A stretch of 64,000 nucleotides of DNA from Blautia sp. (GTDB lineage: Bacteria > Bacillota > Clostridia > Lachnospirales > Lachnospiraceae): positions 1-64,000 of the forward strand of contig JARIAR010000036.1 of assembly GCA_029257805.1 (NCBI GenBank). Reading direction: 5' to 3'. The notes below the pieces were generated by a model. The model worked only from the letters and a program-made list of their open reading frames with translations. It was not told where the DNA came from and searched no databases. Positions 1 through 64,000 of the stretch are shown piece by piece; within the stretch, counting starts at the first letter, position 1, and every line of letters begins with the position of its first letter. The position numbers and the translations under genes are program-made.

Positions 1-2
1 CT

Positions 3-191
3 GATTTGATTATATTAGACGAGCCGTTCAATGCACTAGATCAGTCGGGGATAGAATTGATAAGAAACTTAATCGTTAAATTAAAACATGAAGGAGCATT
101 GGTTATTTTGGCGTGTCATGATCGAGAAGAACTGGAGAACCTTTCAGATGAGATATTTGTAATGGCTGAAGGAAGGATGATTGAAAAATGA
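3..191 (+). CDS. ABC transporter ATP-binding protein, C-terminal fragment (runs off the window)
   Basis: Only the last 62 codons are inside the window; the reading frame is open at the left edge. The fragment starts with a Walker B segment (LIILDEPFNALD, including the catalytic Glu and the D-loop) and then shows the switch His in LACHDREE. This is the end of an ABC ATPase that energises a membrane transporter in the cytoplasm. The stop codon overlaps the next start by four bases (ATGA), so it is translationally coupled to the membrane-anchored protein that follows. Pairs of this kind are common in peptide or antibiotic export and immunity loci, but the substrate cannot be read from this piece. 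Confidence 0.85.
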   Translation, partial: DLIILDEPFNALDQSGIELIRNLIVKLKHEGALVILACHDREELENLSDEIFVMAEGRMIEK

Positions 192-754
192 AAAAAACAA
201 AAATTGCATTTGCAGTAACAGGGGCCATAGCCTTATTGGGAATGATACAATATATAACACTAAATGCAAAATATCCTGAACCTGTAGAACATATCATGGA
301 ACTTGGAGAGGTGATGAAGATTGATAATTATTCTTTTACACTAAAGGATTGGAAATGGAGTGACGGAAGTATTGTTGACGATATATTGCCTGGATATGAA
401 TTGCTACTTTATTCTGATGGGAAAGGATATCCTTCTGAAAAAGAAAAAATTGCATTGGCAACAGTTGAGATATGTAAAAATGCAGAAGACGATTCCTATT
501 TAGATTTAACTAATATAGCATTTGAAATGGGAGCATGGCATAATCAATGGGACAATGAATTATTTGAGGCACTTAACGGAAAAAATAGTTTATTTCTGAG
601 CTTAAGTGAAGGTGAGAAGAAAGAAATTATTTTTCCAATAGCAATGTTTGATTTTCAATTTACCAGAAAAGAGTGGAAAAACATAGAAGGAAGAAAAGTG
701 AATATTGTTGTTGCTTGTTATCCAGAAAAATATGTATTACAGGGAGGAATATGA
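188..754 (+). CDS. membrane-anchored protein of unknown function, ABC-linked
   Basis: 188 residues. The N-terminus is MKKTK followed by one hydrophobic segment (about residues 7-25), so it is either a signal anchor or an uncleaved signal; there is no lipobox Cys. The rest is a soluble, acidic, beta-rich-looking domain probably outside the membrane. Its start overlaps the stop of the ABC ATPase, so the two are made together, and it may be an accessory or immunity component of that transporter (inference). I do not recognise the family with certainty; small extracytoplasmic DUF proteins of this size accompany ABC genes in Lachnospiraceae. No catalytic motif is visible. Confidence 0.75.
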   Translation: MKKTKIAFAVTGAIALLGMIQYITLNAKYPEPVEHIMELGEVMKIDNYSFTLKDWKWSDGSIVDDILPGYELLLYSDGKGYPSEKEKIALATVEICKNAEDDSYLDLTNIAFEMGAWHNQWDNELFEALNGKNSLFLSLSEGEKKEIIFPIAMFDFQFTRKEWKNIEGRKVNIVVACYPEKYVLQGGI

Positions 755-873
755 GAATATCCCTCCCGTTATTATTGTAGATTGTCAAGTAAAATGAGGT
801 AGGTGAATTTTTGTGATAATAACATCTTTTAAATCAAGTAAATCTTTGATATAATTAGGGAGCATTGATTTAC

Positions 874-920
874 ACCTCCGAGTGATTTGTTTGCTAGACT
901 GGCACTTGGAGGTTTTTTAT
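874..920 (+). terminator. rho-independent terminator
   Basis: Inverted repeat 874-884 / 903-913 (ACCTCCGAGTG with CACTTGGAGGT, one G-T pair) followed by TTTTTTAT. It could end the two-gene transcript upstream or belong to the insertion-sequence relic that follows. The rest of 755-1040 has no gene; a second hairpin with a perfect 8-bp stem lies at 950-957/966-973 without a U-run. Confidence 0.65.
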
Positions 921-1040
921 TATTCCTATTATAGAATAAAAACATCAGGGTGCATGAGTTAAATTTCATGCACTCCAACATTTATTATAGAACCTTTATG
1001 AACAAGGATCTTAATTTGCCTGCTATTATTATGAGAAAAA

Positions 1041-1178
1041 AACCTGGTTACAAAAACTTTTGAAAGTGTTGAGCAGTTAGATGAAATGACAAAACAATAT
1101 ATTATCTGGTATAATTATGTGAGACTTTATTCAACGAATAATTATATGACACCAATGGAGGTTCTATATAGAGCATGA
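1041..1178 (+). pseudogene. IS3-family-like transposase, C-terminal relic
   Basis: The frame that ends at TGA 1176-1178 encodes about 45 residues, including QYIIWYNYVRLYSTNNYMTP, which matches the end of the integrase (rve-type) core of IS3-like transposases, where a Y-N-x-x-R-x-H/Y-S-x-x-x-Y-x-(S/T)-P pattern follows the catalytic Glu. No start codon, DDE residues or orfA remain, so it is a dead fragment. It marks an old insertion followed by deletion, consistent with the broken genes on either side. Confidence 0.7.
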
Positions 1179-1185
1179 TTTCTGA

Positions 1186-1734
1186 AAAAAGGAAATTGAT
1201 CCAGCAGGTCACTGTATTCGAGTAAGCAGAAACTATTTTCAATTTAATCCGATTGAAACTACTGATGGTAATGACTTGGTTGAGCAAATCATATATGACG
1301 ACCTCACACTTAATATTTTAGTACCAGAAAAGTATATGGATATGGAAGAACAGATTATTTCAGCATATCGGGAGCAGTTTTATTTTGAAAAGGTCCAAGC
1401 AACGAATGACTATAACGAAATGGCTGGAATAGAAACGGTGCTTGACATTCCTGAAGAAAGTCTGAATATTAACATCATTTATGTAAAAGATGGACAGAGT
1501 TATTTTACTTTCCGTTCTGATTGTGCGTCTACAACCAATAATCGGATTGTAGACCCAATCGTGATGATTTACACATCAAATATCCATTGCAACTACGCAC
1601 ACAGCATTATGTCTCAATGGCTATACTTCTATTCTGATGAAGAAAATATAGAGGATGTATATCAAAGTATAAAGCCGTATGTGTTACAATGTGGTGCAGA
1701 GGAAAGCGTGCAACAAATTTCTCCTGTTGATTGA
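1186..1734 (+). pseudogene. 5'-truncated gene of unknown function
   Basis: The frame is open from just after TGA 1183-1185 to the stop at 1732-1734 (about 182 residues), but has no ATG and no ribosome site at its head; the first possible start is a TTG at 1276. The coding character is good, and residues upstream of that TTG (such as GHCIRVSRNYFQFNP) read as continuous protein, so the real N-terminus was probably lost at the junction with the transposase relic. I do not recognise the family. No transmembrane segment is seen in the remaining part. It could still be expressed from an internal start, but that is unlikely. Confidence 0.55.
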
Positions 1735-1786
1735 ATCAACAACGGATAAGTATTGAAAGAAATCTTGGTTTATCAAGCGACCACCC

Positions 1787-2101
1787 ATGACAAAACCGAG
1801 AGAGAAAATCCGCAAGGAAGTGCCCGCCGAGATTGAGGACGGGGAGAAGAAAATCCGGCAGCTTAAAAACCGGGCAAAGGTGTTGCGTCAGAAGCTGGCT
1901 CAAGAGGAACGAAAGGCGCACTTATATACTCTTACAGACGTGTGCGCTTGGGCGCATACAGGGGACCCTACACTTATTCTGCGACAGCTTGCGCTGATTT
2001 TTTACAAGTTTTATATCTGCTATACTGGTGGTGGTACCCATTGGTTCTATGTAAAGAAAGAGTACAAATTAAATGCAACCAATTTTCTCTATTTTCAGTA
2101 A
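1787..2101 (+). pseudogene. DUF3847-like mobile-element protein, truncated
   Basis: The first ~50 codons (MTKPREKIRKE..., then a basic helix with KNRAKVLRQKLAQEERKAH) resemble the small DUF3847 proteins encoded next to MobA/MobL relaxases in mobilisable Firmicute elements. This stretch is clearly GC-richer than the flanking DNA. After about residue 52 the sequence turns into AT-rich, non-coding-looking DNA, so the end has been replaced. No relaxase follows. A hairpin (2176-2183/2198-2205) without a U-run sits downstream; nothing else is visible up to 2297. Confidence 0.5.
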
Positions 2102-2297
2102 AGTTTAACTTGCTGTTTCTACTGCATTCTCTTCAAAATTTTTCGGATATTTTTCCCGTATTATAATACAAACAAGGACAGAGGCTTAAAAAACAGGCTC
2201 TGTCCCGAATAACTAACGACATATCTTATATCAGTTTTTTCTGTTTACACAAAATTTGAAGCTTCCTCGGATCTCTGTAATATAACAAAAATGTTTA

Positions 2298-3056
2298 TTA
2301 TTCTGTCCAATATAAAATAGCATCATGAAGAAACTGGGCACATCCACAGATTGTTCTATCATAGTATGCCGTAAAGCGTTGGTCTGCCAGATAGAGTTTG
2401 GCCAGTCCTCTGTGCTCTTGTGCATCGTATTTGTTATTGCTTATTGTAAGCCAGCGGCGATGCATTTTCACGATTTTTTTACCGGCTTTATCAGAAGGAG
2501 AAAGTTTTGTGTGTACTGCCTCCTCAAGATCATGAAAAATTGTATTGCCCAGTTCTGTCCATTCCTGATATTGCTGGGGGGTAAGGTTCAGGATGTTGGC
2601 GCGAAGGGAATCTACAGATTCGTCACCGTACAGAGTACGGGCTTCCTGTTCAAAGCATTGTTCATATTGTTCTAAAGCATTTTGTTTAAAAGCTTCAAAT
2701 TTCTTTTCGTCTGTCATAATTTCATTCCTTTCTTCTGCTTGAATGGTATTTTTTACCGCTTGAATTAAGTCGCATAGTTGTGTTTGTCTTGTTTCCAGTT
2801 CTTTTAAATGGTTTTTTAGAGCAGACAAACGGTCGAAGGAGGGGGAATCCAGACATTTTTTGATTTGTGCCAGTTCCACCCCGAGGGCACGGTAAAAAAG
2901 AATGTCCTGCAGACGGTCTACTTCTTTGGAACCATAATAGCGATAACCATTTTGGGCAGTTCGGCTTGGTTTCAGCAGATCGATTTTGTCATACCAGCGC
3001 AGAGTACGGGTGGTTACTCCGGCTAAGCGTGACAGTTGTTGAATTGAATATTCCAT
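2298..3056 (-). CDS. MerR-family regulator of TipAL type (MerR HTH plus TipAS drug-binding domain)
   Basis: 252 residues. Residues 1-70 are a MerR winged helix (YSIQQLSRLAGVTTRTLRWYD, then YRYYGSKEVDRLQDILFYR), residues 75-108 form the dimerisation coiled coil, and residues ~120-250 match a TipAS domain (HRRWLT...YDAQEHRGLAKLYLADQRF). TipAL-type proteins bind thiopeptides or other antimicrobials and activate promoters with long spacers. The start is supported by CAAGGAGG 9 bases upstream. Its own promoter has the 19-bp spacer typical of MerR targets (see 3077-3107), so autoactivation is likely. It lies downstream of, and co-directional with, a MATE exporter, suggesting a drug-response pair. 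Confidence 0.88.
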   Translation of the reverse strand: MEYSIQQLSRLAGVTTRTLRWYDKIDLLKPSRTAQNGYRYYGSKEVDRLQDILFYRALGVELAQIKKCLDSPSFDRLSALKNHLKELETRQTQLCDLIQAVKNTIQAEERNEIMTDEKKFEAFKQNALEQYEQCFEQEARTLYGDESVDSLRANILNLTPQQYQEWTELGNTIFHDLEEAVHTKLSPSDKAGKKIVKMHRRWLTISNNKYDAQEHRGLAKLYLADQRFTAYYDRTICGCAQFLHDAILYWTE

Positions 3057-3076
3057 TTAGATACCTCCTTGACTGT

Positions 3077-3107
3077 ATTGTAGCAGTTGGCGTTGCGTCA
3101 AAGTCAA
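3077..3107 (-). promoter_or_regulatory. MerR-type promoter with 19-bp spacer and dyad
   Basis: Read on the minus strand: -35 TTGACT (3102-3107), a 19-bp spacer, -10 TACAAT (3077-3082). The spacer contains an imperfect palindrome (plus strand TTGGCGTTGCGTCAA, 3087-3101). Overlong spacers with a central dyad are the hallmark of MerR-activated promoters. It drives the TipAL-like gene. Confidence 0.65.
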
Positions 3108-3134
3108 GACGTATTTTTAGCAAAAGATAAAAAA

Positions 3135-4463
3135 TCAGGATGCGTGGTTTATGACGTTGCGCTTTGAATCAAACTTAGAAATTTTGGAAAAGTACTTTGC
3201 CATAATAAGTGTGATTATTTCAACAGCAGGGATGGACAGCCAAACGCCGTCAAGGCCCCAGAGCCAGGAAAATAAAATAACGACAGCGATGATACCAACG
3301 CAGCCCCGGAAAAAGGAAAGTTTCAGTGAGTGGGATACGTATTCCGTTGCACTAAAGCGTGCGGTAGTCATAAAGTTATATCCTAAAAACAGAAAACTTA
3401 CAAAATAGATTTTTAATCCTCGTTCCGCAATTATTTGAAGTTCCATATTATGTTCCTGATTAAAAATTTCAATCATTTCAGGGGCAAAATGTAGTGTGCT
3501 TAAAAATACAAAAATACCTATTGCAGCAGATACAGCAATTCCATGTCGAAAAATAAAATGTATATGAGAAGTATCGCCTTCTCCGTATGCGGTACTAAGC
3601 AGGGGCTGTACACCCTGGGAAACCCCGGTAAAAATGGCCAGTACAATAAGTGCGAGATTTGCCACAACACCATAGGCGGCAACTCCTATATTCCCGGAAT
3701 GTTTTAGAATAAGGATATTAAATATCAGCAGGACAATACCGGAAGAAAATTCATTGATAAATGATGCCATACCAAACCCACATAGCTTTTTTATTTCTGA
3801 AAGACAAAGAAGAGTTTTTGTAAAATGGAACTGATTTTGTTTACATAGCCAATGTATCAGACAAATAAGTATGCCGGTGACTGGTGTTAATGCAGTGGCA
3901 AAAGCTGCGCCAAAGATTCCCCAATTAAGCGGGTACATAAATACATAATCCAGAATTATATTCGTTGCGCTTCCTATAAGCATGGCAAGCATGGCAAGTT
4001 TAGGGTTGCCGTCATTGCGAATAAAACTGATATATAAATGGCGCAGAATAAAAAAAGGAGCAAAGCATAGAATTGTTTTCATATAAATATTTGCCATGGG
4101 CAAAATGTTGCCTTCTGCACCTAAAAGTAAAACAATTGGTTTTGAAAAGAAAATACCAATCAAACATAATATGATTCCGATTCCCAAAGATAAATAGAAT
4201 GCAGTAGTAAAAACCGAGTTTGCTTTGTAATCTTCATTACGGGCTTTTAAAATGGAATAGTATGTGGCTCCCCCAATTCCTAATAGAATACCCAGACCAT
4301 TGATTAATCCAAAAATGCATATTGTAAGATTTAAGGCGGCAAGACCGTTTACTCCTAATTTATCAGCTACAAAAAAAGTATCAGTGAGAATTGTTACAGC
4401 AGCTCCGAGCATGCCCAGAATGCTCATAGAAATATAACGATAAAAGTGAATAGTTTTTTTCAT
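3135..4463 (-). CDS. MATE-family multidrug efflux transporter
   Basis: 442 residues from the ATG at 4463, about the usual MATE length, with about 12 hydrophobic segments in two similar halves. N-terminal features fit the family: an early GMLGAAVTILTDTFFVADKLG segment and then GLGILLGIGGATYYS. It is an integral membrane exporter that uses a Na+ or H+ gradient to expel drugs or metabolites. The start was chosen because GAGGAGG (4469-4475) lies 5 bases before it; an in-frame ATG at 4499 sits inside a hairpin stem and has no ribosome site. Expression probably depends on an attenuator in the leader. The downstream TipAL-like regulator suggests an antimicrobial-responsive unit. Confidence 0.9.
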   Translation of the reverse strand: MKKTIHFYRYISMSILGMLGAAVTILTDTFFVADKLGVNGLAALNLTICIFGLINGLGILLGIGGATYYSILKARNEDYKANSVFTTAFYLSLGIGIILCLIGIFFSKPIVLLLGAEGNILPMANIYMKTILCFAPFFILRHLYISFIRNDGNPKLAMLAMLIGSATNIILDYVFMYPLNWGIFGAAFATALTPVTGILICLIHWLCKQNQFHFTKTLLCLSEIKKLCGFGMASFINEFSSGIVLLIFNILILKHSGNIGVAAYGVVANLALIVLAIFTGVSQGVQPLLSTAYGEGDTSHIHFIFRHGIAVSAAIGIFVFLSTLHFAPEMIEIFNQEHNMELQIIAERGLKIYFVSFLFLGYNFMTTARFSATEYVSHSLKLSFFRGCVGIIAVVILFSWLWGLDGVWLSIPAVEIITLIMAKYFSKISKFDSKRNVINHAS

Positions 4464-4475
4464 TTTTTCCTCCTC

Positions 4476-4537
4476 AAAAAAATAGGGTGCTTCACACATT
4501 CCTTCTAAGATCTACGGAATGTGTGAAGCACCCTATT
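4476..4537 (-). terminator. attenuator-like terminator in the MATE leader
   Basis: A perfect 22-bp inverted repeat (4481-4502 / 4516-4537, 13-base loop). On the minus strand it is followed at once by a run of seven U (4476-4482) and then by the GAGGAGG ribosome site of the MATE gene. The promoter is at 4588-4616, so the hairpin lies inside the untranslated leader (about 120 bases) and would stop transcription unless it is prevented from forming. A smaller hairpin (TATCCG-TCAT-CGGATA, about 4543-4558) precedes it. Confidence 0.75.
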
Positions 4538-4587
4538 AGTATCTATCCGATGACGGATACCTGTGCAAATATTTAAAATTTGAAAAG

Positions 4588-4616
4588 AATATATCATAAG
4601 AAATATTTTTTGTCAA
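4588..4616 (-). promoter_or_regulatory. sigma-A promoter of the MATE gene
   Basis: Minus strand: -35 TTGACA (4611-4616), 17-bp spacer, -10 TATATT (4588-4593). This is a near-consensus vegetative promoter, which makes the downstream terminator hairpin the likely control point. Confidence 0.75.
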
Positions 4617-4637
4617 TGGAATTATAATAATGATTTA

Positions 4638-4853
4638 TTATTTTCCTTGATTGTTTTCGCTTAACGCGGGATAGAGGCTGATAAGGTAAAGACCACATAG
4701 TCCTACCAAACCATAAATAATTCGTGACAGCCAGCTCATGCTTCCAAAAACTGTGGCTACCAGGTTAAAATTAAAAAAACCAATAAGTCCCCAGTTTACA
4801 GCACCTATTATAGCAATGGTCAGACTGAAATATTGTAAAAATCTGTTTTCCAT
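4638..4853 (-). CDS. DUF378 family small membrane protein
   Basis: 71 residues with two transmembrane segments. The motif IGAVNWGLIGFF followed by NLVATVFG and IYGLVGLCGLYLI is characteristic of DUF378 (B. subtilis YuzA-like) proteins. Their function is unknown. The start has AAGGATGG upstream. It lies between the MATE gene and the DUF5067-type gene on the same strand; no terminator separates it from the latter (58-base gap), so the two may be cotranscribed. Confidence 0.85.
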   Translation of the reverse strand: MENRFLQYFSLTIAIIGAVNWGLIGFFNFNLVATVFGSMSWLSRIIYGLVGLCGLYLISLYPALSENNQGK

Positions 4854-4911
4854 AAGTCACCATCCTTTCTGAAACATATTATTTCAAGAAAAGATAAAGA
4901 TATACAGGAAA

Positions 4912-6021
4912 TTACTGGATTTTTAAAATCTGAGAAGCAGTTTTTCCATTGTTGAAACGGAATGTTTCACTTGCCTGAAGCGTAACATCTTCTTTTCCGG
5001 AAATTGTAAACACCTGGCAGACATTAACGGTTTCTCCTGGACCGACTTCTTTCATAAAATTATCAATAGCAGCATTGTTTTTTTCCGGAATAGCAGCATT
5101 GCATACTTTTCCATTTTGATATGCCTGTATATTTACGTCTACCATGGCACTGGAAGCAACATTGCTGTTGTTTGTATAATCATAGTATAAAAGAAGGCAT
5201 GGTTCTCCGGAAAAATCTTTTTCAATTTTATGCTGTGTATAACGGATCGTAAATTTGTCCGTTGTCATGTTGATCGTATCTTCCTTAGAAGGGGAAGGTA
5301 TGGAATCCACAGTGTTTTCTTCCTTTATTTCAGGAGAAGAAAGAGAGGATTCTAAATCTTTGATAACACTCTGGAAATTAGCAGACATAATTTTTACGGT
5401 ATTTTCGTCAAGAGAAGCTATTTTCCACTGATCTTTGATCTTTATAACCGGGTAAACAACGTCAGATTCTGTAAAGCTATATTCCATTTGGGAAGCTTTT
5501 TCTGTAAGAATGGAAGCAAGTTTCTGATGCGTTTCTTCAGGGGTTATAGTCTGTTCAGAAAGAGCAGAAGATACCATTTGGCGGAGAAATTCTCCAATGG
5601 CATCCTGGTAAATGGCAGAACCGTCTACATATTTAATATGTGCGGTTATTTTTGCAGTACCATTCTGAAGATCGAAATCATTCTGTGTAATCTTAAAACT
5701 CATATTTTTGTTGATATCCTGGAAAAACTCAGTGTAAGTGGGGTTTCTTAAATCTACTTCATCCAATGAAGAAAGATCGCTGTTCTGGAGATATTTTTCC
5801 ATAGATGCAAAATCCATTTTCTGGGCATTAGATAGAAAAGCTTCGACTGCTTTTTGTGCCTGATTCCGTTCTGAAAAATAGTAATATGCGAATCCACCCC
5901 CTATTAAAAGAATAAAAATCAGAAGGAAAAGCAAGAAAAGTGGAAATTTTTTCTTCTTTTTTGTTTCCACAGATGTTTCTGTGTTTGACATTTCTGTATT
6001 TTCAATATTTTCTGTATTCAT
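4912..6021 (-). CDS. DUF5067-type membrane-anchored extracellular protein
   Basis: 369 residues. A short acidic cytoplasmic tail and a poly-Lys stop (residues 20-25) precede one transmembrane helix (about 26-48). Residues 55-220 look like an NTF2-like/DUF4878-type domain (QAQKAVEAFLSNAQKMDFASM..., then IKDQWKIASLDE). A Ser/Pro/Glu-rich linker leads to a C-terminal domain (about 250-369) resembling DUF5067 (FTIRYTQHKIEKDFSGEPCL then YYDYTNNS). Such proteins are cell-surface and of unknown role, perhaps ligand binding. The start has AAGGAGG 5 bases upstream and a good promoter (6072-6100). Nothing suggests an enzyme. Confidence 0.75.
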   Translation of the reverse strand: MNTENIENTEMSNTETSVETKKKKKFPLFLLFLLIFILLIGGGFAYYYFSERNQAQKAVEAFLSNAQKMDFASMEKYLQNSDLSSLDEVDLRNPTYTEFFQDINKNMSFKITQNDFDLQNGTAKITAHIKYVDGSAIYQDAIGEFLRQMVSSALSEQTITPEETHQKLASILTEKASQMEYSFTESDVVYPVIKIKDQWKIASLDENTVKIMSANFQSVIKDLESSLSSPEIKEENTVDSIPSPSKEDTINMTTDKFTIRYTQHKIEKDFSGEPCLLLYYDYTNNSNVASSAMVDVNIQAYQNGKVCNAAIPEKNNAAIDNFMKEVGPGETVNVCQVFTISGKEDVTLQASETFRFNNGKTASQILKIQ

Positions 6022-6071
6022 AGTACCTCCTTATGTGATAAAATAGAATCAAATTAGATTCCGTTATCATA

Positions 6072-6100
6072 AGTATAGCAGAACTCCCTGGGGTTGACAA
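6072..6100 (-). promoter_or_regulatory. sigma-A promoter of the DUF5067-type gene
   Basis: Minus strand: TTGTCA (6095-6100), 17-bp spacer, TATACT (6072-6077). The -35 lies within TTGACAA, so a divergent plus-strand -35 TTGACA (6094-6099) overlaps it; the matching plus-strand -10 (TGGATA, 6117-6122) is poor. Confidence 0.65.
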
Positions 6101-6150
6101 TGGCAATCAACGGCAATGGATATTACAAAAAAAGAAAGGGATGCAGGGAA

Positions 6151-7080
6151 ATGAATAAAAAATATGAAGGAACATTTGTTTCGGAAAAAGACGGACTTGG
6201 TATTTCCGTCCTTATAATTCTGCCGGAAAAGAAACCATACCGGGCAGTGGTACAGCTTGTTCATGGAATGAGCGAGTATAAGGAAAGATATCTACCATTT
6301 ATGGAATATCTGGCAGACCATGGATATGCAGTGGCAATTCATGATCATCGCGGACATGGAAAGAGTGTTCGTGGAAAAGAAGATCTGGGATATATGTACG
6401 GAGGTGGTGCAGATGCATTGCTTTCAGATATTGGAACGGTTAACCGGATGATGAGAGAAAAATTCCCTGAATTGCCATTAATTTTATTGGGACATAGCAT
6501 GGGGTCACTTGCTGTAAGAGCCTTTGCTGCCAGACACGATCAGTGTATGGATATGCTGATCATATGCGGTTCTCCAAGTAAAAATCCTGCCCGGATTCCA
6601 GGAAAAATCCTGGCGCATATTGAGAAGGCTGTGTTTGGGCCTAAACATAAAAGTGTCCTTCTGGAAAAACTATCGTTTGGTCCTTATGAGAATCGTTTTT
6701 TAAAGGATGAAATTTGCAAATCATGGGTATGTGCAGATCCGGAGGCTGCAAAGGCATATGAACAATCTGAGTTTTGTGGGTTTACTTTTACAGATGACGG
6801 GTACCTTGTTTTGTTTGAACTGATGAAAAGGGCATATGATGTAAAAAATTGGAAATGTACTTCTCCAAAAATGCCGGTTCTTTTTGTAAGTGGTTCCGAT
6901 GACCCTTGTTTGGGAAATGCAAGAAAATTTGCAAATGCAGTTCGTGATATGAGAAGAGCCGGTTATAAAGATGTAAAAGGAAAGCTGTATCCGGGGATGC
7001 GTCATGAGATTTTAAATGAAAAAGAGAAATATAAAGTTTACCGTGACTTAACAGGATATATGCGCAAAAAAGGTTTTTAA
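6151..7080 (+). CDS. alpha/beta hydrolase (serine aminopeptidase / lysophospholipase-like)
   Basis: 309 residues. It has the monoacylglycerol lipase/lysophospholipase layout: an oxyanion HGMSEYKERY, then DHRGHGKS, the nucleophile elbow GHSMG (Ser about residue 120), the acid in FVSGSDDP and the catalytic His in PGMRHEIL near the C-terminus. The triad is therefore complete. No signal peptide, so it is cytoplasmic; the substrate is probably a lipid ester or a small ester. I chose ATG 6151, preceded by GCAGGGAA. A longer reading from TTG 6094 is possible in frame, but that TTG is part of a TTGACA hexamer and has no ribosome site. It is monocistronic with a divergent neighbour. Confidence 0.9.
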   Translation: MNKKYEGTFVSEKDGLGISVLIILPEKKPYRAVVQLVHGMSEYKERYLPFMEYLADHGYAVAIHDHRGHGKSVRGKEDLGYMYGGGADALLSDIGTVNRMMREKFPELPLILLGHSMGSLAVRAFAARHDQCMDMLIICGSPSKNPARIPGKILAHIEKAVFGPKHKSVLLEKLSFGPYENRFLKDEICKSWVCADPEAAKAYEQSEFCGFTFTDDGYLVLFELMKRAYDVKNWKCTSPKMPVLFVSGSDDPCLGNARKFANAVRDMRRAGYKDVKGKLYPGMRHEILNEKEKYKVYRDLTGYMRKKGF

Positions 7081-7160
7081 AGATAATGTGCAGAAAGAAT
7101 AAAGCTTCTGTTTATCGGCTATAATAAAAAGAAAAAGAAGTTGGTGAGAGGAGAGGCTGT

Positions 7161-7316
7161 ATGCACAGAAATGGATGGATACTTTTTTTGATTCTCCTGT
7201 GTGTGGCATTTTTTGTAAGTTGTGGAAAAAAAGAAGGTGCAGAAGCAGAGAGAGGTGAACTGGTAAAAGAGGAACATATATATGAAGAAATTACTGAAAT
7301 ACTTAAAAGGATATGA
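7161..7316 (+). CDS. small lipoprotein overlapping the ABC exporter gene
   Basis: 51 residues: MHRNGW, a hydrophobic stretch (residues 7-19) and a lipobox FVSC with Cys21, then an acidic charged tail. It is preceded by GAGAGGAG, and a TATAAT (7120-7125) lies upstream. Its last 35 bases overlap the start of the ABC gene at 7282 in another frame, so translation is probably coupled. The mature protein would be a 31-residue lipid-anchored peptide on the outer face of the membrane. I do not recognise a family; it may be an accessory to the exporter or only a coupling leader. It is easily missed because it is short. Confidence 0.6.
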   Translation: MHRNGWILFLILLCVAFFVSCGKKEGAEAERGELVKEEHIYEEITEILKRI

Positions 7317-9015
7317 AAAAGAAACTATTTTGGCTCCGCTTTTTAAATTGTTGGAGGCTTCTTTTGAACTGATCATTCCGCTTGTGGTGGCGGGGATTGT
7401 AGATGTGGGAATTAGAAATAGAGATACAAAGTATATCTGGCATGCATGTATGATTATGGTAGCTCTTGGGATAATCGGCTTGGTGTGTTCTCTGACTGCT
7501 CAATATTTTTCGGCCAGAGCAGCTATGGGGTTTAGTACAGCACTGAGGAAATCAATGTTTTCGCATATCAGCAGGTTGTCATACAGCGATCTGGATGAAC
7601 TGGGAACCCCAACGCTTATAACAAGGATTACAAATGATATTAATCAGGTACAGACAGGAGTAAACCTTGTTTTGCGCCTTTTTTTGCGTTCTCCGTTTAT
7701 TGTGGCAGGAGCAGTGGTCATGGCCTTTACAATTAATAAGAAGATAGCTGTGATTTTTGCGATTGCAGTGCCGCTTATTTCGGTTGTTATATATATGATT
7801 ACGAAATGGACCATACCGGTTTATAAAAAAGTGCAAATCTCACTTGATAAGATTTCTCTTATTACAAGAGAAAATCATGTAGGAACAAGGGTGATTCGTG
7901 CATTTGGCCGGCAGGAAGAGGAGATACGGGATTTCTCCAAAGTAAATGATGCGTATACAAAAATGCAGATATCTGCAGGAAAGATTTCCGCACTTTTGAA
8001 TCCGGCAACATGCGTGATCATGAATTGTGGAATCATGTGTATTTTATGGTTTGGGGGCAAAGAGGTTTTTGCTGGAAACATAACGCAGGGAGATGTGGTG
8101 GCTCTGGTTAATTACATGTCGCAAATCCTTCTTGCACTTCTTGCACTTGCGAATCTTATTGTTGCCGTAACAAAGGCAGCAGCCTCGGCTACCAGAATAA
8201 ATGAAGTAATGGAAAGAGTTCCTTCGTTTACGGATGAGGGTGCAAAAGAACAGGAAGAGAATAAGCAGGTACCTCGTGTGGAATTTCAAAATGTTACGTT
8301 TGCTTATGACAGGGCGAAAGCACCATCGCTTTCCAAAATCAGTTTTCAGGCAATGCCAGGAGAAACGATAGGGATTATTGGAGGAACAGGATGTGGTAAG
8401 TCTACGCTAGTAAATTTAATCGGTCGTTTTTATTCTGTGACAGAAGGGGAAATTTTAATAGAAGGAAATCCTGTAGAAAAATATCCGTTTGCACAGCTTC
8501 GGACAAAAATTGGGATTGTTCCGCAACAGGCAGTTTTATTTAAAGGCAGTGTTCGTGAAAATATGAAATGGGGAAAAGAGGAGGCAACAGAAGAAGAGAT
8601 TCTTCGTGCATTGGAAATCGCTCAAGCCAGGGAGTTTGTAGAACAGAAGCCGGAAAAGCTGGAGACGATGATCAGTCAGGGGGGGAGCAATCTTTCCGGA
8701 GGACAGCGACAGCGCCTTACAATAGCCAGAGCATTGGTAGGAGAACCGGAAATCCTGATCTTGGATGACAGTGCATCTGCCCTTGATTTTGCGACCGATG
8801 CAGCTTTACGTCAAGCAATCAGAGAAGAAACCGGAAAAATGACAGTTTTTCTTGTTTCCCAGAGAGTTTCGGCTGTCAGACAGGCAGATAAAATCCTTGT
8901 ATTAGATGACGGAGAGCTTGCAGGAATAGGAACGCATCAGGAACTTTTTGAAAATTGTGAGTTTTATCGGGAGATATGTCTTTCTCAATTGACAGAACAG
9001 GAGGCTGCGGGATGA
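7282..9015 (+). CDS. ABC exporter half-transporter with degenerate catalytic site
   Basis: 577 residues: a six-helix exporter-type membrane domain (residues 1-320) and a nucleotide-binding domain. Walker A is GGTGCGKST (about 367), the signature is NLSGGQRQR (about 470). Walker B reads LILDDSASALD, with Asp where the catalytic Glu should be, and the switch His is Gln (VSQRVS). This is the degenerate partner of a heterodimeric exporter (BmrC/TM287 type). Its intact partner is the next gene, overlapping by ATGA. Substrates of such pairs are usually drugs, lipids or peptides. The start has AAGAGGAA upstream and lies inside the small lipoprotein gene. Confidence 0.92.
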   Translation: MKKLLKYLKGYEKETILAPLFKLLEASFELIIPLVVAGIVDVGIRNRDTKYIWHACMIMVALGIIGLVCSLTAQYFSARAAMGFSTALRKSMFSHISRLSYSDLDELGTPTLITRITNDINQVQTGVNLVLRLFLRSPFIVAGAVVMAFTINKKIAVIFAIAVPLISVVIYMITKWTIPVYKKVQISLDKISLITRENHVGTRVIRAFGRQEEEIRDFSKVNDAYTKMQISAGKISALLNPATCVIMNCGIMCILWFGGKEVFAGNITQGDVVALVNYMSQILLALLALANLIVAVTKAAASATRINEVMERVPSFTDEGAKEQEENKQVPRVEFQNVTFAYDRAKAPSLSKISFQAMPGETIGIIGGTGCGKSTLVNLIGRFYSVTEGEILIEGNPVEKYPFAQLRTKIGIVPQQAVLFKGSVRENMKWGKEEATEEEILRALEIAQAREFVEQKPEKLETMISQGGSNLSGGQRQRLTIARALVGEPEILILDDSASALDFATDAALRQAIREETGKMTVFLVSQRVSAVRQADKILVLDDGELAGIGTHQELFENCEFYREICLSQLTEQEAAG

Positions 9016-10763
9016 AGAAATACGGCAATACTATAAAACGTGTGTGGAGTTATATTCATCCTTACCGATTAAAGATCACAGAAATATTCCTGCTGGCAGT
9101 TATTACAGTAGCATTTACTTTATATACTCCTGTTTTAATCGGTTGTGGAGTAGATAATATTATTGGACCCGGTTACGTGAAGAGTCAGAAACTTGTAGAA
9201 ATTTTGATTCGGTTAGGCATTGTAGTGTTAGGGGCAGGAATCTCACAATGGCTGATGAATCTTCTTACAACAAAAGTTGCCTATTCTATTGTGCAGGATA
9301 TCAGAAAACAGGCTTTTGTTCACCTTCAAAATGTCCCTGTTTCTTATATGGATGGAAATCAGCCGGGAGATATTTTGAGCAGAATCGTAACAGATGTAAG
9401 TCAGTTTTCAGAAGGGCTTTTAATGGGATTTACCCAGCTTTTTACAGGTGTACTTACAATTATCGGTACAATCGGTTTTATGGTGTCCATCAATGGGAAA
9501 ATTTCTCTGCTTGTAATCGTGTTAACACCGGTATCTTTGTTTGTAGCCAGTTTTATTGCACACCGTACTTTTCGAATGTTTCAGGAACAGTCGGAGAAAA
9601 GAGCAGAGATGACTTCTCTTGTGGAAGAATTTGTAGGAAATCAAAAGCTTGTGCAGGCATTTCATTATGAGGAACGGGCAAAAAAGAGATTTGAAAAAGT
9701 AAATGAAGATCTTCGTGTCTGTGGAATTAAAGCACTGTTTTTCTCCTCTATTACAAATCCATCCACACGTTTTGTAAATGGACTCGTTTATACCGGTGTT
9801 GGAATTTTTGGTGCATTTACTGTTCTGGCTGGAAGGATGTCTGTAGGACAGCTTACCAGTTTTTTGAATTATGCAAATCAGTATACAAAACCGTTTAATG
9901 AAATTTCAGGTGTTATGGCAGAATTGGAAAATGCTCTTGCCTGCGCAAAACGAGTGTTTGATTTTCTTGATATCCCTGCAGAACAACCCGATGCACAGAA
10001 TGCGTTTTTGTTAGAAAAAGTGGAAGGAGCAGTAAAAATAGAGAATTTATTCTTTTCTTATAGAAAAGAAATTCCTCTTTTAACTAATATACATATAGAG
10101 GCACAGCCAGGGCAGAGAATCGCCATAGTGGGTCCTACTGGCTGTGGAAAGACAACTTTAATAAATCTGCTTATGAGGTTTTATGATCCGCAGGAAGGCC
10201 GGATTTTGGTAGATGGACATTCTATTGAAAAAGTTACAAGAGACAGTCTGCGGAAAAATTTTGGTATGGTGCTTCAGGAAACATGGCTAAAAGCAGGAAC
10301 AATACGGGAAAATATTGCGTATGGGAAGCCGGATGCAACTTTGGAAGAAGTGATGGCGGCAGCAAAGCTTGCCCATGCCCATAGTTTTATTCGCAGAATG
10401 CCCAATGGCTATGAGACGGTTCTTTCAGAAGGGGGCGGAAATATTTCTCAGGGTCAGAAGCAGCTTTTGTGTATTGCAAGAGCAATGTTAATGCATCCGC
10501 CTATTCTTCTTCTTGATGAGGCAACGTCCTCTATCGACACGAGAACAGAAAAAAAAGTGCAGAAAGCATTTGAAGAACTTATGAAGGGAAGCACGAGTTT
10601 TATCGTGGCGCATCGTTTGTCTACAATTGAGGAAGCGGATTTGATTCTTGTGATGAAAGATGGTAATATAGTGGAACAGGGAAGACATCAGGAGTTGCTA
10701 AAAGCGCAGGGATTTTATGCACATTTGTATGAAAGCCAGTTTGCAACGGTTGAAATCCCCTGA
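9012..10763 (+). CDS. ABC exporter half-transporter, catalytic partner
   Basis: 583 residues from ATG 9012, which overlaps the preceding stop (ATGA) and has GGAGGCTG upstream. The membrane domain is residues 1-330; the nucleotide-binding domain has Walker A GPTGCGKTT (about 373), Walker B LLLDEATSSID with the catalytic Glu, and the switch His in AHRLST. The signature is ISQGQKQL instead of LSGGQ. In a heterodimer this altered signature faces the degenerate Walker B of the partner, so the two genes together form one dead and one live ATP site, exactly as in BmrCD/TM287-288-type exporters. Confidence 0.92.
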   Translation: MKKYGNTIKRVWSYIHPYRLKITEIFLLAVITVAFTLYTPVLIGCGVDNIIGPGYVKSQKLVEILIRLGIVVLGAGISQWLMNLLTTKVAYSIVQDIRKQAFVHLQNVPVSYMDGNQPGDILSRIVTDVSQFSEGLLMGFTQLFTGVLTIIGTIGFMVSINGKISLLVIVLTPVSLFVASFIAHRTFRMFQEQSEKRAEMTSLVEEFVGNQKLVQAFHYEERAKKRFEKVNEDLRVCGIKALFFSSITNPSTRFVNGLVYTGVGIFGAFTVLAGRMSVGQLTSFLNYANQYTKPFNEISGVMAELENALACAKRVFDFLDIPAEQPDAQNAFLLEKVEGAVKIENLFFSYRKEIPLLTNIHIEAQPGQRIAIVGPTGCGKTTLINLLMRFYDPQEGRILVDGHSIEKVTRDSLRKNFGMVLQETWLKAGTIRENIAYGKPDATLEEVMAAAKLAHAHSFIRRMPNGYETVLSEGGGNISQGQKQLLCIARAMLMHPPILLLDEATSSIDTRTEKKVQKAFEELMKGSTSFIVAHRLSTIEEADLILVMKDGNIVEQGRHQELLKAQGFYAHLYESQFATVEIP

Positions 10764-10783
10764 GAATAGGAGACAAAAATAAT

Positions 10784-11188
10784 ATGGAAGAAAATAAGAA
10801 AGAAGAAACAAATCAAAATCAGGAAAAAAGAAAATTATGGGAAGGAATTCCTGTGCGCAGCTGTATGCTGATGTGTCTTGGAGGACTTTATCTGTTATAT
10901 ACAGGATATCGTCTTTGCAGAAATGTAATAGAAAAAGTAGACGGCGGAAGTTATGGGTTTATGATTGCAGGTATCCTTTTTCTTGTTATTGCAGTAGGAA
11001 TGTTGTATGTGGGAGTTCGCGGTGTGCTTGCAGATGATAAACGTCAGAAAGCAGAGGCAGCTGCAGCTAAGGAAGAGAAGCAATTAGAAGAGAAAGAAGC
11101 TGTACAGGAAGAAACTGTTGAGAAAAAAAGGATGACAATTGCTGACAGAGCAAATCTTGCAAATAGAATTACAGAAGAGGATGAGTAA
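10784..11188 (+). CDS. two-helix membrane protein of unknown function
   Basis: 134 residues: a charged Lys/Glu/Gln-rich N-terminus, two hydrophobic segments (about 27-45 and 58-84) and a C-terminal Ala/Lys/Glu coiled-coil region ending in RANLANRITEEDE. Start supported by ATAGGAG. It sits 21 bases after the ABC exporter and 3 bases before the VanZ-like gene, so it is part of the same operon. The family is not recognised; no catalytic motif is seen. Confidence 0.8.
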   Translation: MEENKKEETNQNQEKRKLWEGIPVRSCMLMCLGGLYLLYTGYRLCRNVIEKVDGGSYGFMIAGILFLVIAVGMLYVGVRGVLADDKRQKAEAAAAKEEKQLEEKEAVQEETVEKKRMTIADRANLANRITEEDE

Positions 11189-11190
11189 AG

Positions 11191-11718
11191 GTGAAAGTAC
11201 TGGTTGCTTTATTAAAACCATTATCTTTTCTTCCTGCGATTTTAATGATGCTTCTGATTTATTCTTTTTCTGCTCAGCCAGGAGAAGTTTCCGGGAATTT
11301 AAGTTATAAGATCAGTTATCAGATTGTGGAGACGAAGAATGAGATACTTGGTACAAATAAAAGTTATGATGAATTAGCTGTAGAGGCAGAGTCTATTCAT
11401 TATTATGTGCGTAAAGCTGCGCATATGACGGAGTATTGTATATTGGCAATTGCAATTTCTTTTCCACTTTATGTATATCGTGTAAGAGGAATCTGGTTAA
11501 TTCTTCTTGCCGGAATTATTTGTGTTGGCTTTGCAGGGATGGATGAGTATCACCAATCTTTTGTAGGCGGGAGAGGACCTTCTGTAAAAGATGTAGGGAT
11601 AGACAGCATCGGAGCATTGATCGGAATCATATTGGTTCAGGCTTTTTGCTGGTCAACCCTTCATAATCCTGTTGGAAAACAAAAGAAAAAAAGAAAACGA
11701 ACAAAGAAGCAGAAATAA
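11191..11718 (+). CDS. VanZ-family membrane protein
   Basis: 175 residues, GTG start 3 bases after the previous stop with AAAGGT upstream. Four or five transmembrane segments carry the VanZ signature: IYSFSAQPGE in the first loop, KAAHMTEYCILA, and MDEYHQSFVGGRGPSVKDV. VanZ-like proteins confer low-level teicoplanin resistance in some hosts; most chromosomal homologues have no known role in the cell envelope. The C-terminus is a poly-Lys/Arg tail. The convergent cotJC fragment ends 11 bases away. Confidence 0.88.
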   Translation: MKVLVALLKPLSFLPAILMMLLIYSFSAQPGEVSGNLSYKISYQIVETKNEILGTNKSYDELAVEAESIHYYVRKAAHMTEYCILAIAISFPLYVYRVRGIWLILLAGIICVGFAGMDEYHQSFVGGRGPSVKDVGIDSIGALIGIILVQAFCWSTLHNPVGKQKKKRKRTKKQK

Positions 11719-11729
11719 GTTTATGGAAT

Positions 11730-11834
11730 TTAACAATCCGGTCCGCCGTATTGACTCATAATAAATTTTGCAATTTTCGCATCAGGTTTTGTGATGTTAA
11801 TGGGATACTGTAATCTTTTTTCATAATTCCACAT
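11730..11834 (-). pseudogene. cotJC: cotJC, truncated to 34 codons
   Basis: Directly after cotJB a third reading frame opens with GGAGG 13 bases before its ATG (11834) and encodes MWNYEKRLQYPINITKPDAK followed by IAKFIMSQYGGPDC and TAA. This is the conserved N-terminus of CotJC (manganese-catalase-like coat protein, about 190 residues), which normally continues GGPDGE into the ferritin-like domain. Everything after residue 33 is missing and the VanZ-like gene begins at once on the other strand. A deletion has fused the start of cotJC to the VanZ neighbourhood. The peptide keeps none of the metal ligands. Confidence 0.8.
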
Positions 11835-11837
11835 AAA

Positions 11838-12122
11838 CTATCTACATCCTCCTTCTTGTTCCCATGGAAATGGTTGTTCTGTCCATTGCCACGTGCTGCA
11901 TTCTCGATCGTTTGCAGTTTCTATGGTAAGTGGTCCGTAAGAGCAAGCGTACTCATGAAGAAGCTGATTCCTTTTTTCATTCATTTCCTGAAAAAAAGCC
12001 ATAGCTTTTTCATTGCATGGGTGTGTATCAAGAAAGAGATGAATGTCGTTAACTGCAAAACTTATTTCGTTAATCTTTTGGAGAAGGGATCCTTTTGAAG
12101 AAGTTGTTTGGCAATATGTCAT
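11838..12122 (-). CDS. cotJB: spore coat protein CotJB
   Basis: 94 residues, with CotJB hallmarks: LLQKINEISFAVNDIHLFLDTHP, then YACSYGPLT and WQWTEQPFPWE at the C-terminus. It is a structural component of the inner coat, made in the mother cell. I chose the ATG at 12122, which overlaps the cotJA stop (ATGA) and has AGAGGGAT upstream; a longer frame from 12146 would lie inside cotJA. It is followed by the truncated cotJC. Confidence 0.92.
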   Translation of the reverse strand: MTYCQTTSSKGSLLQKINEISFAVNDIHLFLDTHPCNEKAMAFFQEMNEKRNQLLHEYACSYGPLTIETANDRECSTWQWTEQPFPWEQEGGCR

Positions 12123-12379
12123 CGGCACATCCCTCTCTTTCCGCAAAATGGTTTATAAAGCTGTGGAAAGATTGTTCCTACAGACAGTGCGTAGTCAAGG
12201 TTGAAAATATTGGTAAGGTTTTGGTATGGAACATAAGCCATAGCTGGTTCCAGGTATTGAAGGTGTGAATACATTTCTGTATCCTGAGTTACGGTTCCGG
12301 GAACAGGTTGTATCATACCGCAGGTACGGTTATAAGGACGGCACCCGGTATTGTTCATTTTACATCTATCCATGAACAA
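12119..12379 (-). CDS. cotJA: spore coat-associated protein CotJA
   Basis: 86 residues. The conserved CotJA core is present: PAMAYVPYQNLTNIFNLDYA then GTIFPQLYKPF. The N-terminal half has several Cys residues and an RPYNRTCGMIQP segment. Start supported by AGAAAGGA. First gene of the cotJABC-type operon, which in Bacillus is transcribed by sigma-E in the mother cell; a sigma-E-like promoter lies upstream. Confidence 0.9.
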   Translation of the reverse strand: MFMDRCKMNNTGCRPYNRTCGMIQPVPGTVTQDTEMYSHLQYLEPAMAYVPYQNLTNIFNLDYALSVGTIFPQLYKPFCGKRGMCR

Positions 12380-12413
12380 ATCCTTTCTGAATCATTGATA
12401 AAGGTTACATTAT

Positions 12414-12441
12414 ATTTTATGTCATAAATTTATATATGTGA
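12414..12441 (-). promoter_or_regulatory. candidate sigma-E promoter of cotJ
   Basis: Minus strand: TCACATA (12435-12441), 13 bases, CATAAAAT (12414-12421), close to the sigma-E -10 consensus CATACANT. The position 35 bases before cotJA and the known sigma-E control of cotJ support it, but the -35 match is modest. Confidence 0.4.
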
Positions 12442-12465
12442 GCATAAGAACATGTAAGGAAAAAT

Positions 12466-12507
12466 AAAAGCTACAACAGCGGTGTAATGCCGGCTATTGT
12501 AGCTTTT
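12466..12507 (-). terminator. terminator of the TetR-family gene
   Basis: Inverted repeat AAAAGCTACAA (12466-12476) / TTGTAGCTTTT (12497-12507), with T-rich sequence on both sides. It follows the TetR gene on the minus strand and separates it from cotJA. Confidence 0.75.
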
Positions 12508-12524
12508 TATATTTTGGAAGTTTT

Positions 12525-13130
12525 TTATTTTGTTTCAGAAAAACCTTTCAGAATCCCGTCTATGGCCTGATGAAGATATGGCTTATATTCTTCCATAGAG
12601 ACTGGCTGTTCGTATAAGATACAGCTGTAGCATGTTGCACCTACCAGTTCAATAATGGTAAAAAGCATTAACTCCGGATTACGGTAAGTTACGCCGTTTT
12701 TAGAAAGGAGCTGCAGATAAGATTCGTAAAAATGATAATCTTCGTCAGGCATTTTTTCTTCAAAGGCACCTTTAAATGCTCCCCATGCCAGATTTTTTGC
12801 GATGAAAAGAAGAAGGGATCGGTCTTTTGATAAAGCATCTAATACATAATTTATAATAAAATGAAGCTGATCTTCAAAGCTTTCCAAATTTGTTTTTTGT
12901 AATTCTTCGTGTGCATGGAAGAATAATTCACCTGTTTTATGTGAAATCAGTTTATTTCGGATATCGTATTTGTCTCTGAAATAGAGATAAAAAGTTCCTT
13001 TTGCAACACCTGCTTTCTCCACAATATCGGATATGGTAGTTTTGGCAAGCCCTTTCGTTGTAAAAAGTTCAAAGGCTGTATTATATAAAGCATCTTTCTT
13101 TTTCTTTTTATTTAATTCTAATTTTCCCAT
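12525..13130 (-). CDS. TetR-family repressor of the divergent MMPL locus
   Basis: 201 residues. The N-terminal helix-turn-helix is typical (LYNTAFELFTTKGLAKTTIS, VEKAGVAKGTFYLYFRDKYD). The C-terminal ligand domain is variable, as expected. It is transcribed divergently from the MMPL transporter, and the shared region contains two TGAC-N5-GTCA dyads that overlap the -35 boxes of both promoters. It therefore most likely represses itself and the MMPL/heptad-repeat operon until it binds an unknown effector. Start supported by GGGAGG upstream. Confidence 0.9.
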   Translation of the reverse strand: MGKLELNKKKKKDALYNTAFELFTTKGLAKTTISDIVEKAGVAKGTFYLYFRDKYDIRNKLISHKTGELFFHAHEELQKTNLESFEDQLHFIINYVLDALSKDRSLLLFIAKNLAWGAFKGAFEEKMPDEDYHFYESYLQLLSKNGVTYRNPELMLFTIIELVGATCYSCILYEQPVSMEEYKPYLHQAIDGILKGFSETK

Positions 13131-13154
13131 GAGAAAGCCTCCCTCTTCTTTCTT

Positions 13155-13182
13155 ATTGTAAACAAAAATGACCGAAAGTCAA
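13155..13182 (-). promoter_or_regulatory. tetR-gene promoter with operator 1
   Basis: Minus strand: TTGACT (13177-13182), 16-bp spacer, TACAAT (13155-13160). The operator-like dyad TGAC-CGAAA-GTCA (13169-13181) overlaps the -35. The same dyad pattern recurs in the divergent promoter. Confidence 0.7.
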
Positions 13183-13242
13183 TATTTTTCCCAAAAGGAT
13201 ATAAATTAATTTATTAAAAATGTGTAAACTTTAAAAAAAATA

Positions 13243-13271
13243 TTGACTAATGGTCATTTTTGAAGTATAAC
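13243..13271 (+). promoter_or_regulatory. MMPL operon promoter with operator 2
   Basis: TTGACT (13243-13248), 17-bp spacer, TATAAC (13266-13271). The dyad TGAC-TAATG-GTCA (13244-13256) covers the -35. Transcription should start near 13278, which rules out the ATG at 13277 as the translation start of the next gene. Confidence 0.75.
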
Positions 13272-13327
13272 ATTCCATGACAATAAATAGTTATGTAAAA
13301 AGACAATTTAGGAAGAAGGAGTACGAA

Positions 13328-15406
13328 ATGGTAAAAGTAGGAAAATGGATAGCCAGGCATAAAAAACTGATACTTTTTATCGGACTTGTGCTGTTGTTCC
13401 CGGCTATGTTAGGGTACATATCCACGAGAGTTAATTATGATGTTCTGAGTTATCTTCCGGATACTTTGGAAACGGTAAAAGGCCAGGATATTATGGTAGA
13501 TGAATTTGGAATAGGGGCCTTTTCCATGGTGGTTGTGGAAGACATGGAACTAAAAGATGTAGCATCCCTAAAAGAAAAGATTGAGGATGTAGATCATGTA
13601 AAAAATGTTTTATGGTACGACAGTGTAATGGATCTGAGCGTTCCTGTGGAAATGCTTCCAAAAGATTTAAGAGAAGCGCTTTTTAAAGGAAATGCAACGA
13701 TGATGATCGCCCTTTTTGACAACACCACTTCCTCGGATGAGGCTATGAATGCCGTAACCGCAATACGTAAAATTGTATCAAAAAATTGTTTTGTCAGTGG
13801 AATGACAGGCGTGGTTACGGATATTAAAAGTCTGGCACTGAAGGAAATGCCGGCCTATGTTGTAATTGCAGGAGGACTTTCTTTACTTGTTCTGTTTCTT
13901 GCAATGGATTCATTTGTAGTACCGATTCTCTTTTTGCTCAGTATAGGAATTGCTGTTATATACAACATGGGAACAAATATATTTTTAGGAGAAATCTCTT
14001 ATATTACACAGGCATTAACTGCTGTGCTGCAGCTTGGTGTAACAATGGATTATTCCATTTTCCTGCTTAATTGTTATGAAGATAATAAAAAGAGATTCCC
14101 GGGTGATAATGAACGAGCAATGGCACATGCCATTTCGAATACATTTAAATCAGTTGTAGGCAGTTCGGTTACGACAATTGCAGGGTTTGTAGCATTATGC
14201 TTTATGACATTTACCCTTGGAAGAGACATGGGAATTGTTATGTCAAAGGGTGTAGTAATTGGCGTAATATGTTGTGTTACACTTCTGCCTTCTATGATCC
14301 TGATTTTTGATAAGGCAATTGAGAAAACAAAGCATAAAACACTGCTTCCAAGTTTTGATAAAGTATCACGCTTTATTACCAAACATTATGTGATCTGGAT
14401 CGCAATTTTCCTTGTTATGTTATATCCTGCAATTTATGGAAATAACCGTACAGAAGTTTATTACAATATTGATAAATCGCTTCCTGCGAGCCTTCCAAGT
14501 AATATAGCCAATAAGGAACTGGAAGAAGTATTTGATATGAATACAGTTCATATGGTACTTCTGGAAAATGGGATGGATGCAAAAGAAAAATCCCAGATGC
14601 TTCAGCAGATTGATAAAGTAGATGGTGTGCAGTGGGCATTAGGATTAAATTCTTTTGTTGGTCCGGCATTTCCGGAAAGGATGATTCCTGAAAAGATCCG
14701 GACTATGCTAAAAAGCGATCATTATGAGTTACAGTTTATCTGCTCGAAATACAGAGCTGCTACAGATGAGGTGAATAATCAGATTGCGGAAATTCAGAAG
14801 ATTGTAAAGAAATACAGTCCGAATTCCATGGTAATAGGAGAGGCACCTTTGACAAAAGACCTGGCAGATGTAACAGATGTGGATTTAAAAAATGTAAATA
14901 CGATTTCCATCATTGCTATTTTTGTTATTATTATGCTCGTATTTAAATCCATTTCTCTGCCGTTTGTACTTGTGGCAGTAATTGAATTTGCAATTTGTGT
15001 AAACATGGCAGTCCCCTATTACCAGGGCATTACACTACCTTTTGTAGCGGGTATTGTCATTGGAACCATACAGCTGGGAGCAACTGTTGATTATGCGATT
15101 TTGATGACCAGTCGCTACCAGCGTGAAAGACATCTTGGGAAAACGAAAAAAGAGGCAATTTCCATTGCCCATAAAACTTCCATGAAGTCTATTATTATTA
15201 GTGGCTGCAGTTTTTTTGCTGCTACATTCGGTGTAGGACTGTACTCACAGGTTGACATGATCAGTGCAATTTGTACCCTTCTTTCAAGAGGAGCGATTAT
15301 CAGTACATTAGTCGTGCTTCTGGTACTTCCTGCCATGTTTATGATATTTGACCCGATAATCTGCCATACATCCATCGGTTTTCTTCCGGAAAAGAAGAAA
15401 AAATAG
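13328..15406 (+). CDS. MMPL/RND-family transporter
   Basis: 692 residues from ATG 13328 (AAGGAG 8 bases upstream). Two halves, each with a large extracytoplasmic loop followed by a cluster of transmembrane helices; conserved MMPL pieces are LQLGVTMDYSIFLLNCYEDN in the first half and IQLGATVDYAILMTSRYQRE in the second, where the Asp-Tyr pair takes part in proton transfer. MMPL proteins export lipids or hydrophobic compounds. It is followed by the heptad-repeat protein and controlled by the divergent TetR gene. This TetR/MMPL/heptad-repeat grouping recurs in clostridia, usually without a known substrate. Confidence 0.9.
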   Translation: MVKVGKWIARHKKLILFIGLVLLFPAMLGYISTRVNYDVLSYLPDTLETVKGQDIMVDEFGIGAFSMVVVEDMELKDVASLKEKIEDVDHVKNVLWYDSVMDLSVPVEMLPKDLREALFKGNATMMIALFDNTTSSDEAMNAVTAIRKIVSKNCFVSGMTGVVTDIKSLALKEMPAYVVIAGGLSLLVLFLAMDSFVVPILFLLSIGIAVIYNMGTNIFLGEISYITQALTAVLQLGVTMDYSIFLLNCYEDNKKRFPGDNERAMAHAISNTFKSVVGSSVTTIAGFVALCFMTFTLGRDMGIVMSKGVVIGVICCVTLLPSMILIFDKAIEKTKHKTLLPSFDKVSRFITKHYVIWIAIFLVMLYPAIYGNNRTEVYYNIDKSLPASLPSNIANKELEEVFDMNTVHMVLLENGMDAKEKSQMLQQIDKVDGVQWALGLNSFVGPAFPERMIPEKIRTMLKSDHYELQFICSKYRAATDEVNNQIAEIQKIVKKYSPNSMVIGEAPLTKDLADVTDVDLKNVNTISIIAIFVIIMLVFKSISLPFVLVAVIEFAICVNMAVPYYQGITLPFVAGIVIGTIQLGATVDYAILMTSRYQRERHLGKTKKEAISIAHKTSMKSIIISGCSFFAATFGVGLYSQVDMISAICTLLSRGAIISTLVVLLVLPAMFMIFDPIICHTSIGFLPEKKKK

Positions 15407-15457
15407 ATGCAGCGCAGCAATAAAATCATTGAATTGTGAGAAAAGGAGTTGTTTCAT

Positions 15458-18400
15458 ATGAACAGAAATAAAAAAATTGTGACAGCAACTATGGCTGCGG
15501 GAATGGCAGCAGTGCTTAGCACAGGTACAATACTGGCGGCTGGACAGACAGCAGAGTCTCAGATGGTAAAAGAAGAAACCGTATATGTGACAGCTGGTGC
15601 AGATGGAGCAGTAAAAGATGTGATCGTATCAGACTGGTTAAAAAATTCAGGAGATTCAGGGGAAGTTTCAGATATTTCAGATTTGAAAGATATTAAAAAT
15701 GTAAAAGGGGATGAGACGTTTACACAGAATGGTCAGAACCTTACATGGAATACAAAGGATACAGATGTTTATTATCAGGGAAAAACAACAAAAGAACTGC
15801 CGGTATCTTTGGAAATTCAGTATTATTTAAATGGCACTCAAGTGTCTCCGGAAGAACTTGCGGGAAAAAGTGGTCATTTAAAAATGGTGGTTGCCTATAC
15901 CAATAAGGAAAAGGCAGTGAAAAAAATTGATGGAGAAGATACAGATGTGTATGCTCCATTTGCTATGGCAACAGGGATGTTTCTTCCTACTGATAAATTT
16001 ACAAATGTGACCATTGATAACGGAAAGATCGTTTCCGATGGAGATAGAAATATTGTAATAGGTCTTGGGATGCCGGGATTGAAAGAAAGCTTGAATCTTG
16101 AAGAGGATCTGGCAAAGGAAATCGATATTCCGGAGGGATTTACAATAGAAGCAGATGTTACAGACTGTGAAATGGATACTACATTTACAGTTGCTTTAAC
16201 AGATCTTCTTGATGAATTAAATCTTGATGATATTGATACAGTAGATGAATTAAGGGATTCTTTAAAAGAACTCTCCGATGCTTCTGTTAAACTGGTAGAT
16301 GGAACCAAGACACTTTATGATGGAACAGATACATTAAATCAAAAGTATAAAGAATTTGCAGATGGCGTATCTGCATTACAAAGTGGTGCTTCTAAGCTTC
16401 AGGAAGGTGTGGGAAGTTTAAAAACAGGAGCAGATAGTCTTGATGCAGGTGCAAAGAAGCTGGATGGTGGAGCAAAGACGCTGGATAATGGAGCAAAAGA
16501 TCTGAAGGCAGGAGCAACTGTTTTGAAAGAGGGTGTTTCTTCTTATACCCAAGGTGCAGATACACTGGCATCTGGCGTGATAAAATACACAGGCGGTGTA
16601 GGAACCATAGCAGATAAATTAAAAGAATACACAGGTGGTGTTACTACCCTTACAAAAGGGATTAAAGATTATGTAGAGGGAAGTGGTACCCTGACAGACG
16701 GTGTGATAAAATATACAGAAGGTGCAGCAACCCTTGCAGATGGAATCCAGCAGTTTGCAGTACAGGCTCAGCCGTTAAAAGACGGACTTAAAACTTTTGC
16801 AGATGGCGGAAAAACCTTCGCAGATGGAGCTTCTGCTTATTCTGCAGGAGCAGAAAAACTTACAGAAGGATTGGGCGTTCTGGGCAGTGGAGCAGAAAAA
16901 CTTGTTAAAGGTGTAGAACAGTATACAACAGAAGGTGTTGGAAAATTAAATGCAGGAATATCTCAGTATACCGGTGCGGTAGGTCAGGCAGCAGCTGGTG
17001 CGCAGAAGCTGAGCGAAGGTGCACAGGAACTTCCTTCTGCACTTGGAAAAATTGAAAACGGAGTGCAGCAGGCAGGAAGTGCAGCAGCAGCACTGGGAGA
17101 AAGCAGCGGAAGTCTCGGAACAAATTTAAACGGGATCGCACAACAGCTTAGAGATGCAGCTGGTTCTCTTGGCGGAGAAGCACCGGCAGTAGATACTTCT
17201 GCACTGACAAATGGTGCAGGAACTGTACAAAGTGGAGCAGATACCGTATCAGCAGGATTGGATACAGCAAGTGCTGCAATTGGTGTTCTGAGCAGTATTG
17301 ATATGTCTCAACTTGATGAAGGAACACAGGCTGCTATTAATGAGGCGATTAACTGTGTGTCAAGTGGTGTTGGAACTGCACAGAGCGGTCTGGGCAATGT
17401 ATATGGAGGTGCATCTGCATTAAGCGATGCTGCTGGACAGGTGGCAGCAGCAGCCGGACAGGCAGGAAGTGCATCGCAGATTGCTGGAGCTTTAAATCAG
17501 GCAGCGGCAGGGATTGATAAATGTGCAGCAGGTGCAGGTGAAATTTCTAAAAACCTTGGAACTTTAGGTGGAAGCCTTACTGCACTTGAGAAAGGTGCAC
17601 AACAGGCAGGCAGCGGAGCCCAGGAACTTGCAGCAGGAGCAAAAACTCTTTCTGATAACATGAACAAACTGGCATCTAATACAGAACTTTCCCAGGGAGC
17701 ACATACTCTGGAAGAAAAAGGAAAAGAGCTTAATTCAGGAGCCCAGGAACTGGGGGCAGGTGTAAAACAGCTGGAAACAGGAGCCCAGGAACTTGTAAAA
17801 AATACAGAGAAACTGACAGCAGGAGCAGAAGCATTAAAAGAAGGATATTATGGAGAAAATGGACTTCAGGCTGGTCTTGATACTGCTGCATCAGCATCAG
17901 AAGCACTTGTGAATGGCGCTGCTTCTTTAAAAGCTTCCGGAGAAGAATTAAAAGCAGGTGCAGAGAAATTGAAGAGTAATGATTATACTTTGATTCTTGG
18001 TGCCGGAAAACTGGAATCTGCAACCGGTCAGTTAAATGGAGGTCTTGCTGAAATTGGAAATGCAACAACTGCTTTGAAAAATGGAGCAGAACAGTTGACA
18101 TCCAATAGCGCCGCTTTAAATGCCGGGGCATTAAAACTTGCAGAAGGAACGGGGACTCTTGTAAGTGGAACCGGAACCCTTTCAAGTGGAACCGGAACTC
18201 TTGTAAGCGGAACCGGAACTCTGGTAAATGGAGTAGGGCAGCTTGTAGGAGGTACCAGTACCCTTACAGATGGAACATCCAAGCTTGCATCTGGAAGCAG
18301 ACAGGTACAGGATGGAATTCAAAAATTAAATGATGGTGCGAAGGAACTGAAAGAGGGACAGGATAAATTTAACAAAGAAGGAGTTCAGAAGTTAAAAGAC

Positions 18401-18559
18401 ACATTGGAAGATGGCCTTGACGCAATTCTGGATCGTCTGGAGGCAATCCAGTCTGAAGAGGTTGCTTACACATCCTTCACTGGAAAATCAAATGCAATGG
18501 ATGGAAATGTGAAATTTATTATTGAAACAGAACCGATTGAAATACTGGAAGATAAATAA
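15458..18559 (+). CDS. large secreted x-x-x-L-x-x-G heptad-repeat protein
   Basis: 1033 residues from ATG 15458 (AAAGGAG upstream). A Sec signal peptide (residues 1-28, KKIVTATMAAGMAAVLSTG...) is followed by a globular domain (30-270). Residues ~275-980 are dozens of heptads of the x-x-x-L-x-x-G type (GAKKLDGGAKTLDNGAKDLK), rich in Gly, Ala, Leu and Asp, as in YhgE/Pip-related proteins; such arrays form long helical rods outside the cell. There is no C-terminal anchor or sortase motif. It follows the MMPL transporter by about 50 bases and is very likely cotranscribed, so it may be a periplasm-like extension or adaptor of that exporter (inference). Confidence 0.85.
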   Translation: MNRNKKIVTATMAAGMAAVLSTGTILAAGQTAESQMVKEETVYVTAGADGAVKDVIVSDWLKNSGDSGEVSDISDLKDIKNVKGDETFTQNGQNLTWNTKDTDVYYQGKTTKELPVSLEIQYYLNGTQVSPEELAGKSGHLKMVVAYTNKEKAVKKIDGEDTDVYAPFAMATGMFLPTDKFTNVTIDNGKIVSDGDRNIVIGLGMPGLKESLNLEEDLAKEIDIPEGFTIEADVTDCEMDTTFTVALTDLLDELNLDDIDTVDELRDSLKELSDASVKLVDGTKTLYDGTDTLNQKYKEFADGVSALQSGASKLQEGVGSLKTGADSLDAGAKKLDGGAKTLDNGAKDLKAGATVLKEGVSSYTQGADTLASGVIKYTGGVGTIADKLKEYTGGVTTLTKGIKDYVEGSGTLTDGVIKYTEGAATLADGIQQFAVQAQPLKDGLKTFADGGKTFADGASAYSAGAEKLTEGLGVLGSGAEKLVKGVEQYTTEGVGKLNAGISQYTGAVGQAAAGAQKLSEGAQELPSALGKIENGVQQAGSAAAALGESSGSLGTNLNGIAQQLRDAAGSLGGEAPAVDTSALTNGAGTVQSGADTVSAGLDTASAAIGVLSSIDMSQLDEGTQAAINEAINCVSSGVGTAQSGLGNVYGGASALSDAAGQVAAAAGQAGSASQIAGALNQAAAGIDKCAAGAGEISKNLGTLGGSLTALEKGAQQAGSGAQELAAGAKTLSDNMNKLASNTELSQGAHTLEEKGKELNSGAQELGAGVKQLETGAQELVKNTEKLTAGAEALKEGYYGENGLQAGLDTAASASEALVNGAASLKASGEELKAGAEKLKSNDYTLILGAGKLESATGQLNGGLAEIGNATTALKNGAEQLTSNSAALNAGALKLAEGTGTLVSGTGTLSSGTGTLVSGTGTLVNGVGQLVGGTSTLTDGTSKLASGSRQVQDGIQKLNDGAKELKEGQDKFNKEGVQKLKDTLEDGLDAILDRLEAIQSEEVAYTSFTGKSNAMDGNVKFIIETEPIEILEDK
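18146..18229 (+). repeat. four tandem 21-bp coding repeats
   Basis: Four head-to-tail 21-bp units (18146, 18167, 18188, 18209), each encoding GTGTLVSG-like heptads; units 3 and 4 differ by only a few bases. The identity at DNA level is much higher than elsewhere in the repeat region, so this is a recent in-frame expansion and a likely site of length variation. Confidence 0.8.
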
Positions 18560-18566
18560 ATAGGAG

Positions 18567-18600
18567 GCCGGGCGGAAACTTTGCGCCCGGCTTGCTTATA
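18567..18600 (+). terminator. terminator of the MMPL operon
   Basis: GC-rich stem GCCGGGCG (18567-18574) / CGCCCGGC (18584-18591) followed by TTGCTTAT. The U-run is interrupted, so termination may be partial. Confidence 0.65.
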
Positions 18601-18620
18601 GAAAAAGATTCTGCTATAAT
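18592..18620 (+). promoter_or_regulatory. promoter of the FtsW/RodA gene
   Basis: TTGCTT (18592-18597), 17-bp spacer, TATAAT (18615-18620) preceded by TGC (extended -10). The -35 directly abuts the terminator stem upstream. Confidence 0.65.
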
Positions 18621-18670
18621 GGTACGAAGATTATTAGAAAGAAAATTTTGAGAAAGCGTCAGGTGATGTA

Positions 18671-19882
18671 ATGAGAAAGGCAGAGAAATCAGCAAAGCCT
18701 TTTAAAAAATCTGTCCAACAAAGCAGAATTAAAAAGAAAACCGAGGTAGATTATTACGATTTTAGTCTTGTAGTAGTTATTGTGCTTCTTACTTGTTTTG
18801 GACTTATTATGTTATATAGTACAAGTTCTTATATGGCACAGATCGATCATAGCGATGATATGTATTATTTTAAAAAACAGGCGGTTATCAGTGTGGCAAG
18901 TATTATAGGTGCACTTGCCATTTCAAAATGTGATTATCATATTTTATCTTATGTAAAAGGATATTTATATGTAGCCGCAATGATTCTTATGATCCTTGTG
19001 CAGTCGCCTCTTGGAAGAGGAGCAAATGGAGCGCGTCGTTGGCTTAAACTTGGTCCGATTCAGTTTCAGCCGGCAGAGCTGGCTAAGATTGCGGTTATTG
19101 TATGTATACCGTATATGATCGTGGCAATGGGAAAACAGATCAAAACATTAAAGGCCTGTATGGTTTTAGGCTTAGTAGGAGTTTCCCTGGCATTTGTAGC
19201 ATATGTGTTTACAGAAAATCTAAGTACTGCGATCATCATTTTCGGAATAACAGTGGGTCTTATTTTTGTTGCACATCCTGATACAAAGATATTTGTTCTG
19301 GGTTTTACAGTAGGCGTATTTTTAATTCTGGGATTTGTGTTTTTTCTTTCTAAGACAATGAGTGTAAGTAATACAGGGAGTTTCCGTCTGCGGCGAATTC
19401 TTGTCTGGCTTCATCCGGAAGATTTTGCGGCAGGAGATGGATATCAGACATTGCAGGCACTGTATGCTATTGGATCAGGAGGATTTTTTGGAAGAGGCCT
19501 TGGAAATAGTATTCAAAAGCTGGGAAGTGTACCGGAAGCACAGAATGATATGATTTTTTCCATTATCTGTGAGGAACTTGGAATTTTCGGAGGCGTGATC
19601 GCCCTTCTCTTATTTGCATATCTCTTGTACCGGTTATTTTTTATTGCTCAGAATGCTCCGGATTTACTGGGAACGCTTATGGTAACAGGGATTTTTATAC
19701 ATATCTCGCTTCAGGTGGTTCTTAATATAGCTGTAGTATTGAACCTTATACCCAATACAGGAATTACGCTTCCTTTTATCAGTTATGGAGGTACCTCCGT
19801 TTTGTTTTTGATGGCAGAAATGGGATTGGCGTTAAGTGTATCCAGGCAAATCAAATTTCAGGAATCCGGTCCTCTGATTTAA
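18671..19882 (+). CDS. FtsW/RodA/SpoVE-family peptidoglycan polymerase
   Basis: 403 residues with about ten transmembrane helices. SEDS motifs are clear: SPLGRGANGARRWLKLGPIQ, FQPAELAKIA and the C-terminal IPNTGITLPFISYGGTS. SEDS proteins are glycosyltransferases that polymerise lipid II with a partner PBP. Family members FtsW, RodA and SpoVE cannot be separated from sequence alone here; no division or elongation partner gene is adjacent. A basic N-terminal tail of about 35 residues precedes the first helix. It stands alone, between the MMPL operon and acpP, with its own promoter. Confidence 0.9.
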   Translation: MRKAEKSAKPFKKSVQQSRIKKKTEVDYYDFSLVVVIVLLTCFGLIMLYSTSSYMAQIDHSDDMYYFKKQAVISVASIIGALAISKCDYHILSYVKGYLYVAAMILMILVQSPLGRGANGARRWLKLGPIQFQPAELAKIAVIVCIPYMIVAMGKQIKTLKACMVLGLVGVSLAFVAYVFTENLSTAIIIFGITVGLIFVAHPDTKIFVLGFTVGVFLILGFVFFLSKTMSVSNTGSFRLRRILVWLHPEDFAAGDGYQTLQALYAIGSGGFFGRGLGNSIQKLGSVPEAQNDMIFSIICEELGIFGGVIALLLFAYLLYRLFFIAQNAPDLLGTLMVTGIFIHISLQVVLNIAVVLNLIPNTGITLPFISYGGTSVLFLMAEMGLALSVSRQIKFQESGPLI

Positions 19883-19903
19883 GTGAAATATTGGAAAATA
19901 GTC

Positions 19904-19932
19904 TTGACAAACGGTAAGACAGAATATATACT
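19904..19932 (+). promoter_or_regulatory. acpP promoter
   Basis: TTGACA (19904-19909), 17-bp spacer, TATACT (19927-19932); near-consensus, 54 bases before the acpP start. I could not identify a convincing FapR- or FabT-type operator. Confidence 0.75.
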
Positions 19933-19985
19933 TTGGGCATTAAAAGGATTAGAATAGATTAGTTATGAATAAAGGAGAAAGAACA

Positions 19986-20219
19986 ATGTTAGAAAAAATG
20001 CAGGAAATGCTTTCACAGCAGTTAAATTGCGATGCAGACACAATCACACTGGACACTTCTTTTAAAGATGATCTGGGGGCAGATTCTCTTGATCTGTTTG
20101 AACTGGTAATGGCTTTAGAGGACGAGTATAATATTGAAATTCCATCAGAGGAACTTACAGATCTGAATACAGTTGGAGATGTAATTGAATATATGAAGAG
20201 TAAAGGTGTAGATGCCTAA
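19986..20219 (+). CDS. acpP: acyl carrier protein
   Basis: 77 residues, the usual ACP length, acidic. The phosphopantetheine attachment Ser lies in GADSLDLFELVMALEDEY. It carries growing acyl chains during fatty-acid synthesis. The start is ATG 19986 (AAAGGAG 9 bases upstream); an in-frame ATG at 19965 overlaps that ribosome site and is rejected. It is monocistronic, with its own promoter and terminator and no fab genes nearby. A second, specialised ACP elsewhere in the genome cannot be excluded. A 4'-phosphopantetheinyl transferase gene lies 4 kb downstream. Confidence 0.93.
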   Translation: MLEKMQEMLSQQLNCDADTITLDTSFKDDLGADSLDLFELVMALEDEYNIEIPSEELTDLNTVGDVIEYMKSKGVDA

Positions 20220-20228
20220 TGCCTGTTT

Positions 20229-20255
20229 CCCGCGGAGATTCCGCGGGATTTTTTT
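20229..20255 (+). terminator. acpP terminator
   Basis: Strong stem CCCGCGGA (20229-20236) / TCCGCGGG (20240-20247) followed by a run of seven T. Confidence 0.9.
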
Positions 20256-20300
20256 GTGATGAATGAAAATAAAAAAAGAAAAAGGGAGGCATGAAATAGG

Positions 20301-21044
20301 ATGGAAGAAAAATATGAAGAAAAATTGGGGTATTTGCGAGCAGCCATTGAGAACAGCCAATATCTTGTATGCTTAATGGGAATCAGTATAGGTTCTTTTT
20401 GTGGATGTACCAATTATCGAAATGAAAAAGATGCGCTGGATGTAGAAATTGCATACGGATATTCACCGGAGGAAATGTTTAATCCTACGTTTTTCCGGAC
20501 AAGAACAGAGCAGTTTTATGATTTTTATAAAAAGAATATGATCAATGCTTTGGGAGAGGTGAAAGAAGGACTGACATGTTTAGGTCGGTTGGAAGAGCAG
20601 GGAAAATTGAAAAGCGTTATTACCCGTGATATTTTTTCTATTGCAAAAAGAGCAGGGTGCAAAAATGTATATGAAATACATGGAAGCGTTTTTCGGAATT
20701 TCTGCTCTCATTGCGGAAAAAACTATCCAATCGAATACATACAAAGAAGTGAGGGGATACCAAGATGTGAAGACTGTCGGGCAATCATACGTCCGGGGGT
20801 TTCCATGGTAGGAGAGCTGGTGGATAATCGTACTATTTCCAAAGCAGCAGAAGAAGTGCAAAAAGCAGATACTCTTTTGATTTTGGGAAGCAATTTAAAA
20901 TCCCCTCTTACAGAAACGTTCCTTAGATATTTTGAAGGAAATCATCTTGTCCTTGTAAATGATGAGGTACATTTTGCAGATGAGAAAGCTGATTTAACAA
21001 TTCATGGAAAACCAGTGGACATTTTGAAGGATTTAGGTATATAA
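20301..21044 (+). CDS. divergent sirtuin-like protein lacking key NAD residues
   Basis: 247 residues with a Sir2 fold layout: a Rossmann N-terminus, a zinc ribbon (Cys135, Cys138, Cys156, Cys159), RPGVSMVGELVD and LLILGSNLKSPL. The catalytic His is kept in EIHGS (His127). However, the canonical GAGIS region reads MGISIGSFCGCTNYR, and the TQNID motif reads ITRDIF (107-112), so the Asn and Asp that position NAD are absent. It may be inactive as a deacetylase or use another chemistry. It lies between acpP and gltX with GGGAGG 11 bases before the ATG. Function is inference only. Confidence 0.75.
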   Translation: MEEKYEEKLGYLRAAIENSQYLVCLMGISIGSFCGCTNYRNEKDALDVEIAYGYSPEEMFNPTFFRTRTEQFYDFYKKNMINALGEVKEGLTCLGRLEEQGKLKSVITRDIFSIAKRAGCKNVYEIHGSVFRNFCSHCGKNYPIEYIQRSEGIPRCEDCRAIIRPGVSMVGELVDNRTISKAAEEVQKADTLLILGSNLKSPLTETFLRYFEGNHLVLVNDEVHFADEKADLTIHGKPVDILKDLGI

Positions 21045-21092
21045 TAAAAAGTCAAGAGAAATAAAGAGCAAGAAAACAGGAGAACAGATATT

Positions 21093-22544
21093 ATGAGTAA
21101 GATCAGAACAAGATTCGCACCAAGCCCAACAGGAAGAATGCATGTGGGAAATTTAAGAACAGCATTATATGCATATCTGATTACAAAACATGAGAAAGGA
21201 GATTTTATTCTCCGTATTGAAGATACAGATCAGGAAAGATATATGGAAGGTGCTGTAGATATTATTTATCGCACTCTGGAAAAAACAGGTCTTCTCCATG
21301 ATGAAGGACCGGATAAAGATGGCGGGGTAGGACCGTATGTACAGAGTGAGCGTCAGGCATCGGGTGTTTATCGTAAATATGCAGAACAGCTGGTGGCACA
21401 GGGGGATGCTTATTATTGCTTCTGCCAGAAAGACGAACTGGAAAATATGCGTCGGGTTGTGGCTGGAAAAGAGATTTCCATTTATGATAAACGTTGTCTC
21501 CATCTTCCAAAAGAGGAAGTAGAGCGCCGCCTGGCAGCAGGGGATCCGCATGTTATCCGGTTTAATATGCCAACAGAAGGAACCACTACTTTCCAGGATG
21601 TAATTTATGGAGATATTACAGTGAATAATGAAGAGCTGGAAGATTTGATTCTTATTAAATCAGACGGTTATCCTACTTATAACTTTGCAAATGTTGTAGA
21701 TGATCATCTTATGGGGATTACACATGTAGTAAGGGGAAATGAGTATCTTTCTTCTGCACCGAAATATAATCGTATTTATGAAGCGTTTGGATGGGACATA
21801 CCGGTTTATGTGCATTGTCCTTTGATTACAGATGAAACACATCAGAAACTTTCAAAGCGCTCCGGACATTCTTCTTATGAAGATCTTCTGGAACAGGGAT
21901 TTTTATCAGAAGCCATTGTAAATTATGTTGCACTTCTTGGATGGAGTCCGGCGGAAAACAGAGAAATATTTACACTTTCTGAATTAGTAGAGGCATTTGA
22001 TTATCATCATATCAATAAATCTCCGGCTGTATTTGATATTCAGAAACTTCGTTGGATGAACGGGGAATATATCAAGAAGATGGATGCAGAGGAATTTTAT
22101 GAAAAAGCGCTGCCATACATGAAACAGGTTTTAAAGAAAGATTATGATTTCCATAAAATTGCAGGTATGGTACAGACCAGAATTGAGACATTCCCGGATA
22201 TTCCGGAATTAATCGATTTCTTCGAGGCAGTACCGGAATATGATTCTTCTATGTATTGTCACAAAAAGATGAAAACAACAGAGGAAACATCCCTTTCTGT
22301 ATTAAAAGAAGTTCTTCCGGTTCTTGAAGAACAGGAAGATTATACAAATGATCCGTTATATGCTGTTCTTTCTGCATTTGTAAAAGAAAATGGATATAAA
22401 AACGGATACGTGATGTGGCCTCTTCGTACAGCTGTTTCAGGAAAACAGATGACACCTGCAGGAGCTACGGAAATTATGGAGATTATCGGAAAAGAAGAGA
22501 CAATAAAACGAGTAAAGGCAGCCATAGAAAAACTGGAAAAATAA
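21093..22544 (+). CDS. gltX: glutamyl-tRNA synthetase
   Basis: 483 residues, usual length. Class I signatures: HIGH-type [12 protein letters not shown] near the N-terminus and the KMSKS-type KLSKRSG at about residue 250. It charges tRNA-Glu in the cytoplasm; in many Firmicutes it is non-discriminating and also charges tRNA-Gln, with GatCAB correcting the product. Start has CAGGAGAA upstream. The helicase gene begins 3 bases after its stop, so the two are coexpressed. Confidence 0.96.
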
Positions 22545-22547
22545 AAT

Positions 22548-24374
22548 ATGAAGAAAAACCCATCTCAAATAAGAGCAATCGCTCACCTGTCAGGTCCTAT
22601 GATGGTCCTGGCAGGCCCCGGTTCGGGGAAAACTTCCGTTATTGTGGAAAGAACTGCATATTTAATTCGTGAGGGGAAGGTTTCGCCTTCTTCTATTTTG
22701 GTTGTGACTTTTTCAAAAGCAGCGGCAATGGAAATGAAAGAGCGCTTTTTGGAATTTATGAAAGTAAAACACACAAATGTTACTTTTGGGACATTTCATG
22801 GTGTTTTTTATGGAATTTTAAAGCAGGCATATGGTTTTGGGGCAGCAAATATTTTGTCGGGTGAGGAAAAACAGGAAATCCTTCGGGAATTGATTCTTGA
22901 GTACGGGCAGGAATTGTCTCAGGAGGGGGATTTTATGGAAGAAGTGGAGAGAGAGATCAGTCTTGTAAAAAGCGAGCGGATTTCTCTGACACATTATTAT
23001 TCTTCCTGCTGTCCGGATGAAGTGTTCCGTCAGATTTTTACAGGATACAGAAAAATCCTGCAGCAGAGACGGAAGTTGGATTTTGACGACATGCTTTTAT
23101 TTTGCTATGAGCTTTTTGCAAAAAGAAAGGATATTCTGGAAGGATGGAGAAAAAAATTTCAATACATTCTTGTAGATGAGTTTCAGGATATTAATCGTTT
23201 GCAGTATGATATTGTAAAAATGCTGGCAGCACCTTTAAATAATCTTTTTATTGTGGGTGACGATGATCAGTCTATTTATCATTTCCGTGGAGCACGTCCG
23301 GAAATTATGATGAATTTTAGAAAGGATTATCCAGACGCACAGCAGGTTCTTCTTAATGTGAATTATCGTTGTACAAAAAATATTTTGGAGAGAGCCGTTT
23401 GTGTAATCGATCACAATAAAAAACGTTTTCAAAAAAAACTTACAGCTTTTCATAAAGAGGGAAAACCTGTTCAATGTATAGAGTTTCTGAATCCTAGAGA
23501 AGAATATATGGCAGTTGTGCAAAAATTGAAAAAAAGGATGGAACAGGGAGAGGATCTGCAAAATACGGCAATTTTGTTTCGGACAAACCAGGAAGCAGAA
23601 GGTCTTGTAGGGACATTGATGGAATATCAGGTTCCATTTACCATGAAGGAGCAGCTGCCAAATCTTTTTCAGCACTGGATATGTAAAAATATATTTTCAT
23701 ATCTTCATATGGCAAAAGGGGACAGAAGCAGAAAAACATTTTTGCAGATCATGAATCGTCCTAACCGATATATTTCCAGAGAAAGTCTTACAGATACCCG
23801 GATTTCCTTTGAGAAACTTCGTGAATTTTATAAGGAAAAAGACTGGATGTGTGATCGGATCACAACTTTGGAAACGCACCTTCGTATTTTATCCACTCTT
23901 TCTCCCTATGCAGCTATAAATTTTATAAGAAAAGGAATGGGATATGAAGAATACTTGCAGGAGTATGCCCAATATCGTAAAATAAAGCCGGAAGAATTTC
24001 TGGAGGTTCTTGATCGTATACAGGATAGTGCAAAAGGGAAAGGCACATTGGAAGAATGGGAAGATTACATAAAAGAGTATACTGAAAAATTAAATGAGCA
24101 GGCAAAGAAGCAGGAAATAAAACGTGAGGGGGTTGTGATTTCCACACTTCATGCTGTGAAGGGATTGCAATATGATACGGTATATATTTTGAATGTAAAT
24201 GAAGGAAGTATTCCATATAAAAAAGCAGTTTTAAACGAGGCGATGGAAGAAGAACGCAGATTATTTTATGTGGGAATGACACGAGCAAAAAAAGACCTGA
24301 TCTTGTGTTATGTCAGACGGCAGTTTGAAAAAGAGCGGGAACCGTCCCGTTTTCTCGAGGAGGCAGGAGTATGA
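22548..24374 (+). CDS. UvrD/PcrA-type superfamily 1 DNA helicase
   Basis: 608 residues, shorter than PcrA/UvrD (about 720-750). SF1A motifs in order: Walker A AGPGSGKTS (about residue 25), VVTFSKAAAMEMKER, DEFQDINRLQYD (motif II), VGDDDQSIYHFRGA (III), STLHAVKGLQYDTVY (V) and EERRLFYVGMTRAKKDL (VI). The accessory C-terminal domain is short. It should unwind DNA 3'-5' in repair or recombination. It starts 3 bases after gltX and its last 4 bases overlap the Sfp-type gene (ATGA). A clostridial short UvrD variant is the best description. Confidence 0.92.
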   Translation: MKKNPSQIRAIAHLSGPMMVLAGPGSGKTSVIVERTAYLIREGKVSPSSILVVTFSKAAAMEMKERFLEFMKVKHTNVTFGTFHGVFYGILKQAYGFGAANILSGEEKQEILRELILEYGQELSQEGDFMEEVEREISLVKSERISLTHYYSSCCPDEVFRQIFTGYRKILQQRRKLDFDDMLLFCYELFAKRKDILEGWRKKFQYILVDEFQDINRLQYDIVKMLAAPLNNLFIVGDDDQSIYHFRGARPEIMMNFRKDYPDAQQVLLNVNYRCTKNILERAVCVIDHNKKRFQKKLTAFHKEGKPVQCIEFLNPREEYMAVVQKLKKRMEQGEDLQNTAILFRTNQEAEGLVGTLMEYQVPFTMKEQLPNLFQHWICKNIFSYLHMAKGDRSRKTFLQIMNRPNRYISRESLTDTRISFEKLREFYKEKDWMCDRITTLETHLRILSTLSPYAAINFIRKGMGYEEYLQEYAQYRKIKPEEFLEVLDRIQDSAKGKGTLEEWEDYIKEYTEKLNEQAKKQEIKREGVVISTLHAVKGLQYDTVYILNVNEGSIPYKKAVLNEAMEEERRLFYVGMTRAKKDLILCYVRRQFEKEREPSRFLEEAGV

Positions 24375-24916
24375 ATGGAGTTATTTATTATACGAAAATA
24401 AGAGAAGAATATGCGCATAAAAATATGGAACATATGATAGGTGAAAAACTTTTGGAAAAGGGCCTTTTAAAAGAATATGGACTTACATTAAAGTTTGAGC
24501 CAAGAAGTACAGGAGAGCATGGGAAGCCGTTTTTTACACTTCAGCCTAAAATTCATTACAATATCAGCCATTCCGGAGAATATGTGGTGTGCATTTTAAC
24601 TGGGCAGGAAGTAGGAATTGATATTCAGATTCATAAAGAAGTGAATTATGAAAGACTTTTGGAGCGCATGGTTCCTCAAGAAATGAAAAAAGAAATTCTG
24701 GATGGGGAAAACCCAACAGATATGTTTTTTTTACAGTGGGTTTTGCGGGAAGCGTATATAAAATGGACCGGGGAAGGTTTGTCCCGTGATCTTCGGACGA
24801 TTCCCATGGATAATGGTGTAAGTATGCTGCTGGATATAGAAAAGGGATACAGCGGAGCTGTTTGGTCAGCAAAACAAATGAACCTTAGATGGGAATATAC
24901 GGATGTGGTTTTATAA
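24371..24916 (+). CDS. 4'-phosphopantetheinyl transferase, Sfp type
   Basis: 181 residues. Motifs: GEHGKPFF, YNISHSGEYVVC, GIDIQIH (metal-binding Asp) and WVLREAYIKWTGEGL, which give the full Mg/CoA site of Sfp-type enzymes. It transfers phosphopantetheine from CoA to carrier-protein Ser residues. Start overlaps the helicase stop by 4 bases. Because the fatty-acid ACP is normally served by AcpS, this enzyme may act on an NRPS/PKS carrier, or may replace AcpS; neither is shown here. Confidence 0.88.
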   Translation: MNGVIYYTKIREEYAHKNMEHMIGEKLLEKGLLKEYGLTLKFEPRSTGEHGKPFFTLQPKIHYNISHSGEYVVCILTGQEVGIDIQIHKEVNYERLLERMVPQEMKKEILDGENPTDMFFLQWVLREAYIKWTGEGLSRDLRTIPMDNGVSMLLDIEKGYSGAVWSAKQMNLRWEYTDVVL

Positions 24917-24987
24917 TCCTGATGGAAGATAAAAGAAGGTACTAAATCAGGATTGTCCACATATATTAAAAGTAAGAGGTGAGACAA

Positions 24988-25929
24988 ATGGAAGCAATGC
25001 AGGTTCAAAATCTGTTTGCCGGAAGCATACGGCAGCTTTTGCTGGATGCGGACCTTGATTATGATAAATTGTATGAAATACGATTGCGTGTAGGAAGACC
25101 TCTTTTTCTTACATACGATGGAGGGGAATGTTTTTTACGTCAGAAAGGAACGGATCCCTATGTGGTAACGCAGGAAGATTTAAAAGAAACTTTAGAGTAT
25201 GTGACAGGATATTCTTTATATGCTTATGAAGAAGAAATACGGCAGGGATTTATCAGCGTACAGGGCGGACATCGCGTAGGTGTTACGGGAAAGGTGATTT
25301 TAGACGATGGAAAAATCCGGGGAATGAAATACATTTCCTGTATTAATGTACGCCTTGCCCATCAAATACCCGGATGTGCAGAAGAGGTGATGCCTTATAT
25401 CCAAACAGAAGACTGGGTAGCGCATACGCTGATCATATCTCCTCCCAGATGCGGGAAGACAACATTGTTAAGAGATATCATACGTCAGCTTAGCAATGGA
25501 AGAGAAGGAATTTCAGGACTTACAGTGGGGGTAGTGGATGAACGTTGTGAACTGGCCGGCTGTTATCAGGGGGTACCTCAGAATGATATGGGCATGCGCA
25601 CGGACATTCTGGACGGATGTCCAAAAGCAGAGGGGATGCAGATGCTTATTAGATCAATGTCACCGTCTGTTGTGGCCGTAGACGAACTGGGAAAAGAAGA
25701 AGATTTTCGCGCAGTGGAATCCGTTATTCACTGTGGCTGTAAGCTGATTGCTACTGCTCATGGAAATTCTCTGGAAGATGTCCTGGCTCAGCCGTTTTTT
25801 CAAAAATTAGTAGAAGAAAGGGTGTTTGAGAGATATATTCTTTTGGGAAAAAGAGATCGTGCCGGAATTATAGAGGGCATTTATGATGGAGATGGGCAGA
25901 TATGCAGAAATCCGTGGGAGTGCTCCTGA
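24988..25929 (+). CDS. spoIIIAA: stage III sporulation protein AA (ATPase)
   Basis: 313 residues from ATG 24988, 5 bases after AGAGGTGA; an in-frame GTG at 24979 overlaps that ribosome site. Walker A is SPPRCGKTT (about 150) and Walker B is VVAVDELGKEED. SpoIIIAA is a secretion-type ATPase in the mother cell that powers the SpoIIIA-SpoIIQ feeding channel across the septal membranes. First gene of an eight-gene operon; in Bacillus it is under sigma-E, and CATATATT (24960-24967) is a weak sigma-E-like -10 here. Confidence 0.95.
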   Translation: MEAMQVQNLFAGSIRQLLLDADLDYDKLYEIRLRVGRPLFLTYDGGECFLRQKGTDPYVVTQEDLKETLEYVTGYSLYAYEEEIRQGFISVQGGHRVGVTGKVILDDGKIRGMKYISCINVRLAHQIPGCAEEVMPYIQTEDWVAHTLIISPPRCGKTTLLRDIIRQLSNGREGISGLTVGVVDERCELAGCYQGVPQNDMGMRTDILDGCPKAEGMQMLIRSMSPSVVAVDELGKEEDFRAVESVIHCGCKLIATAHGNSLEDVLAQPFFQKLVEERVFERYILLGKRDRAGIIEGIYDGDGQICRNPWECS

Positions 25930-26420
25930 TCCTTATTTCCTGTGCCGGTATGGGATTTGGGCAAAGTTTCCGTTTAACAGGAAGATTGCGTACGTTGGAA
26001 ACGTTGTTGCGTGTGGCGAATCTGTTAAAAGGGGAAATACGTTTTGGAAATGCCTCTCTCCACGATGCGTTTTCAGGTGCAGCTGGAAAAACCGGTGGAG
26101 ACTACGGGGCATTTTTAAAAGCTGTTTCCGAGAATGCAAATGATAGCCGAAGAGGAGCGTTTGAAAAGATATACAGGGAATGTGCGAAAAATTATATACA
26201 GAAACTGGGAGTTGAGAAAGAGGAAGAAGAGCTGTTTTATTCTCTTGGAAGCCATCTTGGTCATCTTGATCTGGAAATGCAGATAAAAGAATTAACATTA
26301 TATGAGAACGAGGTTATTCGATGTACAGAAGAACTTCGCCGGGAAATGCCGGCAAAAAAGAAGGTATATGAAAGTCTGGGAATTCTTGGTGGAATTTTAC
26401 TTGCTATTCTCATATGGTAG
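25902..26420 (+). CDS. spoIIIAB: stage III sporulation protein AB
   Basis: 172 residues. An N-terminal hydrophobic segment (residues 5-22) and a C-terminal one (ESLGILGGILLAILIW) flank a helical domain (RLRTLETLLRVANLLKGEI...) as in SpoIIIAB, a GspF-like helical platform component. It overlaps the end of spoIIIAA by 28 bases in another frame, consistent with tight coupling. Confidence 0.92.
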   Translation: MQKSVGVLLILISCAGMGFGQSFRLTGRLRTLETLLRVANLLKGEIRFGNASLHDAFSGAAGKTGGDYGAFLKAVSENANDSRRGAFEKIYRECAKNYIQKLGVEKEEEELFYSLGSHLGHLDLEMQIKELTLYENEVIRCTEELRREMPAKKKVYESLGILGGILLAILIW

Positions 26421-26442
26421 CCTGGGCGGAAAGGAGGCAGAG

Positions 26443-26637
26443 TTGGAGGTCAGTATTATCTTTAAAATTGCGGCTGTGGGAATTCTGGTCTCCGTTCTTT
26501 CGCAAATTTTGAAGCACAGCGGGAGAGAAGAGCAGGCATTTCTTGTGAGTCTGGCAGGACTTTTAATTGTACTATTTTGGATCGTTCCATATATTTATGA
26601 GCTTTTTGAGAATATTCAGCAACTGTTTGCGTTGTAA
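26443..26637 (+). CDS. spoIIIAC: stage III sporulation protein AC
   Basis: 64 residues starting at TTG 26443, with AAAGGAGG 6 bases upstream. Two transmembrane helices; the family motif ILKHSGREEQAFLVSLAGLL is clear, and the length matches B. subtilis SpoIIIAC (about 65-68). A rare start codon hides it: a longer in-frame reading from 26302 overlaps spoIIIAB and lacks a ribosome site. Membrane component of the SpoIIIA complex. Confidence 0.93.
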   Translation: MEVSIIFKIAAVGILVSVLSQILKHSGREEQAFLVSLAGLLIVLFWIVPYIYELFENIQQLFAL

Positions 26638-26649
26638 GAAGGGGAATAC

Positions 26650-27036
26650 ATGGACATCATAAAGATTTCACTTATTGGCGTAGGTGGTGTGATGCTTGGT
26701 TTTTTATTGAAAAGTACCAGGCCGGAGTACGCTTCTTTTATTACAATGGGAATTGGTATTCTTATTTTAGGACTTGCTGTGGGAAAACTTACGTATCTAT
26801 TTGAAGCATTGAAAGAGCTTCGTAAGAGTATTCCGGTGGATGGAGGATACATATCCACACTTATAAAAATGCTGGGTATTACGTATATAGGGCAGTTTTC
26901 TTCCGGTATTTGTAAAGATGCAGGGTACTCGGCAACAGGAATGCAGATTGAATTGTTTTGCAAACTTTCAGTGATGGTTTTAAGTATGCCAATCCTTTTG
27001 GCACTTCTGAAGACAATACAGGAGTTTCTTGTATGA
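26650..27036 (+). CDS. spoIIIAD: stage III sporulation protein AD
   Basis: 128 residues, four hydrophobic segments, homologous in layout to SpoIIIAC with an extra pair of helices. Family pieces: LGFLLKSTRPEYASFITMG and LIKMLGITYIGQFSSGICKD. Start supported by AGAAGGGGA. Its stop overlaps the spoIIIAE start (ATGA). Confidence 0.93.
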   Translation: MDIIKISLIGVGGVMLGFLLKSTRPEYASFITMGIGILILGLAVGKLTYLFEALKELRKSIPVDGGYISTLIKMLGITYIGQFSSGICKDAGYSATGMQIELFCKLSVMVLSMPILLALLKTIQEFLV

Positions 27037-28169
27037 AAAAAAGTGCAGGTGCATGTTTGCTGTTTTTACTGCTGCTTGTATTTTGGCAGATGCCTGTGCA
27101 GGCAGAAGAGGAAACGACAGAAGATTTAATTGAAGAGATGGAACTTGATCAGGTTCAAAATATGCTGGATGAAATGCTTGGAGAAGGAAATTTTTCATTT
27201 TCAAAAGCGTTAAGATCAGTTATAAAAGGTGAAAAGCTATTTTCGAAAGAGGCGGTGCAGGAATTTCTGTACGGCCTTTTCTTTTCCCGTTTTTATAAAG
27301 AAAAAAATATTTTTTTCAGGATTTTGCTTCTGATCCTTCTGGCAGCGGTATTTACAAGTTTTGCAGATGTATTTGAGAATGGACAGATTGGAGAAATGAG
27401 TTTTTATATTGTGTACATGCTATTGTTTGTAATGTTGATGGATTCTTTTTCCGGACTTTGCAAAGAACTTTCAGAAAATCTTTCCTGGATCGGGCAATTT
27501 ATGAAAGCACTTTCTCCGGCGTACTTTCTGGCAGTGGCAGCATCGTCAGGGGGGACTACCGCTACAGTTTTTTATCAGGGTATATTAGTTCTGGTATGGG
27601 TAATACAATGGATTTTATTGACACTGATCCTTCCGGGAATCCATGCCTGTACAGTAATTCGTTTTGTAAATAATCTATCCCGGGAGGAAATGTTGGGGAA
27701 GATGGCAGAATTATTGGAAACGGCAGTGAATTGGGGAATGAAAACACTTTTGGGGTTTGTGGTAGGACTTCAGGTAATAAAAAATTTAATAGCACCGGTA
27801 ATGGACAGTTTGAAAAGAAGTGCAATAGGAAAAACTGCCAGTGCCATTCCCGGATTGGGGAATGCAGTAAATGTTGTGACAGAACTTGTGGTAACAAGTG
27901 CGATTCTTGTTCGAAATAGTTTCGGGGTTGTTGTGCTGACTGCGTTAATTTTGGCGGGAGCAGGACCAATTTTGCGATATGGGATGATGTCTCTGGTATA
28001 TCGTTTTCTTGCAGCTGTTTCACAGCCAATCTCTGATAAACGAATCGTGGGATGTTTGAGTACAATGGGAGAAGGATGTGCGCTTCTTTTGCGTCTCTTG
28101 TTAGTTGTGGATGTGCTTTGTGTTCTTACATTCCTTATTCTAATGGTGAGTTTTGGAGGCGGAAGATGA
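27033..28169 (+). CDS. spoIIIAE: stage III sporulation protein AE
   Basis: 378 residues from ATG 27033 (CAGGAG upstream; overlaps the spoIIIAD stop). A signal peptide ending VQAEEE, an acidic linker, then about seven to eight transmembrane helices with GLQVIKNLIAPVMDSLKR and IPGLGNAVNVV, typical of SpoIIIAE, the largest membrane subunit of the channel. A longer frame from 26958 lies inside spoIIIAD and is rejected. Confidence 0.94.
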   Translation: MKKSAGACLLFLLLLVFWQMPVQAEEETTEDLIEEMELDQVQNMLDEMLGEGNFSFSKALRSVIKGEKLFSKEAVQEFLYGLFFSRFYKEKNIFFRILLLILLAAVFTSFADVFENGQIGEMSFYIVYMLLFVMLMDSFSGLCKELSENLSWIGQFMKALSPAYFLAVAASSGGTTATVFYQGILVLVWVIQWILLTLILPGIHACTVIRFVNNLSREEMLGKMAELLETAVNWGMKTLLGFVVGLQVIKNLIAPVMDSLKRSAIGKTASAIPGLGNAVNVVTELVVTSAILVRNSFGVVVLTALILAGAGPILRYGMMSLVYRFLAAVSQPISDKRIVGCLSTMGEGCALLLRLLLVVDVLCVLTFLILMVSFGGGR

Positions 28170-28729
28170 AAACAGAAATTTATTCCTGGATGAAAAATCT
28201 GGCGGTTTTTTATATTCTCCTCACAATGGTGATACATCTCGTTCCCAATCGGGCATATGAGCGGTACGTACGGCTTTTTATGGGCTTTTTGCTGATATTT
28301 ATGCTTGGAATGCCAATATTTGCAATTTGGGGCAAAGGGCAGGAAATGATAGAGGATTTTCAGTTGCATTATGAAGAAGAAAGCGCTTATCGTCAGGAGA
28401 AAGAACTGGAAAAGTTGCAGGAAATTTACTTGGAAAAAGGATACGAACGGGAGATTAAAGAAAAAATCATAGATGAATTAAAAGAAAGAGGTATAAATCC
28501 GGAGAATGTGGAAGTAGATATAGAAGGAGAAGAAGCAAAGGCCATTTTGTATGTGAGAGGGATACCGGATGAAACGGGGAAAGGAAGGATAAAAGATGGT
28601 ATGGAAGCCTGTGGATTCCGGGAAGGAACGTATCAAATTGAAACTTACAAAGATGGGGCGGCAGCAGTGGATGGTCCTGCTTCTTCTGGGGATTTTACTG
28701 GTGGTGGCAGCCCTGCCGGTGTCTCATAA
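28166..28729 (+). CDS. spoIIIAF: stage III sporulation protein AF
   Basis: 187 residues from ATG 28166, overlapping the spoIIIAE stop by 4 bases. Two N-terminal transmembrane helices (WMKNLAVFYILLTMVIHLVP, then FMGFLLIFMLGMPIFAIW) followed by a charged helical linker and a ring-forming-type alpha/beta domain (INPENVEVDIEGEEAKAILY). The C-terminal ~45 residues are read from DNA that also encodes the start of spoIIIAG, an unusually long overlap. Confidence 0.9.
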   Translation: MKTEIYSWMKNLAVFYILLTMVIHLVPNRAYERYVRLFMGFLLIFMLGMPIFAIWGKGQEMIEDFQLHYEEESAYRQEKELEKLQEIYLEKGYEREIKEKIIDELKERGINPENVEVDIEGEEAKAILYVRGIPDETGKGRIKDGMEACGFREGTYQIETYKDGAAAVDGPASSGDFTGGGSPAGVS

Positions 28730-29015
28730 AAAAGGTGTGGAAGAATATGAGAACAGTGAAAAAACAGAATTAGAAGAAAAACTGGAACATTTACTTTCGA
28801 ATGTGGAAGGAGTGGGAGAAACAGAAGTTATTCTTATGATGGAAGAAGAACGGGATAGTCAGGGATTTGGAAGTAGTAAGGTACCGAAAGTAACAGGTGT
28901 ATTAATTTCTGCTCAGGGCGGAGACGATTCTGTTACCGTACAGAAGATTCAGGAGGCAGTAAAGGCATTATTTCAGATAGAACCCCATAAAATTAAAGTA
29001 ATGAAAAGAAAATAA
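28596..29015 (+). CDS. spoIIIAG: stage III sporulation protein AG
   Basis: 139 residues if the ATG at 28596 is used, which has GGAAGGAT 6 bases upstream; an internal ATG at 28653 (120 residues) has no ribosome site. One transmembrane helix (MVLLLLGILLVVAALPV) is followed by the ring-building domain (LEHLLSNVEGVGETEVILMM, then VLISAQGGDD). SpoIIIAG forms a large ring in the intermembrane space in B. subtilis, where the protein is longer (about 229). The gene overlaps spoIIIAF by 134 bases. Confidence 0.9.
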   Translation: MVWKPVDSGKERIKLKLTKMGRQQWMVLLLLGILLVVAALPVSHKKGVEEYENSEKTELEEKLEHLLSNVEGVGETEVILMMEEERDSQGFGSSKVPKVTGVLISAQGGDDSVTVQKIQEAVKALFQIEPHKIKVMKRK

Positions 29016-29026
29016 GGAGAGAAAAA

Positions 29027-29710
29027 GTGAAAAAGATCATGAAAAAGAATCAGGTGATTATCACCTCCCTTGCAATTCTTATTGCGGTAGCCGGTTATCT
29101 GAATTTTGCAGATGTGAATCTGGGATTCCGGGATAAGGAGGCAAGTACGGACAGCAGCAACATTTTAGATGAAGTGGATTATGATATTGCAGAAGAAACA
29201 GCACTTTTTGATGAAAACGGAGCAGATAGCAGCGGCATGGAAGCGCAGGATACCAGCACTCCGGGAGAAGCGGTACTTACAGGCGCTTCCAATTTTGCAG
29301 CACAGGCAAAACTAAGCCGTGAACAGATACGTTCTCAAAACAAAGCTGATTTGCAGGAAATTATCAGTTGTCAGGATATTGGAGATGAACAAAAACAGGA
29401 AGCGGTAAATACAATGGTTGCCATGACAGAATTAACTGAAAAAGAAGCGGCTGCAGAACTTTTGCTGGAAGCAAAGGGGTTTGCAGATGTAATCGTAAAT
29501 CTTACAGGAGAGACTGCAGATGTTGTAGTGCCGGATGGGGTACTGGAAGAAGCAAAACTGGCGCAGATTGAAGACATTGTAAAAAGAAAAACCGGTGTTG
29601 CGGCAGAAAATATTGTGATTACGCCGTTAAGTCAGAGTGAAGAAATTCCTCCGGAAGAAGGGGAAGAAAATGAACTGGAAGAAGAAAGTGCGGAAGATCA
29701 GTATGATTGA
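29027..29710 (+). CDS. spoIIIAH: stage III sporulation protein AH
   Basis: 227 residues, GTG start with AGGAGAG upstream. One N-terminal transmembrane helix (VIITSLAILIAVAGYLNFAD), an acidic linker and a YscJ/FliF-like ring domain (AAAELLLEAKGFADVIVNLT...). It is the mother-cell protein that binds SpoIIQ from the forespore. The C-terminal tail is a Glu-rich extension. Last gene of the spoIIIA operon; the prfC promoter follows. Confidence 0.93.
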   Translation: MKKIMKKNQVIITSLAILIAVAGYLNFADVNLGFRDKEASTDSSNILDEVDYDIAEETALFDENGADSSGMEAQDTSTPGEAVLTGASNFAAQAKLSREQIRSQNKADLQEIISCQDIGDEQKQEAVNTMVAMTELTEKEAAAELLLEAKGFADVIVNLTGETADVVVPDGVLEEAKLAQIEDIVKRKTGVAAENIVITPLSQSEEIPPEEGEENELEEESAEDQYD

Positions 29711-29738
29711 CCGGAAAGAAAACTCTGAAGGAAATCCC

Positions 29739-29768
29739 TTGACAGTCAAGCCGTTCATATACTAGAAT
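29739..29768 (+). promoter_or_regulatory. prfC promoter
   Basis: TTGACA (29739-29744), 18-bp spacer, TAGAAT (29763-29768). It separates vegetative prfC from the sporulation operon upstream. Confidence 0.65.
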
Positions 29769-29818
29769 AGGAATGCTGTAAAAAAATCGGATTGAAAAGA
29801 GAGTATAGGAGGCCAAAC

Positions 29819-31408
29819 GTGTCGAAGTATACGAAAGAAATAGAAAAAAGAAGAACATTTGCCATTATTTCCCATCCGGATGCCGGAAAAACAACTCTTA
29901 CAGAGAAGTTTTTGTTGTATGGCGGTGCAATTAACCTTGCCGGAAGCGTAAAAGGTAAGGCCACTGCCCGCCATGCAGTTTCAGACTGGATGGAAATTGA
30001 GAAAGAGAGAGGTATTTCCGTTACCTCATCTGTACTGCAGTTTCATTATGACGGCTACTGCATTAATATTCTGGATACACCGGGGCATCAGGATTTCTCC
30101 GAAGATACCTACCGTACGCTGATGGCTGCAGATTCGGCAGTAATGGTCATTGATGCGTCAAAAGGTGTGGAAGCGCAGACAAGGAAATTGTTTAAAGTTT
30201 GTGTAATGCGCCATATTCCTATTTTTACGTTTATTAATAAGCTGGATCGAGATGCAAACGATACGTTTGATCTATTGGATGAAATTGAAAAAGAGCTGGG
30301 AATTGCTACATGCCCGGTAAACTGGCCAATTGGTTCCGGTAAAAAATTCCGCGGGGTTTTTGACCGAAACAAAAAGAAGGTTCTTACCTTTACAGATACA
30401 CAAAAAGGAACAAAAGAAGGAACTATAGAGGAAATTTCTTTTGAAGATTCCAGAATTGACGAAATTATGGATCAGGACCAGAAAGAACAGCTTTTGGAAG
30501 AAATTGAGCTTTTAGACGGAGCAAGTGCAGATTTTGATCAGGAACTGGTTAATAAAGGAGAACTGACTCCTGTATTTTTTGGTTCGGCTCTTACAAACTT
30601 TGGTGTAGAAACATTCCTGGAACATTTCCTTGCAATGACAAGTTCTCCGCTTCCAAGAAATGCAGACTGTGGTCCTGTTGATCCTATGGAAGATGATTTT
30701 TCTGCTTTTGTTTTTAAGATTCAGGCGAATATGAATAAAGCCCACAGAGATAGAATTGCATTTATGCGTATCTGTTCCGGTAAATTTGATGCTTCTCAGG
30801 AAGTGTATCATGTACAGGGAGATAAGAAGATGCGTCTTCTTCAGCCCCAACAGATGATGGCAGAATCCCGTCATGTTGTGGAGGAGGCATATGCAGGCGA
30901 TATCATAGGTGTTTTTGACCCTGGCATTTTCTCAATTGGTGATACAATCTGTACGGCAGGTAAGAAATTTGCTTTTGAGGGAATCCCAACATTTGCGCCG
31001 GAACATTTTGCAAGGGTACGTCAGATTGACACCATGAAAAGAAAACAGTTTGTAAAAGGAATTAATCAGATCGCACAGGAAGGTGCTATCCAGATTTTTC
31101 AGGAATTTAATACAGGTATGGAAGAAATCATTGTGGGAGTTGTTGGTGTCTTACAGTTTGATGTTTTGAAGTATCGTCTGGAAAATGAATATAATGTGGA
31201 AATTCGTCTGGAAAATCTTCCATATGAACATATCCGTTGGATTGCAAATAAAGATGAGGTTAAAGTGGATCAGATTGTTGGAACTTCAGATATGAAAAAA
31301 GTAACAGATCTGAAAGGAAACCCGCTGCTTCTTTTTGTGAATGCATGGAGTGTGGGTATGACAGAAGATAGGAACCCGGATTTAATCCTGACGGAATTCA
31401 GTAAATAA
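29819..31408 (+). CDS. prfC: peptide chain release factor 3
   Basis: 529 residues from GTG 29819 (ATAGGAGG 6 bases upstream), exactly the E. coli RF3 length. GTPase motifs: SHPDAGKTT (P-loop), RGISVTSSVL (switch I), DTPGHQDFSEDT and NKLDRD. The RF3-specific stretch VKGKATARHAVSDWMEIEKE is present, distinguishing it from EF-G. It recycles RF1/RF2 from the ribosome after peptide release. A longer frame from TTG 29792 lacks a ribosome site. Confidence 0.96.
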   Translation: MSKYTKEIEKRRTFAIISHPDAGKTTLTEKFLLYGGAINLAGSVKGKATARHAVSDWMEIEKERGISVTSSVLQFHYDGYCINILDTPGHQDFSEDTYRTLMAADSAVMVIDASKGVEAQTRKLFKVCVMRHIPIFTFINKLDRDANDTFDLLDEIEKELGIATCPVNWPIGSGKKFRGVFDRNKKKVLTFTDTQKGTKEGTIEEISFEDSRIDEIMDQDQKEQLLEEIELLDGASADFDQELVNKGELTPVFFGSALTNFGVETFLEHFLAMTSSPLPRNADCGPVDPMEDDFSAFVFKIQANMNKAHRDRIAFMRICSGKFDASQEVYHVQGDKKMRLLQPQQMMAESRHVVEEAYAGDIIGVFDPGIFSIGDTICTAGKKFAFEGIPTFAPEHFARVRQIDTMKRKQFVKGINQIAQEGAIQIFQEFNTGMEEIIVGVVGVLQFDVLKYRLENEYNVEIRLENLPYEHIRWIANKDEVKVDQIVGTSDMKKVTDLKGNPLLLFVNAWSVGMTEDRNPDLILTEFSK

Positions 31409-31431
31409 CCCTTTTATTTTATTGGATAATT

Positions 31432-31440
31432 TGGTATAAT
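31432..31440 (+). promoter_or_regulatory. extended -10 promoter of the asp23-to-recN gene run
   Basis: TGGTATAAT at 31432-31440, an extended -10 with a poor -35. About 70 bases of leader precede the asp23-like gene; no terminator is seen before the one after recN, so a long operon is possible. Confidence 0.5.
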
Positions 31441-31512
31441 ATAAATAATTATTCAGTAGAAATATCTCCACTGAGAAACGGTGGGGCATTTAATCCTTAG
31501 GAGGGCTTTTTT

Positions 31513-31899
31513 ATGGCAGAAAAAAGGACAACTTATAAAATACAGGATTTAGGCAAAGTAGGCGAAGTACACATTGCAGATGAAGTAGTCGCTATTATTG
31601 CAGGACTTGCAGCAACGGAAGTAGATGGTGTTGCTTCCATGGCAGGCAATATTACAAATGAGCTGGTAAGCAGACTTGGAATGAAAAGTTTATCAAGAGG
31701 TGTGAAAGTAACTGTTTTGGAAGGTGTGGTAACGGTAGACCTTTCTCTGAATATTGAATATGGTAAGAATATTCTTGAGACGAGCAAGGCGGTTCAGGAC
31801 AGAGTGAAATCATCTATTGAGAATATGACAGGACTGGAAGTTGCAGATGTAAATATTCATATTGCCAGCGTTGATATGGAGAACGAAAAAGGAAAGTAA
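31513..31899 (+). CDS. Asp23/Gls24-family envelope stress protein
   Basis: 128 residues with the family core GEVHIADEVVAIIAGLAATEVDGVASMAG and SLNIEYGKNI. Asp23/Gls24 proteins (YqhY group) are cytoplasmic or membrane-associated; B. subtilis yqhY sits next to nusB and has been linked to lipid synthesis control. Here too it directly precedes nusB. Start has TTAGGAGG upstream. Confidence 0.92.
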   Translation: MAEKRTTYKIQDLGKVGEVHIADEVVAIIAGLAATEVDGVASMAGNITNELVSRLGMKSLSRGVKVTVLEGVVTVDLSLNIEYGKNILETSKAVQDRVKSSIENMTGLEVADVNIHIASVDMENEKGK

Positions 31900-31948
31900 T
31901 TCTTTCCTTTTTTTACTATGAAAGAATTGTCAGGACCAGGAGGATACA

Positions 31949-32401
31949 ATGCGACAAAGAGAATTGCGAGAACACGTTTTTAAATTACTGTTTATGACAG
32001 AATTTAACACACAGGAGGAAATGCCGGAGCAGCTTTCCCTTTATTTTGATAGTTTTGAAGAACTTACTGAAAAAAATCAGAAAAGTATGCAGGAGAAATA
32101 CAATCATGTACTTTCTCATTTAGAAGAGATTGATACGCTTTTAAATGAAACCAGCAAAGGATGGAAAACAAAAAGAATGAGCCGTGTGGATCTTACAGCT
32201 CTTCGCCTTGCGGTATATGAAATAAAATATGATGACAGTGTGCCGGTTGGAGTTGCCATTAATGAAGCAGTAGAACTTGCAAAATGTTTCGGAGGTGAGA
32301 CTTCCGGTTCATTTGTAAATGGAATTCTTGGAAAAATTGCCAGCACAGATGAAAAGCAGGAGGAAAAAGAAGCGTCCGCAGAGACTGTGGAATCAGAGTG
32401 A
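31949..32401 (+). CDS. nusB: transcription antitermination factor NusB
   Basis: 150 residues, all-helical NusB pattern: RELREHVFKLLFMTEF at the N-terminus and SVPVGVAINEAVELAKCFGG with FVNGILGKIA at the C-terminus. It binds boxA RNA with S10 in rRNA antitermination. It has an acidic Glu/Lys tail of about 20 residues. Start has CAGGAGG upstream; its stop overlaps the xseA start (TGATG). Confidence 0.94.
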   Translation: MRQRELREHVFKLLFMTEFNTQEEMPEQLSLYFDSFEELTEKNQKSMQEKYNHVLSHLEEIDTLLNETSKGWKTKRMSRVDLTALRLAVYEIKYDDSVPVGVAINEAVELAKCFGGETSGSFVNGILGKIASTDEKQEEKEASAETVESE

Positions 32402-33621
32402 TGAAAAATATATATTCTGTAGGTCAGGTAAATCGTTATGTGAAAAATATGTTCACTCAGGATTTTTTTTTACAACAGGTGTATGTAAAAGGTGAGGTGT
32501 CCAATTGTAAATATCATACAAGCGGTCATATTTATTTTTCACTTAAAGATGAAACAGGAACATTAAGCTGTGTTATGTTTGCAGGCCAGAGAAAAGGACT
32601 TGCCTTTTCCATGAAAAATGGAGATAAGGTAGTGGTAGGCGGTACGGTAGATGTTTATGAACGCGATGGACGGTATCAGCTTTATGCAAAAGAAATTACC
32701 CTGGAGGGAGCAGGGGCTCTTTATGAACGGTATCTGATGCTAAAGCAGGAACTTGAGGATATGGGAATGTTTGCGGAAGAATACAAACAGCCGATTCCTC
32801 AGTTTATAAGTAAACTTGGCGTTGTAACAGCCCCTACAGGTGCAGCAATCCAGGATATCCGTAATGTTTCGCTTAGAAGGAATCCATATCTGCAGATTAT
32901 TCTTTATCCGGCTCTTGTACAGGGAGAGAATGCAGCAGAGAGTATTGCAAAGGGAATCCGGGTTTTGGATCAGGCGGATGTTGATGTGATCATTGTGGGA
33001 AGAGGCGGCGGTTCCATAGAAGATTTATGGGCATTTAATGAGGAAATTGTAGCTCGTGCGATCTTTGAATGTGGAACACCTGTTATTTCCGCAGTTGGTC
33101 ATGAAACAGATTTTACCATTGCAGATTTTGCAGCAGATTTAAGGGCTCCTACGCCGTCGGCGGCAGCAGAGCTGGCTGTGTATGATTACAAAAGTGTTGT
33201 GGATGCAGCCGGTTCCTATAGGGAGCGGCTGCATCGTGCCATGTGGGGAAAAGCAGAACTGTTTCGGGAACGTATGGAAAAATATCAGACAAAGCTGCAG
33301 TATGTAAGCCCGCAGAATCGTTTGCGTGAAGATCGGCAAAGGCTGGCAGATTTGGAAGAGGCTGTTTTTGCAGGCATGGATCAGCAGATAAAAAATAAAA
33401 GACATACACTTTCTTTGTATTTGGAGCGTTTTTCTGGTTTGTCGCCGCTGCGTAAATTAAACCAGGGATATGCATATGTAGCAGATATAAATGGAAGTGC
33501 AGTTACAAGCGTGGAACAGGTGAGAAAAGAAGATACACTTTTCGTTTCTGTGACAGATGGAAAGATAGAGACAAAGATTAGCAGTATCAGGAAGGAAAAC
33601 AGAGAAGATGGCAGAAAATAA
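32401..33621 (+). CDS. xseA: exodeoxyribonuclease VII large subunit
   Basis: 406 residues. An OB-fold domain (residues 1-100, YVKGEVSNCKYHTSGHIYFS), then the catalytic domain with GVVTAPTGAAIQDI and IIVGRGGGSIEDLWAFN, and a coiled-coil C-terminus. With XseB it degrades single-stranded DNA. ATG 32401 is preferred over the GTG one codon earlier because it couples to the nusB stop. Confidence 0.95.
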   Translation: MKNIYSVGQVNRYVKNMFTQDFFLQQVYVKGEVSNCKYHTSGHIYFSLKDETGTLSCVMFAGQRKGLAFSMKNGDKVVVGGTVDVYERDGRYQLYAKEITLEGAGALYERYLMLKQELEDMGMFAEEYKQPIPQFISKLGVVTAPTGAAIQDIRNVSLRRNPYLQIILYPALVQGENAAESIAKGIRVLDQADVDVIIVGRGGGSIEDLWAFNEEIVARAIFECGTPVISAVGHETDFTIADFAADLRAPTPSAAAELAVYDYKSVVDAAGSYRERLHRAMWGKAELFRERMEKYQTKLQYVSPQNRLREDRQRLADLEEAVFAGMDQQIKNKRHTLSLYLERFSGLSPLRKLNQGYAYVADINGSAVTSVEQVRKEDTLFVSVTDGKIETKISSIRKENREDGRK

Positions 33622-33826
33622 AGAAAAAACCATAAAAGAAGCATTTGAGGAATTGGATGTTCTTGTGGAGCGTCTGGAAAACAGAGAAACTTCTCTAGAG
33701 GATTCTTTTCGGCTTTACCAGGAAGGAATGGAACTTCTTAAGTATTGCAGTGAAAAACTGGATACAGTAGAGAAAAAGATGCTGCAGATAAATGAGGATG
33801 GGACATTTCGTGAATTTTCAAAATGA
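33608..33826 (+). CDS. xseB: exodeoxyribonuclease VII small subunit
   Basis: 72 residues, two long helices; family core IKEAFEELDVLVERLENRE and LEDSFRLYQEGMELLKYC. Overlaps the xseA stop by 14 bases and the ispA start, typical of this operon. Confidence 0.94.
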   Translation: MAENKEKTIKEAFEELDVLVERLENRETSLEDSFRLYQEGMELLKYCSEKLDTVEKKMLQINEDGTFREFSK

Positions 33827-34697
33827 ATTAAAAAAGAGAACAAATGAAGCAGAGGAAGTAATCCGGAAATATCTTCCAAAGGAAGAAGGATTTTCCCGAA
33901 ATATGGTACAGGCAATGAATTATAGCATGCTGGCCGGGGGAAAACGTCTGCGTCCTATATTGATGAAAGAAACGTATGAACTTTTTGGCGGAGAAGGGCG
34001 GGAAATAGAACCGTTTATGGCAGGTATGGAAATGATCCATACCCATTCTCTTATTCATGATGATCTGCCGGCTATAGATAATGACGATTATCGGAGAGGA
34101 CGTTTGACCACTCATAAAGTATATGGAGAAGCTATGGGTATTTTAAGTGGAGCCGCTCTCTTAAATTATGCTTATGAGGTTATGTTTTGTGCGTTTTCTT
34201 TAACGGATAAAAAAGAGCAGGTTATTCATGGACTTAGAATTATGTCTGACAAAACCGGCATTTATGGAATGCTTGGAGGACAGAGTGTAGATGTAGAAAA
34301 TGACGGAAAACCTCTTACAAGAGAAATGCTGGATTATATTTATGAAAATAAAACATCTGCGTTGATTGAAGCGGCCATGATGACAGGCGCTGTTTTAGGT
34401 GGTGCAGATGAAAAAGAGGTAGAAATAGTGAGAAAGGCTGCCGGAAAGATCGGGCTGGCATTTCAGATACAGGATGATATTCTTGATGTAACCAGTACGA
34501 AAGAAGAACTTGGCAAGCCGGTTCACAGTGATGAAAGAAACAATAAAGTTACATATGTAAGCCTGTTTGGAATTGATGAAGCTGTCAGACAGGTGCGTCA
34601 GCTTTCACAGGAAGCCATTGGGCTGCTGGAAAGTCTGAGCAAAAAAAACGAATTCCTGTGTATGCTTATTCAGGAACTTGTAAGCCGCAGGAAATGA
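33810..34697 (+). CDS. ispA: polyprenyl (farnesyl) diphosphate synthase
   Basis: 295 residues from GTG 33810, inside the end of xseB. Both aspartate-rich motifs are present: DDLPAID (first) and FQIQDDILD (second), together with AGGKRLRP. The short-chain type is indicated by aromatic and small residues before the first motif (HTHSLIH), so it probably makes farnesyl diphosphate from IPP and DMAPP. It lies directly before dxs, so isoprenoid supply genes are grouped. An ATG at 33792 is an alternative start with a weaker ribosome site. Confidence 0.92.
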   Translation: MNFQNELKKRTNEAEEVIRKYLPKEEGFSRNMVQAMNYSMLAGGKRLRPILMKETYELFGGEGREIEPFMAGMEMIHTHSLIHDDLPAIDNDDYRRGRLTTHKVYGEAMGILSGAALLNYAYEVMFCAFSLTDKKEQVIHGLRIMSDKTGIYGMLGGQSVDVENDGKPLTREMLDYIYENKTSALIEAAMMTGAVLGGADEKEVEIVRKAAGKIGLAFQIQDDILDVTSTKEELGKPVHSDERNNKVTYVSLFGIDEAVRQVRQLSQEAIGLLESLSKKNEFLCMLIQELVSRRK

Positions 34698-34710
34698 AAG
34701 AAGGATACCA

Positions 34711-36600
34711 ATGATCTTGGATAAAATTAAGAAGCCAAATGATATTCATAAAATTGCGTTGGCAGAATTCCCACAGTTAGCAGAGGAAATTCGAAACTTT
34801 TTAGTGGAATCTGTAAGTAAAACAGGAGGACATCTGGCATCCAATCTTGGCGTTATAGAACTTACGTTAGCTTTGCATAACATATTAAATTTTCCAGAAG
34901 ATAAATTAATATGGGATGTGGGGCATCAGGCATATACACATAAAATTCTTACGGGAAGAAAAGATGAGTTTCAAAATTTACGTATGGAAGGCGGATTAAG
35001 CGGTTTTCCAAAAAGAAAAGAAAGTGATTGTGATGCATTTGATACCGGACATAGTTCCAACTCCATATCTGCAGGTTTGGGGTATGTGCGGGCAAGAGAT
35101 ATCCAGGGGCAGAAGCATAGTGTGGTGGCGGTAATTGGTGATGGCGCTCTGACAGGGGGCATGGCCTATGAGGCATTAAATAATGCGGCGGAACTGGATA
35201 CAAATTTTATTATTATATTAAACGACAATAACATGTCTATTTCTCAAAATGTAGGCGGAATGTCTATGTATTTAAGTGCATTAAGAACGGCAGAAGCTTA
35301 TACAGGTGTGAAATTAAATGTAACAAAAACATTGAAAAAAATTCCTAAAGTCGGAACAGCTATTGTAGATACAATGCGAAAAACAAAAAGCAGTATTAAG
35401 CAGCTGATCATTCCGGGGATGCTGTTTGAAAATATGGGACTTACGTATCTTGGTCCTGTAAATGGACATAATATGCGTCAGATGATGAAATTATTCAATG
35501 AGGCAAAACGAGTAGAGGGACCGGTCATTGTTCATGTATTAACAGAGAAAGGTCATGGATATATTCCGGCAAGCAGTCAACCGGCACGCTTTCATGGAAC
35601 CGGTCCTTTTGATATACAAACCGGAAAATTTTTGGAAAAAAAGTCAGCTCCTAATTATACGGATGTATTTTCTCAGACGATATGCAATCTTGGAAAAGAG
35701 AATAAAAAAGTTGTAGCAATTACAGCGGCGATGCCGGAAGGTACGGGGCTTACTGCCTTTGGAAATATGTTTCCGGAGAGATTTTTTGATGTGGGTATTG
35801 CAGAAGAACATGCGGTTACTTTTGCAGCAGGTCTTGCTCTTGGAGGAATGATTCCTGTTGTGGCGATTTATTCATCCTTTTTACAACGAGCGGTGGACCA
35901 GATTCTTCACGATGTATGTATGCAAAATCTGCATGTGATCTTTGCAATTGATCGTGCCGGACTTGTTGGGGCTGACGGGGAAACACATCAGGGGTGTTTC
36001 GATCTATCATATCTTAGTATGATACCCAATATGGTAGTGATGGCACCGAAAAATGGATGGGAACTTCAGGAAATGTTAAAAGAAGCAGTAAAGTACAATG
36101 GTCCTTGTGCCATTCGTTATCCAAAAGGAACTGCTTATGCAGGGCTTGCAGAGTTTCAGGAACCGGTCTGTATAGGAAAAGGAGAAATCCTTTACAAAGG
36201 AGAGGATGTGGCAGTTCTGTCAATGGGAAGTATGACTGCTGTATGTAAAGAGGCATATGATGAGCTTATAAAATGGGGGTTGAATCCTACATTTGTAAAT
36301 GCACGTTTTGTAAAACCCATTGATACAGAACTTCTGGATCAACTAGCTAAAAAACACAGAGTATTTGTAACAGTAGAAGAAAATGTAAAAAGTGGCGGTT
36401 TTGGTGAGCATGTGGCGGCATATATGGAAGCCTGTCACCCGGAAATACGGGTTTTAAACATTGCAATTGGAGATCGCTTTGTGGAACAGGGTAAAATTGA
36501 AAGCCTTCGGGCAAAAATAGGACTTTCTTCCATGGAGATCGCAGAAGCGATTCAAAGTGCCATGGAAGAGGAAAATCGTAAAAAAAGAGGAACGGAATGA
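34711..36600 (+). CDS. dxs: 1-deoxy-D-xylulose-5-phosphate synthase
   Basis: 629 residues, usual length. TPP-binding motif GDGALTGGMAYEALNNA and NDNNMSIS; DVGHQAYTHKILTGR near the N-terminus; transketolase-type DRAGLVGADGETHQG in the central domain. It condenses pyruvate and glyceraldehyde 3-phosphate, the first step of the MEP pathway. Its stop overlaps the tlyA start (ATGA). Confidence 0.96.
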   Translation: MILDKIKKPNDIHKIALAEFPQLAEEIRNFLVESVSKTGGHLASNLGVIELTLALHNILNFPEDKLIWDVGHQAYTHKILTGRKDEFQNLRMEGGLSGFPKRKESDCDAFDTGHSSNSISAGLGYVRARDIQGQKHSVVAVIGDGALTGGMAYEALNNAAELDTNFIIILNDNNMSISQNVGGMSMYLSALRTAEAYTGVKLNVTKTLKKIPKVGTAIVDTMRKTKSSIKQLIIPGMLFENMGLTYLGPVNGHNMRQMMKLFNEAKRVEGPVIVHVLTEKGHGYIPASSQPARFHGTGPFDIQTGKFLEKKSAPNYTDVFSQTICNLGKENKKVVAITAAMPEGTGLTAFGNMFPERFFDVGIAEEHAVTFAAGLALGGMIPVVAIYSSFLQRAVDQILHDVCMQNLHVIFAIDRAGLVGADGETHQGCFDLSYLSMIPNMVVMAPKNGWELQEMLKEAVKYNGPCAIRYPKGTAYAGLAEFQEPVCIGKGEILYKGEDVAVLSMGSMTAVCKEAYDELIKWGLNPTFVNARFVKPIDTELLDQLAKKHRVFVTVEENVKSGGFGEHVAAYMEACHPEIRVLNIAIGDRFVEQGKIESLRAKIGLSSMEIAEAIQSAMEEENRKKRGTE

Positions 36601-37406
36601 AAAAACGACTGGATATGATGTTGGTGGAGCGGGCACTGGCTCCATCAAGAGAAAAGGCAAAAGCATATATTATGGCAGGGGATGTCTATGTGGACGGACA
36701 AAAAGAAGATAAGGCCGGTTCTATGTTTCCGGAAACTGCAAAAATTGAAGTGAGAGGAAATGTGCTTCCATATGTAAGCCGCGGAGGACTGAAGCTGGAA
36801 AAAGCAATGGAAAATTTTGGAGTGAGTCTGTCCGGTAAGGTTTGTATGGATGTGGGAGCTTCCACAGGCGGTTTTACAGATTGCATGCTTCAAAATGGAG
36901 CTGTAAAGGTTTATTCCATAGATGTGGGATATGGACAGCTTGCCTGGAAACTTCGTAATGATGAGCGGGTAGTTTGTATGGAGAAAACAAACATCCGATA
37001 TGTTCTTCCTGAAAATATACAGGAGCCGGCAGCTTTTGCATCTATTGATGTTTCGTTTATTTCCCTTACAAAGGTGCTCCTTCCTGTAAGAAATCTTCTT
37101 ACAGAGGATGGAGAAATTGTGTGCCTTATAAAACCACAGTTTGAAGCAGGGAGAGAAAAGGTAGGTAAGAAAGGCGTTGTCCGAGATCCGGCTGTACACA
37201 GGGAAGTTATTGATAAAGTACGTCAGTATGCAATGAGTATTTATTTTGAACCATGTCATCTTTCTTTTTCTCCTATTAAAGGACCAGAAGGGAATATTGA
37301 ATACTTGCTTCATCTTAAAAAACGCCAGGAAGGAAGCAGTATTTCGGACAGTTTGGATGCCGGAGTAGATGAAGTGGTGGCAGAAGCACACAAAGAGTTA
37401 GACTGA
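36597..37406 (+). CDS. tlyA: TlyA-family RNA methyltransferase
   Basis: 269 residues. An N-terminal S4 RNA-binding domain (residues 1-60: RLDMMLVERALAPSREKAKA) and an FtsJ-like SAM domain with CMDVGASTGGFTDCML and the catalytic-type ICLIKPQFEAGRE-like segment (here VCLIKPQFEAG). TlyA 2'-O-methylates rRNA in mycobacteria; clostridial homologues probably act likewise. Always found between dxs and nadK in this group, as here. Confidence 0.93.
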   Translation: MKKRLDMMLVERALAPSREKAKAYIMAGDVYVDGQKEDKAGSMFPETAKIEVRGNVLPYVSRGGLKLEKAMENFGVSLSGKVCMDVGASTGGFTDCMLQNGAVKVYSIDVGYGQLAWKLRNDERVVCMEKTNIRYVLPENIQEPAAFASIDVSFISLTKVLLPVRNLLTEDGEIVCLIKPQFEAGREKVGKKGVVRDPAVHREVIDKVRQYAMSIYFEPCHLSFSPIKGPEGNIEYLLHLKKRQEGSSISDSLDAGVDEVVAEAHKELD

Positions 37407-37420
37407 GGAATAATGCGGGA

Positions 37421-38281
37421 ATGAATAAGTTTTATATCATAACAAATGGTGATAAGGATAAAGATCTGAAAATTACACGGCAGATTTCAGAATATTTAAA
37501 AGAAAACGGCTGTAATTGTCAGATACAGCAGGCATTTCGAAAAGTAGAAGGACCCTATCATTATACAAATCCGGAATTGATACCGGAAGATACGCAGTGC
37601 ATTATTGTTTTAGGCGGGGATGGGACGCTTCTTCAGGCAGCCAGAGATGTGGTATATAAAAATATTCCTCTGCTGGGGATCAATCTGGGAAATCTCGGCT
37701 TTCTTGCAGAAGTAGACAGGCAGTCAATCTATCCGGCTCTTGATAAATTGATGCAGGGTGATTACGAAGTTGAAGAACGAATGATGTTTCAGGGAACTGT
37801 TTATCGAGGAGAAACAATTTTAGGTGAAGATATCGCTCTTAATGATATTGTGATTGGAAGAGAGGGACATTTTCGTGTTGTAAGTTTTAAAAATTATGTA
37901 AATGGAGAATACCTTAATTCTTATAATGCAGATGGAATCATAATTTCCACACCAACAGGATCAACAGGATACAGTTTATCGGCAGGTGGTCCTGTTGTAT
38001 CGCCAAATGCACTTATGACGATCATGACACCGATTGCACCACATACGATGAATACAAGAAGCATAGTTTTCCCGGCAGAAGATGTAATTACAGTGGAAAT
38101 TGGAAAGGGAAGACATCATGATTGTGAAAAAGGGGTAGCATCTTTCGATGGAGATACTGTAGTGCCGATGGTGACCGGAGATAAGATTGTGATTCAAAGA
38201 GCTTCTGTAAAAACAAAAATTGTGAAATTAAATCATTTGAGTTTTGTGGAGGTGCTGCGTCAGAAGATGCAAGGCAGCTAG
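37421..38281 (+). CDS. nadK: NAD kinase
   Basis: 286 residues. The NAD kinase signature GGDGTLLQAAR and GINLGNLGFLAEVD are followed by the TPTGSTGYSLSAGGP motif. It makes NADP from NAD using ATP or polyphosphate. Start 15 bases after tlyA. ArgR follows immediately, as in other Firmicutes. Confidence 0.95.
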   Translation: MNKFYIITNGDKDKDLKITRQISEYLKENGCNCQIQQAFRKVEGPYHYTNPELIPEDTQCIIVLGGDGTLLQAARDVVYKNIPLLGINLGNLGFLAEVDRQSIYPALDKLMQGDYEVEERMMFQGTVYRGETILGEDIALNDIVIGREGHFRVVSFKNYVNGEYLNSYNADGIIISTPTGSTGYSLSAGGPVVSPNALMTIMTPIAPHTMNTRSIVFPAEDVITVEIGKGRHHDCEKGVASFDGDTVVPMVTGDKIVIQRASVKTKIVKLNHLSFVEVLRQKMQGS

Positions 38282-38292
38282 GAGGATGTAAG

Positions 38293-38751
38293 GTGAAAGT
38301 AGCAAGACATGAAAAAATCATAGAGTTAATTCAAAAATATGATATTGATACACAGGAAGAACTTGCTTCCCGGCTTAATGAAGCAGGATTTAAGGTAACA
38401 CAGGCAACTGTTTCCAGAGATATACGTGCATTAAAAATGACAAAAGTGGCAGGCAAAGACGGAAAAGTCCGATATGCCATCTTGCAGGATCCGGCCCATA
38501 CCCTGGGAGATAAATATACAAGAGTGTTAAGAGATGCGCTTCTTTCAATTGAAACAGGGCAGAATCTTATTGTGGTAAAAACAGTACCGGGAATGGCAAT
38601 GGGAGTTGCTGCTGCACTGGATGCTCTGAAGTGGAAGGAAATACTTGGATGTATTGCCGGTGATGATACGATCATGTGTGCCACAAAAACATCTGAGCAG
38701 GCGGAGGAAGTAGCAGAAAAACTTCTGGGCATTGTAGACAGACAAAAGTAG
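38293..38751 (+). CDS. argR: arginine repressor ArgR/AhrC
   Basis: 152 residues, GTG start with TAGGAGGA upstream. N-terminal winged helix (residues 1-70, VTQATVSRDIRALKM recognition helix) and a C-terminal hexamerisation/arginine-binding domain with TVPGMAMGVAAALD and IAGDDTIMCAT. It represses arginine biosynthesis and activates catabolism in response to arginine. Position before recN is conserved. Confidence 0.95.
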   Translation: MKVARHEKIIELIQKYDIDTQEELASRLNEAGFKVTQATVSRDIRALKMTKVAGKDGKVRYAILQDPAHTLGDKYTRVLRDALLSIETGQNLIVVKTVPGMAMGVAAALDALKWKEILGCIAGDDTIMCATKTSEQAEEVAEKLLGIVDRQK

Positions 38752-38767
38752 TCAGACGGAGGAAAGA

Positions 38768-40453
38768 ATGTTAGTTCATCTGCATGTGAAAAATCTTGCG
38801 TTAATTGAGGAAATAGAAGTTGAATTTGGCCCTGGTCTTAATATCCTTACAGGTGAGACAGGAGCCGGAAAATCAATTCTTCTTGGCTCTATGCAGCTTA
38901 TACTGGGAGGGAAAACTTCCAGAAATATGATTCGGGAAAATGCATCGTATGCGCTTGTGGAACTTTTGTTTCAGGTGGAAAATGAAAAAGCCAGAGAAGC
39001 ACTGGAAATGTTGGATATTTATCCGGAAGACGGACAAATTCTTCTTTCCAGAAAAATCATGGATGGCAGGAGCATAAGTAAAATAAATGGAGAGACAAGC
39101 ACAGTTGGACAAATGAAAGCCGCAGCCGCCTGTCTCCTAGATATTCATGGACAACATGAGCATCAATCTTTATTATATAGAAACAAGCAGTTGGAGATTT
39201 TGGATGCGTATGGAAAAGAAAGAATTTTCCCGCAAAAACAACTTGTGGAAACTGCTTATAAGGAATACAGACATTGTCTGGAGGAATTAAAAGCGCTTGA
39301 CATTGAAGAAGAACAGAGAAAACGTGAAATGGCGTTTTTGGAATTTGAAATACATGAAATAGAAGATGCTTCCCTTGTTCCAGGGGAAGATGAGGAATTG
39401 GAGCATCAGTATCGTAAACTTTCCAATGGAAAAAAAATCGTGGAAGTTTTACAGGGTGTTCATTCTCTGACAGGATACGAAAATGGTGCCGGTGATATGG
39501 TTGGAAGCGGACTCCGAGAGATGGGGAAAGTAACCCAGTATGACGAGGAGTTAGAACCTCTTTTGCAAATACTGGGAGAAGCAGATGGTCTTTTAAATGA
39601 TTTTAATCGAGAGTTGTCTTCTTATCTGGATAATCTTGTATTTGACGAAAAAACATTTTATGAAACAGAGAGACGATTGAATCTGATAAATGGATTAAAA
39701 GCAAAGTATGGACAGAAAATTGAACTGATTTTGTCTTATCGAGACCAGCAAAATTCAAAATTAGAAAAGCTAAGAAAATATGAAGAAAATTTCCGGCTTG
39801 CTAAAGAAAAAATGAAGATTGCGGAAGAAAAATTAGAAAAAGTATCACATGATTTATCAGAGATTCGTAAAGAATATAAGGAGAATCTTGAGAAAAAGAT
39901 CATAGAGGGATTAAAAGATCTGAATTTTCTGGATGTTGATTTTTCCATTCGTTTTGACAGAAGAAAAAATTATACAGAGAATGGATTTGATGATGTGGAA
40001 TATGAAATTTCTACAAATCCGGGAGAAAGCCGAAAACCTTTGGGACAGATTGTATCCGGCGGAGAGCTTTCCAGAATTATGCTGGCCCTGAAGGCAATTT
40101 TGGCAGATAGGGATGAATTGGAAACTTTGATTTTTGATGAAATTGATACAGGAATCAGTGGGCGTACTGCCCAAAAAGTTTCAGAAAAAATGGCAGTTAT
40201 CGGAGCGCATCATCAGGTAATCTGTATTACGCATTTGCCACAGATTGCAGCAATGGCAGATACGCATTTTGAAATTGAAAAACATGTAAACGGAAGTGAA
40301 ACAACGACGGAGATTCATCCGCTTGATGAAAAGGAATCCATAAAAGAACTTGCAAGACTTCTTGGAGGAGCGGAAATTACACCGGCTGTTTTTGAGAATG
40401 CAAAAGAAATGAAAGAATTGGCACATGTACATAAAAATACAAGATTGAAATGA
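38768..40453 (+). CDS. recN: DNA repair protein RecN
   Basis: 561 residues, SMC-like. Walker A GETGAGKS near residue 30, a central coiled coil (about 155-370), signature VSGGELSRIML (about 428) and Walker B LIFDEIDTGISG. It acts early in double-strand-break repair. Ribosome site GGAGGAAAG. It ends the conserved xseA-to-recN run and is followed by a terminator; spoIVB comes next as in most spore formers. Confidence 0.95.
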   Translation: MLVHLHVKNLALIEEIEVEFGPGLNILTGETGAGKSILLGSMQLILGGKTSRNMIRENASYALVELLFQVENEKAREALEMLDIYPEDGQILLSRKIMDGRSISKINGETSTVGQMKAAAACLLDIHGQHEHQSLLYRNKQLEILDAYGKERIFPQKQLVETAYKEYRHCLEELKALDIEEEQRKREMAFLEFEIHEIEDASLVPGEDEELEHQYRKLSNGKKIVEVLQGVHSLTGYENGAGDMVGSGLREMGKVTQYDEELEPLLQILGEADGLLNDFNRELSSYLDNLVFDEKTFYETERRLNLINGLKAKYGQKIELILSYRDQQNSKLEKLRKYEENFRLAKEKMKIAEEKLEKVSHDLSEIRKEYKENLEKKIIEGLKDLNFLDVDFSIRFDRRKNYTENGFDDVEYEISTNPGESRKPLGQIVSGGELSRIMLALKAILADRDELETLIFDEIDTGISGRTAQKVSEKMAVIGAHHQVICITHLPQIAAMADTHFEIEKHVNGSETTTEIHPLDEKESIKELARLLGGAEITPAVFENAKEMKELAHVHKNTRLK

Positions 40454-40471
40454 AGACTTTAGCCGTATACT

Positions 40472-40512
40472 AAGAGAGGAGATTTCCAAAAGAAATTCCT
40501 CTCTTTTCTTTT
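40472..40512 (+). terminator. recN terminator
   Basis: AAGAGAGGA-ATTTC paired with GAAAT-CCTCTCTT around a short A loop, followed by TTCTTTT. Confidence 0.8.
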
Positions 40513-40542
40513 GGAGAAAAAAGCGGCAAAGGATGTGAAGTG

Positions 40543-41751
40543 ATGGACAGAAAGAGAAAATACAGGAAGTTTGTATTATGGTGCCTGGCACTTGATCTTT
40601 TGTTTATGGGATGGATGGGATATTGCTATCTGGATAGAAAAGTTCCGGATGAAATTTATATTTCAAAAAACAGGAATCAGGATGTGGAATCTTTTCTGGA
40701 ATTTCCATTTCTTACGCTTGATAAGGCGGTTCCGGTGTCTGGAAGCGGCAATTATTTATTATCCTGTAAACTTATGGGTGTTCTTCCTTTTAAACAAATT
40801 AAAGTAACTCCTACAGAAAGCAGAGATATTATGGTAAGCGGAAGTACTGTAGGAATGTATATGGAAACAGAAGGTGTTTTGATTATTGATACAGGCGAGA
40901 TTGTATCAGAGCAGGGAGAGTCCCGGGAGCCGGCTAAAAATATTGTGAGGCCGGGAGATTATATTGTAGCTTTTAATAATCAAAAAATTTCTCGAAAAAA
41001 AGATTTACTGGAAGATTTAAAAAAGTTAAAAGGAGAAGAGGTCATTCTTGATGTAATGAGAAATGGAGAAATGGTTCCGGTTTCTATTACACCTGTAAAG
41101 GATAGGCAGGGAACGTACAAACTGGGAATTTGGGTTCGAGATGATACACAGGGAATAGGAACCCTTACTTTTGTAGATGACAGAGGAAAATACGGAGCTC
41201 TTGGACATGGAATCAGCGATATGGATACCGGAGAGCTGTTGCAGATTCAAAAAGGCACTCTTTATCAGGCACAAATTCTCAATATCCAGAAGGGAAGCAA
41301 AGGAAGTCCGGGTGAACTTTCGGGATTAATTCGATATGAACCTGAAAAAGTTATTGGGACCATTGCAAAAAATAATAAAAATGGAATTTATGGGCAGTTT
41401 AAAGGTGGAAAACAAAATGGAATCTTTTTGACACCAATGAAAATGGGATTTAAACAGGATGTGAAAGAAGGAAAAGCTTCTATATTGTGTTGTGTAGAAG
41501 AGGAAGTAAAAGAATATGAAGCAGAAATTACAAAGATAGATATGAATCATAAGGACACAAATAAAAGTTTTGTAATTCACATTACGGATCCGCAGCTTCT
41601 TTCTGTTACAGGCGGTATTGTACAGGGAATGTCGGGTTCGCCCATTATCCAGGACGGTAAGATCATCGGTGCAGTGACTCATGTGCTGGTGAACGACCCC
41701 ACAAGGGGCTACGGTATTTTTATCGAGAATATGCTGGACGCAGGGGCATAA
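40543..41751 (+). CDS. spoIVB: SpoIVB peptidase
   Basis: 402 residues. One N-terminal transmembrane segment (residues 8-25), a PDZ domain (about 95-185, NIVRPGDYIVAFNNQKIS) and an S55 serine-protease domain with the catalytic His in GALGHGISD (about 221) and Ser in GMSGSPI (about 363). In the forespore it is secreted into the intermembrane space and cleaves SpoIVFA, starting sigma-K activation. The last ~120 bases are GC-richer with different codon choice than the rest. The usual neighbour, spo0A, is 15 kb away instead of adjacent. Confidence 0.95.
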   Translation: MDRKRKYRKFVLWCLALDLLFMGWMGYCYLDRKVPDEIYISKNRNQDVESFLEFPFLTLDKAVPVSGSGNYLLSCKLMGVLPFKQIKVTPTESRDIMVSGSTVGMYMETEGVLIIDTGEIVSEQGESREPAKNIVRPGDYIVAFNNQKISRKKDLLEDLKKLKGEEVILDVMRNGEMVPVSITPVKDRQGTYKLGIWVRDDTQGIGTLTFVDDRGKYGALGHGISDMDTGELLQIQKGTLYQAQILNIQKGSKGSPGELSGLIRYEPEKVIGTIAKNNKNGIYGQFKGGKQNGIFLTPMKMGFKQDVKEGKASILCCVEEEVKEYEAEITKIDMNHKDTNKSFVIHITDPQLLSVTGGIVQGMSGSPIIQDGKIIGAVTHVLVNDPTRGYGIFIENMLDAGA

Positions 41752-41761
41752 GGCAGAATTT

Positions 41762-41795
41762 GCGGCAGAGGGATTTCTCTCTGCCGCTATTTGGC
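41762..41795 (+). terminator. spoIVB terminator
   Basis: Perfect 9-bp stem GCGGCAGAG (41762-41770) / CTCTGCCGC (41779-41787) followed by TATTTGG; the U-run is weak. Confidence 0.7.
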
Positions 41796-42089
41796 TTTGT
41801 ATGATATATTTTTGTTAGTTAAAGCAGAATCTTTTAAAAGAGAAGGTGGGGAATCATCTTAGATTTTATTTTGAATCCGGCTGCATTGAGTTCAAAGATA
41901 ATTTTCGGCAGATAAAAGGAAATCTGTTTTTTCTGATGTAATACTGTGGTTTATCAAGGATACCTATCTCATAGATATGGTCATTTCCCTTTACTATACA
42001 GGGAATATCGTTTACGAAGTAAAAGAGTGAGAGATTATTCAGTAAATAGATCTGCGATAGAGAAAAGTGTTGCTTTTTGATGAAATTTC
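41796..42089 (+). other. island left edge, no intact gene
   Basis: No complete gene. A stretch at 41902-42030 is open in one plus-strand frame and ends in TGA with protein-like sequence (SDVILWFIKDTYLIDM...), but lacks a start and ribosome site; it may be the tail of a lost gene. I could not assign it. This is the first DNA after spoIVB that does not belong to the sporulation neighbourhood. Confidence 0.5.
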
Positions 42090-42145
42090 TTGACAGCAGT
42101 AAGTTTTGTATGTAAAATACATTTAACAATTAGGTTAATTGTTAA
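42090..42145 (+). promoter_or_regulatory. promoter and operator of the sdpR-like gene
   Basis: TTGACA (42090-42095), 17-bp spacer, TAAAAT (42113-42118). Just downstream is a perfect dyad TTAACAATTA-GGT-TAATTGTTAA (42123-42145), next to the ribosome site, well placed for autorepression by the encoded ArsR/SdpR-type protein. Confidence 0.8.
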
Positions 42146-42158
42146 AGGAGGTTTTAAT

Positions 42159-42443
42159 ATGGGGATACAGCAGACATTAAAAGCGCTTGCGGATCCTATC
42201 CGTCGTGAGATTTTGAACCTACTGAAACACGGACGCTTGTCGGCAGGTGAAATCACGGAACACTTTTCTGTAACTGCTCCTTCCATTTCCAGACACTTAT
42301 CTGTGTTAAAGGATGCTGATTTAATCAGAGATACAAGGGAAGGAAAATTTATTTTTTACGAAATTAACACATCGGTTTTAGAAGAAACTATGCTTTGGAT
42401 TGCAGATTTAAAAGGAGGTCAGGAAAATGCTGAAAGAAAATAA
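42159..42443 (+). CDS. sdpR: ArsR/SdpR-family autorepressor
   Basis: 94 residues from ATG 42159 (AAAGGAGG upstream). Winged helix of ArsR type: LKALADPIRREILNLLKHGR, LSAGEITEHFSVTAPSISRH. No Cys-based metal site is visible, in line with SdpR rather than ArsR. In B. subtilis SdpR represses the sdpRI operon and is sequestered by membrane SdpI when the SdpC toxin is present. Here it overlaps an SdpI-like gene by 17 bases. Confidence 0.85.
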   Translation: MGIQQTLKALADPIRREILNLLKHGRLSAGEITEHFSVTAPSISRHLSVLKDADLIRDTREGKFIFYEINTSVLEETMLWIADLKGGQENAERK

Positions 42444-43512
42444 AGGTAAAGTACTTATATCTTCCATTATCATCTTGTTGCCCATTTTATTTGGAATCAT
42501 GATGTGGGACACATTGTCCGATGCTATGGCAACACACTGGGGTGTCGACAGCAATTGGGATAGATTTTTTGGAAAAACTTTTACAGTTTTTGGATTACCC
42601 GTTATTCTATTGATTAGTCATTTGGTTTGCTTGTTTTTCACATTTTTTGATAAGAGGCAGAAAAATCAAAACAAAAAAGCACTGGGCATGATTTTCTGGA
42701 TCATTCCTATTATGTCTCTGTTTACAAGTGGTATTGTCTATGCCACAGCACTTGGAAGAGAGCTTAGCTTTGTTCTGGTTACCCCTGCGATGCTCGGTAT
42801 TTTGTTTATCTTCATTGGAAATTATTTACCCAAAATCAAGCAAAACAGAACTTTGGGAATCAAGATTTCTTGGACTTTGAATAACGAAGAAAACTGGAAC
42901 AAAACCCACAGGCTTGGTGGCAAAGTATGGGTGATTGGAGGACTTATTATATTATTTTCCATTTTTTTACCCATTGTTGCTATGGTAGCGGTTATGGTAT
43001 GTGTGATTTTTGCCATGATCATTATTCCTACAGCGTATTCCTATAGTATTTATAAAAAACACCAAAAAGAAGGAATAGAATATATTTCTCCACCCAAAAA
43101 CAATGCAGAAAAGATTGCAGTGAGGATCACTGCGGTTATCGTACCTATTATCATTATTGGTACAGCAATTCTAATGTTTACCGGCAATATCGAGGTGCAG
43201 TGTGACGATACAGATTTTTATATCAAAGCTGACTATTGGAGAGATTTAAAGATTTCGTATTCCGAAATAGATTCTGTTTCCCGGTATGAAGACTTGGATA
43301 TAGGAATTCGCACAAACGGGTTTGGATCAGCAAGGCTGTTAATGGGAAGTTTTCAAAATGATGAATTCGGTTCCTACACATTGTATGCATATACCGGAGC
43401 TGAAGAGTTTATTGTTATGACATCAGGTGATAAAACGCTTGTTATTGGTATGAAAGACTCTGATGAAATACAAAAAATTTATGATGTTGTTTTGGAAAAG
43501 GTTGGTAAGTAA
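42427..43512 (+). CDS. sdpI: SdpI-family immunity/signal membrane protein
   Basis: 361 residues. N-terminal DUF1648-type region (ATHWGVDSNWDRF after the first helix), then SdpI-type helices with LGIKISWTLNNEENWNKTHRLGGK, which is the SdpI signature, and a C-terminal PH-like domain (ADYWRDLKISYSEIDSV...). This is larger than B. subtilis SdpI (about 207) because of the two added domains. SdpI confers immunity to a secreted toxin and signals to SdpR. No sdpABC toxin genes are in the window, so it may protect against neighbours' toxins. Confidence 0.88.
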   Translation: MLKENKGKVLISSIIILLPILFGIMMWDTLSDAMATHWGVDSNWDRFFGKTFTVFGLPVILLISHLVCLFFTFFDKRQKNQNKKALGMIFWIIPIMSLFTSGIVYATALGRELSFVLVTPAMLGILFIFIGNYLPKIKQNRTLGIKISWTLNNEENWNKTHRLGGKVWVIGGLIILFSIFLPIVAMVAVMVCVIFAMIIIPTAYSYSIYKKHQKEGIEYISPPKNNAEKIAVRITAVIVPIIIIGTAILMFTGNIEVQCDDTDFYIKADYWRDLKISYSEIDSVSRYEDLDIGIRTNGFGSARLLMGSFQNDEFGSYTLYAYTGAEEFIVMTSGDKTLVIGMKDSDEIQKIYDVVLEKVGK

Positions 43513-43545
43513 CAGCTGAAACAGAGGGAAACCATACAAAGGGAA

Positions 43546-43620
43546 ATGGTGAGCTATTTGATTCAGCCGGAAGAGAAAGCAAAGTGGCAGGGATGTGAGA
43601 TACTCAAAGGAGGTAATTGA
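43546..43620 (+). CDS. 24-codon reading frame coupled to the ClbS-like gene
   Basis: ATG 43546 with AAAGGGAA upstream encodes MVSYLIQPEEKAKWQGCEIL and four more residues; its TGA overlaps the next ATG (TGATG). It may be a coupling leader peptide or the tail of a deleted gene. No family is recognised and it may not be translated. Confidence 0.25.
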   Translation: MVSYLIQPEEKAKWQGCEILKGGN

Positions 43621-44141
43621 TGAAAACATACGACAGTAAAGAAGCGTTGAAAGAAGAAATCAAGAAAACCTATGCCAAGTATATTGCTGAGTTTGATAAT
43701 ATTTCGGAAGATATGAAAGATCTCCATGCAGAAGATGCGGACCGTACTCCGGCAGAGAATCTGGCTTATCAGGTTGGCTGGACAACTCTTGTCCTTAAGT
43801 GGGAACAGGATGAGAAAAATGGTCTGGAAGTAAAAACACCTTCTGACCAGTTTAAATGGAATCAGCTTGGGGCATTGTATCAATGGTTTACAGACACTTA
43901 TGCAGGATTGTCTCTTCATGAGCTTAGGGTAAGGTTGGATGCAAATATCCAAGGGATTTATGAAATGATTGATTCTATGTCTGACGAGGAGCTTTTTGTT
44001 CCCCATAAACGTAAGTGGGCAGATGATGCTACGAAATCTGCGGTTTGGGAAGTTTATAAATTCATTCATATTAACACCGTGGCACCTTTCGGAACTTTCC
44101 GTACAAAAATCAGAAAGTGGAAGAAGCTTATGTTGTATTAG
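43620..44141 (+). CDS. ClbS/DfsB-family DinB-like four-helix protein
   Basis: 173 residues from ATG 43620 (AAAGGAGG 6 bases upstream). Family pieces: YDSKEALKEEIKKTYAKYIA, DRTPAENLAYQVGWTTLVLKWE and the C-terminal HINTVAPFGTFRTKIRKWKK. ClbS hydrolyses colibactin and protects E. coli producers; most Firmicute relatives (DfsB-like) have no known substrate. Here it follows the SdpR/SdpI pair, so this short stretch may be a self-protection cassette (inference). Its end overlaps the convergent regulator relic by 14 bases. Confidence 0.85.
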   Translation: MKTYDSKEALKEEIKKTYAKYIAEFDNISEDMKDLHAEDADRTPAENLAYQVGWTTLVLKWEQDEKNGLEVKTPSDQFKWNQLGALYQWFTDTYAGLSLHELRVRLDANIQGIYEMIDSMSDEELFVPHKRKWADDATKSAVWEVYKFIHINTVAPFGTFRTKIRKWKKLMLY

Positions 44142-44730
44142 GATAGATATTACAATATTGTTGTAATTGCTTAGTTCTTGTAAAAGTTTTTGATACTCCT
44201 TGGCTGCTCTCCATAAATGCAAATGCATTACCATTTTCCATTTCTTCTTGTAGCATAGATAAAATGTGTTCTGAGAAAAAGTTTGGTTCCAAAATTTTTA
44301 GATGTCTATAAAGTGGAATTTCTTTAGGGTTCCATTTTTTGCTCATTGCTATCAATGTAGATTTGCGTGTGTCTAAAAACCTGTCCTGTGCTGAATAAAG
44401 ACTAGCAATACGTTCTTTGTTATCTATTGAAGAGGAGGGCAATGTATTGATAAGTTCTTCTGCATTTTGACCATGTGATAGCTGTTCATAAAACGCTTCA
44501 AACACTTTTTGATATGGTTCTGACTCTGATACATTATAAAGAATTAATGCTCCAGTTAAATGATTTTATCAAGTTCATCTACAGAATTAACAATTTACAC
44601 GTCACTTAAATCATCTTGAAATGATAGAAGTGTATTAAGATCCGTTTTTAATAATCTTGCCAATGCTGGAAGAAGCGTTATATTGGGGGAACCGCTTCCC
44701 GTTTCCCCAACTTTTATTTCACTCGGCACT
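44128..44730 (-). pseudogene. XRE-family regulator, broken
   Basis: Read on the minus strand from about 44730, the sequence starts in the middle of a helix-turn-helix (GETGSGSPNITLLPALARLL, KTDLNTLLSFQDDLSD), hits an in-frame TAA, continues as IVNSVDELDKII, shifts frame near 44560, and then runs as a 125-residue C-terminal helical domain to 44128. The first ~30 codons of the HTH are missing. At least three lesions mean it is dead. The pattern matches Lachnospiraceae XRE regulators with a long helical tail. Only the last piece (44128-44505) looks like an open gene on its own. Confidence 0.7.
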
Positions 44731-44738
44731 CTTTTCTA

Positions 44739-44927
44739 TCAATCAATTTTGCCAACAAAGCGGTAGAAAATCTCAATTTCCTGTTCTCTGATACCATCAG
44801 GAGATTCGACAGCTTCATGTACTACAATTTTTTCAATCACAGTATTCAGCAGTTCGGCGGTCAATTCTGTAGGGCTTGAATATTGCTTGATGAGTTCCAT
44901 CCACTTTTCAGCATTGGATGTGCATTT
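44739..44927 (-). pseudogene. large serine recombinase, C-terminal relic (DUF4368 type)
   Basis: The minus-strand frame ending at TGA 44739-44741 encodes about 60 residues, including AEKWMELIKQYSSPTELTAE and LLNTVIEKIVVHEAVESPDG, then IEIFYRFVGKID. This matches the C-terminal tail of large serine recombinases of Tn4451/TnpX-related elements. The catalytic resolvase domain is absent. It shows that a conjugative or mobilisable element once integrated in or near this island. Confidence 0.75.
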
Positions 44928-45346
44928 GCATGACCTGTGGGCGGGTCAGCGCATGGAAAGATTGTCCCACTTTTGAGGAGCTGGCAGTGCTTTTTGAGGG
45001 TAGTACAGCCAGCGGTGCAGAACGAGCCTATTGCAAAGCCGTGGAGCACTTGGCCTGCCTGTTGGCAGAAACCGGGGTAATTCACATGATCCGGCTGAAA
45101 CGAAAATCCCAGACCAAACGCAAAAAGAAAGTCGCCGCTGCTGTCTACCTGTATCAGGTGGAGAACGACGGCGAATGGGGCGAGATTTCGTTGAATTTTA
45201 AAAACAGCACAGCAGAAATTATCCGTCTGGCCGATTGGGATACCACGCTTTCTAACATCTATGCTAAGCAGTTGATTCGCTATCTTCTGAAATGCGAGAA
45301 TGACAAACTGCTCAAGGAAACTATGTTTGCACCCGAAGAAATTTGA
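44918..45346 (+). CDS. unrecognised reading frame, probably mobile-element remnant
   Basis: 142 residues, GC-rich compared with the surroundings. The N-terminal ~10 codons overlap the recombinase relic on the other strand and there is no good ribosome site, so the true 5' end is probably lost. The body is charged with a Lys/Arg cluster (RLKRKSQTKRKKKVAAAVYL) and no membrane segment. I do not recognise the family; it is most likely the C-terminal part of a protein carried by the same element. It ends 108 bases before the AraC gene. Confidence 0.4.
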   Translation: MCICMTCGRVSAWKDCPTFEELAVLFEGSTASGAERAYCKAVEHLACLLAETGVIHMIRLKRKSQTKRKKKVAAAVYLYQVENDGEWGEISLNFKNSTAEIIRLADWDTTLSNIYAKQLIRYLLKCENDKLLKETMFAPEEI

Positions 45347-45454
45347 TGTATTTTCTACTTAGAGATATTTTGGGCTATCAGGTATTAATTTTATTGAAAT
45401 TATCTGATATTATAATTTGCTTTGTATCAAACAAAAAGTAAGGTGAAAATAGCT

Positions 45455-46423
45455 ATGAAAAAGACAAGTATTATGGAAAATGCCTATAGTGGCTTTGACT
45501 TTTCGAAAATCAGCACATCTGGAGATGCACAAATTTACCATTTTCAGAATGAAACTGGTGATGGAGAAATGTGCTGTTATGACCTGATAGACGGTATACA
45601 GCTCTCCTATAACAAGTTGAATATGACGACTGCTTACCAGAAGATAGAAACGAAAAAAGGCATACTGCAAATCGATCACTGCATGGATGGCTGCTACGAA
45701 TTTGAATTGGCAGGGAAAGAACATGCTTTTGTCAGTAAGGGAGATTTGAGTGTTATTGACCTTGGTAAAGTTCACTTTGAAGACTCCTGCATTCCAACGG
45801 GGCAGTATTTTGGATTAACCTTTTTTATTGATATTGCAGAAGCGCAAAAATCTCTGGATGCCTGCTTTCCTTATGGCAATATTGACTTAGAAGAAATACG
45901 GCAGAAGCTATGCCAGAATGGGGCTGCTATGCTCCTGCGTTCCCGCAAAGAAATAAATCATATTATTCAAGAACTGTACGAGATAAATGGAGAAATCAGG
46001 ATACCCTATTCCATTCTGAAAATTCTGGAACTTTTTCTGTTTCTGAAAAAAGTAGATCGGTGTGATGCCAAAAAAATTACATCATTTTCTGATATTGTGT
46101 ATAAGGCAACACAGGAATGTTATCGGAGCATTCTCCATAATCCCTTTGAAAGAGCCTCTATTTCTGAACTGGCAACACGCTATGCTATTTCTGAGTCCAG
46201 CCTAAAACGATGTTTCGTTGCAATTACTGGAAGCTCTATTGGAAGCTTCGCAAAGTCTACCTGTTTGGAGGCATCTGCCGAGCTGCTTCTTCAAAAACCG
46301 AGTATGACCATTGGTGAAATCTCTGAGCTTTCCGGATATCTGAATCAAGGGAAATACAGTTCTGCATTCAAAGCCTGCTTTGGAGAAACACCGCAGCAAT
46401 ATCGTAAAAATCATTTGACCTGA
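45455..46423 (+). CDS. AraC-family regulator of the ECF/ABC transport operon
   Basis: 322 residues from ATG 45455 (AAGGTGA upstream). The N-terminal 220 residues are a variable sensor domain; the C-terminal ~100 residues are the two-helix-turn-helix AraC domain (ISELATRYAISESSLKRCF and IGEISELSGYLNQGKYSSAFKACFGETPQQYRK). It is like the YbtA/PchR group that governs siderophore genes. It directly precedes, in the same direction, an ECF plus YbtP/Q-like transport operon and very likely controls it in response to the imported compound. Confidence 0.88.
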   Translation: MKKTSIMENAYSGFDFSKISTSGDAQIYHFQNETGDGEMCCYDLIDGIQLSYNKLNMTTAYQKIETKKGILQIDHCMDGCYEFELAGKEHAFVSKGDLSVIDLGKVHFEDSCIPTGQYFGLTFFIDIAEAQKSLDACFPYGNIDLEEIRQKLCQNGAAMLLRSRKEINHIIQELYEINGEIRIPYSILKILELFLFLKKVDRCDAKKITSFSDIVYKATQECYRSILHNPFERASISELATRYAISESSLKRCFVAITGSSIGSFAKSTCLEASAELLLQKPSMTIGEISELSGYLNQGKYSSAFKACFGETPQQYRKNHLT

Positions 46424-46471
46424 TTGGAGCAAAATAATACCTAAGAGGTTATATAAATACGGAAAACCTAC

Positions 46472-46480
46472 TGCTATACT
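46472..46480 (+). promoter_or_regulatory. extended -10 promoter before the transport operon
   Basis: TGCTATACT (46472-46480): extended -10 without a good -35, as expected for an activator-dependent promoter. Transcription from here would pass through the hairpin at 46513 before reaching the S-component gene. Confidence 0.45.
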
Positions 46481-46512
46481 ATTAACAAGGTAGACGGGCA
46501 ACGGACAAAAAA

Positions 46513-46536
46513 GGAGACCGACTGGTCTCCCTTTTT
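46513..46536 (+). terminator. terminator between the AraC gene and the transport operon
   Basis: GGAGACC (46513-46519) / GGTCTCC (46524-46530), 4-base loop, then CTTTTT. It ends the AraC transcript, or acts as an attenuator for the operon if the promoter at 46472 is used. Confidence 0.7.
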
Positions 46537-46545
46537 CGATCCATA

Positions 46546-46565
46546 GGTTAGCGCTGTCTAACTAG
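46546..46565 (+). promoter_or_regulatory. dyad upstream of the S-component gene
   Basis: GGTTAG (46546-46551) and CTAACT (46558-46563) form an inverted repeat with a 6-bp centre. It lies directly between the terminator and the ribosome site. The half-sites resemble those of DtxR-type iron regulators (AGGTTAG/CTAACCT) but the spacing is wider, so an AraC or other site is also possible. Confidence 0.4.
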
Positions 46566-46585
46566 TAATTTAGGAGGATGATCTT

Positions 46586-47191
46586 ATGGAAGTAAAAAGG
46601 AGTATGTCTGTAAAAGACATTGTAACAGCAGCGGTGATGATGGCATTGTTCTATGCAATCGCTTTTACAATTGGTATGGGAACGGTAGCAGTCCCCATTA
46701 TCTACTTGTATGGAACAGCAGGTATCGAAATGTTTTTAGGTGCAATCTTCTATTTGGTGGCTGCAAATCGGATCAATAAGCATGGTCTTTTATTCATCTG
46801 GGTCATGATTTACGCCATCATTACTGGTGCCATGGGATATATGTTTATGGTCCCTTATTTTGTAGTAGTTGCTTTGCTGTGTGAACTATCCATGATTGGA
46901 AAAGATGCTTATCGGAAACCAATCCGTAATCTAATTGGATGGAGTATTTATGGAATTGGAATGTTCATGGGAATCGGTGTTCCTTGCTATGTTGCATGGG
47001 ATAGTTATCAAGAGCAGGCTCTTGCCAGTGGGTTTGCAGACGCCACTGTAAAACTCCAATATGATATGGTTTCTTCCCCTGCACTGATGCTTGTTGGTAC
47101 CGCAGTAACGGTTGTTCTGGGCGCAATCGGTATTTTTCTGGCACAGAAAATCTTGAAAAAACATTTTGAAAAAGCAGGTATTTTGGGATAA
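46586..47191 (+). CDS. ECF transporter S component (MptD/Trep_Strep-type)
   Basis: 201 residues, about six hydrophobic segments (SVKDIVTAAVMMALFYAIAF, then FLGAIFYLVAANRINKHG). The length, the early Lys-Asp-Ile amphipathic stretch and the downstream T and A genes fit the MptD-family S component, a substrate-binding membrane protein of group II ECF importers. The substrate is not known; the association with YbtP/Q-like proteins suggests a metal chelate or cyclic cofactor (inference). Ribosome site TTAGGAGG. Confidence 0.8.
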   Translation: MEVKRSMSVKDIVTAAVMMALFYAIAFTIGMGTVAVPIIYLYGTAGIEMFLGAIFYLVAANRINKHGLLFIWVMIYAIITGAMGYMFMVPYFVVVALLCELSMIGKDAYRKPIRNLIGWSIYGIGMFMGIGVPCYVAWDSYQEQALASGFADATVKLQYDMVSSPALMLVGTAVTVVLGAIGIFLAQKILKKHFEKAGILG

Positions 47192-47914
47192 ATGAGAGAG
47201 AATAGTGGACATAGATTTGAAAAGGTGGGTGGTATTGGCTGTCTGCTACTGACGCTTTGTGCCTGTCTGGTATCTATTTTTACAAAAAGCTATTTTTGGC
47301 ACGCCCTGTTTGTGCTTTGGCTGGTAATTCTTTTTACATATTTAGGATTTTTGAAGCAAGGCATTGTATATTTAGCGGTATATGTATTTACGGTTGTTTG
47401 GCTGACCACAGCAGTTCCGAGAGGGATATTATTTCCATCGCCTATGCTTCTTGGAATGATTTACAAATTTATTGTTCCAGTTATGGCTGCATACCTGACT
47501 TTTCATATTCCATCCGGTAAGCTGATTGCCGTATTCCAGAAATGTGCCATGCCCAGAACGGCTCTTTTGATTTTAGTTGTTATTATACGTTTTATTCCAA
47601 CAATTTCAGAAGAAACTCGAGCAATTTGGGAAGCCATGCGTGTGCGAGGCTTTGTTGGAAGCAGTGGAAAAATTTTTTTGCATCCGCTTAAAACCATGGA
47701 ATATGCGGTTGTTCCCCTGATTTTCCGCTCTATCAAGGTTGCTGATGAACTTGCAGCAGCCTCAATCGTACGAGGAATCGAAAAACCTGGTAAAAAAGAA
47801 AGCTATTACTCTATCAGCATCAGCAAAACAGATGTTGTGATACTGGTAATCAGTGGATGCTTGCTGGTGTTAGCATTATATGAAGGGAGGTGCAACTTAT
47901 GCAGAGTGTTTTGA
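47192..47914 (+). CDS. ECF transporter T component (CbiQ/EcfT family)
   Basis: 240 residues, starting directly after the S-component stop. Five to six hydrophobic segments; the coupling-helix motif with Ala-Arg-Gly-type signature appears as AMRVRGFVGSSGK and the second as AASIVRGIEKPGKK, the two conserved helices that contact the ATPases. It transmits ATP-driven movement to the S component. The ATPase gene overlaps its end by 16 bases. Confidence 0.88.
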   Translation: MRENSGHRFEKVGGIGCLLLTLCACLVSIFTKSYFWHALFVLWLVILFTYLGFLKQGIVYLAVYVFTVVWLTTAVPRGILFPSPMLLGMIYKFIVPVMAAYLTFHIPSGKLIAVFQKCAMPRTALLILVVIIRFIPTISEETRAIWEAMRVRGFVGSSGKIFLHPLKTMEYAVVPLIFRSIKVADELAAASIVRGIEKPGKKESYYSISISKTDVVILVISGCLLVLALYEGRCNLCRVF

Positions 47915-49380
47915 GGATTACTAATGTGGGATTCTCTTATCATGAAGGGGAAGAACAACTTAAAAAGGTGAGTATAAATGCTTCCAAAGGAGAATGTATT
48001 GCAGTAATTGGCGGCTCCGGCTGTGGAAAGTCCACCCTGACAAGAGTGATTAACGGTTTGATTCCCTCCTTTTACTCGGGAAAGCTGAGTGGCGATGTCA
48101 ATATTGATGGTATCGACCTAAAAACAATGGCGTCATGGGAAATAGGTGCTAAAATCGGTAATGTTTTTCAGGATCCGAGAAGCCAGTTCTTTTCAAGCGA
48201 AGTAACGGGTGAAATTGCATTTGGATGTGAGAACTTGGGTATGTCTCATTCGGATATTCAGCAAAGAGTCCATCAAACCATTCATTCTATGAAAATCGAA
48301 TCTCTGGCAAAAGCAAGCATTTACACCTTGTCATATGGTATGCGGCAAAAGGTGGCAATCTGCTCTGCAAAGGCCATGAATCCTGAAATATATGTTTTTG
48401 ATGAGCCATCTGCTAATCTGGATCTGCAATCCACTCTTTTACTGGCAGATCTGATTCAAGAGTTAAAATCAGAAGGTAAAACCATTATCATTGCAGAGCA
48501 TCGGCTGTTTTACTTAAAAGGAATCGCAGACAGGTATCTGCTAATGGAAAATGGGAGTATTTCCAAAATCTATTCTGCTGCGCAGATGCAGAATCTTGAT
48601 TCAGACTATATGAACAGGAAAGGCCTGCGCTCCATGAATTTAAAGGATATTTCCGTTAATAAAGAAATTCCTGCTATTTCTGGGACATCTTTATCTGTAG
48701 AAATCAAAAATTTGTGTAAGTCCTATGGAAGTAAAGCCATATTAAAAGATGTGAGTTTCCAATATGACGGAAATGAAATTATTGCATTGGTCGGAGAGAA
48801 TGGCATTGGTAAGAGTACTTTGGGCAAGGTGATGGCAGGGCTTACAAAGGAAAGTGACGGTCAAATCCTCATAGATGGTAGACCAGTAAGTCACAAGAAA
48901 AGGATTGGGAAAATTTGGTATATCCCACAGGATCTGGACTCTCAGCTGTTTGGAGAAAATCTTGTGGATGAACTGACCAGCGGACTCAAAAGCAGTATAG
49001 GAGAAACACAAAAAGCAGAAGCAATTCTTACACAATTGGGGCTTTTTCCCTTCAAAAGTAGGCATCCTGCTACATTATCAGGAGGTCAGAAACAAAGACT
49101 TGTTCTGGGCGTTGCAATGATGCGGGAAACGCCGATGATTATTCTGGATGAGCCTACATCTGGATTGGATTTTTGCAGTATGGAAAAAGTGCGGAAGCTG
49201 ATTTTAGAGCAGCAGATCAAAGGGACAAAATTTTTGATTATTTCTCATGACATCGAATTTATTGCACGAACCTGCAATAGAGTTCTGAAAATTGAGAGAG
49301 GGCGCATTACGGAGGATTACTATCTTCACGATGTGGCTGATTTACTGAACTCAATGGGATACAAGGAGGGAAAGATATGA
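47899..49380 (+). CDS. ECF transporter A component, two fused ATPase domains
   Basis: 493 residues from ATG 47899 (GGGAGG 8 bases upstream). First domain: Walker A GGSGCGKST, Q-loop FQDPRSQFF, signature LSYGMRQK, Walker B VFDEPSANLD. Second: GENGIGKST, signature LSGGQKQR, Walker B ILDEPTSGLD. The Q-x-D-P-x-x-Q-like Q-loop is typical of EcfA/CbiO. Fusion of both ATPases in one chain is common in MptE-like systems. It powers the S/T pair next to it. Its stop overlaps the next start (ATGA). Confidence 0.92.
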   Translation: MQSVLRITNVGFSYHEGEEQLKKVSINASKGECIAVIGGSGCGKSTLTRVINGLIPSFYSGKLSGDVNIDGIDLKTMASWEIGAKIGNVFQDPRSQFFSSEVTGEIAFGCENLGMSHSDIQQRVHQTIHSMKIESLAKASIYTLSYGMRQKVAICSAKAMNPEIYVFDEPSANLDLQSTLLLADLIQELKSEGKTIIIAEHRLFYLKGIADRYLLMENGSISKIYSAAQMQNLDSDYMNRKGLRSMNLKDISVNKEIPAISGTSLSVEIKNLCKSYGSKAILKDVSFQYDGNEIIALVGENGIGKSTLGKVMAGLTKESDGQILIDGRPVSHKKRIGKIWYIPQDLDSQLFGENLVDELTSGLKSSIGETQKAEAILTQLGLFPFKSRHPATLSGGQKQRLVLGVAMMRETPMIILDEPTSGLDFCSMEKVRKLILEQQIKGTKFLIISHDIEFIARTCNRVLKIERGRITEDYYLHDVADLLNSMGYKEGKI

Positions 49381-51092
49381 GCATACTGAAAAAACATGTT
49401 GGCCAGATTGTCATGTCAGTATTGGTTGCAGTCCTTGGCGTTTTCTGCGGCGTTCTTCCCTATTTTGCTGTGGCAAAAATCGTCGAAGCTATTGCATCTG
49501 GAGTCACAGACTGGACAATGTATAAAAGCCCAGCCTTTATTATTTTATTTGGCCTTTTGGGAAGTGTCATTTTTCATCAGATCTCAACACTGACCTCCCA
49601 TAATCTTGCTTTCCGTGTGATTGAGGATACAAGAAAGGAACTCGCAAAAAAATTCAGCAGACTTTCCATGGGTGAAATTGAGAAAAAAAGTAGTGGGGAA
49701 TGGACGCAGTTCATGGTGCAGACACTGGATAAAATGGAACAGCCCATCGCACATGTAATACCAGAAGTAATTGCCAATGTACTGATTCCCATCGTGCTGG
49801 TCGTTGTCATATTTTGTATGGACTGGCGAATCGGAGTGGCCAATCTGGTAACATTGCCACTCGGCTTTTTATTTTCCTGCCTTATGATGAAGGGTTACGA
49901 AGAAAAATCCCGTAATTACCAGAGAGCAGCAAAAAAACTAAACAGCACGATAGTAGAATATATCCAGGGAATTCAAGTTATTAAAGCATTCAACAAATCA
50001 GCATCTTCTTATGGAAAGTTTGTGGATGCGGTGAATGACAATCGAGACAGTATGCTAAACTGGTATTTAAGTGTTTGCTTTTATATGACAGCAACCATGG
50101 AGGTATTCCCCTGCACACTGCTCTTTGTCCTTCCGGTATCCCTACTTCTTTATATGAAAGGCAGTATTGCATTGGGAACGCTGATTATGTGCGTTCTTCT
50201 TGCATATGCTTCCTATAAGCCGCTGATAAAAGCCATGAGCCACGCTGATACTATGGCTAATGTTCGGATCATTTTCGATGAAATCCGTGCTGTTATGAAG
50301 CTACCTGAATTACAGCGTGGAAAGAATGTTCAGAAGATTGATTACTCTGATGTGCAATTTGAAAATGTGACTTTCGGATACTCTTCCCAAAAGCCTGTGC
50401 TGAAAGATCTCTCCTTTCATGCAAAGGAAGGACAACTGACCGCCGTTGTTGGATACTCCGGAGGAGGAAAATCTACAATTCTTAAGCTGATTGCTGGTTA
50501 CTGGAATGTTGATTCGGGGAAAATTCACATTGGCCAGGCTGATATGAAAGACATTCCTTTAGAACAAAATATGGAACTTGTCACTTATGTATCTCAGGAA
50601 AACTATCTATTTTCCAAGAGTATTCTGGAGAATCTGAGAATGGCGAAAGCAGATGCTGATATAGAGGAAATTAAAGAAGCTTGTAAAAAAGCAAGTTGTC
50701 ATGATTTCATTATGCAGCTTCCAAATGGTTATGATACCGTTATCGGAGAGGAAGGCAATACACTTTCCGGTGGAGAAAGGCAGAGAATTACCATTGCACG
50801 GGCTTTACTGAAGGATAGTCCGATTGTTCTTCTTGATGAGGCTACTGCCTATTCTGATCTGGATAACGAGGCAGAAATTCAGAAATCAATTGATGAATTG
50901 GTAAAGAATAAAACCGTAATCATGGTTGCCCATCGGCTTTCAACTGTGATCCATGCGGATAAGATCATTGTGCTTAGCGGAGGAACAATTGAAATAGAAG
51001 GGACGCATAAGGAGCTGCTGAATCGGAGCGAAACCTATCGGAAAATGTGGGAATCTCACATCGGTGCGTACGGAGGTGAGAAAAATGCTTAA
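49377..51092 (+). CDS. exporter-fold ABC protein, YbtP-like (first of pair)
   Basis: 571 residues: a six-helix membrane domain (1-320) and an ATPase domain with Walker A GYSGGGKST (about 357), signature TLSGGERQR, Walker B VLLDEATAYSD and switch His in AHRLST. The D-loop is unusual (AYSD instead of SSLD). Together with the next gene it resembles YbtP/YbtQ and IrtA/IrtB, which have the exporter fold but import iron-siderophores. The genetic linkage with an ECF importer and AraC regulator supports import; export cannot be excluded from sequence. Confidence 0.85.
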   Translation: MSILKKHVGQIVMSVLVAVLGVFCGVLPYFAVAKIVEAIASGVTDWTMYKSPAFIILFGLLGSVIFHQISTLTSHNLAFRVIEDTRKELAKKFSRLSMGEIEKKSSGEWTQFMVQTLDKMEQPIAHVIPEVIANVLIPIVLVVVIFCMDWRIGVANLVTLPLGFLFSCLMMKGYEEKSRNYQRAAKKLNSTIVEYIQGIQVIKAFNKSASSYGKFVDAVNDNRDSMLNWYLSVCFYMTATMEVFPCTLLFVLPVSLLLYMKGSIALGTLIMCVLLAYASYKPLIKAMSHADTMANVRIIFDEIRAVMKLPELQRGKNVQKIDYSDVQFENVTFGYSSQKPVLKDLSFHAKEGQLTAVVGYSGGGKSTILKLIAGYWNVDSGKIHIGQADMKDIPLEQNMELVTYVSQENYLFSKSILENLRMAKADADIEEIKEACKKASCHDFIMQLPNGYDTVIGEEGNTLSGGERQRITIARALLKDSPIVLLDEATAYSDLDNEAEIQKSIDELVKNKTVIMVAHRLSTVIHADKIIVLSGGTIEIEGTHKELLNRSETYRKMWESHIGAYGGEKNA

Positions 51093-52839
51093 GTTGATGA
51101 AAAAGCTTTATGAGATCGCGGGGGATGAATCAAAAAAAATTAGCAAGATGCTGATATTTGAGATTCTGAAAAGTATCTTTGAAGGCTTTATGTTAGGATC
51201 GGTCATGCTCCTATTGTATCGAGTATTTCAGAATTTATTTGAACATCGGCTGATTACCTGGGCAGATATCATGCTTGTATTTGGAGTCGCACTTTTTAGC
51301 GTCATTGGGAAAATATTCTGTGCATATAAGGCAGACTGCAACAAATATATTGCAGCCTACCGGATTGGGGCAGAAAATCGACTGACCATCGGAGACAAAC
51401 TGAAGCATGTCCATATGGGCTATTTTAACACCAATCGCCTGGGAGACATTTCCGGAGGCTTGACAACTGTGATTGGAGATTTGGAAACTGTAGGTATTAC
51501 CATAATAGAGACTCTTTTTGTAGGTGTAATTCAGACAGCGATTATGGCACTGTTTATGCTACCCTTTGATTTTCTGTCTGGTCTCATTATCCTTGTAACG
51601 CTTGTGCTTGGAATATTTTCCAATATTTTCTTCCAGAAAAAAGAAGATCAGCTTACGAAAAGGCTTCAAAAGCTAAAGTTGAACCTTAACGCAAAAACAC
51701 TGGAATATGTAAAAGGAATCAGTGTCATTAAAGCCTTTGGAAAAGGAGAGAAAATGCGCTGTGAATTGGATGAGAGCATTTCTGAAAACAGAGAAGGATT
51801 TTTAAAAGTCGAAAAAACTGTCGCACCTGCACTACTCCTTTCCCTTGGTATTTTTAAGGTGGGGACCTGCCTGATCATCTTATCTACTATCTTTCGATTC
51901 TGCTCCGGGCAACTTCTTCCATACAAAGCGGTCATGTTGATTGTAGCAAGCTTCATTGTCTTTGCTGGCTTTGAAATGGCAGAGAGTATGCAAAATGTTC
52001 GAGGAATTGCTGTACAAAATCTGGAGGAAATCTCGAAATTGAGAGATCTTCCGGTCATTGCAGAAGGAACGAAGAATACCATGAAGCAGGCTGAAATCAA
52101 GGTGGAACATCTGGATTTTTCCTATGAAGAAAAGCCATTGTTTAAGAACATCAATCTTTGTATTCCGGAGGGTAAAACAACAGCTATCATCGGAAGTTCA
52201 GGCAGTGGTAAGACAACCCTATGCAATCTGATTGCCCGATTTTGGGACGCAGATAATGGACAGGTACAGATTGATGGTACTGATGTAAAAGATTATCAGT
52301 ATGATGCTCTACTCTCCAATTTCAGCTTCGTATTTCAGAATGTATATTTGTTTGAGGATACAGTCAAAAATAACATCAAATTCGGAAATCCCAGCGCCAC
52401 CGATGAGGAGGTAATAAATGCAGCTAAAAATGCCAGATGCCATGATTTTATCATGGCACTTCCACAAGGCTATGATACTATGCTGCAAGAGGGAGGCACA
52501 AATTTGTCCGGCGGTGAAAAGCAGAGAATCTCCATTGCCAGAGCCATGCTCAAACCCAACAGAATTGTCATACTTGATGAGGCTACCTCCAGCATTGACC
52601 CTGAAAATGAAGAACAGTTAAACCTCGCACTGAAGCACTTGCTATCAGGAAAAACAGTGGTGGTTATTGCCCACAAACTGGAAACAATCCGTTCTGCAGA
52701 CCAAATTGTTGTATTAAATAATGGATCGGTAGAGAGTTGTGGTGCCCATCAAGAGCTTCTACAACAGTCGGCAATTTATCAACATTTTCTATCTCAACGG
52801 GAAAAAGCAATGAACTGGAAAATTGATAATAATTCATAA
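51085..52839 (+). CDS. exporter-fold ABC protein, YbtQ-like (second of pair)
   Basis: 584 residues from ATG 51085 (GGAGGTGAG upstream, 8-base overlap with the previous gene). Membrane domain followed by an ATPase domain: Walker A GSSGSGKTT, signature NLSGGEKQR, Walker B VILDEATSSID, switch His in AHKLET. Both partners therefore keep catalytic residues, unlike the degenerate pair at 7.3-10.8 kb. Last gene of the operon; a terminator follows at 52997. Confidence 0.86.
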   Translation: MLKLMKKLYEIAGDESKKISKMLIFEILKSIFEGFMLGSVMLLLYRVFQNLFEHRLITWADIMLVFGVALFSVIGKIFCAYKADCNKYIAAYRIGAENRLTIGDKLKHVHMGYFNTNRLGDISGGLTTVIGDLETVGITIIETLFVGVIQTAIMALFMLPFDFLSGLIILVTLVLGIFSNIFFQKKEDQLTKRLQKLKLNLNAKTLEYVKGISVIKAFGKGEKMRCELDESISENREGFLKVEKTVAPALLLSLGIFKVGTCLIILSTIFRFCSGQLLPYKAVMLIVASFIVFAGFEMAESMQNVRGIAVQNLEEISKLRDLPVIAEGTKNTMKQAEIKVEHLDFSYEEKPLFKNINLCIPEGKTTAIIGSSGSGKTTLCNLIARFWDADNGQVQIDGTDVKDYQYDALLSNFSFVFQNVYLFEDTVKNNIKFGNPSATDEEVINAAKNARCHDFIMALPQGYDTMLQEGGTNLSGGEKQRISIARAMLKPNRIVILDEATSSIDPENEEQLNLALKHLLSGKTVVVIAHKLETIRSADQIVVLNNGSVESCGAHQELLQQSAIYQHFLSQREKAMNWKIDNNS

Positions 52840-53259
52840 AAACCAATCTTATCTGTTTTAAATTATCGAGAATCCTCACTTAGGCAAACGAATCATATTC
52901 GTTTTAGTTCAGCTGTACAGGTAAAACCAAAATCTCTAAACAGGGGACGCTACATATTGTCTGCCTGGATGATTCTGACAATAGAATAAAATAGAGTCGC
53001 CGATGTAAGCAAGTTACAAACTACTCACATCGGCGATTTTAGTTTCTTTTTAGTTAAATTCACAGGAAATAAGCTTTTTCCCACTTATTTACAGCAGGAG
53101 TTGATACACCTAAAATAGCAGAGGAAATTTTAAGACACAATGGAGTGATAATGAAATTTCTTGTTTATTAAATTAACTATAAGTTAATTTTGTGTTGGTC
53201 ATTTTGTTGTCAGCAAAACGGCTTGGAACAAAAGAAATGATAAGTTGGAACACTCCCGC
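52840..53259 (+). other. intergenic region after the transport operon
   Basis: No gene. It holds the terminator at 52997-53055, an AT-rich palindrome AATTAAC-TATAA-GTTAATT (53171-53189), and a short open stretch near 53097-53171 (AGVDTPKIAEEILRHNGVIM...) that looks like a gene tail without a start. The minus-strand ABC-2 permease ends at 53260. Confidence 0.5.
52997..53055 (+). terminator. terminator of the transport operon
   Basis: Perfect 10-bp stem TCGCCGATGT (52997-53006) / ACATCGGCGA (53027-53036) followed by TTTTAG and a second T-rich run. Confidence 0.85.
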
Positions 53260-53856
53260 TTATTTTGGTATATTTATACGAAAAGAGATAAAAATAGAAA
53301 TAAGATTCAATATCAGCGCTGTTAAAATTGCCGTGAATGGAAGTAAGTGCAGTGTATTTAGTGAAATTTCAGGAAGGATTTCTTTAAGTAAGGATCCTGC
53401 AACAGCAGAAAGCGTTATAAATATAATATAAATGATTCTGCCTTTTTGCACACCAAATCGAAACATAATAGGTGTATTGATTGCGAGAAACAAAAGTCCG
53501 CAAAAAATTGAAAAAAGAATCATAGAGGAATTTGTATGCACATGTTCATGCTGAACAATAGACATAATAAATTTTGCTGTCGTAAACAATATAGCAGTAC
53601 CGATGATGCTGAGATATCCAATGATATATTTGCTCAAAATAATTTCTTTTCTGGAATAAGGCATCATTACGGCAAGTTCGTTCCACTTTGATTGTTCATC
53701 ATAAGCCATTGCCGTCATAGGAAGCATTGCTCCGATCAGAATGGCGATGGATGCGATTGATATATTTCCTGTAACAGCCATGAGAGGAATGATGATTAAA
53801 ATCAGTTTCATTTGTTTTACAAGAACAAGAAAATCTTTTATTAGTAATCCTTTCAT
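53260..53856 (-). CDS. ABC-2 type permease
   Basis: 198 residues with about six hydrophobic segments; the pattern MKGLLIKDFLVLVKQMKLIL, YDEQSKWNELAVMMPYSRKEI and the late IIYIIFITLSAVAG matches ABC-2 permeases (ABC2_membrane_5 group). It begins directly after the ATPase stop (TAAATG) and forms the membrane half of a YtrA/BcrA-like transporter. Substrate unknown; such systems respond to cell-wall antibiotics in Bacillus. Confidence 0.85.
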   Translation of the reverse strand: MKGLLIKDFLVLVKQMKLILIIIPLMAVTGNISIASIAILIGAMLPMTAMAYDEQSKWNELAVMMPYSRKEIILSKYIIGYLSIIGTAILFTTAKFIMSIVQHEHVHTNSSMILFSIFCGLLFLAINTPIMFRFGVQKGRIIYIIFITLSAVAGSLLKEILPEISLNTLHLLPFTAILTALILNLISIFISFRINIPK

Positions 53857-54702
53857 TTAGAAATCCTCCTTTGCGAGAAAAAGAATAATGTCTTCCAGTG
53901 TAATTCTTTCTTGTTGAAAAGCATGGCTAATCTGGTCTTTGCTAACAAGAATATCGTATCCGTAGCTTGTTTTCCTACGGCGGATCACGGCGTCCTCCGG
54001 AATTTCCTTAATTGCATCACTAGAAAGTTTTATGATGGCATAGCGGTCAAGGAGAATATCTTTTTCTTCAGATAAGATCAGTCGTCCTTTGTGGAGAAAA
54101 GTGATGTAATCACAGATTTTTTCCAGATCGCTGATGATATGGGAAGACAGAAGAATAGAATGTGATTCATCGCGGGTAAACTCGTTAAATACATTTAGGA
54201 TTTCATCTCGTATCATAGGATCCAGACCGCTAGTTGCTTCATCCAGAATCAGTAATTTTGGTTGGTGAGACAGAGCAACTGCAATTGCAAGTTTCATTTT
54301 CATTCCACGGGAGTATTCTTTGATCTGCTTTTGTTGCGGAAGATGAAACCTTCTAAGATATTCTTCATAGACAGTTTGCTCCCATTTGGTATATGTGTTT
54401 TTCATAATCTGCCCTACATCTTTTGCATTTAAAATTTCTGGAAAACATGCATCATCCATTACGATTCCAATATCCTGTTTTAGCTGGGAAAATTCCTTTG
54501 TATGGTTAGATTTGCCAAATACGGATACAGAACCACTGTCAGGCTGAAGAGCATTCATGATCAGCTTAATCGTGGTGCTTTTCCCTGCTCCGTTTTCCCC
54601 TACAAGTCCCATGATGGTACCTGCCGGAAGAGAAAAACTGATATTATCCAGAATGAAATCTGAATAGATTTTTGTTATGTTTCTTACTTCAATTGCATTC
54701 AT
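53857..54702 (-). CDS. ABC transporter ATP-binding protein
   Basis: 281 residues. Walker A GENGAGKST, signature-type YSRGMKMKLAIA, Walker B LLILDEATSGLD and switch His in LSSHIISDLEKI; a C-terminal ~60-residue extension follows, usual for this subfamily (BcrA/YtrB-like). Ribosome site GAGGAGGA overlaps the GntR gene end. It powers the adjacent ABC-2 permease. Confidence 0.92.
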   Translation of the reverse strand: MNAIEVRNITKIYSDFILDNISFSLPAGTIMGLVGENGAGKSTTIKLIMNALQPDSGSVSVFGKSNHTKEFSQLKQDIGIVMDDACFPEILNAKDVGQIMKNTYTKWEQTVYEEYLRRFHLPQQKQIKEYSRGMKMKLAIAVALSHQPKLLILDEATSGLDPMIRDEILNVFNEFTRDESHSILLSSHIISDLEKICDYITFLHKGRLILSEEKDILLDRYAIIKLSSDAIKEIPEDAVIRRRKTSYGYDILVSKDQISHAFQQERITLEDIILFLAKEDF

Positions 54703-54703
54703 C

Positions 54704-55078
54704 TTATTCCTCCTCGGAAATGATTTTTACCATTTCAATAATATCGTTTGTATTCAGGTTACATTCAGCTGCAAGTTGACAGATTGTTTTGATATGTTCT
54801 TCTATTTCTTTTAAATTTGCTTCTCGGATAATTTCTGTATTTCTAGCTGCAACATAAGATCCTTTTCCTGCCACAGAGTAAATATATCCCTCTTTTTCAA
54901 GTTCATCATAGGCTCGTTTTGTTGTAATCACACTGATGCGTAAATCTTTTGCAAGATTGCGGATGGAGGGAAGAAGGTCTCCCTCATTTAGTTTTCCAGA
55001 GATGATAAGTGTTTTAATTTGAACATAAATCTGTTCGTAAATAGGCTGGTTGTTAGCATTGCTTATAATAATATTCAT
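54704..55078 (-). CDS. GntR-family repressor, YtrA type
   Basis: 124 residues: an N-terminal GntR winged helix (PIYEQIYVQIKTLIISGKLN, LAKDLRISVITTKRAYDEL) and only a short helical C-terminus of about 50 residues, which defines the YtrA subfamily. YtrA proteins repress adjacent ABC operons. A dyad overlapping its promoter (55093-55129) is the probable operator. First gene of the three-gene operon. Confidence 0.9.
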   Translation of the reverse strand: MNIIISNANNQPIYEQIYVQIKTLIISGKLNEGDLLPSIRNLAKDLRISVITTKRAYDELEKEGYIYSVAGKGSYVAARNTEIIREANLKEIEEHIKTICQLAAECNLNTNDIIEMVKIISEEE

Positions 55079-55092
55079 AATTTATCCCCTAG

Positions 55093-55149
55093 GTATATAC
55101 TGTTCATATAAACTATATACAGTATATACTATGCGCGAGGGGTTGTCAA
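55093..55149 (-). promoter_or_regulatory. promoter and operator of the GntR/ABC operon
   Basis: Minus strand: TTGACA (55144-55149), 17-bp spacer, TATACT (55121-55126). The inverted repeat GTATATACTG (55093-55102) / CAGTATATAC (55120-55129) covers the -10 and start site, the expected place for YtrA-type repression. Confidence 0.8.
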
Positions 55150-55240
55150 GTTTTGATAAAAAATAAAAGAAGGAAAATTTTAGTTGCTTTTTTCTACTAA
55201 ATGGTGTAATTTTATTAGAATCATAAAAGGAGGAATGAAT

Positions 55241-55615
55241 ATGGAATATGTATATGATCTTTTAGGACGAGAACATGGTGAACAGAACAGCAGTGCCTGT
55301 ACGTATCGTCAGATTGGGATGGAAGAAGCTCAGGAAATGATGGAAAAAGAAAAGAATTATATTTTACTGGATGTACGCACGGAAGAAGAATTTGTTCAGG
55401 GTCATATTCCGGGGGCTATAAATATTCCTAATGAGCGAATCAGCATGCAGAAGCTGTCGGAACTTCCGGATGAGGAGCAGCTTATTATGGTTTATTGCAG
55501 AAGTGGAGTACGTAGCAAACAGGCAGCTCAAAAGCTTGTAAAAGCAGGATATCATAACATTACGGAGTTTGGAGGAATCCTGGATTGGCCAGGGGAAACA
55601 GATGTTGCGTATTAA
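55241..55615 (+). CDS. single-domain rhodanese-like protein
   Basis: 124 residues. ATG 55241 lies 7 bases after AAAGGAGG; an ATG two codons earlier is too close to it. The rhodanese fold is evident: LLDVRTEEEFVQGHIPGAIN, then the active-site loop YCRSGVRS with the catalytic Cys. A ~30-residue N-terminal extension precedes it. It would move sulfane sulfur or act in redox handling in the cytoplasm. It stands alone with a terminator. Confidence 0.9.
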   Translation: MEYVYDLLGREHGEQNSSACTYRQIGMEEAQEMMEKEKNYILLDVRTEEEFVQGHIPGAINIPNERISMQKLSELPDEEQLIMVYCRSGVRSKQAAQKLVKAGYHNITEFGGILDWPGETDVAY

Positions 55616-55664
55616 AGTGAATATATGATCATTTATTGATTTTATAGTTTGAATATCGTCATGG

Positions 55665-55705
55665 AAAGCAATGGAGGAGTTTTCTCTGTTGCTTTTATTT
55701 TTTGC
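55665..55705 (+). terminator. rhodanese gene terminator
   Basis: AAAGCAA (55665-55671) / TTGCTTT (55689-55695) with additional inner pairs, followed by TATTTTTT. Confidence 0.75.
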
Positions 55706-55751
55706 GTTGAAATGCAATGGAAAAAGGAAAGCCGTTTATATGGAAAATAAT

Positions 55752-55799
55752 ACCGATTATAGAAAATCGGTTGATATAAAGATCAGAGATTTTTATAAT
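55752..55799 (+). promoter_or_regulatory. promoter of the LytTR/DUF3021 pair with dyad
   Basis: TTGATA (55771-55776), 17-bp spacer, TATAAT (55794-55799). A dyad ACCGATT-N6-AATCGGT (55752-55771) ends on the -35, a position suited to control by the LytTR protein itself. Confidence 0.65.
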
Positions 55800-55821
55800 A
55801 CCAGCATAAGGAGGTGGTACA

Positions 55822-56262
55822 GTGAAATATGAAGTTCAAATTGATCCATTATATCAGGAACCGAAAGTGGTTATTCTGACTGCGGAATTGACAGAGGAAA
55901 TCAACATTCTGATAAAAAAACTTTCAGAAAATGTACCTTCTGTTATAACCGGGGTAAAAGATGAAAAAATTAAGATTTTGGAACAGGAGGAACTTGTGCG
56001 TATTTATGCAAGTGCCGGAAAGGTTATGGCTGTAACAGAGCAGGGAGAGTATAGTTTGCGGCTGCGGCTTTACGAAGTGGAGGAAAGGTTAAAAAAAGAA
56101 TCCTTTGTACGGATTTCAAATTCGGAAATTGTAAATTTAAAGAAAGTTAGAAATTTTGATTTAAGTATTGCGGGAACAATATCTATTAAAATGTCTGATG
56201 GAACAGTTTCCTATGCTTCCCGGCGTTTTGTTTCTAAAATCAAAAAAATTTTAGGTATATGA
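55822..56262 (+). CDS. LytTR-domain DNA-binding regulator
   Basis: 146 residues. There is no receiver domain; the C-terminal ~95 residues are a LytTR domain (VRISNSEIVNLKKVRNFDLS, GTVSYASRRFVSKIKKIL). Stand-alone LytTR proteins are often autoregulated and paired with a membrane inhibitor. The next gene, 10 bases away, encodes a DUF3021 membrane protein, the usual partner. Ribosome site AAGGAGGTG. Confidence 0.88.
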   Translation: MKYEVQIDPLYQEPKVVILTAELTEEINILIKKLSENVPSVITGVKDEKIKILEQEELVRIYASAGKVMAVTEQGEYSLRLRLYEVEERLKKESFVRISNSEIVNLKKVRNFDLSIAGTISIKMSDGTVSYASRRFVSKIKKILGI

Positions 56263-56272
56263 GGTGATTATA

Positions 56273-56737
56273 ATGAAAAAGAAAGCATTTTTACGAGGTT
56301 TGCTTGGGTTTCCTTTAGGAATTGCAATTGGTCATGTTATTTCTGTGATTTGTTCCCTATGGTTTGGGGATGGAACATTCCAGCCCTGTACTTCTGAACT
56401 GATTGCTTTGGCAGGGAATGAAGTGAATGCGATTATCTTGCAGACATTTTTTTGCGGTATAGTAGGAACTGGATTTGCGGCCAGTTCTGTTGTATGGGAA
56501 AAAGAAACATGGAGTATTGCAAAGCAGACAGGAAGTTATTTTTTGATCAATTCACTAATCATGCTGCCTGTTGCGTATTTTTTACAGTGGATGGAACATA
56601 GTTTAAAGGGGTTTTTGATCTATTTTGGTTTATTTACATTTTATTTTGGGATAATGTGGGTAATACAATATTTTATCTGGAAGCACACTTTGAAAAAAAT
56701 GAATAAAAGGCTTTCTGATATGATCAATGACAAATAG
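56273..56737 (+). CDS. DUF3021 membrane protein
   Basis: 154 residues, four transmembrane helices; the start (ATG 56273) follows GAGGTGAT. The layout RGLLGFPLGIAIGHVISVI, then a second helix pair with SSVVWEKETWSIAKQTGSYF, fits DUF3021 proteins encoded after LytTR genes. Such membrane proteins inhibit the partner regulator (LtrA/LytTR regulatory systems). Last gene of the island. Confidence 0.85.
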   Translation: MKKKAFLRGLLGFPLGIAIGHVISVICSLWFGDGTFQPCTSELIALAGNEVNAIILQTFFCGIVGTGFAASSVVWEKETWSIAKQTGSYFLINSLIMLPVAYFLQWMEHSLKGFLIYFGLFTFYFGIMWVIQYFIWKHTLKKMNKRLSDMINDK

Positions 56738-56813
56738 TGTGGCTGATTTTGTCTTGAAGATGTTGTCTGCCAATGTCAAAAAGCATTTTTTTATCTAGAA
56801 GAGAAACAGAAAA

Positions 56814-56890
56814 GGTCGAAACAAATCGAACGAAAGTCCAGTAAAATCGCCAGTTTCGGCTTGATTTCCCCATCTGCGTTCCTCTATAAT
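56814..56890 (+). promoter_or_regulatory. spo0A promoter region with possible 0A boxes
   Basis: TTGATT (56861-56866), 18-bp spacer, TATAAT (56885-56890). Upstream, GGTCGAA (56814-56820) and AATCGAA (56824-56830) repeat with a 10-bp period, close to the Spo0A box TGTCGAA. Spo0A autoregulation is known in Bacillus. A leader of about 80 bases with a possible hairpin precedes the gene. Confidence 0.5.
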
Positions 56891-56977
56891 ATATATCTGT
56901 GATGTGCAAGAGAGCACACCTTTTGGCCTCGGTGTTTTGTGCAAATACATAGCTGTAGATGAGGAGGAGACAGCCTG

Positions 56978-57787
56978 ATGGAGAAGTTGAATGTAGCAAT
57001 TGCAGATGATAATGAAAAAATGGTAGAAGTACTTGGAAGAATGATTGAAAATGATAAGGACCTTGAACTGGTTGGAAAGGCACATAATGGGGAAGAAATC
57101 TGCAGTATTATAAAAGAAAAACATCCAGATGTGGTAATATTGGATATTATTATGCCGAAAGTGGATGGATTATCCGTCATGGAGCGGTTTTCACATGAGA
57201 CAGATGGAAAAAAAGTACCATCGTTTATTGTGGTTTCAGCAGTGGGGCAGGAGCAGATTACAGAAGATGCTTTTAATTTGGGTGCGGATTATTATATGTT
57301 AAAACCGTTTGATAATCGAATGCTTTTAAACAGGATCAAGCATATTCGTCGCCTGGGAGATAGAAGGATCCGGGAAATAGGACGGTCTGTGCAGGAAGAG
57401 AAAACTGCAGGCAGCGTTCCAAAAGGGAATCTGGAAACAGATGTGACGAATATCATACACGAGATCGGGGTACCGGCACACATTAAAGGATATCAATATT
57501 TGCGGGATGCTATCATATTATCCGTTAATGATATGGAAATGTTGAATTCTATTACAAAAATCCTATATCCTACCATTGCTAAGAAACATCAGACAACTCC
57601 AAGCAGAGTAGAGCGGGCGATTCGTCATGCAATTGAAGTAGCATGGAGCAGAGGCAAAATGGATACAATTGATGAGCTGTTTGGGTACACTGTAAGCACG
57701 GGAAAAGGAAAGCCTACAAATTCTGAATTTATTGCATTAATTGCAGATAAAATCAGACTAGAATATAAAAATCGGTCTTTTCATTAG
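56978..57787 (+). CDS. spo0A: sporulation master regulator Spo0A
   Basis: 269 residues, usual length. Receiver domain (1-125) with the acidic pocket Asp10-Asp11, phosphorylation site Asp56 in VILDIIMP and the Lys in MLKPFD; C-terminal Spo0A DNA-binding domain (about 150-269) with [12 protein letters not shown] and [20 protein letters not shown]. Phosphorylated Spo0A starts sporulation. Its usual upstream neighbour spoIVB is 15 kb away because of the inserted island. Ribosome site GAGGAGG. Confidence 0.97.
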
Positions 57788-57887
57788 AATGTTTTTCATG
57801 TATAATAAATACTAAATAAATGTATTGGAAGATCTGGAAAAAATGGTCTTTAGCGTATGAAAAGCTACCAAGGAGGGGAAATTACGC

Positions 57888-59333
57888 ATGAAAAAAATTC
57901 TATTTGCAACATCTGAAGCAGTTCCATTTATTAAAACCGGCGGACTGGCTGATGTAGCCGGTTCTTTACCAAAATATTTTGATAAAAAGTATTTTGATAT
58001 TCGTGTCATTCTTCCAAAGTATGCCTGTATGAAGCAGGAATGGAAGGATAAAATGGAGTATATTACACATTTTTACATGGATCTTGGTTATAAGAACTGT
58101 TATGTGGGAATTATGCACATGGAATACGAAGGAATCCAGTTCTATTTCATTGATAACGAATATTATTTTAGTGGACCGAAACCGTATGACAGTGCCCCAT
58201 GGGATTTGGAAAAATTTGCTTTTTTCTCAAAAGCAGTACTTTCTGTACTTCCGGTGATTGGTTTTCGACCAGATGTTATTCACTGTCATGACTGGCAAAC
58301 AGGACTTGTGCCGGTTTATCTACATGATAGTTTTCAACAAAATGAATTTTTCTGGGGAATCAAGACCGTTATGACGATCCATAATCTGAAATTCCAGGGT
58401 GTATGGGACGTGAAAACAGTAAAGGATATTACAGGCTTGTCCAGTTATTATTTTGCACCTGATAAGCTGGAAGCATATAAAGATGCAAACTTCCTGAAAG
58501 GCGGTATTGTATTTGCAGATGCAGTGACAACTGTCAGCAATACATATGCAGAAGAAATAAAAACTCCATTTTACGGAGAAGGTCTTGATGGACTTCTTTG
58601 TGCACGTTCCCATGATTTAAGAGGCATCGTAAATGGAATTGATTATAATGCTTTTGATCCGGAAACAGATCCTTATATTAAAAACCATTATAATGCAAAG
58701 ACATTCCGTAAAGAAAAAATAAAAAATAAAATAGCCCTTCAAAAAGAACTTGGGCTGGAAGAAGATCCAAAAGCGATGATGATTGGAATTGTTTCCCGTC
58801 TTACAGATCAAAAAGGTTTTGATCTCATCGCATATATCATGGATGAATTATGTCAGGATGCAATACAGATTGTTGCCCTTGGAACAGGAGAAGAAAGATA
58901 TGAAAATATGTTCCGGCATTTTGACTGGAAATATCATGGAAAGGTTTCGGCACAGATTTATTACGATGAAGCAATGTCACATCGTGTATACGCTGCATCT
59001 GATGCATTCCTGATGCCATCCCTTTTTGAACCGTGCGGATTGAGTCAGCTTATGAGCCTTCGTTATGGTACGCTTCCTATTGTGCGTGAGACAGGCGGAT
59101 TAAAAGATACAGTAGAACCATATAATGAATTTGAGGGCACCGGAACCGGATTTTCTTTCCGTAATTATAATGCTCATGAAATGCTTTATACCATTCGAAA
59201 TGCAGAACGTATTTTTTATGATAAAAAAAGAGAATGGAATAAAATGGTAGATCGTGCTATGGCAAAAGATTTTTCCTGGCATAATTCTGCACGTCAATAT
59301 GAAGAAATGTATAACTGGCTGATTGGGGAATAG
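57888..59333 (+). CDS. glgA: glycogen synthase (GT5, ADP-glucose dependent)
   Basis: 481 residues. The GT5 nucleotide-sugar motif KTGGLADVAGSLP is near the N-terminus, and GIVSRLTDQKGFDLI plus SLFEPCGLSQLMSLRYGTLPIV form the C-terminal domain with the catalytic Glu. It extends alpha-1,4-glucan from ADP-glucose. No glgB, glgC, glgD or glgP is nearby, so it is a lone gene here. Start follows AAGGAGGGG; a TATAAT lies at 57801-57806. Confidence 0.95.
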   Translation: MKKILFATSEAVPFIKTGGLADVAGSLPKYFDKKYFDIRVILPKYACMKQEWKDKMEYITHFYMDLGYKNCYVGIMHMEYEGIQFYFIDNEYYFSGPKPYDSAPWDLEKFAFFSKAVLSVLPVIGFRPDVIHCHDWQTGLVPVYLHDSFQQNEFFWGIKTVMTIHNLKFQGVWDVKTVKDITGLSSYYFAPDKLEAYKDANFLKGGIVFADAVTTVSNTYAEEIKTPFYGEGLDGLLCARSHDLRGIVNGIDYNAFDPETDPYIKNHYNAKTFRKEKIKNKIALQKELGLEEDPKAMMIGIVSRLTDQKGFDLIAYIMDELCQDAIQIVALGTGEERYENMFRHFDWKYHGKVSAQIYYDEAMSHRVYAASDAFLMPSLFEPCGLSQLMSLRYGTLPIVRETGGLKDTVEPYNEFEGTGTGFSFRNYNAHEMLYTIRNAERIFYDKKREWNKMVDRAMAKDFSWHNSARQYEEMYNWLIGE

Positions 59334-59387
59334 AAAAAAATTTTTTTGAGATACTATCTATTGAAATAAATTGCAGGAGGTAGTATC

Positions 59388-59573
59388 ATGACAGATCTTT
59401 CAGAACTGGATTTACAAAATTTACGTCATTTAATCGGCGGCTTTGACACCACACACTGTAAAATGGATGCTTATGCACAGCAGGCAATGGATCAGGAAGT
59501 AAAACAGTTTTTTCAGAAAGCAGCCCAGTCTGCTTTACAGAATAAACAGCAGCTTATGCAGTTTTTACAGTAG
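59388..59573 (+). CDS. small helical protein, CotF-associated
   Basis: 61 residues, all helical and Gln-rich (MDAYAQQAMDQEVKQFFQKA, QNKQQLMQFLQ). Strong ribosome site CAGGAGG. It lies 12 bases before a CotF-type coat protein gene and resembles half of a ferritin-like CotF hairpin, so it is probably a coat-associated protein. The family assignment is inference. Confidence 0.7.
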   Translation: MTDLSELDLQNLRHLIGGFDTTHCKMDAYAQQAMDQEVKQFFQKAAQSALQNKQQLMQFLQ

Positions 59574-59585
59574 GAGGAAGAAGAG

Positions 59586-59843
59586 ATGGCGATGAATGAA
59601 AAGACAATGGTAGTGGACACTCTTACAGGAATAAACGGAGAACTTGTGCGATATGGGGAGATGATTCCCCAGACAGGAAATCCACAATTAAAGCAGGCAT
59701 TAAAGGAACTTCGTGGTCAGTGCGAAATGTCACAGGAAGAGATATTCAGGATTGCTAGAACAAAGGGATATTATGTACCTGCAGCTAAGGCAACCCAGGA
59801 AGAAGTTGCACATGTTCGTTCTGTTGTAAGTCAGGGCTGGTAA
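59586..59843 (+). CDS. spore coat protein, CotF family
   Basis: 85 residues with the coat-F pattern: DTLTGINGELVRYGEMIPQT, MSQEEIFRIARTKGYYVPAA. CotF-type proteins are ferritin-like helical bundles of the spore coat in Bacillus and clostridia. Ribosome site AGGAGGAAG. It forms a two-gene unit with the preceding small gene, between glgA and recA. Confidence 0.85.
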   Translation: MAMNEKTMVVDTLTGINGELVRYGEMIPQTGNPQLKQALKELRGQCEMSQEEIFRIARTKGYYVPAAKATQEEVAHVRSVVSQGW

Positions 59844-59920
59844 GGAAAAGAGAAAAAATACCGGCAGATTGCGATGTCCTTTTCCGGTAAACAAGATAAA
59901 TATCAAAATGAGAGATGCTG

Positions 59921-59955
59921 AACGACCGTACGAAATAAAGTGCGGTCGTTTTTCG
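59921..59955 (+). terminator. terminator of the CotF-type pair
   Basis: AACGACCGTAC (59921-59931) / GTGCGGTCGTT (59940-59950), one G-T pair, followed by TTTTCGTT. Confidence 0.8.
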
Positions 59956-60013
59956 TTGCAGAATTTAGCAGAGTCCATCATTTATTCTCTTTTATGATAA
60001 CGAAATAAAAACC

Positions 60014-60070
60014 TTGACAATAACTTTCTTTTATAATACTATGTACATAGAAAACACGAACATAGGTTCG
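60014..60070 (+). promoter_or_regulatory. recA promoter with LexA (SOS) box
   Basis: TTGACA (60014-60019), 17-bp spacer, TACTAT (60037-60042). Immediately downstream is CGAACATAGGTTCG (60057-60070), a near-perfect Gram-positive LexA box (CGAAC-N4-GTTCG), placing recA under SOS control. Confidence 0.85.
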
Positions 60071-60109
60071 CTGATTAAAAATATAGATAAACAGGGAGAA
60101 ACGAATAGA

Positions 60110-61159
60110 ATGATTAGTGAAGAAAAACAGAAAGCGCTGGAGGCTGCTCTTGGGCAGATAGAGAAGCAATATGGCAAAGGTTCCGTTATGAAATTAGGAG
60201 AACAGGAAGCCAATATGCATATTGAAGCGGTTCCCACAGGCTCATTAAGTCTTGATATTGCTCTTGGTGTAGGCGGAGTTCCCAAAGGACGTATTATAGA
60301 AATTTACGGGCCGGAATCAAGTGGTAAAACAACAGTTGCACTGCACATGGTTTCAGAAGTTCAGAAAAGAGGCGGTATTGCAGGGTTTATCGATGCAGAA
60401 CATGCACTGGATCCGGTATATGCCAAGAATATAGGAGTAGATATTGATAATCTTTATATTTCACAGCCGGACAGTGGTGAGCAGGCACTGGAAATTACAG
60501 AAACAATGGTTCGTTCCGGAGCAGTAGATATCGTTATTGTAGACTCTGTTGCTGCGCTGGTACCAAAAGCTGAAATTGATGGAGATATGGGAGACAGTCA
60601 TGTAGGTCTTCAGGCAAGATTGATGTCACAGGCATTGCGTAAACTTACATCTATTATCAGTAAATCTAATTGTGTTGTGATTTTTATTAACCAGCTGCGT
60701 GAAAAAGTTGGCGTTATGTTTGGAAATCCGGAAACTACTACTGGTGGACGTGCGCTGAAGTTTTATTCTTCTGTACGTCTTGATGTACGTCGTGTAGAAA
60801 CTTTGAAACAGGGCGGAGAAATGGTTGGAAACCATACAAAGGTAAAGGTTGTAAAAAACAAAGTAGCGCCGCCTTTTAAACAGGCTGAGTTTGATATTAT
60901 GTTTGGAACGGGAATATCCAAAGAAGGAGATGTTCTTGATCTGGCAGTGGAATGTTCGATTGTGAATAAGAGTGGTGCATGGTATGCTTACGAAGGAAAT
61001 AAAATTGGGCAGGGACGTGAAAATGCAAAGATTTTTCTGAAAGAACATCCGGAAATTTGCGAGGAAATTGAAAAGAAAGTAAGAACACATTATAATCTTC
61101 TTCCGGGAAATAGTGAGGAAGGAACAGAAGAAAAAGCAGCATTAGAGGTAGAAGAATAA
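60110..61159 (+). CDS. recA: recombinase RecA
   Basis: 349 residues from ATG 60110 (CAGGGAGAA upstream); a longer in-frame reading starts at the -35 hexamer and is rejected. Walker [10 protein letters not shown], Walker [15 protein letters not shown], and the L2 region with [21 protein letters not shown]. It forms filaments on single-stranded DNA for recombination and SOS induction. RecX, its modulator, follows 60 bases later. Confidence 0.98.
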
Positions 61160-61218
61160 AATAGAAGCGGACAATGTTGAAAACGCGCAGAGCGACAAAA
61201 CTGTCCGAAAGGAGAATA

Positions 61219-61719
61219 ATGGCGGTTACAGAGGAAAAGAAAAATGCCAGAAGAAAGGCTATGAGACTTTTAGAGCATATGGACCGCACAGAAAGAGGCC
61301 TGTCTGAGCGGTTGCATCAGGCAGGCTTTTCTTCGGAAGCGGTAGAGGATGCAATGCAATATGTGCGTTCTTACGGGTATATAAATGATGAAAGGTATGC
61401 TTTTCAATATATTTCTTATCGCATACACGATAAGAGCCAGAAGAAAATCCTGGATGAGCTGAGACATAAGGGGATAGATCGAAACGTAGCACTGGAGGCA
61501 TGGGAGAGGGTATTGGAAATAGAAGAACCGGATGAGAGAGCAATTTTAAGAAAACTGATCCAAAAAAAATATGAATCCGGTGCAAGAATCAGTGAAAAAG
61601 AGATGCGGCGTTTATATGGACAACTTGCAAGGCGGGGATTTAAAGCAGGGGATATTGTTTCGGTATTGGAAGAATTAGATATCGTTTTTTTTAAGGACGA
61701 AAATGATTGTATTTTTTAG
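61219..61719 (+). CDS. recX: RecA regulator RecX
   Basis: 166 residues from ATG 61219, with AAAGGAGA upstream; an earlier in-frame ATG at 61174 lacks a ribosome site. Three RecX three-helix repeats are visible: AMRLLEHMDRTERGLSERLH, then YINDERYAFQYISYR and the C-terminal RRLYGQLARRGFKAGDI. RecX inhibits RecA filaments. It is part of the recA transcript and thus SOS-linked. Confidence 0.9.
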   Translation: MAVTEEKKNARRKAMRLLEHMDRTERGLSERLHQAGFSSEAVEDAMQYVRSYGYINDERYAFQYISYRIHDKSQKKILDELRHKGIDRNVALEAWERVLEIEEPDERAILRKLIQKKYESGARISEKEMRRLYGQLARRGFKAGDIVSVLEELDIVFFKDENDCIF

Positions 61720-61747
61720 AAAATATGAAACAATTCTTTAGAAAAAC

Positions 61748-61776
61748 TTGACATAAGTATGAAAAACAGATAAACT
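61748..61776 (+). promoter_or_regulatory. rny promoter
   Basis: TTGACA (61748-61753), 17-bp spacer, TAAACT (61771-61776); 47 bases before the GTG start. Confidence 0.7.
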
Positions 61777-61823
61777 TGTATTGTTGTATTTGTACAATGA
61801 AAACTAAATAAGGAGGTGCTCCT

Positions 61824-63386
61824 GTGACAGGCACAACTATTATTGTTGCAATTGTCGCTGTGGTAGTCGCGTTACTTATTGCGGTTCCTGTTACTTGTAA
61901 AGTTGCTGTAGGAAAAAAAATGCAGGCAGATGCAGAAGTTATTGGTACAGCAGAAGACAAAGCAAGAAGCATCATAGATGAAGCTCTGAAAACAGCCGAA
62001 ACTAAAAAAAGAGAAGCTTTATTAGAAGTGAAGGAAGAATCTCTCCGTACAAAAAATGAATTGGAGAAAGAAACCAAGGAACGTAGAAACGAACTGCAGA
62101 AATATGAAAAGCGTGTTTTATCAAAGGAAGAATCAGTAGATAAAAAGGCGGATGCAGTGGAAAAGCGCGAATCAGAATGCACAGTTAGACTTGCAGAATT
62201 ACAAAAGAAAGAAAAACGTGTAGAAGAACTTGAGCTGAAAGGAATACAGGAACTGGAGCGAGTTTCCGGTCTTACCTCCGATCAGGCAAAAGAAGAACTA
62301 CTGAAATCTGTGGAAGACGATGTAAAAGTTGATGTTGCAAGACTCTACAAAGAACTGGAAAGCAGAGCAAAGGAAGAAGCAGGAAAGAAAGCGAAAGAAT
62401 ATGTGGTAAATGCAATCCAGAAATGTGCAGTGGATCATGTATCTGAAACAACAATTTCTGTTGTGCAGCTTCCAAGCGATGAGATGAAAGGAAGGATTAT
62501 CGGTCGTGAAGGTCGTAATATCCGTACTTTGGAAACATTAACAGGTGTGGATCTGATTATTGATGATACTCCGGAAGCGGTTGTGTTATCCGCATTTGAT
62601 CCCGTACGTCGTGAAGTTGCAAGAGTAGCATTGGAAAAACTGATTGTGGACGGGCGAATTCATCCGGCAAGGATTGAAGAAATGGTGGAGAAGGCGCAAA
62701 AAGAAGTAGAAGTGCAGATTCGAGAAGAAGGTGAAACTGCAGCTATGGATGTAGGAGTTCACGGAATCCATCCGGAACTTTTGAAACTTCTTGGTCGAAT
62801 GAAGTTCCGTTCCAGCTATGGACAGAATGCGTTAAAGCATTCCATAGAAGTTGCCCAGTTAGCAGGATTGCTGGCAGGAGAAGTTGGAGCAGATGTACGT
62901 ATTGCCAAACGTGCCGGTCTTCTTCATGATATTGGTAAATCAATAGATCATGAAGTAGAAGGTTCTCATATTCAGATTGGTGTTGATCTTTGTAAGAAAT
63001 ATAAAGAATCTGCTGTTGTAATAAATGCAGTAGCAGCACATCATGGTGATGTAGAACCGGAATCTCTGGTAGCATGTATTGTTCAGGCGGCAGATGCAAT
63101 TTCTGCAGCAAGACCTGGAGCTAGAAGAGAAACACTGGAAACATATACAAATCGTCTGAAACAATTAGAAGATATTGCCAATGAATTTAAAGGGGTAGAC
63201 AAATCCTTTGCAATTCAGGCGGGACGCGAGATTCGTGTAATGGTAGTACCGGAACATGTAAGCGATGCCGATATGGTAATTCTTGCAAAAGATATTTCCA
63301 AACAGATTGAAGCAGAACTTGAATATCCGGGACAAATTAAAGTAAATGTTATTCGCGAGAGTCGTGCTGTAGATTATGCACGGTAA
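61824..63386 (+). CDS. rny: ribonuclease Y
   Basis: 520 residues, GTG start with AAGGAGGTG upstream. An N-terminal membrane anchor (residues 4-25), a long coiled coil (35-200), a KH domain (about 210-270, [20 protein letters not shown]) and an HD domain with [12 protein letters not shown] (about 364). It is the membrane-bound endonuclease that begins mRNA decay in Firmicutes. The order recA-recX-rny is conserved. Confidence 0.97.
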
Positions 63387-63428
63387 ATCTGGAAATCAAT
63401 ATATTTTCCAATGAAATGAAATATGAGG

Positions 63429-63461
63429 CCGGGTGGAATTTTTAATTCCACCCGGTTTTTT
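63429..63461 (+). terminator. rny terminator
   Basis: Perfect 12-bp stem CCGGGTGGAATT (63429-63440) / AATTCCACCCGG (63444-63455), then TTTTTT. Confidence 0.92.
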
Positions 63462-63526
63462 GTTGTGCATATATATTCTTACGCATAAAGAGAACTATTT
63501 TTACGTAATATATACAGGGTGAGAAA

Positions 63527-64000
63527 ATGAAAAAAAAATTACGCATAAAAATCCCGGAAAGATTTCCTGGAGAAATTTTATTTCTGACAGGATTTCTGAT
63601 TGGAACGATTCTGCCGAATCTGATATGGAAAAATCATTGGAAACAGGAGACAACTACTGTATTTTATCTTTTAAGTGCTTTTGCCGGTAAGAATATATCT
63701 GAAAAAAAGTATTTTTTTGAGATTCTTCGTTTAAGGGGAAGCTGGTTTTTGGTATGCGCTCTTTGTGGATTTTCTATATTCGGAGTACCGTTGGCCGTTT
63801 TTACTATTTTAGGGATGGGAATGAAAGCAGGTGCAGTTCTTTCCATGTCAATTTTACAATTTGGATTTGTGGGAGGAGCGGCAGGGGGAGCTCTTCTTTT
63901 TCCTCAGGGAATCTTGTATCTTGTGGGGGCTATGTATTTGTTAGAAAAAGTATATGCTCTTTCCCTGAATTGCTGGAGAGGAAAGGGGATTTTTTTTCAG
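63527..64000 (+). CDS. spoIIM: stage II sporulation protein M-like, partial
   Basis: Starts at ATG 63527 (CAGGGTGAG upstream) and runs off the right edge after 158 codons. It begins KLRIKIPERFPGEILFLTGF and has several transmembrane segments with GMGMKAGAVLSMSILQFGF and GGAAGGALLFPQGILYLVGA, similar to SpoIIM, a membrane subunit of the SpoIIDMP engulfment machinery. The strong terminator before it isolates it from rny, as expected for a sporulation-specific gene. The C-terminal part is not visible. Confidence 0.75.
   Translation, partial: MKKKLRIKIPERFPGEILFLTGFLIGTILPNLIWKNHWKQETTTVFYLLSAFAGKNISEKKYFFEILRLRGSWFLVCALCGFSIFGVPLAVFTILGMGMKAGAVLSMSILQFGFVGGAAGGALLFPQGILYLVGAMYLLEKVYALSLNCWRGKGIFFQ

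Follow-up and report, generated by a model that had tools for sequence, protein, structure and literature searches.

We found that six co-directional genes in a 64,000-nucleotide stretch of a Blautia sp. genome (the window) probably form the receiving part of a siderophore system of equibactin type, one that is iron-regulated and lacks the biosynthetic part. We put the probability of this reading at roughly three in four. The operon (45455-52839, + strand) consists of an AraC gene, a set of ECF S, T and double-ATPase genes, and two exporter-fold ABC subunits, X1 and X2 (Table 1), as a first-pass annotation of the sequence had laid it out. Uptake of an iron-siderophore, also proposed there, is supported by the evidence below.

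Table 1. Features of the operon region in the window
Feature	Position	Strand	Basis
3' remnant with DUF4368, sign of past mobility	44742..44921	-	PF14287, 74.1 bits
AraC-family regulator P0001	45455..46423	+	PF12833, 59.5 bits
Candidate activator box ATTTGACCTGATTGGAGCAAAA, overlapping the AraC gene 3' end	46413..46434	+	conservation in orthologs
Putative -10 element TATACT	46475..46480	+	read from sequence
Terminator-like hairpin GGAGACC-GACT-GGTCTCC with T run, between the AraC and S genes	46513..46536	+	sequence
Predicted EqbA-type metal-repressor operator core GTTAG-N6-CTAAC	46547..46562	+	core as in EqbA operator
ECF S component P0002, Trep_Strep/MptD family	46586..47191	+	PF09605, 132.3 bits / TIGR02185
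ECF T component P0003, CbiQ family	47192..47914	+	PF02361, 38.2 bits
Fused double ECF-type ATPase P0004	47890..49380	+	two ABC_tran stretches
Exporter-fold ABC subunit X1 P0005, YbtP/IrtA-like, fused TMD-NBD	49377..51092	+	PF00664 + PF00005
Exporter-fold ABC subunit X2 P0006, YbtQ/IrtB-like, fused TMD-NBD	51064..52839	+	PF00664 + PF00005

A predicted ECF importer linked to a YbtPQ-like pair

The S protein was modelled by AlphaFold2 with a pLDDT of 92.1, and its top PDB match was an ECF S component. For the double ATPase, the best NCBIfam match was ECF_ATPase_1 (below cut-off, as was ECF_ATPase_2), and cbiO matched above its cut-off. With an S component of ECF-S family signature and fold, a CbiQ-type T component and two ECF-type ATPase domains, the set is predicted to be an ECF importer in which S would capture the substrate. 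None of the six reading frames is interrupted, and in both X1 and X2 the motifs of the ATP sites (Walker A and B, signature, H-loop) seem intact on reading, in line with what was described earlier. No biosynthetic (NRPS) gene adjoins the operon, and an adjacent DtxR gene is likewise absent in the window. The remnant upstream carries DUF4368, a C-terminal domain of large serine recombinases. No near DNA match was found in plasmids; the S protein had one match among plasmid records (28%), and in viral contigs two records gave the same partial match, at a contig end.

The first-pass annotation had described the joining of ECF and exporter-fold genes in this operon; as worded this needs revision, since the pairing is the rule for the S family PF09605 and occurs more often than by chance. 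Outside the window, at least two exporter-fold ABC genes were found in the operon at 88/113 PF09605 S loci, and a pair at 70/87 loci away from stretch ends. Eight of the 25 loci (25/113) without a pair lie at a stretch edge. These 113 loci leave out the window, matches weaker than ~1e-24 and G531 (short contig); L044 and L045, whose contigs equal those of L200 and L210 in length and are apparently identical to them, are in both counts. As a control, other ECF-S loci (PF12822) of the host genome above cut-off had no nearby pair (0/5). A sixth PF12822 match (C14) fell below cut-off, reads like another membrane enzyme and has no pair nearby; it is probably no ECF S gene and was therefore excluded. 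The host genome has seven PF09605 loci, and T, ATPase and pair accompany six of them; the remaining one is on a contig of 3.9 kb.

In a tree the pair groups with YbtPQ and IrtAB. When only the membrane domain of X1 was searched against PDB, YbtP (76.8 bits) and IrtA (56.9) came ahead of Sav1866 (25.5), and in the tree X1 clusters with YbtP/IrtA at a support of 0.996. For X2, YbtQ was the top match in the membrane-domain search (28.6 bits), Sav1866 was slightly ahead of YbtQ in the full-length search, and the tree groups X2 with YbtQ/IrtB at a join support of only 0.307. Outside the X1 and X2 clades fall MsbA, MdlAB, CydDC and an MdlAB-like pair from the window itself; the whole group is split from CydDC at 0.678. 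The exporters in the tree are few (MsbA, MdlA, MdlB, CydC, CydD and the window's pair, named by reading), and the IrtAB sequences come from two actinobacterial genomes, where a long frame matching PF08021, and reading, identified them. With this small exporter sample, the kinship claimed earlier was recovered and a drug-exporter placement, which would have refuted it, was not found: the predicted X1-X2 heterodimer sits with YbtP/IrtA and YbtQ/IrtB rather than among exporters. This placement does not extend to every pair in the survey: those of L147, L148, L151, L152 and L165 fall outside the YbtPQ/IrtAB clades, and so does the pair on host contig C39, which groups with CydDC yet has the operator.

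A predicted EqbA-type operator and the AraC regulator

The dyad before the S gene had been called DtxR-like. A metal-repressor operator is indeed predicted there; the classical type did not hold, because the half-sites of the dyad are spaced by 6, not by the 1 that we take as the DtxR/IdeR consensus. After this misfit we compared the EqbA operator, and it fits: GTTAG-N6-CTAAC is the core of the operator printed for the equibactin system, which was EMSA-tested with Fe2+/Zn2+/Mn2+ (PMC3672683). The core occurs once in the window against 0.03 expected and in 3/100 shuffles. We found it at 16/16 named orthologous loci. Among all S loci, the exact core is near only 42/113; before the S gene of the five nearest operons no exact core was found, only variants or none. 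The host genome has eight exact sites against two for the reversed pattern. One of the host sites precedes a ZIP metal transporter. An extended palindrome was rejected as a general rule and is chiefly a trait of one ortholog group and eqb, since the arms beyond the core match on average 3.4/10 at 75 sites (chance 2.5).

Two DtxR-family homologs are encoded in the host genome, at 48% and 44% to the DtxR adjoining ortholog L199, and both contain DACxxEH; the residue positions by which we assigned the iron-type Cys in this motif are our assumption. On that basis, iron-type-Cys repressor candidates are present on contigs C44 and C35. By the equibactin report, this Cys means an iron response (PMC3672683).

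The AraC protein is presumed to be an activator that would sense the ferric chelate. Its assignment to the YbtA/PchR kind finds no support as worded: in a BLAST comparison with YbtA only the HTH region aligns (residues 236-318; 27% over 84 residues). The candidate activator box is identical in ortholog L154 (S identity 72%) and partly kept in L156, L157, L159 and L275. The leader (46484-46586) has a folding z of -2.93.

Producer clusters and a host without condensation-domain matches

The five nearest operons (L154, L156, L157, L159 and L275) keep the gene order, with all six genes 57-75% identical (AraC 58-60%, S 69-72%, T 59-64%, double ATPase 57-60%, X1 72-75%, X2 65-68%). Two of these orthologs are the transport part of producer clusters. 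In L159/L273 and L157/L274 (Pfam: first set only), DtxR and the same operator are followed by thioesterase, PPTase, AMP ligase, NRPSs, reductase and hydrolase, and then directly by the operon; one of these two clusters has its first NRPS split. In the more distant named ortholog L196, the operon likewise follows NRPS genes. Nine of ten neighbouring condensation-type proteins examined have DxxxxDxxS, which we take to be the heterocyclisation motif, and no HHxxxDG. Judged by these genes, the operon in two of the five nearest genomes is the end of an equibactin-type, thiazoline-type NRPS cluster. All five carry a MATE-type gene after the operon (Pfam: L159 only). Among the 88 pair loci, a condensation domain was found within the stretch at eight.

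The host genome, 94.7% complete, gave no match to the NRPS condensation domain PF00668; at this completeness a missed NRPS is possible. The host thus seems unable to make an equibactin-type siderophore, consistent with the earlier suggestion of a foreign compound. Matches were also absent from 24/46 carrier genomes (46 of the 56 genomes with a match were searched). Since the host seems unable to make this type of siderophore and the closest relatives of its operon stand in biosynthetic clusters, the iron carriers of neighbours are most likely used.

Proposed mechanism, alternatives and known systems

With ample iron, a DtxR/EqbA-type repressor whose gene lies elsewhere in the genome (the candidates on C44 and C35) would occupy GTTAG-N6-CTAAC and silence the operon. 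Under iron limitation, if the surroundings contain a ferric thiazoline siderophore of foreign origin, the AraC protein would sense the chelate and activate transcription. S would then capture the ferric chelate, the T/double-ATPase module would carry it in, and the YbtP/YbtQ-like heterodimer would act on the same chelate. The ECF set is proposed as the main importer because of equibactin genetics: in S. equi, the ECF-like eqbHIJ, which we read as an ECF set, is required for uptake and eqbKL is dispensable (PMC3672683). On balance we lean towards the heterodimer as a second exporter-fold importer, with an exporter that returns spent ligand only somewhat less likely.

In its fuller form, this export reading is a less probable but serious contender: ferric siderophore enters through the ECF set, its iron is freed inside, and the pair expels the empty ligand as an efflux/recycling pump. 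Deletion of eqbKL did not abolish equibactin-dependent iron toxicity and made conditioned medium two-fold less active (PMC3672683), which weakens import by the pair; the ECF set alone would then be responsible for import. However, X1-X2 clusters with YbtPQ and IrtAB, which are importers, and is kept where no condensation domain was found (the host and those 24 carriers), and export could be done by the MATE-type gene of the five nearest operons. Import of heme or another non-siderophore metal complex is unlikely; ECF heme importers are known and an iron-type operator alone suits any iron source, but the thiazoline-type clusters ending in two of the five nearest orthologs, and the condensation domains at 8/88 pair loci, argue against it.

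That the operon is a functionless, decaying leftover of a lost siderophore cluster is very unlikely: the recombinase remnant and the missing biosynthetic genes would fit, but the six frames are open, the catalytic motifs seemingly intact and the operator kept, and T, ATPase and pair recur at 6/7 PF09605 loci of the genome. We disfavour most of all a vitamin ECF importer that lies beside a pair of multidrug exporters with which it has nothing to do. Proteins of either type are common, the NCBIfam matches of the pair are generic (CydD and HepA, below cut-off) and full-length P0006 slightly favours Sav1866; against this, the pair accompanies 88/113 S loci and 0/5 PF12822 loci of the host, and the X1 membrane domain scores 22-36 bits to drug exporters and 77 to YbtP.

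Beyond the receiver reading of this operon, it is possible, at somewhat under even odds, that the ECF set and YbtPQ-like pair act as a unit of two transporters for receiving thiazoline siderophores, in many cases with an EqbA-type operator, used for piracy on a large scale in Firmicutes. Since the seven S loci lie in a genome without a condensation match, a single gut bacterium may, if this is true, respond to several siderophores made by others, each with its own AraC or TetR sensor. The siderophores of strict anaerobes are little known, and their synthesis is called rare in PMC6814731. For genome mining, the operator and the S-plus-pair signature give a means of tracing uptake of thiazoline siderophores in Firmicutes. 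PMC12971057 describes three transporter markers (TonB receptor, FecCD and periplasmic binding protein); these are other families and would presumably miss this system. Two questions become testable: why a single siderophore should require both transporters, ECF set and exporter-fold pair, and in which direction the pair pumps.

Among known systems, YbtPQ (yersiniabactin) and IrtAB (mycobactin) are exporter-fold heterodimers like X1-X2, whereas X1-X2 is linked to an ECF importer and is without IrtA's siderophore-interaction domain. Staphylococcus lugdunensis has an ECF importer beside an equibactin-like NRPS, a producer system compared here by its description (PMC12709192). The 023_CTn1 island of Clostridioides difficile RT023 has two ABC proteins, AraC, an ABC ATPase, a cobalt-type ECF and a membrane protein in one run, as here; by its annotation it differs in gene order and in the thiazolinyl imide reductase that follows, within an equibactin-like cluster (PMC6814731). 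In eqbA-N of Streptococcus equi ICESe2, permease/permease/ATPase genes eqbHIJ stand beside the YbtPQ-like eqbKL, whose products share 28-30% identity with YbtPQ, and the gene kinds, by description, match those of the orthologous clusters L157/L159 (PMC3672683). Unlike eqbA-N as described there, the window has an AraC regulator and is without biosynthetic genes or an adjacent DtxR. No report of a receiver-only ECF and YbtPQ operon was found in the literature covered, which lay mostly outside subscription journals and preprints and was partly accessible. The architecture itself was already known; what looks new is the receiver-only arrangement, its occurrence in several copies and the common operator.

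Linkage of the ECF set to the exporter-fold pair

We found PF09605 matches in 56 of the 391 genomes of the class (49 above the cut-off), with seven matches in the host genome. Within 110 fetched stretches, 113 distinct S loci were recognised, the window being excluded from the count. T was present at 106 of these loci and an ECF-type ATPase at 107. At least one exporter-fold ABC gene was located in the operon at 91 loci, and at least two at 88. Two exporter-fold genes were found at 70 of the 87 S loci distant from stretch ends, and 8 of the 25 loci without two lie at a stretch edge. In the host genome, the pair is found at six of the seven PF09605 loci, the remaining one lying on a 3.9 kb contig; none of its five loci for other ECF S components (PF12822, above the cut-off) has the pair within about 8.5-9 kb on each side. 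Linkage of ECF and exporter-fold genes is the rule for the PF09605 S family.

The same arrangement is carried by a mobilisable plasmid of Corynebacterium glucuronolyticum. On a Clostridiaceae plasmid, the pair is accompanied by AraC alone. On the Anaerococcus prevotii plasmid pAPRE01 (locus L190), a YbtPQ-like pair has a peptide/nickel-type ABC importer and a protein with a condensation domain as neighbours, and no ECF set was found within the fetched stretch. In three related operons of the host genome (L051, L053, L221), genes read as TetR-like stand upstream instead of AraC.

To solved structures, the membrane domain of X1 (P0005) alone matched YbtP best (76.8 bits) and IrtA second (56.9), with further matches to CydD (48.5), MsbA (38.8), TM288 (36.0), YbtQ (33.7) and Sav1866 (25.5). 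The membrane domain of X2 (P0006) gave four hits in total, YbtQ being the top but weak one (28.6 bits) and YheH the next (24.8). In full-length searches, tandem P-glycoproteins and similar two-unit proteins topped both lists because their two domains add up. Among single-unit proteins only, YbtP came first for P0005 (313 bits); for P0006, Sav1866 (246), MsbA (240) and TM288 (238) all scored above YbtQ (236). A tree of 175 sequences (FastTree, LG model) placed 74 of 80 first subunits and the window's own X1 with YbtP and IrtA (support 0.996). Likewise, 74 of 80 second subunits and the window's own X2 grouped with YbtQ and IrtB, with support of 0.307 for this join and 0.97 for the second-subunit core. 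These clades exclude MsbA, MdlAB, CydDC and the MdlAB-like pair of the window, and their split from CydDC had a support of only 0.678. Also excluded are the pairs of five loci and the host's own pair on contig C39.

The EqbA-type operator

The operator core occurs once in the window, against 0.03 sites expected. According to excerpts of PMC3672683, EqbA binding requires a 36-bp palindrome, printed there, with the centre GTTAG-ATGTAT-CTAAC, and is boosted by Fe2+ or Zn2+ and, to a smaller extent, by Mn2+.

Features mapped in the window
Feature	Coordinates	Strand or position	Basis
DUF4368 remnant of serine recombinase	44742-44921	-	Pfam domain match
Terminator-like hairpin, separate element	46513-46536	between AraC and S	sequence
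GTTAG-N6-CTAAC	46547-46562	23 bases upstream of S start	sequence match to EqbA operator core

The host genome (2.6 Mb) contains eight exact sites, against two for the reversed pattern. Four are located upstream of ECF-plus-pair operons (contigs C27, C38, C53 and C66), one upstream of a YbtPQ-type pair at which no ECF set was seen (C1), one 34 bases upstream of a CydDC-type ABC pair (C39:5062, L271), one upstream of a methyltransferase-like gene (C34), and one directly upstream of a ZIP metal transporter gene (C65:121861, L219 and L224). The site at the ZIP gene suggests a broader metal regulon. Two DtxR-family proteins are encoded in the host, with 48% and 44% identity to the DtxR adjoining ortholog L199, and one of their genes lies near a gene read as feoB-like. 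Both contain DACxxEH, the Cys of which is tied to the iron response in the excerpts of PMC3672683.

Across the 110 stretches, we identified 75 distinct exact sites against three reversed ones: 27 directly upstream of S, 9 of an exporter-fold gene, 14 of other operon genes, 17 upstream of other genes and 8 elsewhere. The exact core is near the operon at only 42 of the 113 S loci. A scan of named genomes gave 16 loci (S identity 51-57%), with carriers including Emergencia timonensis, Eisenbergiella tayi, Anaerotignum neopropionicum and Eubacterium callanderi. All 16 have AraC-S-T-AA, with the core between AraC and S; a complete pair follows downstream in 11, and a DtxR gene in 10. The contig ends before the pair at L196, the pair is not directly downstream at L198 and L208, and it is broken or short at L200 and L206. 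An alignment of 13 distinct copies shows an invariant core inside a palindrome with 15-bp arms; 10 of the 15 pairs change in both arms, and pairing holds in 98.5% of cells. By reading, this palindrome abuts or partly covers a -10-like element, with a T run after it.

In L195-L210, the long palindrome surrounds the operator over a span of some 56 bases (L201:9922-9977 is one case), and the eqb operator is likewise palindromic (36 bp). The long palindrome may be an extension of the operator, a terminator or both, and a single element may serve as operator and attenuator. Where the window has its separate hairpin between AraC and S, L154 and L159 have a different inverted repeat with a T run. GC skew is low over 44000-54500 of the window, which is compatible with insertion. 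Recombinase- or relaxase-like genes were read near several ortholog loci (Pfam Relaxase in L273).

Producer clusters and probable receivers

The nearest operons (L154, L156, L157, L159, and L275 with L144) occur in five genomes of the class, with identities to the window of 58-60% for AraC, 69-72% for S, 59-64% for T, 57-60% for the double ATPase, 72-75% for X1 and 65-68% for X2. The exact core is absent from the AraC-S gap of all five, L154 having a one-sided variant. Directly downstream of X2, all five carry a gene of MATE type (Pfam on L159), a candidate siderophore exporter; MATE-like genes occur in 25 of the 110 stretches.

In two of the five (L159 with L273, L157 with L274), the operon lies directly downstream of an NRPS gene cluster. 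In order, it contains a DtxR gene, an exact operator, and genes for a type II thioesterase, a phosphopantetheinyl transferase and an AMP ligase, then two NRPSs. The first NRPS has condensation, AMP-binding and carrier domains, and the second has TubC docking, condensation, AMP-binding, methyltransferase, carrier and thioesterase domains; a saccharopine-dehydrogenase-like reductase and then a hydrolase follow, directly upstream of the operon. Domains were assigned by Pfam for the L273/L159 set alone. In L274, the first NRPS appears as two reading frames of 641 and 531 aa, and therefore this cluster may be damaged. The gene kinds of both clusters match those listed for eqbA-N of S. equi. At the more distant L196 (Lachnospiraceae bacterium MGBC000145, S 57%), the operon is downstream of NRPS, methyltransferase, reductase and hydrolase genes.

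Ten condensation-type proteins were checked. DxxxxDxxS is present in nine, none of which has HHxxxDG; the tenth (L105) has HHxxxDG and lacks DxxxxDxxS. This motif pattern suggests heterocyclisation domains, and hence thiazolines or oxazolines as products. A condensation domain lies inside the fetched stretch at 8 of the 88 pair loci.

A PF00668 search of the host genome (94.7% complete) gave no match, as did that of 24 of the 46 carrier genomes searched, including G759, G742, G622, G725 and G659, each with at least three S loci. Among the genomes of the five nearest orthologs, a biosynthetic cluster is present in G602 and G776, and G622 and G759 gave no PF00668 match. G542 has just two partial matches (E 4.9e-8 and 2.7e-7). 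The transport operon therefore repeatedly occurs without synthesis genes, which gives the strongest, albeit indirect, argument that the pair is retained for receiving and not for exporting a home-made product.

Direction of the pair and comparison with known systems

Alongside the observed gene content and order, operator, orthology and absence of condensation-domain matches, we infer the ligand class and the direction of the pair. An import model for YbtPQ is presented in PMC10967856. Alternatively, the ECF importer could take up the siderophore and the pair export the empty form. For S. equi, excerpts of PMC3672683 report that eqbHIJ is required for most equibactin-dependent iron accumulation, that the iron-toxicity phenotype persists after eqbKL deletion, and that the medium of the eqbKL mutant is two-fold less active. 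The same excerpts recount YbtA and PchR as sensing regulators, and by analogy AraC would sense as well.

Neither the receiver-only form nor a sharing of the operator was described in the literature that we searched. Cheaters retaining transporter genes alone are known for another metallophore, as excerpted from PMC12971057, and a 2025 Staphylococcus survey describes an ECF importer adjoining an equibactin-like NRPS (PMC12709192). The same architecture was already known from equibactin (2008) and, per the excerpts of PMC6814731, from the C. difficile island.
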